Shown piece by piece: positions 1 through 27,917 of a stretch of DNA of 27,917 bases. Source of the DNA: a virus; the IMG/VR virus record IMGVR_UViG_3300046538_000183, positions 1 through 27,917 of that record. One strand, written 5' to 3'. Position 1 is the stretch's first letter, and each line of letters starts with the position of its first letter. The position numbers and the translations under genes are program-made. A model generated the notes under the pieces. That model was not told the DNA's origin. It saw only the letters and a program-made list of their open reading frames with translations, and searched no databases.

Positions 1-80
1 AACGCCTCCTCAGTCCACTAACTCATTGGGGATCGATGGTCTATGGTTAGGCATCAGACCAAGCCATAGAGGAACTGGAA

Positions 81-269
81 ATGATCGAGCGCATCACTGA
101 GGGATTGGTAGTGCAGGCGGCCAGGGAGTGGGCAGCAAGAAAGAATAAAAGCGATGCGACTGCCGTAGCCAATGCTCAGGAAACGATGGTCGCGCTCAAG
201 GTCAAACTGAGCGATGAGGAGTATGCCCAAGCACTGGCAAAGCTTTATCGCGATTACGAAGAATCGTAA
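81..269 (+). CDS. Small hypothetical protein (62 aa)
   Basis: I do not recognise this gene. The 62-residue product is charged and looks wholly helical, with no membrane segment or motif. A GAGGAA ribosome site seven bases before the ATG supports the start. It lies on the plus strand and converges on the leftward lysis genes, ending 11 bases before the stop of the next gene, so it is outside the leftward operon. The 40 bases upstream hold overlapping short inverted repeats (CTATGG/CCATAG, GGTCT/AGACC) that might be regulatory. Transcription unit and function are unknown. Confidence 0.5.
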   Translation: MIERITEGLVVQAAREWAARKNKSDATAVANAQETMVALKVKLSDEEYAQALAKLYRDYEES

Positions 270-280
270 AGATCGGGTGT

Positions 281-469
281 TCAGCTCACCATGATATTGG
301 TCTGCACCTGGGCGTGCCCGTGCAAGAGAGACACGACCAACCCTTGAGGGAGGCCCGCAGCCTTGGCAGCGTCAATCGCTTTGGCGATGGTGCTATCCAG
401 ATCAGTGATGGCCTGGTTGATGGCAGGGCTCAGCGGCAGTGCGTGATGCAGGCGGGTTACTTTGTTCAT
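281..469 (-). CDS. Small hypothetical protein after the lysis genes (62 aa)
   Basis: Unrecognised 62-residue protein beginning MNKVTRLHHALPLSP, probably mostly helical, with no membrane segment or signal peptide. The reading frame stays open upstream to 586, but the ATG at 469 is preferred because a GGAG ribosome site lies just before it and the upstream stretch overlaps the Rz1 gene. It is the last leftward gene in the window, directly after the spanin pair. A 36-bp inverted-repeat element (484-519) sits 14 bases before its start and has a close counterpart before the O gene, so the two may share control. Confidence 0.6.
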   Translation of the reverse strand: MNKVTRLHHALPLSPAINQAITDLDSTIAKAIDAAKAAGLPQGLVVSLLHGHAQVQTNIMVS

Positions 470-483
470 GCTGACTCCAATGC

Positions 484-519
484 CGCGACACAATTTGCCG
501 AATCGCGAAACGTGTCGCG
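484..519. promoter_or_regulatory. Inverted-repeat element, copy 1 (CGCGACAC-N20-GTGTCGCG)
   Basis: Arms CGCGACAC (484-491) and GTGTCGCG (512-519) are exact reverse complements separated by 20 bases. It lies between the Rz1 stop and the ATG of the 62-residue gene. The same arms with the same 20-base gap occur at 5516-5551 before the O gene, and the 13-mer AAACGTGTCGCGA is shared by both. It may be a protein operator or an mRNA hairpin controlling translation. Confidence 0.55.
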
Positions 520-521
520 AA

Positions 522-794
522 CTACTTGCTCTGACTGCGCTTGATCTGGGCGTCCACCTGGTCGGCACACGTGTCGAGCAGTTCAATGGCTCGATCCTTC
601 AAGGCCCAAACATCACCGTTTAGGCGAAGGTCGGCTTCGTCGGCGGCCACCCGCTCACACGGGATCAGCTCAGGCGCTTCAATTCTTACTGCCTGGGTCT
701 TTGTTACCACTGCCGGCTTTCCCGCGCAGGCCGTCAGGCAGAGGCTGAGCAGCCCAATCACGAACAGGCTTGCTGTTGCGCTTGAGATCTTCAA
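522..794 (-). CDS. Rz1: Rz1-like outer-membrane lipoprotein (o-spanin)
   Basis: The product is a 90-residue lipoprotein that would link to the inner-membrane Rz partner and fuse the inner and outer membranes at the end of lysis. Residues 1-22 form a signal peptide ending in a lipobox, L20-T21-A22-Cys23, which predicts cleavage and lipidation at Cys23. The 3-prime end of the Rz gene overlaps this gene by 116 bases in another frame, the nested arrangement typical of spanin pairs. It is longer than lambda Rz1 (60 residues) and lacks a strong proline-rich tract. The call rests on lipobox plus nesting. Confidence 0.85.
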   Translation of the reverse strand: MKISSATASLFVIGLLSLCLTACAGKPAVVTKTQAVRIEAPELIPCERVAADEADLRLNGDVWALKDRAIELLDTCADQVDAQIKRSQSK

Positions 795-1056
795 AGTCTT
801 TCCTCGCCTTTTTGGCTTTGTCTTCGCTGGCCTTGATTCGTTTGTTCAGGTCTTTCAGGTAGTCAGCGTTTCGCTGGGCTTCGGCCCGTAGCGTGGTGAT
901 GGTGGCCTGGCTCTCGGTGTTGGCCGCGATGGCGTCCTGCTTGCCCTTGGCCTCGATCGTCACCTGCCCTTCGAGCGCGATGACCTGGTAGTGCTGGATG
1001 CCCAGCAACAGGCAGGCAACGAGCGCGATGATTGCTGCAGCGGCAAAGGCCTTCAT
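679..1056 (-). CDS. Rz: Rz-like inner-membrane spanin (i-spanin)
   Basis: A 125-residue type II membrane protein. Residues 3-20 form the single N-terminal transmembrane segment, and residues 27-95 are a charged periplasmic coiled coil rich in Lys, Glu and Ala, as in i-spanins. With Rz1 it would span the periplasm and disrupt the outer membrane after the cell wall is cut. Its ATG overlaps the holin stop by four bases (ATGA, 1053-1056), so the two are translationally coupled. Its distal third encodes the start of Rz1 in another frame. Confidence 0.88.
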   Translation of the reverse strand: MKAFAAAAIIALVACLLLGIQHYQVIALEGQVTIEAKGKQDAIAANTESQATITTLRAEAQRNADYLKDLNKRIKASEDKAKKARKDFEDLKRNSKPVRDWAAQPLPDGLRGKAGSGNKDPGSKN

Positions 1057-1379
1057 AGCGAATCCACCTTGCGACCCAGGAAGCGGGTCACCAGCTCACG
1101 AATGGCTGTGACGCCAAGAAAGCCAATAGCACCACCGGCCGCGACCGAAAGGTTCGATGGCCACTCCATCCAGGCGATAACGCTACTGGCCGACAGGCTC
1201 AGGCCTCCGCAGATCAGCGCTTCGAAGATGATTCGGCGCTTGCTGGTTTCTTTGGCGTCATAGAGCACGCGCAAGAGGGAGATGAGGATCGCCATAATTG
1301 CGCCCTGCCAAAGTGGATTGCTCAGGGCCACCCAGATAGCGGCCCACGTGTCCGGGTTCTTTTCGGGCATGAGCTTCAT
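1053..1379 (-). CDS. Phage holin, lambda-family-like
   Basis: A 108-residue inner-membrane protein with three hydrophobic segments at about residues 23-41, 51-70 and 76-93 and a charged C-terminus (ITRELV-type tail ending RKVDSL), as in class I holins. Holins form the timed membrane lesion that triggers lysis. The ATG at 1379 follows a strong GGGAGG ribosome site. The frame is open further upstream into the terminator at 1467-1493, so the shorter start is chosen. It heads a holin-Rz-Rz1 cassette. No endolysin gene is present beside it or elsewhere in the window. Confidence 0.82.
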   Translation of the reverse strand: MKLMPEKNPDTWAAIWVALSNPLWQGAIMAILISLLRVLYDAKETSKRRIIFEALICGGLSLSASSVIAWMEWPSNLSVAAGGAIGFLGVTAIRELVTRFLGRKVDSL

Positions 1380-1466
1380 CCGATGTCCTCCCTTGCGGGG
1401 AGCGTGATAGGTCCGACTCCAGCAGCACTCCCAGCTCAGAGCGATGGGTGTGGTGGAGCCGAAAAC

Positions 1467-1493
1467 GAAAAAGCCCCGCACAATGGCGGGGCT
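1467..1493 (-). terminator. Rho-independent terminator, leftward
   Basis: Read leftward, AGCCCCGC, a short loop and GCGGGGCT are followed by five T. It lies after the stop of the 1509-1982 gene and 88 bases before the holin start. Lysis genes would therefore need antiterminated readthrough or their own promoter. Confidence 0.85.
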
Positions 1494-1508
1494 CATGAAA
1501 ACATTACT

Positions 1509-1982
1509 TTATGGGCGGCGTTGAAAATGCCCTTTGAGCAACTGAAATACTGCCTCGTAAAGAGGCGTGAAATCAGCGGCTCCAATCTCACCTGCAATGC
1601 TGATTGAGATATCAGTGTCGTCCGAGGCAATTTGATAACCGCCAGGTTCTTTTTTGATATTCAGATTTGTATACAGCGTGCTTTTTGGATAGGTGCGGTG
1701 CGAAAGATCAATCGCAAGGCCGAGGGCAAACTTCAAGGCCGAGTTCTCACTGCGCAATTCGTGAAGGCCTGATTCGATGAACTCACCGTTTTCAAATCTT
1801 GCGATTTTCACGTAAGAGACCATTCCCCCATCATCGCCTTCGTACTCACGCTCAGGTAACTCGAGGTAATTCCCGAATCCCTGCTTGATCAGCGATACAG
1901 TCCGCCTGAGCTCACCCCAGTACTCGCTGACTGCATCATCTTGCTCTTTGTAAAGACCTCTCAACTGCTCAAATCTAGACAT
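1509..1982 (-). CDS. Hypothetical protein in its own insulated unit (157 aa)
   Basis: Unrecognised soluble protein of 157 residues beginning MSRFEQLRGLYKEQ. The N-terminal half is helical and charged; the rest alternates short strands and helices. The ATG at 1982 is preferred over upstream starts because AAGGAAG lies seven bases before it and longer versions would run into the terminator at 2041-2069. Terminators on both sides and base composition visibly richer in A+T than the flanking ninG or holin genes suggest a separately acquired gene with its own promoter (a moron). A weak candidate promoter (TGTGATACT as extended -10) lies just upstream. Function unknown. Confidence 0.7.
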   Translation of the reverse strand: MSRFEQLRGLYKEQDDAVSEYWGELRRTVSLIKQGFGNYLELPEREYEGDDGGMVSYVKIARFENGEFIESGLHELRSENSALKFALGLAIDLSHRTYPKSTLYTNLNIKKEPGGYQIASDDTDISISIAGEIGAADFTPLYEAVFQLLKGHFQRRP

Positions 1983-2040
1983 GTAAATTCTTCCTTGCGA
2001 CTTGGAAGTATCACATTGCCATAACTTAACACCCGAGCAC

Positions 2041-2069
2041 AAAAAAGCCCCGCTATGCAGCAGGGCTTT
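2041..2069 (-). terminator. Rho-independent terminator, leftward
   Basis: Read leftward, AGCCCTGCT pairs with AGCGGGGCT (one G-T wobble) and is followed by six T. It ends the transcript from the antiterminator-position gene (2150-2695) and insulates the next gene. Confidence 0.8.
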
Positions 2070-2149
2070 GCGTGTCAATCCCTAATGCGCAAGATCGACA
2101 GGATGGCTAAATAATCTCTCACTTTCTCACTCAATGCAATGGCTATTTG

Positions 2150-2695
2150 CTACGCCGCGCAACTTTCGATCAAGCCCTCTGCATCCAGCAGTTCCTGAGC
2201 GGCGGAAAGCGCCTCGTTCACCTGGTCATCCAGCGTCTTGCGGATCGACGACCGCCACCGGTACCGGGTTGATTCCGGCTTGCCGTCGTTGTCCCAATTG
2301 ATGATGTCGTACCACGCAGCAGGCAGGACCGCGGCGGAGCGCTTGCCTTCTGCCCCAGCCACTTGCGGGATTGCCCAGGTCAGCACTGCGCACTCACGGA
2401 AGCGTTGCGGCGCTGGCGACTGTGCTGTCTTGATCAGCTCGAGAATTGCCCCATGCTTGCGCTCGTCATGCGTGGAGTACTTCGCGACCAGTGCCCGCCA
2501 GTGCGCAGCCGACAGCGACTTGTGTAGTCGGCCAAACACCCAGCAGTCCGTGAGGAATGCAGCCTCCTTGCCGACGATCTCCCCCTTCTGCTTGGCACAC
2601 TGGACCTTTGGCTCGAAGTCGCAGCCGCCGGCGGAGTTGATGGTTTCGACGGCGAGCGCCCGAACAACTGCGGATACCACGTTACGATAGGTCAT
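2150..2695 (-). CDS. Unknown protein in the position of a late antiterminator (181 aa)
   Basis: A 181-residue soluble protein of no family I can name. By position, directly after ninB-ninG and before a terminator followed by the lysis genes, it sits where lambda-like phages carry the Q late antiterminator, so that role is an inference from context only. It lacks the paired CxxC zinc motif of lambda or P22 Q. Its start overlaps the ninG stop by four bases (ATGA, 2692-2695), so the two are co-translated. The C-terminal 40 residues form a charged helix. Confidence 0.6.
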   Translation of the reverse strand: MTYRNVVSAVVRALAVETINSAGGCDFEPKVQCAKQKGEIVGKEAAFLTDCWVFGRLHKSLSAAHWRALVAKYSTHDERKHGAILELIKTAQSPAPQRFRECAVLTWAIPQVAGAEGKRSAAVLPAAWYDIINWDNDGKPESTRYRWRSSIRKTLDDQVNEALSAAQELLDAEGLIESCAA

Positions 2696-3267
2696 GCTGC
2701 TCTCCCCTTCAGCTCTCTTGTTTTTGCCCGGTAGTCGACGGTCATCGCCTTCAGCTCTTCGATGGTGTACTTCTTCGGCTCATGCGGACCTTCCAGCCAG
2801 TCGACCGCCTCGGCGCCGATCCGCGTCACCAGCGCGATGCGATAATTCACGATGTTCCCGGACAGCTGGGTGTTGCATGGCGAGCATTGCCGGTGACAGT
2901 TCAGGGGCTCGAAGCGCAGCGCCGGATTGCTCCCAACCGTCCGGTAGTGCCCTGCGTCGTACTTGCCCTGGTGGTGCCGGCCGCAACTGATGCACGGCAA
3001 CTCGGCGTCCCGTTCGCGGACCCAGGCATTGAAAGCGACCTGCGTGTCCTTGAGGTGATCCGCCCGGCTCTTCAGCTTCTCTTTGCGGACCTTGATCTCT
3101 TTGCGCTCGATCTGGGCCAGCGACTTGCGCGCCCTCTCCCGGTTCACATCCTTGATGGCCAGGCCGCACTTTGGGCTGCACACGGCCTGACCCAGGCGCT
3201 GCGGCGGGAAGCTGACGCCGCACGCCGGGTTCTTGCACTTCTTCGGCTTGGGTTGTTTGGCGATCAT
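2692..3267 (-). CDS. ninG: NinG-like recombination protein
   Basis: A 191-residue protein of the NinG/Rap family, which in lambda acts on recombination intermediates in the RecBCD/Red pathways. Visible features are an N-terminal zinc cluster (Cys11, Cys16, Cys30, Cys34), a highly basic coiled middle (about residues 44-75) and a C-terminal zinc/HNH-like region with CISCG, DAGHY and CHRQCSPCN, the family's usual order. Length fits the family. It overlaps ninB upstream and the antiterminator-position gene downstream by four bases each. Confidence 0.93.
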   Translation of the reverse strand: MIAKQPKPKKCKNPACGVSFPPQRLGQAVCSPKCGLAIKDVNRERARKSLAQIERKEIKVRKEKLKSRADHLKDTQVAFNAWVRERDAELPCISCGRHHQGKYDAGHYRTVGSNPALRFEPLNCHRQCSPCNTQLSGNIVNYRIALVTRIGAEAVDWLEGPHEPKKYTIEELKAMTVDYRAKTRELKGRAA

Positions 3268-3734
3268 GCAGCCTCCTTGCTGAGCAAATCGGTGAAGACC
3301 ACACCCTGGCCAGTGAAGAACGTGGCGATGCGGTCGGTGTACTGGACGCCCTGGGCGCGATTGAAAAGGCTGGTAACCGGAAAGCCGTCAGGGCCGAACA
3401 GCTTGCATTCACCCATCATGGCCAGCTTCTCCTCGTAGGGCAGATGGCGCATGACCCGGTACCACGCAGCTTGGAACCCTGAGTCCTCGTTCAGGAGGAT
3501 CTGCACGCCGAAGTGCAATTTGCAGTAACGGCGCGCATCGGCCGCGTCGCCGATCTGAGTCATCTCAGCGATGCGCTTGTACATTCCGAACCACAGGGCG
3601 TTCTGGTCGAGCGTGCGGTCCTTGCCCGGGCGAAGGGAGACAACGACGAACTTCTTGTCGCGGTACATGGTGGTCAGGCAGGTGATGGCCTCGGAGAGCT
3701 TGGCCTGGCTGTTAACGCTGATTTTGTCGCTCAT
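3264..3734 (-). CDS. ninB: NinB-like recombination protein
   Basis: A 156-residue NinB (Orf) homologue. In lambda this single-stranded DNA-binding protein substitutes for RecFOR-type mediator functions. Recognisable family features are the early beta region ending in VVSLRPGKDRTLDQNALWF, the aromatic ARRYCKLHFGVQIL helix, and length. The ATG overlaps the TGA of the 31-residue membrane gene (3731-3734), and its stop overlaps ninG, placing it inside a coupled replication-recombination operon. Confidence 0.9.
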   Translation of the reverse strand: MSDKISVNSQAKLSEAITCLTTMYRDKKFVVVSLRPGKDRTLDQNALWFGMYKRIAEMTQIGDAADARRYCKLHFGVQILLNEDSGFQAAWYRVMRHLPYEEKLAMMGECKLFGPDGFPVTSLFNRAQGVQYTDRIATFFTGQGVVFTDLLSKEAA

Positions 3735-3826
3735 GCCGTCACCGCCATTGTGATCAGGACGCAGAACACGCCGATGGCAAAGCCGGCAAAGGTACAGGCC
3801 AGTGTGTTTGCGGATTTAGGAATCAT
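3731..3826 (-). CDS. Very small membrane protein (31 aa)
   Basis: A 31-codon frame that begins on the last base of the dnaC-like stop codon (TGATG) and ends overlapping the ninB start (ATGA). It is preceded by a near-perfect AAGGAGG ribosome site. The product is a positively charged N-terminus followed by about 24 hydrophobic residues (TLACTFAGFAIGVFCVLITM), that is, one transmembrane segment. Perfect packing between two core genes plus a strong ribosome site argue that it is translated. Function unknown. Confidence 0.75.
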   Translation of the reverse strand: MIPKSANTLACTFAGFAIGVFCVLITMAVTA

Positions 3827-4632
3827 CAGAAACCCTCCTTGCCGCGCTGAGATTCCCACTCGAACGGAATGACGATCACCCCGCCCTCCCGCAGACGATC
3901 TGCACACCGCTCGCCGATGGCTGCCGGCAGTGCCTTGGCGTCCAAGTTCGAAACGATCACCGTCGGGCGCTGCTCCTCGTAACGGCCGTTGATGATTGCG
4001 AACAGCGTGGTCAGCTCGAAGTCGCTGGGCTTTTCCTTGCTGACGCCGATCTCATCGAGGATGAGCAGCGACGGGCTGATGAGGCTCGATAGGATCTGGC
4101 TTTCACTCTGCTCGCTGGTCCGGTCGTAGCTGGCGCGAATGGATTGCAGGACCGAGCCGACAGTGCGGTACACGGCGGTGGCGCTCGAGCGGGCCATGAT
4201 CTCGTTCGCGATCGCCACGGACAGGTGCGTCTTGCCAGTGCCAGGCTTGCCCAGCAGCAATAGGCAGCGGCCCGACTCGGCGATCTGAGAGAACTCGGCG
4301 GCGTACCGGCGGCAGGTGTTCAGCGCTTTCTGCTGCTCTGCGGTGGTGGCCACGTAGCCTTCGAAGGTTTTGCGGGCGAAGCGCTTCGGGATCAGCGCCG
4401 AACCAAGCTTGCGCTCCATGGCCATGCGGAGCATCAGCGCCTTGCTCTGGCGCTCAGATTCTTCCGTCGCTTCCTGGGCGATTCGGGAGCACTCAGGGCA
4501 GCCGGTCTTCAGCTCGCGGCCGATGACCGAGAAAATCTTCTGCTCGAACTCACCGTGGGTTTCGCAATCGGCGGGCTGGATGCGAGTTCCAGGCGGAAAC
4601 TCAGGGGTCGTTTGTACTGGCTCAGAATGCAT
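3826..4632 (-). CDS. dnaC: DnaC/IstB-type helicase loader (lambda P analogue)
   Basis: A 268-residue AAA+ ATPase that would load the host DnaB helicase at the phage origin. Walker A is GKPGTGKT (residues 128-135) and Walker B LLILDE (189-194); DIR-type arginine and sensor motifs follow (SNLD near 228, CADRLREG near 242). The N-terminus carries a possible zinc site (Cys23, His26, Cys45, Cys48) not found in E. coli DnaC. It overlaps the O-like gene by 11 bases, so initiator and loader are coupled, as lambda O and P are. The family is secure; interaction with DnaB is inferred. Confidence 0.92.
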   Translation of the reverse strand: MHSEPVQTTPEFPPGTRIQPADCETHGEFEQKIFSVIGRELKTGCPECSRIAQEATEESERQSKALMLRMAMERKLGSALIPKRFARKTFEGYVATTAEQQKALNTCRRYAAEFSQIAESGRCLLLLGKPGTGKTHLSVAIANEIMARSSATAVYRTVGSVLQSIRASYDRTSEQSESQILSSLISPSLLILDEIGVSKEKPSDFELTTLFAIINGRYEEQRPTVIVSNLDAKALPAAIGERCADRLREGGVIVIPFEWESQRGKEGF

Positions 4633-5485
4633 AGCTACCGTCCTCCCGCTGAATCAGTCCGTCGGTGTAGTTGCGGTCAGCGAAGCCAGTGTGACGGGAC
4701 TGAGCGGCCGGTGCCGGGGCCGACTCAGCCATGCGCTTGATCACCCAGGACGCCTTGAATCCCTGCCACCCAGAAGTCAGGGCTTCGGTGATTGCGTCGG
4801 ATGCCGAGATTCCAGCATCGGCGCACTTGACCAGTTCAGCGTTGACGGTCGACCAGACAGTGGCGGTTACGGCGGCGCGCTTGGCCTTGCGCTGGGTCAG
4901 CCAATCGGCCAGCAGTTGCTCAGGGACGTTGTGCGGGTTGTCGGCCAGCAGCTGGGTCATGCCGAACGGAGCCTTGCGATCAGGCTTCGGTTGTTCCGGT
5001 TGCTCTTGGGGCGGATTAATCTCTTCCGAAGGAAGAGTTAATAGGGGTTCTTTCTTTGTATAAAGAAGGCAAGTTGCCGTTTTGGTCTCACTCGCATCAG
5101 GTCTCAGTGAGACGATTTGGGCTGAGTGAGACGATTTGGTCTCAGTGAGATTTACAGGTTTTTCCTCATAGAAGGACCACTCGCGAATAGGGGAAATCCC
5201 GATATCACCTCGGCTCCCCCCTACACGAAAAATGATTCGACGCTCAAGGAGATGACTGATCGCTTTCGACGTGACGTCTCGGCGCATGTTGGTCTGCTTG
5301 CCGATATCGTCGGCGGTCAGGCGCTTGGTTTCGAGTTGATAGCCGATGGTCTGCCGTGCAATGGCCATGAGAACGCGCAGTTCGCGCGCTGGCAGGTCAA
5401 CCGTAGCCAAAGCCTCCATCAGGCTGTTGTCCATACGGGTGAATCCCCTGCTGCTGTTCAGCTGGATGATGTTGTCGGGGGTCAT
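4622..5485 (-). CDS. O: Phage replication initiator, lambda O-like
   Basis: A 287-residue origin-binding protein. Residues about 10-105 form the winged-helix domain of the phage replication protein O family (FTRMDNSLMEAL, ARELRVLMAIARQTIGY, DIGKQTNMRRDVTSKAISHL). Residues 110-175 are a low-complexity linker whose DNA carries four iterons and an AT-rich tract, and residues 180-287 are the helical C-terminal part expected to contact the helicase loader. AGGGAG lies before the ATG at 5485. Gene layout, internal origin and the following dnaC match lambda O-P. Confidence 0.92.
   Translation of the reverse strand: MTPDNIIQLNSSRGFTRMDNSLMEALATVDLPARELRVLMAIARQTIGYQLETKRLTADDIGKQTNMRRDVTSKAISHLLERRIIFRVGGSRGDIGISPIREWSFYEEKPVNLTETKSSHSAQIVSLRPDASETKTATCLLYTKKEPLLTLPSEEINPPQEQPEQPKPDRKAPFGMTQLLADNPHNVPEQLLADWLTQRKAKRAAVTATVWSTVNAELVKCADAGISASDAITEALTSGWQGFKASWVIKRMAESAPAPAAQSRHTGFADRNYTDGLIQREDGSYAF
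5015..5156 (-). other. Putative replication origin inside O: four iterons plus AT-rich tract
   Basis: Copies of GGTCTCAGTGAGACGATTT start at 5100, 5119 and 5138, an exact 19-base period; a diverged copy starts at 5084. Each contains the near-palindrome TCTCAGTGAGA. Downstream in the leftward direction, 5015-5080 is AT-rich (repeated TTCTTTC/TAATC-type runs) and could be the unwinding element. Iterons beside an AT-rich tract in the middle of the initiator gene are the lambda ori design. The DNA also codes for the O linker, where sequence change is tolerated. Confidence 0.8.
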
Positions 5486-5592
5486 TGCTTGACTCCCTGA
5501 GAACGAGATTTGAGGCGCGACACGTTTTCGGAATTAACAAAACGTGTCGCGACATGGTTCGGGGTATTGCTTGAATTGGGTTGGCTCTGCAT
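5482..5592 (-). CDS. Possible small ORF coupled to O (36 aa)
   Basis: A 36-codon frame whose TGA overlaps the O ATG (ATGA). GAGGT lies five bases before its ATG at 5592, and an in-frame ATG also occurs at 5604. The product is polar and basic (ends SRSQGVKQ) with no domain. The frame runs across the inverted repeat at 5516-5551, so translation here would open that hairpin and could control O. It may be a leader peptide or a chance frame; evidence is the overlap and ribosome site only. Confidence 0.4.
   Translation of the reverse strand: MQSQPNSSNTPNHVATRFVNSENVSRLKSRSQGVKQ
5516..5551. promoter_or_regulatory. Inverted-repeat element, copy 2, upstream of O
   Basis: Outer arms CGCGACAC (5516-5523) and GTGTCGCG (5544-5551) with a 20-base gap, identical in design to 484-519. 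Here complementarity extends inward to 13 base pairs (to GTTTT/AAAAC), leaving a 10-base loop, so the mRNA could form a strong stem 30 bases before the O start. The right arm continues into the palindrome TGTCGCGACA (5545-5554), also found at 8108-8117. Confidence 0.6.
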
Positions 5593-5595
5593 AAT
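5567..5595 (+). promoter_or_regulatory. Candidate opposite-strand promoter between O and cII (pO-like)
   Basis: TTGCTT (5567-5572), a 17-base spacer and CATAAT (5590-5595) form a good sigma-70 promoter pointing rightward, against the early transcript. The predicted start is near 5602, 20 bases before a terminator. Read from the sequence; not tested. Confidence 0.6.
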
Positions 5596-5601
5596 CGACC
5601 T

Positions 5602-5646
5602 CATCAAGTAGTAATGAATTAGCCGGGGCGCAATCCCGGCTTTTTT
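5602..5646 (+). ncRNA. Predicted short antisense RNA, lambda oop-like
   Basis: From the promoter at 5567-5595 to the terminator at 5621-5646 gives an RNA of about 45 bases, antisense to the cII-O junction of the leftward transcript. In lambda, OOP RNA comes from the same place (between cII and O, opposite strand) and lowers cII expression. Here the terminator lies 12 bases short of the cII stop, so base pairing would cover the intergenic part and the start of the 36-residue ORF unless readthrough occurs. Confidence 0.55.
5621..5646 (+). terminator. Rho-independent terminator, rightward
   Basis: AGCCGGG (5621-5627), a seven-base loop and CCCGGCT (5635-5641) followed by five T. It faces rightward although both flanking genes run leftward, so its natural client is the short RNA started at about 5602. 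Confidence 0.85.
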
Positions 5647-5657
5647 GTGTCTGAAAT

Positions 5658-6083
5658 TCAGGCGGCCTTCACCGACTGCTTGAAAACTTCGAGGCTGACG
5701 ATTACTTCCTCAGCCTCTTTGAGCAGGTCCGACTTTTCGCGCGAGCAAACACGGCCATCAGCCTGGGCGTCGAACGCGAGACGGGTCACGTCTGCCAAAT
5801 CGGCGTGCAGGCGAAGCAGCGCGGTGTTCAGGTCGATGCCTTCCGGCTTTTCTTTCGGAATCAGGTCAAAGCCGAAGGACTCGGCCCAGGCTTTCAGCGG
5901 CCGGAAGTCTTGGGTGAACTTCATGATCCGGTGCAGCTCTTCCACGTTCATGCGGTGGGTGTCGTAATCAGGGTTGGCCTTCTGCGAGAGCAGAGTCCGG
6001 GACTTAAAATCGGCACCCTCAGCAATCTTCCTGGTGCCGTGGTCATCGACCACTTCGTAAATCGCCTTCATCAACTCCTGCAT
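5658..6083 (-). CDS. cII: Phage regulatory protein CII (CP76 family)
   Basis: A 141-residue transcription regulator of the phage CII/CP76 type. The N-terminal half carries a helix-turn-helix-like region (about residues 5-60: IYEVVDDHGTRKIAEGADFKSRTLLSQKANP, then MNVEELHRIMKFTQDF) and the remainder is helical. In temperate phages such proteins tilt the decision towards lysogeny. It stands between cro and O as lambda cII does, is preceded by the paired palindromes at 6183-6250, and is followed by the oop-like unit. The target promoter is not identifiable here. Confidence 0.85.
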   Translation of the reverse strand: MQELMKAIYEVVDDHGTRKIAEGADFKSRTLLSQKANPDYDTHRMNVEELHRIMKFTQDFRPLKAWAESFGFDLIPKEKPEGIDLNTALLRLHADLADVTRLAFDAQADGRVCSREKSDLLKEAEEVIVSLEVFKQSVKAA

Positions 6084-6182
6084 GTCACACCTCTGAAATT
6101 GTTACGTGGCCCGATGCCACCTGATCCGCGATCATTCGCTCATCAACTGATCAGGGACGTATCCATGACCTTCTTTTCTTCT

Positions 6183-6250
6183 TGGCCCCTTATTAGGTGC
6201 CGGCCCCGCTTGACCCAATCGTTGCTGAGCTGGCCCCTAATAAGGGGCCA
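6183..6250. promoter_or_regulatory. Pair of 20-bp palindromes upstream of cII
   Basis: TGGCCCCTAATAAGGGGCCA (6231-6250) is an 8-bp-arm palindrome. The 20 bases at 6183-6202, read on the other strand, match it at 18 of 20 positions. The centres are 48 bases apart, in the only sizeable gap (6084-6255) of the cro-cII interval. No T-run follows in either direction, so they are not terminators. The RHH protein just upstream (6530-6883) is a natural candidate ligand. A possible leftward promoter (TTGGGT-17-TAATAA) runs between them into the left palindrome. Confidence 0.6.
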
Positions 6251-6255
6251 GACCG

Positions 6256-6507
6256 TTACCTCACGGGGAAAATTGAAACCACGTTTCCTGTCCGCGCCTC
6301 TTGTGCGCAGTGATCAGCAAGGCGTCTTCGCAAGTTTGTTTTATCCGTTGCGACGCGAGCAGCGCTGCGCCGCTCGACCGCCAGCTCTGTCATTTGCAGA
6401 ATCCGGTCAGCGAGTTGATCCATGCCGATACCAACCTCATCTGCCCAGCGCTCAAGCTCGTCCTTCTCGTCCTGCGTGTACTGCCCTACTTCGGGTATTG
6501 CAGACAT
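6256..6507 (-). CDS. Small hypothetical protein (83 aa)
   Basis: Unrecognised acidic-then-basic protein of 83 residues. The N-terminal 50 residues look helical (DEKDELERWADEVGIGMDQLADRIL) and the C-terminus is Arg-rich (NLRRRLADHC). The ATG at 6507 is chosen because GGAGGAGG lies five bases before it; an in-frame ATG at 6522 has a weaker site. It follows the RHH gene closely in the leftward early operon and ends six bases before the right-hand palindrome at 6231-6250. In position it resembles the small regulatory genes between cro and cII. Confidence 0.65.
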   Translation of the reverse strand: MSAIPEVGQYTQDEKDELERWADEVGIGMDQLADRILQMTELAVERRSAARVATDKTNLRRRLADHCAQEARTGNVVSIFPVR

Positions 6508-6529
6508 TGGTGCCTCCTCCATGGCCTAC

Positions 6530-6883
6530 TCAGGCGCTAAGTTTCTTGTCGTTAACCTGGGAAATCGTGTCCTGCTCTCGCTTGGCTTTCAGGGCTGCTC
6601 GGATGAGGTCGCGAACTAGCGCGCCAGGCTGAATTTTCAATTCGCGGGCCAGCTCGCCCAGCACTGGAAAGCCGTCCAACTCGTCCGACTCGCCGTCATC
6701 GACCAACGGGAAGTACCCGTAATCCTCCTTGAACCGCAGAGCCGCCAACGTGAGGTCGCGAACCAAGGCGCCCGGCTGAATCTCACGTTTCAGCGCTTCC
6801 ACTTGGAGGGCGGCGTAAGCGTCGTCATTGAGGCGCGACTTCAGCTGGTGGGTGTTGCGATGCGACTTGTTTCCGTAGGCCAT
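6530..6883 (-). CDS. Arc/ribbon-helix-helix-like DNA-binding protein with internal repeat
   Basis: A 117-residue protein. Residues about 9-50 (THQLKSRLNDDAYAALQVEALKR, then a second helix) read as a ribbon-helix-helix fold: a basic strand, helix, turn, helix. IQPGALVRDL occurs twice, near residues 35-44 and 84-93, each followed by an Ala-rich helix (TLAAL, IRAAL), and the copies are joined by an acidic linker (LVDDGESDELDG). The protein therefore looks like a partial tandem duplication of its own second half. The ATG at 6883 follows GGAAG; the frame is open to 7000 but that part overlaps cro. Likely an early repressor. Confidence 0.75.
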   Translation of the reverse strand: MAYGNKSHRNTHQLKSRLNDDAYAALQVEALKREIQPGALVRDLTLAALRFKEDYGYFPLVDDGESDELDGFPVLGELARELKIQPGALVRDLIRAALKAKREQDTISQVNDKKLSA

Positions 6884-6923
6884 GGGTTCACTTCCGCTTT
6901 CGGTCTTGTTACGGGAGGTAGGG

Positions 6924-7133
6924 TTAGGCGGCGTGACTTGTATTTCGGGGGCGCGCTGGAATCGGGCGGATTTCATTTGCCTCGACGCGACCGTCATCAA
7001 GAAGCGAGATTTCGATGTTTCTTCCAGACCTAACCATCTGGGAAATCGCGCTCTGATTTACCCCGAGAGCTGCAGCCAGCACGGCTTGGGTGCCGTGTTT
7101 ATCGAGATATTCATTCAAAGGAATCTTTTTCAT
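6924..7133 (-). CDS. cro: Cro-like repressor
   Basis: A 69-residue protein of the lambda Cro type: strand, then a helix-turn-helix (TQAVLAAALGVNQSAISQMVRSGRNI, here spanning about residues 15-40), then C-terminal strands (IEISLLDDGRVEANEIRPIP). Cro proteins bind the cI/cro operators and shut off cI during lytic growth. It is divergent from cI, with three operator motifs and both promoters in the 116-base gap. First gene of the leftward early operon. Confidence 0.88.
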   Translation of the reverse strand: MKKIPLNEYLDKHGTQAVLAAALGVNQSAISQMVRSGRNIEISLLDDGRVEANEIRPIPARPRNTSHAA

Positions 7134-7163
7134 GGAATTTCCACGGTTCGGTATCTGCCATGG

Positions 7164-7192
7164 ATAGTAGCAGCGCTACTTTTTATGAGCAA
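7164..7192 (-). promoter_or_regulatory. Leftward early promoter for cro (pR-like)
   Basis: On the minus strand TTGCTC (7192-7187), a 17-base spacer and TACTAT (7169-7164); predicted start near 7157, 24 bases before the cro ATG. The -10 overlaps operator 1 (7166-7180), so repressor binding would block it. The same operator-to-minus-10 spacing is repeated at 14172-14188. Confidence 0.7.
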
Positions 7193-7236
7193 CAAATTAC
7201 TAGCAGCGCTATTTGTGATTTAAGCAGCGCTGCTAA
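7166..7236. promoter_or_regulatory. cI/cro operator region, three sites
   Basis: Operator 1 is AGTAGCAGCGCTACT (7166-7180). Operator 2 has the core TAGCAGCGCTA (7201-7211). Operator 3 is the perfect palindrome AGCAGCGCTGCT (7223-7234). Centres lie at about 7173, 7206 and 7228. Sites 1 and 2 bracket the cro promoter; site 3 covers the spacer and first base of the cI -10. The motif recurs twice at 14149-14186. CI and Cro are the expected ligands by analogy with lambda. Confidence 0.82.
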
Positions 7237-7239
7237 TAC
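7212..7239 (+). promoter_or_regulatory. Promoter for cI (pRM-like), giving a near-leaderless mRNA
   Basis: TTTGTG (7212-7217), a 16-base spacer and TAATAC (7234-7239). Transcription would start near 7246, only about four bases before the cI ATG at 7250, and no good ribosome site precedes that ATG. Lambda cI is likewise leaderless from pRM. Operator 3 overlaps the promoter, which suggests autorepression. Confidence 0.6.
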
Positions 7240-7249
7240 TCTTGTAGGT

Positions 7250-8050
7250 ATGAAAAAACGACGCCCTTTAACACCCGAAGAATTAGCTGAGAGCGTCAGA
7301 CTCAAAGCTATTTACGAAGAAAGAAAAGCAGCAGCTAAGTCTTCCGGAGCGAGTCTCACTCAGGCAGATGTGGCCGAGGCATGTGGGTGGTCAGGTCAAA
7401 GCGCTTTCAGCCAGTACGCTACTGGAAAGGTGCCACTGAACCTTGAAGCACTACTGAGGCTGGCAAAGGCTCTTGACTTCAGTCCCGAGCAAGTCAGCAC
7501 TCGCCTTCTTTCTATGGTGAGTATCAATTCTGCGCCGAGCGACATAGAGCCACGAAGAGTCGCAGAACTCGTGCCCATGAGCATTTGGGATGAGGACACG
7601 CCGCTCGATGACGATGAAGTAGAGGTTCCGTATTTTGCCGAGGTTCAACTGGCTGCCGGAAGCGGCATGACACACGTCGTTGAGGTTCCAGGAAGGAAGC
7701 TGCGCTTCTCCAAGGCCACACTCCGTGAGGCTGGCGTAAGCATCAATGACGCCATGTGCGCGAGGGTTCACGGAAGGAGCATGGAGCGAATGATTCTGGA
7801 CGGCGCAGCTGTCGGCGTAGATCGCGGCCAAACAGACATTATTGATGGTGAGATCTATGCCTTTGACCATGAAGGCATGCTTCGGACCAAGTATCTCTAC
7901 AAGATGCTAGGCGGCAGCGTCAGGGCTCGCAGCGAGAATCACGAGGAATATCCTGACGAGATATTCACGCCGGAGCAAATGGCCGAAATCAGAATTCTTG
8001 GTCGTGTTTTTTGGTGGTCAACTGTTCGGCGAGCGCCTCGTCGAGGCTGA
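7250..8050 (+). CDS. cI: CI-type repressor, self-cleaving S24 family
   Basis: A 266-residue lysogeny repressor. Residues about 34-75 form the helix-turn-helix (SLTQADVAEACGWSGQSAFSQ). The C-terminal half is a LexA/S24 peptidase domain with a predicted cleavage bond Ala136-Gly137 (LAAGSG), nucleophile Ser177 in HGRSM and general base Lys214 (LRTK). RecA filaments should trigger self-cleavage, making the prophage SOS-inducible. The ATG at 7250 is chosen over an upstream one at 7160, because that extension would translate the operators. It is preceded by the three operators and followed by accessory genes. Confidence 0.93.
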   Translation: MKKRRPLTPEELAESVRLKAIYEERKAAAKSSGASLTQADVAEACGWSGQSAFSQYATGKVPLNLEALLRLAKALDFSPEQVSTRLLSMVSINSAPSDIEPRRVAELVPMSIWDEDTPLDDDEVEVPYFAEVQLAAGSGMTHVVEVPGRKLRFSKATLREAGVSINDAMCARVHGRSMERMILDGAAVGVDRGQTDIIDGEIYAFDHEGMLRTKYLYKMLGGSVRARSENHEEYPDEIFTPEQMAEIRILGRVFWWSTVRRAPRRG

Positions 8051-8087
8051 CCTGGCGTGACGGCTATCTGTAGGCGCGCCAAGCTTA

Positions 8088-8119
8088 GGGTTAACCCGGT
8101 TAACAGTTGTCGCGACAAC
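8088..8119. promoter_or_regulatory. Cluster of palindromes downstream of cI
   Basis: Three dyads lie together: GGGTTAACCC (8088-8097), GTTAACCCGGTTAAC (8090-8104) and the perfect 14-mer GTTGTCGCGACAAC (8106-8119). No T-run follows, so it is not a terminator. The core TGTCGCGACA is the same as at 5545-5554 beside the O-leader repeat, so one protein may recognise both. It lies 68 bases before the next gene. Confidence 0.5.
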
Positions 8120-8186
8120 CATTAGAGGTACGGCGGATCACCCGGCGCACGGGAATCCCATCCGATCTGGAACGAGGGCAGACGGC

Positions 8187-8375
8187 ATGGCGCACTCACT
8201 TCAATACCAGATAACCGAATCCGTTCGCGTCGTTGAGATCGAGATTGGGAAGCTGCTCGATTTGGCAACAATGCTGAAAGACGACGGAAATGATGTCCTG
8301 GCGACGGCCGTCTCGAACCAGGCGAATAAGCTGCTTGAGGCTGCGGTAGCGCTGAGAATTGCTATAGCCGGCTAA
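8187..8375 (+). CDS. Small helical protein (62 aa)
   Basis: Unrecognised 62-residue protein, predicted to be two amphipathic helices (ITESVRVVEIEIGKLLDLATML and VLATAVSNQANKLLEAAVAL) with a DDGND turn. It resembles the next gene in general plan. A GAGGGCAG stretch lies ahead of the ATG. It is the first gene after cI in the rex-like position; whether it is expressed from the cI transcript or a promoter near 8088-8119 is not clear. Confidence 0.55.
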   Translation: MAHSLQYQITESVRVVEIEIGKLLDLATMLKDDGNDVLATAVSNQANKLLEAAVALRIAIAG

Positions 8376-8411
8376 AGGAATTGGTGTAGCTGTGAATTCC
8401 AAGGAGTGATG

Positions 8412-8651
8412 ATGGGACTCAACAAGCCCGAGCAAGACCTGAAGCGCGACCTCCAGGGTGTCGCCTCCGATCTGAAGTGGTCGGCGGTGGAGCTGTTGCG
8501 AGTCGCCGAACGGCTGAGCCTGGCCGGGAACGAAGCAGATGCCCAGGCGGTACTGAGGATGTGCGCCGTGTTCCACGCCGATGAGGATCGGCTGACTGCT
8601 TACGCTGATGAGGTGAAGGCGGGAAGGATTGTGCGGGGCAAGGCTGAATAA
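8412..8651 (+). CDS. Small helical protein (79 aa)
   Basis: Unrecognised 79-residue protein, all helical and charged (LKRDLQGVASDLKWSAVELLRVAERLSLAG, then AQAVLRMCAVFHADEDRL). Starts are possible at GTG 8406, ATG 8409 and ATG 8412; the last gives five bases to the AAGGAG site (8401-8406) and is preferred. It follows the similar 62-residue gene by 36 bases, so they may be co-transcribed. The 266 bases after it, to 8917, hold no convincing gene. Confidence 0.6.
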   Translation: MGLNKPEQDLKRDLQGVASDLKWSAVELLRVAERLSLAGNEADAQAVLRMCAVFHADEDRLTAYADEVKAGRIVRGKAE

Positions 8652-8902
8652 ATGAATGTGGGTACGTGCTTGGGCGGACAATGAGCTCGCACTGATCTGG
8701 TGCGAATGCAGCTTGACGACTCGTTTCTTTGGCGCGCCACCGTCGCAATCAAACTACCGTACCTGAGTTCTAGTCGACAGATGTCATCGCGCCATCATAC
8801 AATTTCTATTTTACATAAATCATCGATAACCACGAGACAGGCCGGGGAAATTAGGGCGGTTTACGATGGAAAAGGGAACAAGGAAGATGTTGGCGATGTC
8901 TA

Positions 8903-8938
8903 GCGTTTGTACCCATTATGGTTAATACTAACAAACGC
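8903..8938. promoter_or_regulatory. Inverted repeat across the toxin-gene start codon
   Basis: GCGTTTGT (8903-8910) and ACAAACGC (8931-8938) are exact reverse complements, with 20 bases between them that include the ATG at 8918. No ribosome site is visible before that ATG. The dyad could be an operator for the Mqs-type antitoxin, which in E. coli represses its own operon through a palindrome, or an mRNA hairpin that limits toxin translation. Confidence 0.5.
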
Positions 8939-9340
8939 CTGCCACCATCCAGGCCGCATCCGACCGATGCAGAGCGAAAAATTGCTGATGGACCATGCCA
9001 CGTATTGGCGACCGTGCATGCCCTAATCCGAGAGAAAGGATACAAAGGCATTCACGTCGCTACAGAGGATGGATCAGGAGAAATGATTGACTATTGCATG
9101 GATGAGCAAGACTTGGCGGATCTGGTTATGTCTCTTCGAGACAGGCATTACAACGGGTCCGAGTGGTGTAAATTTTCACCGGCTAGCCCATGGTTCGAAG
9201 CAGATTCGTACCGAATTCGGAAAGCTGAGAAGCTTCCCTCAGAAAGAGATGTTCGTCAATGTAGTTATTATTTGAAGTTCTCAATAAACAAACTAGGTTC
9301 GATGATACTATTTTTTTCAGTTCATAGAGATAAATTATGA
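8918..9340 (+). CDS. MqsR-like toxin (putative RNase), gene 1 of a three-gene cassette
   Basis: A 140-residue protein. Its second half follows the MqsR plan: a Leu-rich helix (DLADLVMSLRDRHYNG), a Lys in the K56 region (EWCKFSP), a Trp/Tyr segment (PWFEADSYRI) and two final strands (SYYLKFSINKL, MILFFSVHRDK) like the YLKIT...LIVSF end of E. coli MqsR. MqsR is a RelE-fold mRNA interferase. It is about 40 residues longer than E. coli MqsR, and the glutamine of the active site is not obvious, so specificity may differ. Its stop overlaps the antitoxin start (ATGA), toxin first as in mqsRA. Identification leans on the neighbour as much as on the sequence. Base composition is AT-rich. Confidence 0.65.
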   Translation: MVNTNKRLPPSRPHPTDAERKIADGPCHVLATVHALIREKGYKGIHVATEDGSGEMIDYCMDEQDLADLVMSLRDRHYNGSEWCKFSPASPWFEADSYRIRKAEKLPSERDVRQCSYYLKFSINKLGSMILFFSVHRDKL

Positions 9341-9963
9341 ACAACTTAGAGATTTGCCCAGTATGCTGTGAAGGGCACCTGCATAGTTATTATTTCTCAA
9401 GAGAAATAAACTATAAAAATGTGACGTGCAAAGCTGATGCATTTGAGTCTTCTAGATGCAATGTTTGCGGATCATCTGTTGCGACACATGCACAAACCAA
9501 GCACAACAAACTACTAAGCATAAATTTTCAGCGTGCGGTTGACGGCCTCCTTTCAACTCATGAAGTTTTTAGAATAAGAAAAAAACTAAAGATGTCACAA
9601 AGAATGGCATCTACTATTATTGGTGGCGGAGGAAATGCCTTCTCCAAATATGAATCCGGCATAGTTAGACAATCAATTGCCGTTGATAACATGCTTAGAG
9701 TTCTTGATTTAAAGCCAGCACTAATTGAAACATTGATGAAGGCTGACGAGCAGCGTCGAGCACTCGCATCTGTTCAAACAGAAATTTATATTCCTTCCAC
9801 TATTCCGCATAAACCTGCTGACGGTCCATTATTCTCTTTTTTCAAAGAGGTTGTAGTGGCCGCCCAGACTGCGTTTCTTCCTACAGTGGTGGAGCAGCCT
9901 GCAAATCACCGGATCAGTTCAAACGCTATTAATTTCGAATTTTGTGGCGGCAGGCCAACATGA
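9337..9963 (+). CDS. MqsA-like antitoxin with long C-terminal extension
   Basis: A 208-residue protein with the two MqsA domains. The N-terminal zinc domain has Cys7-x2-Cys10 and Cys41-x2-Cys44 and would bind the toxin. The helix-turn-helix at about residues 76-133 contains RIRKKLKMSQ, GGGGNAFSKYESG and LRVLDLKPALI, closely like E. coli MqsA; the Asn of the DNA-reading helix is kept. E. coli MqsA ends about here, but this protein continues for some 74 residues (135-208). The extension has a hydrophobic stretch (PLFSFFKEVVVAAQTAFLP) and could be an added recognition segment. Overlaps both neighbours by four bases. Confidence 0.85.
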   Translation: MNNLEICPVCCEGHLHSYYFSREINYKNVTCKADAFESSRCNVCGSSVATHAQTKHNKLLSINFQRAVDGLLSTHEVFRIRKKLKMSQRMASTIIGGGGNAFSKYESGIVRQSIAVDNMLRVLDLKPALIETLMKADEQRRALASVQTEIYIPSTIPHKPADGPLFSFFKEVVVAAQTAFLPTVVEQPANHRISSNAINFEFCGGRPT

Positions 9964-10349
9964 AAAAAAAACTACCGAACTACACGCTACTGATTGCAGA
10001 AGATATCAGAGCAGAATTAAACGAACGGTTCTCAGTTATGGGGATTACGCATCAACCTATCTCGCTTGATCTGGTCCCCGGACAGGATCATGCGATACAT
10101 ACTCTGTCGGCTTACGGTGAATTTGAAGGGCTTTCTGATTCAGAGAAGGTCGAAATAAAAGTAACAAGCCCAAGCGGCGAACTTCTCACCGAGGGAGTCG
10201 TTCCAATTCCAAAAGATCAAAAAACAAAACTTTTGGTTGTTGCGGGAAAGTTTGTGAATATAAAGTTTAACAGCACAGGCACCCACAATCTGAGCATGAC
10301 TATTAACGGTCATGAGTTTAGCAAAACATTCGAAATTATAATTAATTAG
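9960..10349 (+). CDS. Third gene of the Mqs-like cassette: small beta-rich protein (DUF6941-like)
   Basis: A 129-residue protein with no signal peptide or membrane segment. It begins NYTLLIAEDIRAELNERFSVMGI and continues as alternating strands to FNSTGTHNLSMTINGHEFSKTFEIII, the look of a small beta-sandwich. The start and the G-T-H/Y-strand end resemble the DUF6941 group, a tentative recall that needs a profile search. It does not resemble SecB. The ATG at 9960 overlaps the antitoxin stop (ATGA), so all three genes are translated together; an upstream in-frame start at 9942 is less likely. Possible roles are folding or stability factor for the extended antitoxin, phage sensor, or effector. 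Confidence 0.7.
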   Translation: MKKKLPNYTLLIAEDIRAELNERFSVMGITHQPISLDLVPGQDHAIHTLSAYGEFEGLSDSEKVEIKVTSPSGELLTEGVVPIPKDQKTKLLVVAGKFVNIKFNSTGTHNLSMTINGHEFSKTFEIIIN

Positions 10350-10486
10350 CTCCGTGGCTGTAACACATAAAATATGCCCGCGCTCATTATGGACGTAGTG
10401 ACTCTCAAGCTGAGAGGGAGGGTTGTAAGTTGAGCGGCAGCGGTTGCTCTGTTGGCGGCTAGTGCTTCCTAATCAGCCGACTCATA

Positions 10487-10510
10487 AGCCCGGTCCAGCG
10501 CCGGGCTTTT
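10487..10510 (+). terminator. Rho-independent terminator
   Basis: AGCCCGG, loop TCCAGCG, CCGGGCT and a T-run. First strong terminator after the three-gene toxin cassette, 137 bases past its last stop. Confidence 0.8.
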
Positions 10511-10588
10511 CGTTTCCGACTTGCAACCCTGAAGGCGCGGGCTAAGCTGGAATTAGCTGATGGATCAGCGCCCCATGTGAGAAAAAGC

Positions 10589-10611
10589 AGCCCGCCCCGT
10601 GCGGGCTTTTT
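10589..10611 (+). terminator. Rho-independent terminator
   Basis: AGCCCGC, loop CCCGT, GCGGGCT and five T. Same stem as the terminators at 11320, 12169, 12586 and 14105. Confidence 0.8.
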
Positions 10612-10655
10612 CGTTTCTGCCCTACCCCGCCTGACACCTTCCTCAAACGCCTGAT

Positions 10656-10680
10656 CCCGCCAGTGAGCGGGCCATTTTTT
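10656..10680 (+). terminator. Weak terminator-like hairpin
   Basis: CCCGC, loop CAGTGA, GCGGG, then CCATTTTTT. The stem is only five pairs and three bases separate it from the T-run, so it is weaker than its neighbours. Confidence 0.45.
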
Positions 10681-10779
10681 GTGCGTTTCGCAAAAGGAAA
10701 CAAATTCTATCTTGCGAGTTACCAAGATCGGGGGGGTAGTCCGTTTCGCAGTGGATCCAAGTTCGAATCAATCTAAAAC

Positions 10780-10839
10780 TTGACCGGCGTCCGGAAATCA
10801 CAATTTAAGGGGATGAACGGGCTCTGAGGAGCCCAGGAG
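10780..10839 (+). promoter_or_regulatory. Candidate promoter and leader hairpin for the exported-protein gene
   Basis: TTGACC (10780-10785), 17-base spacer and ATTTAA (10803-10808). The leader then has a six-pair hairpin GGGCTC-TGAG-GAGCCC (10819-10834) directly followed by the AGGAG ribosome site (10835-10839), nine bases before the ATG. The hairpin may expose or limit that site. Confidence 0.5.
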
Positions 10840-10847
10840 TCGCCATT

Positions 10848-11309
10848 ATGAAATACGCCCATGCATTCACGTTATCCATCGCTACTGTTAGTGTGTTGAT
10901 GTTTCCGGCTGCGGCTCATTCCACGACACCGGGGCCTGTTGACCCTGCGGGCGTGCAGATTCACCAAGAACAGCAGAATGGAATCAGTTACATGTCAGGA
11001 GGCATTGGTCTGGATGAGGCGCGGTTCATTCAACAGTCCTCGGGGTACAACCTGCACATGAGTTTCTCCGTCGGTTCGAAAAATGAATACCTGCCCAATG
11101 AAGATGTGGTCGTTCAGAACTCACAAGGGCACCCTATTTTTACTCTGAATCAGGCCGGCCCACTGGTCTATGTGCAGCTCCCCGCCGGCAAATATACGGT
11201 GGTCACCACGCGTCACGGGGAAAAGCGGAGCAGCTCTGTTGATATCGGGAACGGCTCAGCCCACGCGCTGAACATTCATTGGAGCAATGCTCAGTACACC
11301 GCTAGCTGA
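10848..11309 (+). CDS. Exported protein, carboxypeptidase-regulatory-like beta fold
   Basis: A 153-residue protein with an N-terminal signal peptide (residues 1 to about 24: Lys, hydrophobic core, AAAHS end), so it should reach the periplasm or outside. The mature part ends in a strand-rich domain (FTLNQAGPLVYVQLPAGKYTVVTTRHGEKRSSSVDI) that reads like a carboxypeptidase-regulatory or transthyretin-like fold; PAGKYTV is the typical turn. It has its own promoter, ribosome site and terminator, making it an independent unit. It may alter the lysogen's envelope; no enzyme residues are visible. Confidence 0.75.
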   Translation: MKYAHAFTLSIATVSVLMFPAAAHSTTPGPVDPAGVQIHQEQQNGISYMSGGIGLDEARFIQQSSGYNLHMSFSVGSKNEYLPNEDVVVQNSQGHPIFTLNQAGPLVYVQLPAGKYTVVTTRHGEKRSSSVDIGNGSAHALNIHWSNAQYTAS

Positions 11310-11319
11310 TCCCTACAGA

Positions 11320-11344
11320 GAGCCCGCCCCGTGCGGGCTCTTTT
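11320..11344 (+). terminator. Rho-independent terminator
   Basis: GAGCCCGC, loop CCCGT, GCGGGCTC and TTTT, 10 bases after the exported-protein stop and 10 before the stop of the converging DUF1652 gene. Confidence 0.88.
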
Positions 11345-11353
11345 GTTCCGTCA

Positions 11354-11611
11354 TCACGCGTGCTGGCTGATTCTTTCGGGAGCGGAAGGTTTCATCCGGG
11401 CTTCCTCCTTGATCTCGCCCACCAGCGCCGCGATTGCGCGACTGCTGACAAGTGTCGCCGGATCAATTCCCGTTACTACCAGCTCTTCCTCGCGTGTATT
11501 GGGGTTGAATAATTGAATAGTCATGGATCCGCGCGGGGTTATGGAGCAGCTACAAGCCTTCGGCAGGAATGCGTTTTCAATGATGTGTCGCAGCTCTAGA
11601 CGTGAAAGCAT
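11354..11611 (-). CDS. DUF1652 family protein
   Basis: An 85-residue protein beginning MLSRLELRHIIENAFLPKACSC, the hallmark start of the DUF1652 family of small Pseudomonas proteins. TIQLFNPNTREEELVVTGID and a C-terminal helix follow. Its function is unknown. The ATG at 11611 follows AAGGAGG with good spacing; an ATG six codons upstream would swallow that site. It runs leftward, converging on the exported-protein gene. This family points to a Pseudomonas host and may be a host-derived gene captured by the phage. Confidence 0.88.
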   Translation of the reverse strand: MLSRLELRHIIENAFLPKACSCSITPRGSMTIQLFNPNTREEELVVTGIDPATLVSSRAIAALVGEIKEEARMKPSAPERISQHA

Positions 11612-11786
11612 CCGAACCTCCTTCACCAATTGATATCTATTGGGCGGGTCAGTGAGCTAATAATTATAGGTAAAACTCCGCCCGACCTGACGCCTCTCGT
11701 CCGGCTCCACGCCAGACACCAAGCCTTCTTCGCGTTGTGCGTACCGGTAATTTTCTGAGGCTGGTACGCCTCAACCTCTATCGAGT

Positions 11787-12008
11787 CTAAGCGCCGTCAC
11801 CCACGCCTTCAACGGCACGCGCGTACGCAACTGTCGCCACCTGTATTAAGGTCTTGCGCTCTTCCGGGCCAATAATTCCTTTCTCTCGAAAATAGTCAGC
11901 GAGCCGAAGCAGTTCGTCATACTGATCCCGCGCATCCATCTGAGCTTCGGGGTTCATCAGTAATTCATGCCAGGCAGAAAACGCCTTCACCTTCGCGTCG
12001 TCATACAT
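11787..12008 (-). CDS. Small helical protein, member 1 of a local paralogue family (73 aa)
   Basis: A 73-residue, mostly helical protein. It aligns along its length with the product of 12194-12418: both start M-x-DD, share W near residue 13, NPE/MPE, a YxxLLxxAD motif, E-x2-K/R-x2-L/V-I/V-Q and a C-terminal GG/GD. A third, truncated relative lies at 13369-13480. It is on the minus strand in the accessory block. Function unknown; I know no family name. Confidence 0.65.
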   Translation of the reverse strand: MYDDAKVKAFSAWHELLMNPEAQMDARDQYDELLRLADYFREKGIIGPEERKTLIQVATVAYARAVEGVGDGA

Positions 12009-12168
12009 GGTCGGATTCTCCGGGGTGTGTTTCGGTAGAGGCTGCCATCCTTCAAGGGTTTCACTGCATACGACATACGGCCTCTCGTATCTGCGACATG
12101 CTTTTCACGAAGTGCTCACAGAACGGAACGCAGATTAAACGGACAAAAGGATTTGACCCCATACGGAG

Positions 12169-12191
12169 AGCCCGCCATGCGCGGGCTTTTT
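12169..12191 (+). terminator. Rho-independent terminator, rightward, without an obvious upstream gene
   Basis: AGCCCGC, loop CATGC, GCGGGCT and five T. It faces rightward, two bases before the stop of a leftward gene, and the 160 bases before it hold no plus-strand gene that I can see. Confidence 0.8.
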
Positions 12192-12193
12192 CG

Positions 12194-12418
12194 TTACTGG
12201 CCAGTGCCGCCCATACACTCTGCGGTGCTCGCAAAAGATGCTCCCGCTAGCTGAACCAGCTTGCGCCACTCGTCGCTACTGATGAGTTCAGCGCGCTCCA
12301 TGTGGTCCGCCGCCATCAACAGCTTTTCGTAACGAGCCTCAGCGCTTATGAGGCTTTCAGGCATAGAGAACAGCTTTCGCCAGTTGGCCAGCGCCTGCCT
12401 CCTCAAATCATCTTTCAT
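12194..12418 (-). CDS. Small helical protein, member 2 of the paralogue family (74 aa)
   Basis: A 74-residue relative of the 11787-12008 product: MKDDLRRQALANWRKLFSMPE, then YEKLLMAADHMER and ELISSDEWRKLVQLAGASFASTAECMGG. The C-terminal third matches the remnant at 13369-13480 even better (LISSDEWRKL against LIDSNNWREL). The ATG at 12418 follows AGGGG by five bases; the frame is open to 12595 but that part crosses a terminator. Function unknown. Confidence 0.65.
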   Translation of the reverse strand: MKDDLRRQALANWRKLFSMPESLISAEARYEKLLMAADHMERAELISSDEWRKLVQLAGASFASTAECMGGTGQ

Positions 12419-12585
12419 AAAACCCCTGTATTGATTCTCCCTATAGCTGCGGGACTCATCGAGCAACTCACTGAGCACACGATCAAAGCTTATCACTTGC
12501 CGGGCTTTTCTCTTCTGTCTTGCGCCTCCGCAGACACCACCTACACTGAGCCTGCCGGGTCTTACTCTCCTTTCTCTCGGCATTG

Positions 12586-12607
12586 GCCCGCCCATGCGGG
12601 CTTTTTT
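12586..12607 (+). terminator. Rho-independent terminator, rightward, without an obvious upstream gene
   Basis: GCCCGC, loop CCAT, GCGGGC and six T. It lies between a leftward gene and the rightward gene starting at 12647, so no visible coding unit feeds it. A short RNA from 12420-12585 is possible. Confidence 0.8.
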
Positions 12608-12646
12608 CTGCCTGCTACGCTTTCCTTACAGCAAAGAGGACCTGCC

Positions 12647-12859
12647 ATGCCGACCCACGATCTCATCCCTTCCCTGATCTACAAGCTCAACGAAAACCAG
12701 CTCGCTATTGCTGAAGCAATTGAAGGTCTCTCCTTTTGGATAGAGCAATTGCATGGTCCTGCCGAGGATGCAATGGCAATCCGCCATTCTCTAACGAAGC
12801 TTGACGATAATTTGGAGTTCATCACTCGCGGTATCGCCGAGCTGATGAATGATCGCTAG
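12647..12859 (+). CDS. Small hypothetical protein (70 aa)
   Basis: A 70-residue acidic helical protein beginning MPTHDLIPSLIYKLNENQLAIAEAIEGLSFWIEQ, with a second helix (IRHSLTKLDDNLEFITRGIAELM), probably a helical hairpin. AGAGGA lies six bases before the ATG. The frame is open far upstream (to 12302), but this start follows the terminator at 12586-12607 and has the ribosome site. Unrecognised; independent small unit in the accessory block. Confidence 0.7.
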   Translation: MPTHDLIPSLIYKLNENQLAIAEAIEGLSFWIEQLHGPAEDAMAIRHSLTKLDDNLEFITRGIAELMNDR

Positions 12860-13005
12860 TGATCTGGGTTCAATAGGTGAGTAGTACGGCATAAACCAGC
12901 GGGCTAGGCAGCGTTAGGGATTGAGCGGCGTCATCGTTCAGATCGAACTGCTTTCAATGCTGCGAGGTCTACCAATTACTGTCTGATCGGTAAGCGGGTG
13001 GACAC

Positions 13006-13368
13006 ATGAAAATCAGAGCGACGGTCGTCTGCGAACAAAATCGCCACGTGCTCTTGGTGCGGAAGCCTAAAAGACCCTGGACGCTTCCTGGTGGAAAATT
13101 GAAGCGCGACGAAACAAATGCTGAAGCAGCGATTCGGGAGCTCAACGAAGAAACCGGCCTAGTCGTCGACACCCTGCTCTACTTAATGGTTTGGTCAGGT
13201 GATGGGGCGCAGCATCATGTGTTCGAGGCTTCCGTCCTAAATTTGGAAGAAGCACGCCCGCAAAATGAAATCTGTGACTGCATCTGGCAACCTCTTGATG
13301 CAGTTCATGCCTTAAAAATTAGCAACGCAACACTAATGATTCTGAAATCTTTCCAGCGCCGCTTATAG
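13006..13368 (+). CDS. Nudix hydrolase
   Basis: A 120-residue Nudix-fold enzyme. The complete Nudix box G-x5-E-x7-REUxEExGU is at residues 30-52 (GGKLKRDE start, REL-N-EETGL end); the glutamates bind the divalent metal. Nudix enzymes hydrolyse nucleoside diphosphates linked to another group. The exact substrate cannot be read from the sequence; oxidised nucleotides or cofactors are candidates. GGTGGA precedes the ATG. It sits among phage accessory genes and its stop touches a leftward gene remnant. Confidence 0.93.
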   Translation: MKIRATVVCEQNRHVLLVRKPKRPWTLPGGKLKRDETNAEAAIRELNEETGLVVDTLLYLMVWSGDGAQHHVFEASVLNLEEARPQNEICDCIWQPLDAVHALKISNATLMILKSFQRRL

Positions 13369-13480
13369 TCAGTTAGGCAAGCTTAAGTCCCCTCCCACGC
13401 CTTCGATAGTTTTCGCATAGAAGTCAGTTGCCTCCCCCGCCAGTTCACGCCAATTGTTGCTGTCGATCAGTCCGGCCAAT
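13369..13480 (-). pseudogene. C-terminal remnant of a third paralogue of the 11787/12194 family
   Basis: Read leftward, the frame ending at 13369 encodes LAGLIDSNNWREL followed by GEATDFYAKTIEGVGG, matching the C-terminal third of the 12194-12418 product (AELISSDEWRKL...STAECMGG) and the EGVG end of the 11787-12008 product. Upstream of about 13480 the similarity stops, and there is no start codon or ribosome site. It is a decayed copy between the Nudix and zinc-ribbon genes. The right edge is approximate. Confidence 0.6.
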
Positions 13481-13534
13481 GGTGGCCGTGCGCCACGAAT
13501 GGTAGAGTTCCGGCTCAATTACAGGAGGGATCCA

Positions 13535-14086
13535 ATGAAAGGGTTGGGCAAGGTCATATTGTTTGTCGGGGTGTGCTGGGCTGTATTCGCACTAAACATG
13601 GATGTCTCCGTGCCCTCAGGTTCAGGCGGCCGAGTGAACAACCTAGGGCTCATGGCTGACCGGCAGATCCATACCATTCTCGGCGGCATCATCGCCTTGG
13701 CCGGCCTGCTGATGGTTCTGCTTACTGGAAAGTCCGCAACATCTCCAGCAGTTGAAATTGACTCGCGCCCCTGCCCTCTGTGCGCAGAGTCAATCAAAAA
13801 TGCGGCGATCAAGTGCAAACACTGTGGCGCTGATGTGCAACCTTCCCGTAACGGACTTACACCGCTTGAGCATGGTTGGACTGTTCAAATTGAGTGCGAG
13901 CCCTGGGCGTATTCAGAAACAACAAGCTCCGTGAGGAGGCTTGGTTTACCTCTAACAAAAGGCAATCCAAAACTCGTAGTTGCTGGTCCTTTTCAATCTG
14001 AATCTGAAGCCGCCAGCGCCCAACAAAGCCTGAGATCTATATGTGAGCTGCAGGGAGATTTGCGCCTAATTGAGCCTACCACCTAA
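13535..14086 (+). CDS. Membrane protein with zinc ribbon and SPOR-like tail
   Basis: A 183-residue protein with transmembrane segments at about residues 5-22 and 47-65, then a zinc ribbon (Cys80, Cys83, Cys94, Cys97 in CPLCAESIKNAAIKCKHCG). The C-terminal 75 residues read like a SPOR-type module (WTVQIECEPW, then VVAGPFQSESEAASAQQSL); this domain is tentative. The ribbon would lie in the cytoplasm or periplasm depending on topology. AGGAGGG precedes the ATG at 13535; an upstream in-frame start at 13454 lacks one. Own terminator at 14105. Role unknown; envelope or exclusion function is possible. Confidence 0.7.
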   Translation: MKGLGKVILFVGVCWAVFALNMDVSVPSGSGGRVNNLGLMADRQIHTILGGIIALAGLLMVLLTGKSATSPAVEIDSRPCPLCAESIKNAAIKCKHCGADVQPSRNGLTPLEHGWTVQIECEPWAYSETTSSVRRLGLPLTKGNPKLVVAGPFQSESEAASAQQSLRSICELQGDLRLIEPTT

Positions 14087-14104
14087 ATAGCCAACTCACG
14101 CCAG

Positions 14105-14128
14105 AGCCCGCCAAGTGCGGGCTTTTTT
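14105..14128 (+). terminator. Rho-independent terminator
   Basis: AGCCCGC, loop CAAGT, GCGGGCT and five more T, 18 bases after the zinc-ribbon gene. It closes the accessory block just before the second repressor-controlled promoter. Confidence 0.9.
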
Positions 14129-14148
14129 ACGTCCGCGAGAAAATATAT

Positions 14149-14188
14149 TAGCAGTGCTATTTACATGTTTTAGTAGCAGTGCTACTTT
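14149..14188 (+). promoter_or_regulatory. Second repressor-controlled early promoter (pL-like) with two operators
   Basis: TAGCAGTGCTA (14149-14159) and AGTAGCAGTGCTACT (14172-14186) match the cI/cro operators 2 and 1 except for the central base (T for C). The promoter is TTTACA (14160-14165), 17-base spacer, TACTTT (14183-14188): the first operator abuts the -35 and the second covers spacer and -10. The same geometry occurs at the cro promoter. CI should therefore silence the whole rightward early operon in a lysogen. Confidence 0.82.
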
Positions 14189-14246
14189 TACTCCATCGCA
14201 ACCGGCACCCAATCAGGGGCCAGCTGCGAAGGGTCGAGAGATCCGC

Positions 14247-14290
14247 CGCTCTTTAGCTCCACCACTTCACCTTGCCGGATCACCACCGGC
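14247..14290 (+). promoter_or_regulatory. nut-like leader: boxA motif and boxB-like hairpin
   Basis: CGCTCTTTA (14247-14255) matches the boxA consensus, and 18 bases on a hairpin GCCGG-ATCACCA-CCGGC (14274-14290) could serve as boxB. They lie 60-100 bases downstream of the pL-like promoter, where nut sites occur in lambdoid phages. The boxA-boxB spacing is longer than in lambda, so this is a suggestion. A further hairpin, ATGCACC/GGTGCAT, is at 14482-14503. Confidence 0.45.
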
Positions 14291-14308
14291 CCAGATTCAA
14301 AGGCAGCG

Positions 14309-14443
14309 ATGAACCGGCCTCAACGGTTCAGAGGGTTGGCAACTGACCCGGGCGTGCAGCGTAAAACGCCAAGAACAGTTATCCAGCGGGAGAACAAGCC
14401 GAAGGGCCCGCGGCTGGAAGAACAATTTGAGATAGGCCAGTGA
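14309..14443 (+). CDS. Small Arg-rich protein, first gene after pL (44 aa); possible N-like factor
   Basis: A 44-residue, strongly basic product (MNRPQRFRGLATDPGVQRKT, then RTVIQRENKPKGPR) with an acidic tail (LEEQFEIGQ). AAAGG lies seven bases before the ATG. It is the first frame after the pL-like promoter and nut-like leader, the place of lambda N, and an Arg-rich N-terminus is what boxB-binding peptides have; N itself is longer (107 residues). It may instead be an unrelated small early protein. No known family recognised. Confidence 0.5.
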   Translation: MNRPQRFRGLATDPGVQRKTPRTVIQRENKPKGPRLEEQFEIGQ

Positions 14444-14522
14444 TCGACGCCAGTAGCGGGTCACGCCGGAAAGTTTCACTGATGCACCTGGCGACGGGTG
14501 CATTGGGAAAACAACCGAGGCC

Positions 14523-14558
14523 ATGACCATGACCATGACCATGACCATGACCATGAAC
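14523..14558 (+). repeat. Hexanucleotide tandem repeat at a gene start
   Basis: Five perfect copies of ATGACC (14523-14552) followed by ATGAAC. Every unit is an in-frame ATG, so loss or gain of copies keeps the frame but changes which ATG is best spaced from the GAGG at 14517-14520 and how long the Met-Thr lead is. Confidence 0.9.
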
Positions 14559-14855
14559 AAAGAACAGGTTTACGACGACCAAATCAGCCCGCTCATGCAG
14601 CAGATCATCGGCATCTGCAAGGACCAGGGTATCGCAATGATGGCGAGCTTCGACATTGCACATGATGGCCAAGGCCCGAATGGCGAAGACTGCTCCAGCT
14701 TGGTATGCAGCACTTTACTGCCCGATGGCAACGACGAGCCAAACCCAGTATTTGCCCAAGCTAATACCCTCATCCGTCGCGGCGGCCGACCCGCACCGAT
14801 GATGTTCACCACCGAACATGGTGACGGCTCCAAAACCATGACAGCGGTGATCTGA
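14523..14855 (+). CDS. Hypothetical early protein with repeated start codons (up to 110 aa)
   Basis: An acidic protein of 100-110 residues depending on the start used; the N-terminus is (Met-Thr)5-Met-Asn-Lys. GAGG at 14517-14520 is two bases from the first ATG and eight from the second (14529), so 14529 may be the main start. The body (YDDQISPLMQQIIGICKDQGIAMMASFDI...) looks like a small alpha/beta protein; I do not recognise a domain. It is the first sizeable gene of the rightward early operon, 334 bases after the promoter. Confidence 0.75.
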   Translation: MTMTMTMTMTMNKEQVYDDQISPLMQQIIGICKDQGIAMMASFDIAHDGQGPNGEDCSSLVCSTLLPDGNDEPNPVFAQANTLIRRGGRPAPMMFTTEHGDGSKTMTAVI

Positions 14856-14910
14856 TTTCACTGACTGGCCTTGGCGACAGGGCCAGGTGGGAAATCACTC
14901 GGAGAAAATA

Positions 14911-15204
14911 ATGGCTAAGAAAGTCGGCAGAACGACCAAGACAGCGTCCATCACAACCCGGGTTAGCCCAAGAATGCGGCACTTGATGGATGTGATGAGC
15001 CGAAGTCAGCGACGGTCACTAACCGCTGTAATTGAGGCGGCTATAGAGAGCTACGCGACCGAAGCTGAAATAGCCTTGGCCAATTCGACCTGGTCGACAG
15101 ATGAAGGCGAACGACTGCTGAACCTATATCAGCAAGCACCTCAACTCTGCTCATTCGATGAGGAGGTTGACGCAAAGGCTGCGGTGACTGCTCGTAATTG
15201 CTGA
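14911..15204 (+). CDS. Ribbon-helix-helix-like small regulator (97 aa)
   Basis: A 97-residue protein. After a basic N-terminus (MAKKVGRTTKT), residues about 12-50 read strand-helix-helix (ASITTRVSPRMRHLMDVMSRSQRRSLTAVIEAAIESYA), the CopG/MetJ-type ribbon-helix-helix pattern; the acidic C-terminus may mediate contacts. The ATG at 14911 follows CGGAGAA by five bases; an in-frame start at 14887 is less well supported. Probably an early DNA-binding regulator; target unknown. A 17-of-18 repeat of CTCTGCTCATTCGATGAG lies at its end and again 66 bases later. Confidence 0.75.
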   Translation: MAKKVGRTTKTASITTRVSPRMRHLMDVMSRSQRRSLTAVIEAAIESYATEAEIALANSTWSTDEGERLLNLYQQAPQLCSFDEEVDAKAAVTARNC

Positions 15205-15720
15205 AAGCATCACCTCTGCCCATTCGATGAGTGGGCTTTGGGATGCGGACGAAACTGCGGCCTATAACCGCCCACCTGCATCACAACCAACTACCGAGGA
15301 ATGCTCGGGAGTTGCCCACGTCACGGAGGATGCGCCATGAAGTAGACCAACGCTTCCCCCGCGTGGCGCAGCAAGCCTGAAGGCTGCACCCAACACCTAT
15401 ACAGGCAGCGGACAGTAGGCCGTCGATGTCACCGCGCATCGGCCGGGATTCCGGTAGGCCACCCCAGCGAACACAGACAACTTGATGAAGCAAACCAAGG
15501 CCGTCGCCAGTCGCGGGCCTTGGCTCCCCTCCCCGACACCACCCGCATGCATTCCCCTCCGCGCCCAACGGCAACCAGCGGACCGGATGAGTGCAGCCGG
15601 GTTTTGTTGACGAAAGGCCCGCATGGCCGAAGGATCCCGCCGCATTAGCTGCGGTCAATATGTTTAAAAAGGATGCGGGCGGCCCTCGCCCTACTCCACC
15701 TCGCCCATCTGGAGGCGATC
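15205..15720 (+). other. Non-coding gap of 516 bases in the early operon
   Basis: No convincing gene is visible, although the rest of the operon is tightly packed. It contains a repeat of CTCTGCYCATTCGATGAG near 15212, a strong GGAGG (15325-15329) followed by ATG-AAG-TAG (15337-15345), an inverted repeat CCAAGGCC/GGCCTTGG (15495-15523) and a small hairpin near 15640. The GC-rich minus-strand frame at 15281-15658 has unnatural composition and no ribosome site. The stretch could be a structured RNA or leader. Confidence 0.5.
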
Positions 15721-16143
15721 ATGAACACCCCGCATAGTTCGCAGCTTAAACACCACCACCGCAAGCCGCTTCCAGTGAGCGATAGCCCGCCGAATACAGC
15801 CCGCTCTGAATGGCTCTACAACGCCGCCGAAGACCTACTGCGAGGCTCTGGCGTGACCATCCAGCGCCGCATGCGCAAGCCACATGGCGTGACCGCCGAT
15901 CAATTCGCCCTGGCGGTTGATGAGTACGTCAACAACCGCCTTGCTGATTGCAAAGTTCAGACCTCTGCGCTTGGCTGGCTGATCATCACCGCCGAGCGAG
16001 GACAGGCCGACAAGACCGCTACAGCCGAACTGCTGGGCCCCAGCGATCACCCACTGGGCAAGCTTGGCGAAATCGCCGAGGCGCTGCTTGAGCCACTGGC
16101 CGATGAAGCTCTGATCGCTCAGTCCGAGGACAACGAGCTGTGA
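15721..16143 (+). CDS. Hypothetical early protein (140 aa)
   Basis: A 140-residue soluble protein, unrecognised. A His-rich basic start (LKHHHRKPLP) is followed by helices (SEWLYNAAEDLLRGSG, ADQFALAVDEYVNNRLA, ALGWLIITAERGQADKTATAELLG) and an acidic tail. GGAGG five bases before the ATG at 15721 fixes the start. It opens a run of four overlapping small genes leading to bet, so it is likely part of the recombination operon. Confidence 0.75.
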   Translation: MNTPHSSQLKHHHRKPLPVSDSPPNTARSEWLYNAAEDLLRGSGVTIQRRMRKPHGVTADQFALAVDEYVNNRLADCKVQTSALGWLIITAERGQADKTATAELLGPSDHPLGKLGEIAEALLEPLADEALIAQSEDNEL

Positions 16144-16355
16144 GCACTCAGAAAGCTATAGCCGGAATTCAGTTCGAGATCGCGAGACTTTCGCGCTCTT
16201 TCAGCCCGGTGCCGGACCGAACGTTTGTGATGGGCATGATCGAGTTGGCCGAAGTCGCCGAGCTTATCGATCGCGCCACGGCAAACCGTTTCCGTGATGC
16301 GCTTGACGCGAAGTTCTGCGAGCGCAATGACTTCCTGAAGAGGACCACCCCATGA
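16140..16355 (+). CDS. Small hypothetical protein, GTG start (71 aa)
   Basis: A 71-residue helical protein (QKAIAGIQFEIARLSRSF, MIELAEVAELIDRATANRFRDAL). The GTG start overlaps the TGA of the gene before it (GTGA), with GAGGA eight to nine bases upstream, and its own stop overlaps the next ATG. Coupling on both sides supports it. Function unknown. Confidence 0.7.
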   Translation: MSTQKAIAGIQFEIARLSRSFSPVPDRTFVMGMIELAEVAELIDRATANRFRDALDAKFCERNDFLKRTTP

Positions 16356-16546
16356 GTACTGCACCGGTTAAAACGCTGATCGATGAGCAGCTCGATGAGA
16401 TCGAATCGAAGTTGGTCCTGCTCGGATTCGGCCTCCCGTTCAACGAAGTGATCGGCAAGTCCCGCGAGGCTCTGGTCGCCAGCTTGCCGAAGCGCCTGGC
16501 GGCAACCATGAAAGGTGGACGGATAGCGGTGAGGGTTCGGCCTTGA
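16352..16546 (+). CDS. Small hypothetical protein (64 aa)
   Basis: A 64-residue protein, helical first half (VKTLIDEQLDEIESKLVLLG) and basic C-terminus (KRLAATMKGGRIAVRVRP). Overlaps the preceding gene by ATGA and the following TTG-start frame by TTGA. AAGAGGA precedes it. Unrecognised. Confidence 0.7.
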   Translation: MSTAPVKTLIDEQLDEIESKLVLLGFGLPFNEVIGKSREALVASLPKRLAATMKGGRIAVRVRP

Positions 16547-16659
16547 CCTCCCGCCAGCGCAACCGACGCCTGCTGATCTGGCGCGGCTCTCTTCCGGTCC
16601 TCACCCTCTTCGCCTTCCTGATGTTGCTCGGCGCCCCCGCTGATCGCGCAACCCAATAA
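16543..16659 (+). CDS. Very small membrane protein, TTG start (38 aa)
   Basis: A 38-codon frame whose TTG overlaps the preceding TGA (TTGA). The product has an Arg-rich N-terminus (TSRQRNRRLLIWR) and one hydrophobic segment (LPVLTLFAFLMLLGA), consistent with an N-in single-pass membrane peptide. GAGGG lies nine bases before the TTG. It ends 43 bases before bet. Size and start codon make it uncertain, but the overlap pattern matches its neighbours. Confidence 0.55.
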   Translation: MTSRQRNRRLLIWRGSLPVLTLFAFLMLLGAPADRATQ

Positions 16660-16702
16660 CCCACACCTTCAAACGCTGCGTGCATCGCGGCAAGGATTCC
16701 TC

Positions 16703-17521
16703 ATGTCCGCAGTAATGAAGCAAGCAGACAACTTGCCGGCGCTGTCTGAAGACGCGCTCGTCGAGGTGCTGAGCGGAAGCTTGTACCCAGGCGCAGAACG
16801 CAACTCCGTCGTAATGGTGTTGGCGTACTGCCAAGCCGCGCATCTCGATCCGATGCTGAAGCCGGTGCACATCGTTCCAATCTGGAACTCGAAAGCGAAA
16901 AAGATGCAGGACACGGTCATGCCTGGGATCGGCCTCTACCGCATCCAAGCGGCACGCACCGGGCAATACGCAGGCATAAGCGATCCCGAATATGGCCCGC
17001 CGATCACCGCGAAGCTATCTGGCGTTGACGTCACCTACCCGGAGTGGTGTCGGGTAACCGTAAAGCGGCAGATGTCCAACGGGCTTGTCGCCGAGTTCAC
17101 CGCCAATGAGCGCTGGCTCGAAAACTACGCCACCGCCAGCAAGGACAGTGCTGCTCCAAATGCCATGTGGAAGCGCCGCGCCTTTGCTCAGCTCGCCAAG
17201 TGCGCCGAGGCCCAGGCCCTGCGCAAAGCATTCCCCGAGGTCGGGTCGGCTCCTACTGCCGACGAAATGGAAGGCAAGACCTTCGATGACACGGCGCGCG
17301 ATGTAACGCCGCAGCCATCCGCGGTTAAACAGGCCGAAGCCAATCCTGATTATTCGGACGAGAAGTTCGAAACGATGCTTCCGACTTGGCAGGCCGGGAT
17401 AGACCAAGGAAAGACCAACCCCGAGACGCTGATCGCGTTTCTTCAATCCCGATACACGCTCAGCGAAGCGCAGATCGACCGAATCAATCGAATGACACCC
17501 CTCGACGGAGAATCCGCATGA
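16703..17521 (+). CDS. bet: Phage recombination protein Bet (RecT/Red-beta family annealase)
   Basis: A 272-residue single-strand annealing protein. Family features in order are AYCQAAHLDPMLKPVHIVPIW, MPGIGLYRIQAARTGQYAGI, a central substrate strand region (VTYPEWCRVTVKR) and AMWKRRAFAQLAKCAEAQALRKAFP. The C-terminal 80 residues are a variable tail. It anneals complementary single strands exposed by the partner exonuclease, whose gene follows with a four-base overlap (ATGA, 17518-17521). Length fits lambda Beta (261). Acts in phage DNA recombination and recircularisation. Confidence 0.95.
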   Translation: MSAVMKQADNLPALSEDALVEVLSGSLYPGAERNSVVMVLAYCQAAHLDPMLKPVHIVPIWNSKAKKMQDTVMPGIGLYRIQAARTGQYAGISDPEYGPPITAKLSGVDVTYPEWCRVTVKRQMSNGLVAEFTANERWLENYATASKDSAAPNAMWKRRAFAQLAKCAEAQALRKAFPEVGSAPTADEMEGKTFDDTARDVTPQPSAVKQAEANPDYSDEKFETMLPTWQAGIDQGKTNPETLIAFLQSRYTLSEAQIDRINRMTPLDGESA

Positions 17522-19149
17522 AAATCCATAACGTAGCTCAAGGCTCCGCCGAGTGGCACGCCCTGCGCGCTCAGCACTTCACCGCCTCCGAAGCCCCCGC
17601 CATGATGGGCGCCTCGAAGTACCAAACCCGCACCGATCTGTTGACCCTGAAAAAGACCGGCATTGCGCCGGACGTCACGCCGTCTCAGCAGTTCATTTTT
17701 GACAAGGGCCACGCCACTGAAGCGGCGGCCCGACCACTGGTCGAGACGAAAATTGGCGAAGAGCTGTATCCGGTTGTAGGAACGCTGGGAAACCTGCTCG
17801 CCTCAATGGACGGCGCGACGATGCTCGGCGAGACATTGTTCGAGCACAAGCTCTGGAACGAATCGCTGGTCGCCCAAGTGAAAGCCGAAGAACTTGCCCC
17901 ACATTACTACTGGCAACTTGAGCAGCAGCTGCTGGTGAGCGGTGCCGAACGAGTGATCTTCGTTTGTTCGGACGGCACCTCGGAAAACTTCGTAAGCATG
18001 GAATATCGAGCCGTTCCCGGCCGCGCGGATCAGCTGGTTAAGGGATGGAAACAGTTCGAAGCGGATCTGGTGGTGCACGAAGTCTCCAGCGCACCATCGA
18101 TCGTCGTCGGCAAAGCACCTGACGAACTACCAGCGCTGCGCATCGAGCTGACTGGCATGGTCACCGCGAGCAACCTCAAGCTGTTCGAGCAATCGGCACT
18201 GGCGGTCATCGACTCGGTGAAAACCACACTGCAAACCGATCAGGACTTCGCGGACGCCAAGAAGGCTGTGAAGTGGTGCGGTGATGTTGAAGAGGCCGTC
18301 GCCGCGGCGAAGAAGCAGGCGTTGTCGCAAACTCAGACCATCGACGAGCTGTTTTCGTCGCTGGATCGCGTCTCGGCACACGCCCGCGAGACTCGCCTGA
18401 AGGTCGACAAGTTGGTGAAAGCGCAGGAACTGCTGGTGAAGACCAACATCAAGCAGAAAGCCGAACAAGCGCTGATTGATCACATCGCCGCGATTAACAA
18501 AACCCTGGGCAAAGTGGTTCTTCCAAACGTGGCCGCTGACTTTGCTGGCGCCATGAAAAACAAGCGCACCATCGCCAGTTTGCAGGATTCTGTTGATACC
18601 GAGCTGGCCCGGGCAAAGATCGATGCAAGCCAGGCAGCTGACTGCATCCGCCTGAACCTGACCAGTCTGGCTGAACTCGCCGCTGACCATGCATTCCTGT
18701 TCAGCGATGTTCAGCAGCTAGTGCTGAAAGCGAACGACGACCTTGTGGCGCTGATCAAGGTTCGGATTTCGGAACACAAGAAAGCTGAGGAAGAGAAAGC
18801 TGAAGCCACTCGGATACGAATCCGTGAGGAAGAGTTGCAACGGATCGCCGACGATGAAAAGGCCAAGTTGGCCGTCGCGGCTGTTGTTGAACCTGCACCT
18901 GTAGCGACACCCGCACCAGTGAGGGCAGCGCCAGCAGTGCATCAGGCAGCATCCAAACCTGTGACGGCTCCAGCGGTGAATTTGCAGGCCGAGGTCTTCG
19001 ATCTTGAGGCGCTGGTCAAAGCCGTGGCTTACGGCCAGGCCCCTCTATCGGTTCTGTCCGTCAACTGGGAAGCGCTCGATGCGCTTGTCGCGAATCAGGG
19101 TTCCAAGTTCAGCATGGCCGGCGTGAGGCTGGTGAAGGTGGCCGCATGA
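17518..19149 (+). CDS. YqaJ-type phage exonuclease with long coiled-coil extension
   Basis: A 543-residue protein. Residues 1 to about 200 form a YqaJ/lambda-exonuclease-like nuclease: SEAPAMMGASKY, GHATEAAARPLVE (Glu68), ASMDG (Asp98), FEHKLW (Glu109, Lys111), and YYWQLEQQLLV with the Gln pair at 133/136. These supply the PD-(D/E)xK metal site. Residues about 215-470 are long charged helices (DUF1351-like in appearance), followed by a Pro-Ala linker (485-520) and a small C-terminal domain. The typical domain alone is 200-330 residues. It should resect double-strand ends for Bet. It overlaps bet and the next gene by four bases each. Confidence 0.88.
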   Translation: MKIHNVAQGSAEWHALRAQHFTASEAPAMMGASKYQTRTDLLTLKKTGIAPDVTPSQQFIFDKGHATEAAARPLVETKIGEELYPVVGTLGNLLASMDGATMLGETLFEHKLWNESLVAQVKAEELAPHYYWQLEQQLLVSGAERVIFVCSDGTSENFVSMEYRAVPGRADQLVKGWKQFEADLVVHEVSSAPSIVVGKAPDELPALRIELTGMVTASNLKLFEQSALAVIDSVKTTLQTDQDFADAKKAVKWCGDVEEAVAAAKKQALSQTQTIDELFSSLDRVSAHARETRLKVDKLVKAQELLVKTNIKQKAEQALIDHIAAINKTLGKVVLPNVAADFAGAMKNKRTIASLQDSVDTELARAKIDASQAADCIRLNLTSLAELAADHAFLFSDVQQLVLKANDDLVALIKVRISEHKKAEEEKAEATRIRIREEELQRIADDEKAKLAVAAVVEPAPVATPAPVRAAPAVHQAASKPVTAPAVNLQAEVFDLEALVKAVAYGQAPLSVLSVNWEALDALVANQGSKFSMAGVRLVKVAA

Positions 19150-19580
19150 ACGCTGCCGAACTGCAGCAAGCAATTGCCCAGTTCGAATCCGCTGGCGGCC
19201 AGGTGCAGTTCGTGGCCGATGCAGCCAGAGCCTATCAAGACCCTGTGCTGTCAGTCGTGCCTCCGGTTGACGCTGATCTGGTCGAGGCCATTCGTGGCTA
19301 CATCGACGCCGGGGTCTGCGCCGCAGCAAAGGCCCTGGGCAAGTCGACCCGGACCATCAACTACATCGCCGGTCTGTACGGCATCAAGTTCGCCACCACC
19401 ACCGAAGCCACCCTTGAGGAGCGGCGCAAGGAAGAAGCGAAGCTGGTGCCGCGCATCCGCCGGCTGGCCAAGACCTGCATGAGTCAGGTCGCCATCGCCG
19501 AACAGGTAGGCATCAGTCGCATGACGCTGCGCCGCATTGCCCGCTTCCACGGCATCACCCTCAACTCTCGAGCACCTTGA
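19146..19580 (+). CDS. Protein with two helix-turn-helix motifs (144 aa)
   Basis: A 144-residue protein. Two helix-turn-helix stretches are visible: CAAAKALGKSTRTINYIAGLYG (about residues 58-79) and QVAIAEQVGISRMTLRRIAR (about 115-134). The first 40 residues (FESAGGQVQFV) share a GGQV element with the next gene. Coupled to the exonuclease by ATGA. Probably a DNA-binding regulator or accessory factor of the early operon; no family named. Confidence 0.75.
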   Translation: MNAAELQQAIAQFESAGGQVQFVADAARAYQDPVLSVVPPVDADLVEAIRGYIDAGVCAAAKALGKSTRTINYIAGLYGIKFATTTEATLEERRKEEAKLVPRIRRLAKTCMSQVAIAEQVGISRMTLRRIARFHGITLNSRAP

Positions 19581-19581
19581 T

Positions 19582-19956
19582 ATGGACACACTCATTCAGC
19601 TTGGCTACGAACGCCAAGCACCCATCGAGGCCGCAAAAGCGGCCTTCCTTGCATCTGGCGGCCAGGTTCGCCAGTGCGGGCTCAGCGAAACCCAGCCCAA
19701 GCCGATCAGCATGTGGAACTCGGCGATCACCCGCCGCAAGGATGCGCGCCGAGAGTTCACCAAGAAGGAAGGCGAGCTAGCGAAGATGATTCGCGACTTC
19801 GCCGCCATCGCTACTGAGTTCGGTACCGTCCGGCGAACGCCCATCGAGGTGCGGAACAAGCTGCGCGTCCTGGGCGAAAAACTGACGACTCCGCAAGTCG
19901 AGCAGATCGCCGCGCGATACAGCATCGAACTTGCGCAAGGCGGGAAGCTGACTTGA
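19582..19956 (+). CDS. Hypothetical DNA-binding-like protein (124 aa)
   Basis: A 124-residue basic protein beginning MDTLIQLGYERQAPIEAAKAAFLASGGQVRQCG; the A-x3-F-x3-GGQV element resembles that of the preceding protein. The rest is helical and charged (SAITRRKDARREFTKKEGELAKMIRDF) with a C-terminal LTTPQVEQIAARYSIEL. It begins one base after the previous stop (TGATATG). Function unknown; likely works with its neighbour. Confidence 0.7.
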   Translation: MDTLIQLGYERQAPIEAAKAAFLASGGQVRQCGLSETQPKPISMWNSAITRRKDARREFTKKEGELAKMIRDFAAIATEFGTVRRTPIEVRNKLRVLGEKLTTPQVEQIAARYSIELAQGGKLT

Positions 19957-20031
19957 GACGCTTCCGCGTGCAGCAACGCAAACGACAAACTTGGCTGGCG
20001 ATGCCGGCCAGTGGCATAGAAGAGATTGTCC

Positions 20032-20364
20032 ATGGCCAAGAGTGGACAAGAACGATCAGCCAAAGCTGCCGAGAAGCGAAGCCAGTACGACGAGAAGGAA
20101 CTTCGACACCGCGTCAGGCTCGGCACCCGGCAGAAGCTTGATGAGCTGATGGCGTGGAACGGCATCACTGAAATCAACGAGGCGGTGCAGAATCTGATCC
20201 TTAACGCCCATGCGCTCGGTCCGACCCTGTCCTACCAAGCAATGGAAAGTCCGCGCCACAAAGTGCAGATCAGCGAAAACGTGGCGCGGATGTTTCGAGA
20301 AGAGAGCCTGGCAGAGCTGAAGCGTGATCCGGGGGACGAGGCTATAGGGTCGGTTATTTCTTAG
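20032..20364 (+). CDS. Ribbon-helix-helix-like protein (110 aa)
   Basis: A 110-residue protein with a basic N-terminus (MAKSGQERSAKAAEKR). The stretch RHRVRLGTRQKLDELMAWNG, followed by EINEAVQNLILNAH, fits strand-helix-helix at about residues 24-60. AGAAGAGA precedes the ATG at 20032; a TTG six bases upstream is less likely. Its last 11 bases overlap the end of a leftward gene, so the transcripts collide. Confidence 0.7.
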   Translation: MAKSGQERSAKAAEKRSQYDEKELRHRVRLGTRQKLDELMAWNGITEINEAVQNLILNAHALGPTLSYQAMESPRHKVQISENVARMFREESLAELKRDPGDEAIGSVIS

Positions 20365-20743
20365 CCAGTACCAGCCTACCTTCGACGTTCTCCTTGATTC
20401 GGTAGCTGCGCAGATCATTCAGCGCCGCAACCCGGCCAGCAAAAACTGCAATCTGAATCGCTGATGCAGCGACAGCTGGACCCAGCAGTACTGGTGCAAA
20501 CGCGCCCAGAGCTACCGCGCCAGAAGCAGCAGCTGCTTTTGCTTTGGCGTCATTTACTTTGAAAGCCGCAATAGTAGCTCCAGCTGCAATGGTAATTGCA
20601 CCAAAAGCGACGGCCCAAGCCACCTTGCCCTTAGCTTTTATCTTAAAGACCTTTGTTTGAAGATTTCCTTCAATCTCAATCTCGTCTGCGCCGCCGTTTA
20701 TGGCATCAGCGAGCTCTTTTTCTGTACGTACTTTTCGCGACAT
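20354..20743 (-). CDS. Membrane protein on the opposite strand (129 aa)
   Basis: A 129-residue protein. The N-terminal 40 residues are soluble and strand-rich ([30 protein letters not shown]). Two hydrophobic segments follow (about 40-62, [21 protein letters not shown]; and about 70-95, Ala/Gly-rich), then a short basic tail. The Gly/Ala-rich hairpin is compatible with a pore or glycine-zipper protein, but no activity can be assigned. It is transcribed against the early operon and is less GC-rich, so it looks like cargo that may be expressed in the lysogen. Confidence 0.75.
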
Positions 20744-20876
20744 CGATCTGAACTCTTGGTTGTTGTCCCCTCACTACGTGTATCGACCGATTCATTCAAA
20801 TCTGAAGTGCGAACCGTCCCCTTGCTCATCTGCCGCATCCGGTTACGGGGGGCGGCGCCTACCCGAGGTAACCGCA

Positions 20877-21884
20877 ATGCCTGTTCTCCACAGCATCATC
20901 CACAAGATCGACAAGAAGCCCGACGGTAGTCCGGCGATCCTGCACCGCAGCGGCGCAGAACTGGCCGAGAGCCAGGCTCGCGATGACCTGATGCAACAAC
21001 TCAACGAAAGCTACAACGCCAAGACCGGCAAGGCCTGGGGCTTCTTCCACGCTGAATCGGGTGCCCATCCTTTAAGTGGCTGGCTGGGCAAGTATCTGGC
21101 CGGCACCGAAGACTTCACGGAGTTCAGCAATGTCGCCGTCGAGCATCTGACAATGCTAATGGAAGAATCCAACCTGTCGATCGGTGGCAACGTCCTCTTC
21201 TGCCATTACCTGCAAGGCATGACCGACTATTTGGTCATTGCGCTGATGCAAGAAACCGAAGCCGTACTGATGACCGACGGCCTGACACTGATGCCGATCC
21301 GGCGATTGGATCTGGATCACATCCATTTGGCCGCGCGCATCAACCTCAGCGAGTGGAAAAGCAACCCCGCGTCGCGCCAGTACATCTCATTCATCAAGGG
21401 CAAGAACGGCCGCCGGGCGAGCGAGTACTTCCGCGACTTCATCGGTTGCCAGGAAGGTGTCGACGGACCAGGTGAAACCCGCACCCTGCTCAAGGCGTTC
21501 AGCGACTTCGTTGAAAGCGAAGATCTCGGCGAGGAATCAGCCCGCGAGAAGACCAACACCTTGGTCAGCTACGCGATGGCCCAGTCCAAGCTCGGCGAGC
21601 CGATTACCCTCGACGAATTGTCCGAAGTGCTCGACGACGACAAGCCAAAGGCGTTTGCCGACTTCATCCGCGACAAAGACTACGGCCTTTCTGCTTCGCT
21701 TCCGCCGGACAAAAAGACCCTGAACAAATTTCGGCGCTTCACCGGCCGGATCGATGGCCTGTCGATCAGCTTCGAGCAGCACCTGCTGGGTTCCAGGGTT
21801 GAGTTCGACGAAGTCGGCGGCACGCTGACGCTGCGCGGACTGCCAACCCAGCTCACCGATCAGCTCAAGCGCGCTGCCGCCTGA
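20877..21884 (+). CDS. NdpA/YejK-like nucleoid-associated protein
   Basis: A 335-residue protein of the NdpA (YejK, 37-kDa nucleoid-associated) family, the same length as E. coli YejK. Recognisable parts are [15 protein letters not shown] at the start, [55 protein letters not shown], and [23 protein letters not shown] with the following helix. Host members bind the nucleoid. GAGGT lies eight bases before the ATG at 20877. It stands between the recombination genes and the methyltransferases. A role in organising replicating phage DNA is inferred. Confidence 0.9.
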
Positions 21885-21940
21885 TGCCCACCGCAAAGCC
21901 GTGCTCTGGACTGAGGGCGGCGCCTGACTGGAAATCCCTT

Positions 21941-23005
21941 ATGACCCCTTCCCACCAGATACTGGTCGGCGACTGCATCGACATGATGCGGACTCTGCCG
22001 GACCAGTCAGTGCAGTGCTGTGTGACCAGCCCGCCCTACTTCGGGTTGCGGGATTACGGCGTCGACGGGCAGATCGGCCTCGAACAAACACCGGCTGAGT
22101 TCATCGCCCGCCTGGTCGAAGTGTTCCGCGAAGTGCGCCGAGTACTCCGCGACGATGGCACGGCCTGGGTGAACATGGGGGACAGCTACGCAGCGCGCTC
22201 CACCGGCAATCTTTCGTTTCGCCGCGATAGAGCTGCCGTCTCGCCAGACCGCGTACCGCTTACGGAAGGGATTAAGGTTAAGGACATGATGGGCATGCCG
22301 TGGCGTCTGGCCTTCGCGCTTCAGGATGATGGCTGGTATCTGCGCCAAGACATCATCTGGCACAAACCGAACCCAATGCCGGAGAGCGTGCGTGACCGGT
22401 GTACCAAGTCCCACGAATACATCTTCCTGTTGAGCAAGTCGCAGAAGTACTACTTCGACCAGGGCGCGATCCTTGAACCCTGCTCCCCGAACACCCACAA
22501 CCGACTGTCGCAGGATGTTCTCGCGCAGATCGGTAGCGAGCGTGCCAATGGGGGAGCCAAAACCAACGGCAACATGAAAGCAGTGGCTAGGAAGTCGAAC
22601 GGCGTTGGCTGGGGGCATGGCTCGGACGACAAAGAACGTTGCCGGGGCAGGATCAAAGACAACGAGTCGATGGACTCGGCGCTTGCAGTAATGCCCAGCG
22701 AGCGGAACAAGCGCAGCGTTTGGACGGTGGCCACCCACAGCTTCAAGGGCGCCCACTTCGCGACCTTCCCGCCCGACCTGATCCGGCCATGTGTTTTGGC
22801 CGGGGCCCCGCGGGGCGGTATTGTGCTGGACCCGTTCGGCGGTGCCGGTACCACGGCGGTGGTCGCCATGCAGGAAGGCCGGAAGTCAGTCCTCTGCGAA
22901 CTAAACCCGCACTATGCCGCCATGGCCGAACGCCGAATTGCAGCGGCCTGGCTCGACGGCGCGGCACAGATGGACGTTTTTCACGACTCTGCGCCAGCCG
23001 CCTGA
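21941..23005 (+). CDS. Beta-class DNA methyltransferase (N4-cytosine or N6-adenine)
   Basis: A 354-residue methyltransferase. Catalytic motif IV is TSPPYFGLRDYG (Ser30-Pro-Pro-Tyr33) near the N-terminus; the AdoMet motif DPFGGAGTT (from Asp297) is near the C-terminus, the beta-class order. SPPY, rather than DPPY, is more usual in N4-cytosine enzymes. The target-recognition part lies between about residues 180 and 260. An ATG at 21884 overlaps the ndpA stop and would add 19 residues; 21941 fits the family start (ILVGDC). No restriction gene is adjacent, so it most likely protects phage DNA. Confidence 0.92.
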   Translation: MTPSHQILVGDCIDMMRTLPDQSVQCCVTSPPYFGLRDYGVDGQIGLEQTPAEFIARLVEVFREVRRVLRDDGTAWVNMGDSYAARSTGNLSFRRDRAAVSPDRVPLTEGIKVKDMMGMPWRLAFALQDDGWYLRQDIIWHKPNPMPESVRDRCTKSHEYIFLLSKSQKYYFDQGAILEPCSPNTHNRLSQDVLAQIGSERANGGAKTNGNMKAVARKSNGVGWGHGSDDKERCRGRIKDNESMDSALAVMPSERNKRSVWTVATHSFKGAHFATFPPDLIRPCVLAGAPRGGIVLDPFGGAGTTAVVAMQEGRKSVLCELNPHYAAMAERRIAAAWLDGAAQMDVFHDSAPAA

Positions 23006-23037
23006 CCCACCCTCACCTATTGCGTTGAGTACTGTTT

Positions 23038-23292
23038 TCAAGCCGAAAGATCAGGCCCAAGAGTCAAATCGATGTCTAGCCTCGCCAATGCTTTACCGCG
23101 GGCTAACGCCTCATTGAAGCTGTTGTACTTGGCATTTTCACGGATTGCTTCAACCTGCCTTTCTTTGATCTCAACAGCGATTCTAAGTCCTGTTGGCACA
23201 GAATCACTGTCGCTATCCCATTCGAAATCAATCTTCGCTTTAACGCCTCGATGCTCATAGACAACTGGGTAAGGCCTATCCACTAACACCAT
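23038..23292 (-). CDS. Small hypothetical protein on the opposite strand (84 aa)
   Basis: An 84-residue protein beginning MVLVDRPYPVVYEHRGVKAKIDFEWD, a strand-rich half followed by helices (VEIKERQVEAIRENAKYNSFNEALARG). AAGGAG seven bases before the ATG at 23292 supports the start. It sits alone on the minus strand between the two methyltransferase genes and visibly differs in composition. Unrecognised; probably inserted cargo, or a small regulator. Confidence 0.65.
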   Translation of the reverse strand: MVLVDRPYPVVYEHRGVKAKIDFEWDSDSDSVPTGLRIAVEIKERQVEAIRENAKYNSFNEALARGKALARLDIDLTLGPDLSA

Positions 23293-23376
23293 TTCGATCT
23301 CCTTGATCCGGCTCCATGCCGGGCCGAACACAAATAACCCAATTCAACGAATCACGCCAGCCGGCGAGGATCCCCT

Positions 23377-25182
23377 ATGTCCGCACAACAGAAGTTACCC
23401 CAGTTCATCCATGGACAGCCAAGCATGGGACTGCCGTTCGAAAAGGAGCTGGTGGTTGACCTGTTCGCCGGTGGCGGCGGCGCCAGCACCGGCATTGCCA
23501 GGGCATACCGGGAGCCGGATGTGGCGGTAAACCACAACCCTATCGCCTTGGCCGTGCACCGCGCCAACCACCCGCAGACAGCCCACTACGTCGCCGACGT
23601 GTACGAGGTGGATCCACGGGAAGCAACCGGTGGTCAGCCGGTGGCGATTATCTGGGCATCCCCTGATTGCCGTCATCACAGCAAGGCGAAGGGTGGTGCG
23701 CCGCGTGACCGAGGCGTTCGCGGTTTGGCGTGGGTGGTAGTTCGCTGGTGTTTCGTCACCAAGACGCGACTGCTCTTCCTGGAGAACGTCGAAGAGTTCT
23801 GCGACTGGGGGCCGATCGACGACGAGGGCCAGCCGATCAAGGCCGAGCGCGGGCGTACCTTCAAGGCATTCATTGCAGCAATCAGCACGGGGCTTCCCGC
23901 CGATCACCCGGACATGCCGGAAATCATGCAGGCCATCGGCGAGTTCGTGCCTGCTGAAGCGCTTGAGCGCGGCCTCGGCTACAACGTCGAATGGCGCGAG
24001 CGAATTGCGGCCAACGCCGGCACCCCAACTATTCGCAAACGTCTTTACCTGGTAGCGCGAAGTGACGGCAAGGCGATCGTCTGGCCAGAACCCAAATGCC
24101 ACAAGAAGCCAACGGCTAAACAACAACCTTGGCGCACTGCCGCGGAGTGCATCGACTGGAGCAACCTCGGCCGCACGATCTTCCGTGAAAGGCCGATGGC
24201 AGTGAATACGATGCGCCGCGTAGCCAAAGGCTGCTGGCGTCATGTGCTGACCAGCGCGAAGCCCTTCATCGTCCCAATGCGCGGAACATCGGATTCGCAC
24301 ACCAGCACCCACGGTACGGACGAAGCGCTGTCGACCATCAGCGCTGGCGGTACGCATCACGCGCTGGTGCAACCAGTGGCAGCGCCATTCCTCACCGAGT
24401 GCGCCAATGGCTCGGCGCAACGCAACTTCGATGTGCAGGAGCCGCTGCGCACGCAGGTCGCCCAGGTCAAAGGTGGCCATTTCGCAATGGCCGCCGCACA
24501 CATGACAGCTTTCGGCCAGAACGCGGTAGGCAGCTCGCCCGCCGAGCCGACGCAGACAGTGCTGGCCGGTGCCGCGCGACACGGCATCGTTGCAGCATTC
24601 TTCGAGCAGGCAAATGGTGGCTTCTATAAAGGCGATGGCCGATCGGCTTACGACCCGATTTCGACCATCTGCCAATCCGGCGCCAATCAGCGGCTGGTGA
24701 ACGCTTACCTGGTGAAGTACTACGGCAATGAAAAGGACGGAATATCGCTGGCCGAGCCGATGCACACCCTGCCGACGAAGGATCGGGTTGCGCTGGTTGA
24801 AGTCGTGCAGGTGCCGGACACGCTGACGCCGGAACAGATGGAAGGCGCCCGCCGCTGCGCCGCCTTCATGCACGAATACCTGCCGGAACACTTCAAAGAC
24901 CCAGCCGAAATGGTGATGGTCGGTGGCTATGTGCTGGTGGACATCACCCTGCGCATGCTGCAACCGCCCGAACTGAAGGCCGCGCAGGGCTTCGACAAGG
25001 ATTACATCATCGATCGCGGGCTATTCGTTGACCCGGTCACCGGCGCCGAAGAATGGCGCGACATCAATAAAACAGATCAGGTCAGGCTGATAGGCAACAG
25101 CGTCTGTCCAGACGAAGCCGAGGCCCTGGTCGCGGCTAACGCCGCCGACATCATCGAGCTTTACCAGCGCCTTGCAGCCTGA
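23377..25182 (+). CDS. C5-cytosine DNA methyltransferase with repeated middle region
   Basis: A 601-residue enzyme. Motif I is DLFAGGGGASTGI (from Asp28), motif IV ASPDCRHHS with catalytic Cys98 (DC in place of the usual PC), motif VI ENVEEF (from 136), motif VIII IRKRLYLVAR (about 217-226), and motif X RLIGNSVCP (from 570). Between VIII and X, about residues 315-475, five diverged copies of an E/D-x3-T...HALV-type unit occur (EALSTISAGGTHHALV, EPTQTVLAGAARHGIV, DPISTICQSGANQRLV and two more). It is longer than most C5 enzymes (about 330-450). It should methylate phage DNA against host restriction; no partner nuclease is seen. Confidence 0.93.
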   Translation: MSAQQKLPQFIHGQPSMGLPFEKELVVDLFAGGGGASTGIARAYREPDVAVNHNPIALAVHRANHPQTAHYVADVYEVDPREATGGQPVAIIWASPDCRHHSKAKGGAPRDRGVRGLAWVVVRWCFVTKTRLLFLENVEEFCDWGPIDDEGQPIKAERGRTFKAFIAAISTGLPADHPDMPEIMQAIGEFVPAEALERGLGYNVEWRERIAANAGTPTIRKRLYLVARSDGKAIVWPEPKCHKKPTAKQQPWRTAAECIDWSNLGRTIFRERPMAVNTMRRVAKGCWRHVLTSAKPFIVPMRGTSDSHTSTHGTDEALSTISAGGTHHALVQPVAAPFLTECANGSAQRNFDVQEPLRTQVAQVKGGHFAMAAAHMTAFGQNAVGSSPAEPTQTVLAGAARHGIVAAFFEQANGGFYKGDGRSAYDPISTICQSGANQRLVNAYLVKYYGNEKDGISLAEPMHTLPTKDRVALVEVVQVPDTLTPEQMEGARRCAAFMHEYLPEHFKDPAEMVMVGGYVLVDITLRMLQPPELKAAQGFDKDYIIDRGLFVDPVTGAEEWRDINKTDQVRLIGNSVCPDEAEALVAANAADIIELYQRLAA

Positions 25183-25416
25183 TCAGACAGCCCAGAAAAC
25201 AAAAGCGCTTGTGATGACCGGAATCCGCTGGGGATGAGCACGCCGCTGGCGCTCAAACCACCACCTCGTTTGCGTAACATCGAATCGACGGTCGTACTGA
25301 ACTGAAAGCAGACTCCCCGAAACACCGAAGTGGCCACAATCCGGGCAGCTCAGTTCTTTCCCATCAAGATCTGACTCAATTTTAAAAGCATCGACCCCGC
25401 AGACCAAGCACTCCAT
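25183..25416 (-). CDS. Small zinc-ribbon protein, copy 1 (77 aa)
   Basis: A 77-residue protein with MECLVCG at the start and SCPDCGHFGVSG at residues 23-34, four cysteines in a zinc ribbon. The rest is basic and aromatic (TRWWFERQRRAHP). It resembles the product of 25554-25808 (MECLICG...DCAGCGYYGV), so they are paralogues. Its stop abuts the methyltransferase stop with no gap. CCACTCTCCTTAA lies before the start, giving a leftward AAGGAGAG ribosome site. Function unknown. Confidence 0.72.
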   Translation of the reverse strand: MECLVCGVDAFKIESDLDGKELSCPDCGHFGVSGSLLSVQYDRRFDVTQTRWWFERQRRAHPQRIPVITSAFVFWAV

Positions 25417-25443
25417 ACCACTCTCCTTAATTTAGTTAATTGC

Positions 25444-25519
25444 TCAACTGTAGCCGATCCCTCACCATCCTCCACCGCCCGGGCATGACCTGGCATAGGA
25501 CGCCCCATGCCCATAGAAA
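25444..25519 (+). repeat. Duplicated junction, copy A
   Basis: Two segments here recur at 25836-25882: TCAACTGTAGCCGATC (25444-25459; 15 of 16 bases) and a 23-base stretch at 25497-25519 starting AGGACGCCCCATGCCCA (22 of 23). The 37 bases between them differ from copy B. The repeats bracket the second zinc-ribbon gene. Confidence 0.8.
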
Positions 25520-25557
25520 GCCGGCGGAGCGCCCGCTCCACTCGCGCAATGCCTTAG
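25507..25557 (+). pseudogene. Truncated 5-prime copy of the 25870 gene
   Basis: ATG-CCC-ATA-GAA here matches the first codons of the 25870-26511 gene (ATG-CCC-ACA-GAA) with the same upstream bases, but diverges after five codons and stops after 16. It is what a duplication would leave of the original gene start. Confidence 0.55.
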
Positions 25558-25808
25558 TCGAGTGATGTCTCCAGTAGCTGGTGAGTATTGATATCAACCG
25601 GTGTTATCCACGGGGACTGTTTGTTCTCTTCTCGGATCGCCAAATATGCCCGAGTGCGCACTTTGTGGAATTTTTGTTTTTTCACCGACATCTCGTCGAC
25701 CAGCAGTTTTGGGACGCCGTAATACCCGCAACCAGCGCAGTCAACTACCACAAAATGGCCTACTAGCAGCAGCTCAATCGATGGGGCTCCGCAGATTAAA
25801 CACTCCAT
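25554..25808 (-). CDS. Small zinc-ribbon protein, copy 2 (84 aa)
   Basis: An 84-residue protein. MECLICG and VVDCAGCGYYGVPKLLVDE form the zinc ribbon; the remainder is basic (KKQKFHKVRTRAYLAIREENK) with a polar tail. Paralogue of 25183-25416 with the same leftward orientation. Its stop overlaps the end of the truncated plus-strand fragment. The leader AAAGGGAGCATT gives a ribosome site. It may bind nucleic acid or a protein partner; nothing further can be read. Confidence 0.72.
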   Translation of the reverse strand: MECLICGAPSIELLLVGHFVVVDCAGCGYYGVPKLLVDEMSVKKQKFHKVRTRAYLAIREENKQSPWITPVDINTHQLLETSLD

Positions 25809-25835
25809 CTTTTAATGCTCCCTTTGAATGACCTT

Positions 25836-25882
25836 TCAACTGTAGTCGATCAATGACTAAGGACGCCCCATGCCCACAGAAA
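25836..25882 (+). repeat. Duplicated junction, copy B
   Basis: TCAACTGTAGTCGATC (25836-25851) and the 23 bases at 25860-25882, matching copy A at 25444-25519. The intact plus-strand gene starts inside this copy at 25870. Confidence 0.8.
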
Positions 25883-26511
25883 ACAAAATCGCTGAGCCGC
25901 TGAAGGTTGAGCGCTCGACAGTGACGAAAGTGGTGATCACCGGTGCGCCACGGCTTGACCCGATCACCGTGTTCCTCGAGGACTTTGGCCGGCGTGACTG
26001 CTCGACCGAATCCAACCCGAACTACAAGACCGCCCAGGGCAAGATCACCATCAACTGCTGGGACAAGAGTTGGAACGCCTACTGGGGCGGCATGGGGCCG
26101 CGTACCGTCGCGCAGTTCGTAGCCGATTGCGGCTGGGATTACGTTCTGAACTGCTTGGATCGCGGTATCAGTAGCACGCGATTCAGCGGTGACGCGCTGC
26201 ATACACTGGCCACGAAGTGCATCGTCCAGCGCCGTCGGCAACAGACCGGTCGCCACGACTGGGAGCTCGGCGAACTGAGCAAAGGTGAAGCCCGGGAGCT
26301 TTGGCACGACATCGATGTTCTGCGCAGCATCGAGAGCTCAAACGAATGCTGGCATCACAGCAAGCTGCTGACCGAGCTGTTCGGCGAGGAATGGCATTAC
26401 CCGCTCGATGGTAAGGCTGTCGAAGAAAACCACGAATTCACGTACCTGCGCCGCGTTGTAGAGGCGGTTCAGCAAGCACTGCGCCAGCAACAGCAGCAGG
26501 TGGCGGCATGA
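25870..26511 (+). CDS. Conserved-type phage early protein of unknown function (213 aa)
   Basis: A 213-residue protein. The strand-rich middle (ITVFLEDFG...GKITINCWDKSWNAYWGGMGPRTVAQFVADCG) is of a kind I associate with early genes of enteric and Pseudomonas phages, where its job is not known. The C-terminal third is helical and ends in a Gln-rich run (QQALRQQQQQ). The ATG lies within the duplicated junction; GGA is the only ribosome-like element. Back on the plus-strand early operon after two inverted genes. A 13-codon frame (26508-26549) overlaps its stop and may be a remnant. Confidence 0.8.
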   Translation: MPTENKIAEPLKVERSTVTKVVITGAPRLDPITVFLEDFGRRDCSTESNPNYKTAQGKITINCWDKSWNAYWGGMGPRTVAQFVADCGWDYVLNCLDRGISSTRFSGDALHTLATKCIVQRRRQQTGRHDWELGELSKGEARELWHDIDVLRSIESSNECWHHSKLLTELFGEEWHYPLDGKAVEENHEFTYLRRVVEAVQQALRQQQQQVAA

Positions 26512-26644
26512 CGGTTGTGAATGCCCATGACCTGGTATCGATGGGGTGACTGTCGGCCTCACCTTTTGTCGAAAGTCGATTGACTGACAGGGGTCTTTGG
26601 AGCCCAGTAACCAGCGGGCTAAACCAGATCAAAAGAAGAAAACC

Positions 26645-27001
26645 ATGTCGCGTATAAAGGTGATATCCGGTGACTTTCTGGCAGGTGATGCCGAATTTCA
26701 ATCTGGACTGTTCACTCTAAAATCCGTATTAAAACCTTCTCGCGAATTAACGATATCCATTTCAAAACTAGAAGCCTTGGAAACAGCAACCGAAGAAGTC
26801 GTAAATAGGAAAGGAAGCGTTATTCGATGGAGCCTGGCTGGAGCATTGCTTTTAGGGCCGATTGGTCTAGTTGCGGGCTGGTTGTTATGTGATAAAGAAA
26901 GGGAAATAACCTTCTACGCAAAATTCAAGGATGGCCGCAGCCTTCTTGCCACAACTGATATCGACACTTACTCCAAAATCTCTGCCTCTCCCCTCAAGTA
27001 A
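26645..27001 (+). CDS. Hypothetical membrane-associated protein (118 aa)
   Basis: A 118-residue protein: a strand-rich N-terminal domain (SRIKVISGDFLAGDAEFQSG, LTISISKLEALE), one hydrophobic segment at about residues 60-80 (WSLAGALLLGPIGLVAGWLL), then strands (REITFYAKFKDGRSLLATTD). This could be a cytoplasmic domain anchored by one or a hairpin membrane segment. The ATG at 26645 follows an AAGAAGAAA stretch. More AT-rich than the phage core, with an isolated position 133 bases after the previous gene, so a likely accessory gene. Unrecognised. Confidence 0.68.
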   Translation: MSRIKVISGDFLAGDAEFQSGLFTLKSVLKPSRELTISISKLEALETATEEVVNRKGSVIRWSLAGALLLGPIGLVAGWLLCDKEREITFYAKFKDGRSLLATTDIDTYSKISASPLK

Positions 27002-27008
27002 CACCACC

Positions 27009-27034
27009 CCCCCTTCAAAGTCAGCCGCTATAGC
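27009..27034 (+). repeat. Direct repeat, copy 1
   Basis: The 26-base stretch here (core CTTCAAAGTCAGCCGCTA) recurs at 27394-27419 with two differences. The copies bracket the leftward gene at 27056-27274. Confidence 0.85.
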
Positions 27035-27055
27035 AGCGTCGAGCGATAACGCCGC

Positions 27056-27274
27056 TCACGCGCCAAGCTTTGGATTTTCGAGGCCAGTTCCCACCCTGGC
27101 ATTTATAAAAGCGTCCCAACACTCATAGGCATCGTGTTGTCTCTTGGTCGCGATTTCCCAGTCGGGACCTGAAACGCATCTGGAGGAAACCAGCTGCATC
27201 ATGCCCATCGTGGCGGCATCCAGTTCCAATAGAAGCTTGTGTGATTCAAACCTGAAGTCATCAATAGATGCCAT
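27056..27274 (-). CDS. Small hypothetical protein on the opposite strand (72 aa)
   Basis: A 72-residue helical protein (IDDFRFESHKLLLELDAATMGMMQL, then WEIATKRQHDAYECWDAFINARVG), probably a helical hairpin. A weak AGGACA lies before the ATG. It is leftward within the rightward operon, between direct repeats at 27009 and 27394. Unrecognised; inserted cargo is the simplest reading. The 160 bases after its start (27275-27434) hold C-rich runs and the second repeat but no gene. Confidence 0.6.
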   Translation of the reverse strand: MASIDDFRFESHKLLLELDAATMGMMQLVSSRCVSGPDWEIATKRQHDAYECWDAFINARVGTGLENPKLGA

Positions 27275-27393
27275 GGTATTTGTCCTAGGCGGACCTCACC
27301 GCTCTCGAGGAACAACTGCTCCTCAGGCGGTGGAGTGCAGCATCCCAAGATAATTCAAAACATCTGATTACCGGTCGTTCGCCCCCCCCCTTT

Positions 27394-27419
27394 CCCCCTT
27401 CAAAGTCAGCCGCTACAGC
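27394..27419 (+). repeat. Direct repeat, copy 2
   Basis: Second copy of the 26-base repeat at 27009-27034. It ends 15 bases before the next plus-strand gene, so it includes that gene's normal leader; the first copy was probably duplicated from it. Confidence 0.85.
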
Positions 27420-27434
27420 GGCAAAGGAACAGTC

Positions 27435-27749
27435 ATGCCTGAAGAAAAGTTGATTGGCCCCGTTGATGTTGTGCGCGATGAGGACGGGTATTGGTATCAC
27501 CCAGGCATCCCAGAATTCGACGAAGATCACGAAGCCTACAAAGCATGGCTCGATGGCCAGCGTCTCAAAGTGATCGGCTGGCACATGGAGTCGGACATGG
27601 ACGCCCATCCCTATTGGGATGATGACGCCTGTCACTGTCTCGGATGGGAGCCCGCAACGCCGCCGGCGTATGACTGGTTCTTGCTCGGTATTTTCGACAC
27701 CGAAGACGGCCCGTATGTGCAGTGGGCTCGTCGCGAGGTGACGCCATGA
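27435..27749 (+). CDS. Phage early protein of unknown function (104 aa)
   Basis: A 104-residue acidic protein (DEDGYWYHPGIPEFDEDHEAYKAWL..., HPYWDDD, GWFLLGIFDTEDGPY-like end) of a type seen in early regions of enterobacterial and Pseudomonas phages, without known function. It is Trp- and Asp-rich with no membrane segment. AAAGGAAC precedes the ATG. It resumes the rightward operon after the inverted gene, and its stop overlaps a tiny frame that follows. Confidence 0.78.
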   Translation: MPEEKLIGPVDVVRDEDGYWYHPGIPEFDEDHEAYKAWLDGQRLKVIGWHMESDMDAHPYWDDDACHCLGWEPATPPAYDWFLLGIFDTEDGPYVQWARREVTP

Positions 27750-27802
27750 TCCTCCCTGCCCTCGCCTACATGGCCTGGCTCATCTATTCCGGGCCACGGT
27801 GA
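27746..27802 (+). CDS. Possible 18-residue hydrophobic peptide
   Basis: A frame of 18 codons whose ATG overlaps the preceding TGA (ATGA). The product is MILPALAYMAWLIYSGPR, hydrophobic with a basic end. The overlap matches the operon's habit, but such a short frame may be chance. A hairpin GCACCGG/CCGGTGC follows at 27823-27844, and nothing else is recognisable to the window end. Confidence 0.3.
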   Translation: MILPALAYMAWLIYSGPR

Positions 27803-27917
27803 TAAATCAACAGGTCAACTACGCACCGGGGAAATGACCGGTGCGGAGCTGAACCATTGCGAGGTGTTTTCAGGCGGCTGATGTTCGATGAGGGTGAGGA
27901 GTTGAAGATTGATTAGC

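Follow-up and report, generated by a model that had tools for sequence, protein, structure and literature searches.

A probable early left promoter with paired repressor operators in a lambda-type Pseudomonas phage and the leader RNA shared with its relatives

The stretch of DNA analysed here, 27,917 bases of a viral record and hereafter called the window, carries between positions 14147 and 14188 what is in all probability pL, the early left promoter, of a Pseudomonas phage of the lambda type; its two operators would serve the CI repressor that the phage itself encodes, and probably Cro as well. The original prediction, made from the sequence alone, had placed at this point a second, pL-like promoter under repressor control, heading the rightward early operon; the comparison across relatives supports it, and we consider it very likely that the finding is real and that its interpretation as pL is right. 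A switch with paired early promoters is of a known kind, and the novelty, if any, would lie in the leader RNA that these promoters have in common.

Results

The operators of the window

The exact motif TAGCAGYGCTA occurs four times in the window (7168-7178, 7201-7211, 14149-14159 and 14174-14184), where the mean of 100 dinucleotide shuffles is 0.02 copies and none of the shuffles contained four. The original prediction had counted three sites in the cI-cro interval and a pair at the right-hand region: the right-hand pair stands, with exact copies at 14149 and 14174, as do two of the cI-cro sites, the third (TAGCAGCGCTG, 7225-7235, minus strand) departing from the motif by one mismatch. At the position of this third site, OR3, most relatives have TATCAGCTCTGCTAATA, and the site abuts a possible -10 hexamer of the cI promoter (TAATAC, 7234-7239). 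When two mismatches are tolerated, 16 matches are found in the whole window for 10.4 expected, a difference that is not significant, so that the weight is carried by the exact sites only and degenerate matches elsewhere in the window are meaningless.

An operator covers the -10 hexamer in the same register at the cro promoter and at 14149-14188, as the original prediction had it, the sequence AGTAGC-AGY-GCTACT overlapping the -10 in both (Table 1). The -10 of pL has three of the six consensus bases; a generic sigma-70 scan gave no promoter above threshold at pL or pR. The transcript of pL is predicted to start near 14195. Just upstream of pL we read an intrinsic terminator, formed by GAGCCCGC-CAAGT-GCGGGCTT and a T-run, which a consensus terminator scanner did not list at 14104-14127, perhaps owing to a stem that extends into the T-run; other Pseudomonas phages and prophages likewise have terminator-like sequence ahead of their operators.

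In the window, 14 and 12 of the 15 bases are self-complementary in the oL sites and 12 and 10 in the oR sites, and this greater symmetry would allow a higher affinity of oL, symmetry not being a proof of it. At the centre of the motif, the two exact cI-cro sites have C and the two right-hand sites have T, which had been taken for a systematic C-to-T change setting different affinities. The split is true of the window but not as a rule: when the sites are classed by the complementarity of the bases flanking the centre, non-palindromic oR sites accompany palindromic oL sites in only 3 of 47 loci (L027, L047 and the window), and a systematic affinity code is rejected on this count.

Table 1. Features of the immunity region, of pL and of the rightward early operon in the window
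Feature	Position	Strand	Sequence or basis
cro	6924..7133	-	PF09048 Cro, E 7.5e-16; PDB 2pij Prophage Pfl 6 Cro, E 7e-31
pR (cro promoter)	7164..7192	-	-35 TTGCTC 7192-7187, 17 bp, -10 TACTAT 7169-7164; direct reading
OR1	7166..7180		AGTAGCAGCGCTACT; exact motif, conserved; overlaps pR -10
OR2	7199..7213		ACTAGCAGCGCTATT; exact motif
OR3, imperfect	7222..7235		AAGCAGCGCTGCTA; one mismatch, - strand
cI repressor, HTH + S24 peptidase	7250..8050	+	PF00717, E 9e-19; PF13560, E 1e-8
Intrinsic terminator, just 5' of pL	14104..14127	+	hairpin -13.9 kcal/mol, then T-run
OL2, distal operator	14147..14161		ATTAGCAGTGCTATT; exact motif, aligned across 47 viral loci
pL -35 hexamer	14160..14165	+	TTTACA, direct reading; TTTACN or TTGACN in nearly all relatives
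OL1, proximal operator	14172..14186		AGTAGCAGTGCTACT; exact motif, 14/15 bases self-complementary; overlaps -10
pL -10 hexamer	14183..14188	+	TACTTT, 17 bp after the -35; shared by nearly all close relatives
boxA-like element in pL leader	14246..14255	+	CCGCTCTTTA; conserved GCTCTTT-type element
Structured pL leader RNA (model R2)	14246..14370	+	boxA and four predicted hairpins; covariation in 39 loci
R1 copy 1, just before ATG at 14523	14470..14514	+	model match 48.7 bits
Rightward early operon, first part	14523..19149	+	RecT-like 16703-17521 (phrog_2449, E 1.8e-105); RecE-like ending 19149 (phrog_7655, E 5e-229)
R1 copy 2, just before ATG at 14911	14852..14898	+	model match 54.5 bits
R1 copy 3	15204..15249	+	model match 50.5 bits

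Conservation of the paired module

A search with the CI protein gathered 59 viral loci, whose alignment was anchored on the motif. In 47 loci, the window included, two operators lie 25 bp apart with the same placement of the -35 and -10 hexamers, and no other such pair is present in the 830 kb of these loci. The pair is separated from OR1 by 1.6-7.0 kb (median 3.7 kb), the window having the longest distance, 6,981 bp. The viral loci devoid of the pair are mostly short contigs or carry distant CI relatives. Loci from bacterial genomes served as an independent test set, and there the pattern was found in all 12 of those in which CI aligns from residue 1, its N-terminus being intact.

Two Pseudomonas loci from bacterial genomes lack the pair. 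One of them (L088) has a CI with a different DNA-binding domain and a different motif upstream; the other (L076) was considered as a natural swap of the DNA-binding domain and rejected, its cI being a truncated remnant. In three loci (L085, L086 and L087), the oL pair directly follows cI, about 870 bp from the cI start, which is the shortest spacing seen.

These data bear on the possibility that the two sites are indeed CI operators, yet govern a local transcript, lysogenic or accessory, and not the early lytic operon. The first gene after the promoter (14523-14855), which has no recognised function, speaks for such a transcript; the promoter, on the other hand, is oriented toward plus-strand early genes, RecT and RecE among them, the module keeps its place before the early genes over the whole variation of its distance from cI, and D3 and H66 carry it in the same place. 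We therefore regard a local transcript as improbable and retain the early left promoter. As a side observation, the first gene of the operon opens on tandem ATGACC repeats (14523-14558), which offer several in-frame starts (MTMTMTMTMTM...) and are present in fewer copies in relatives.

Joint change of the operators and the CI recognition helix

The cI-cro interval of more distant CI relatives carries other motifs. In D3, H66, BUCT566, FBPa19, Aurca01, PAN70, L010 and L056, the best pair found elsewhere in the locus matches the phage's own cI-cro motif. These second pairs are located downstream of cI and flank a -35 hexamer of the type TTGACN, TTTACN or similar, with a spacing of about 17 bp and the nearer operator over the -10. 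In a 9 by 9 comparison of motifs, the mean score is 27.9 with the own motif versus 23.2 with the motifs of the other phages. Four of the nine phages scored equally well or better with a foreign motif, all within similar operator groups, the ties or reversals involving the window, L056, PAN70 and L010 on one side and H66 and Aurca01 on the other. Several single-locus scores are near the control maximum, so that it is the agreement among the phages, and no single one of them, that carries the weight.

The CI helix SGQSAFSQ is found in every phage with the TAGCAGNGCTA operator that was checked, including relatives whose CI is only about 55% identical overall (range 55-97%), while PAN70 and L010 have SAQS(V/T)VNQ, H66 and Aurca01 have (S/T)(S/T)QSAASH, and other helices occur elsewhere. 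Read at the level of sequence, the operators at both promoters change together with the recognition helix of CI. The recognition helices of the two regulators of the window are similar (NQSAISQ in Cro, GQSAFSQ in CI), so that Cro could bind these operators too. That the sites are bound by Cro or another phage regulator and not by CI is nevertheless very improbable, because the operator sequence follows the CI helix across families and because loci whose CI has lost its DNA-binding domain, or has another one, lack the motif as well. The last explanation, a chance repeat or a transcribed repeat devoid of binding function, has a negligible probability: genomes of this sort often contain palindromes that resemble terminators, and OR1 itself was called terminator-like by the scanner, but the expectation of 0.02 exact matches, the 25-bp spacing fixed in 47 loci and the distinct motifs matched within each phage all speak against it, and the joint change of operator and CI helix refutes it in practice.

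A common leader RNA and a hairpin element

A boxA-like sequence follows the left promoter in nearly all loci, D3, BUCT566 and Aurca01 included. The GCTCTTT-type element lies 82-107 nt from the start of oL in 46 of the 48 loci examined, the other two having GTTCTTTAACAA. The model of the structured leader, R2, was built from eight sequences; of the 149 Pseudomonas genomes sampled, 89 contain the leader according to this model. Among 39 loci, 8 of the 24 pairs are changed on both sides for a shuffled mean of 3.0, and 34 cells are changed on both sides versus 7.8 in shuffles, with 99.3% of the cells paired, these figures coming from an alignment that is fitted to the model, and so biased toward R2, and whose rows are related. 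Quite different operator pairs precede the leader, for example TTAACCATCGGTA, ATATAAGCCTGCTTAT, TATGGGAATACCCAT and TGCATNNATGCA. Rfam 15 yielded no credible match in the window, and none for the leader or for the R1 hairpins in six related loci.

A 44-codon open reading frame inside the leader (MNRPQRFRGLATDPGVQRK..., 14309-14443) was considered as an N-like protein and rejected: in Aurca01 it is stopped at codon 5 and the hairpins still pair. This frame is conserved in many loci and is probably not a protein gene.

In 10 of 30 fetched loci, the leader is flanked by the gene of an S24 repressor and that of a holin. The arrangement of prtR-like S24 repressor, leader and holin is seen in L092 (leader at 4715-4807, minus strand) and in L109, L111, L112, L114-L119 and L121. 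In one such locus that was read further, the holin is followed by an amidase, near RsmZ, which is consistent with the prtR-hol tailocin locus, known to sit between mutS and cinA (PMC2647930).

R1 is a two-stem element whose copies 1 and 2 in the window lie 8-13 nt before a start codon. Its covariance model gave 59 matches in 47 sources, all on the plus strand, and 13 more in genome loci, again all on the plus strand; each phage has one to four copies, only on the pL coding strand. The seeds having been picked by required pairing, the covariation of R1 is not independent evidence, but its strand-specific placement is.

Discussion

The mechanism we envisage combines the control of two divergent early promoters by the same repressor. 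In the lysogen, the binding of CI to OL1, over the -10, and to OL2, beside the -35, would block the access of RNA polymerase to pL, as OR1 and OR2 would do at pR. The cleavage of CI after DNA damage, or the action of Cro during lytic growth, would set both divergent early operons together, and the rightward transcript initiated near 14195 would run through the boxA-bearing structured leader into the recombination genes (RecT, RecE). A joint control by Cro is not to be assumed, since the left operators of phiKO2 are bound by the prophage repressor and not by Cro (PMC4997575). CI looping over 7 kb would be possible, as the full OL and OR of lambda form loops across 20 kb with an efficiency of about 16% (PMC8053113).

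As in the lambda immunity region, cI and cro are divergent, CI is of the S24 type, Cro belongs to the Pfam family of lambda Cro, both early promoters are overlaid by operators, recombination genes follow pL, and rep-O, CII-type and NinG genes follow pR. The three cI-cro operators, two exact and one imperfect, and the recurrence of their motif at a second early promoter, on the far side of cI, are features of the lambda type. To the left of cro lie a CP76-type CII (Phage_CP76), Phage_rep_O, an AAA ATPase, NinG and a holin. The repressor family had been described as unrelated to that of lambda, which does not hold: CI (HTH and Peptidase_S24) matches the lambda repressor chains (E 1.6e-5) and Cro (Pfam Cro) the lambda Cro chains (E 1.2e-7), the closest solved Cro being that of Pfl 6. 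The window nevertheless differs from lambda by the sequence of its operators, by the presence, as in its relatives, of two left operators in place of three, and by an oL-oR distance of about 7.0 kb versus 2.3 kb; in HK022 and phiKO2 the oL-oR spacing amounts to about 0.7 kb and about 0.63 kb, respectively (PMC8053113). No N protein was recognised in the window, and in 45 loci the 1.4 kb that follow pR showed no boxA or lambda-type nut site.

Three left operators do not define the wider kind, because N15 and phiKO2 also have two. The immB region of these phages contains five operators, of which three separate the repressor from cro while the left region has the other two (PMC4997575), a 3+2 layout like that of the window; unlike those of the window, their left operators precede repA and lie only about 630 bp from OR (PMC4997575, PMC8053113).

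The significance of these observations is that the map of a lambda-type switch is fixed in a group of Pseudomonas phages. They offer dozens of natural examples of operators at two separate promoters that change together with the CI recognition helix, which should be useful for the study of repressor-operator recognition, and the distance between the operator regions, from about 0.9 to 7 kb, forms a natural series for the question of long-range CI looping. We infer the function of the leader from its boxA and its position only. In a joint reading that we offer tentatively, with slightly less than even confidence, the constant part of the promoter would be its RNA: R2 would act as an antitermination or processing signal both for the early operons of Pseudomonas lambda-like prophages and for the prtR-holin tailocin locus, the operators would be exchanged freely with the repressor, and R1 would mark the first gene starts of the same operons. 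Thanks to a common leader RNA, immunity regions might be swapped with no need to rebuild early transcription, and the control of prophages would be tied to that of tailocins.

Among known phages, D3 is a lambda-like Pseudomonas phage which has three annotated operators between cI and cro, and in which this analysis found a left operator pair and a boxA; unlike the window, it has a different CI helix and the operator TATGGGAATACTCAT. In the D3 record the left pair, at about 44961-45035, matches the phage's own annotated cI-cro operators and is itself unannotated. Prophage 06 of P. fluorescens Pf-5 is lambdoid and resides in the same host genus as the phage of the window (PMC2647930); we take it to be the prophage from which the structure of Pfl 6 Cro (PDB 2pij) derives. 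Finally, an MqsA-antitoxin-like gene and a NUDIX gene (9337-9963 and 13006-13368) are found between cI and pL, in a stretch whose length varies among relatives, where they occupy the place of the rex genes of lambda.
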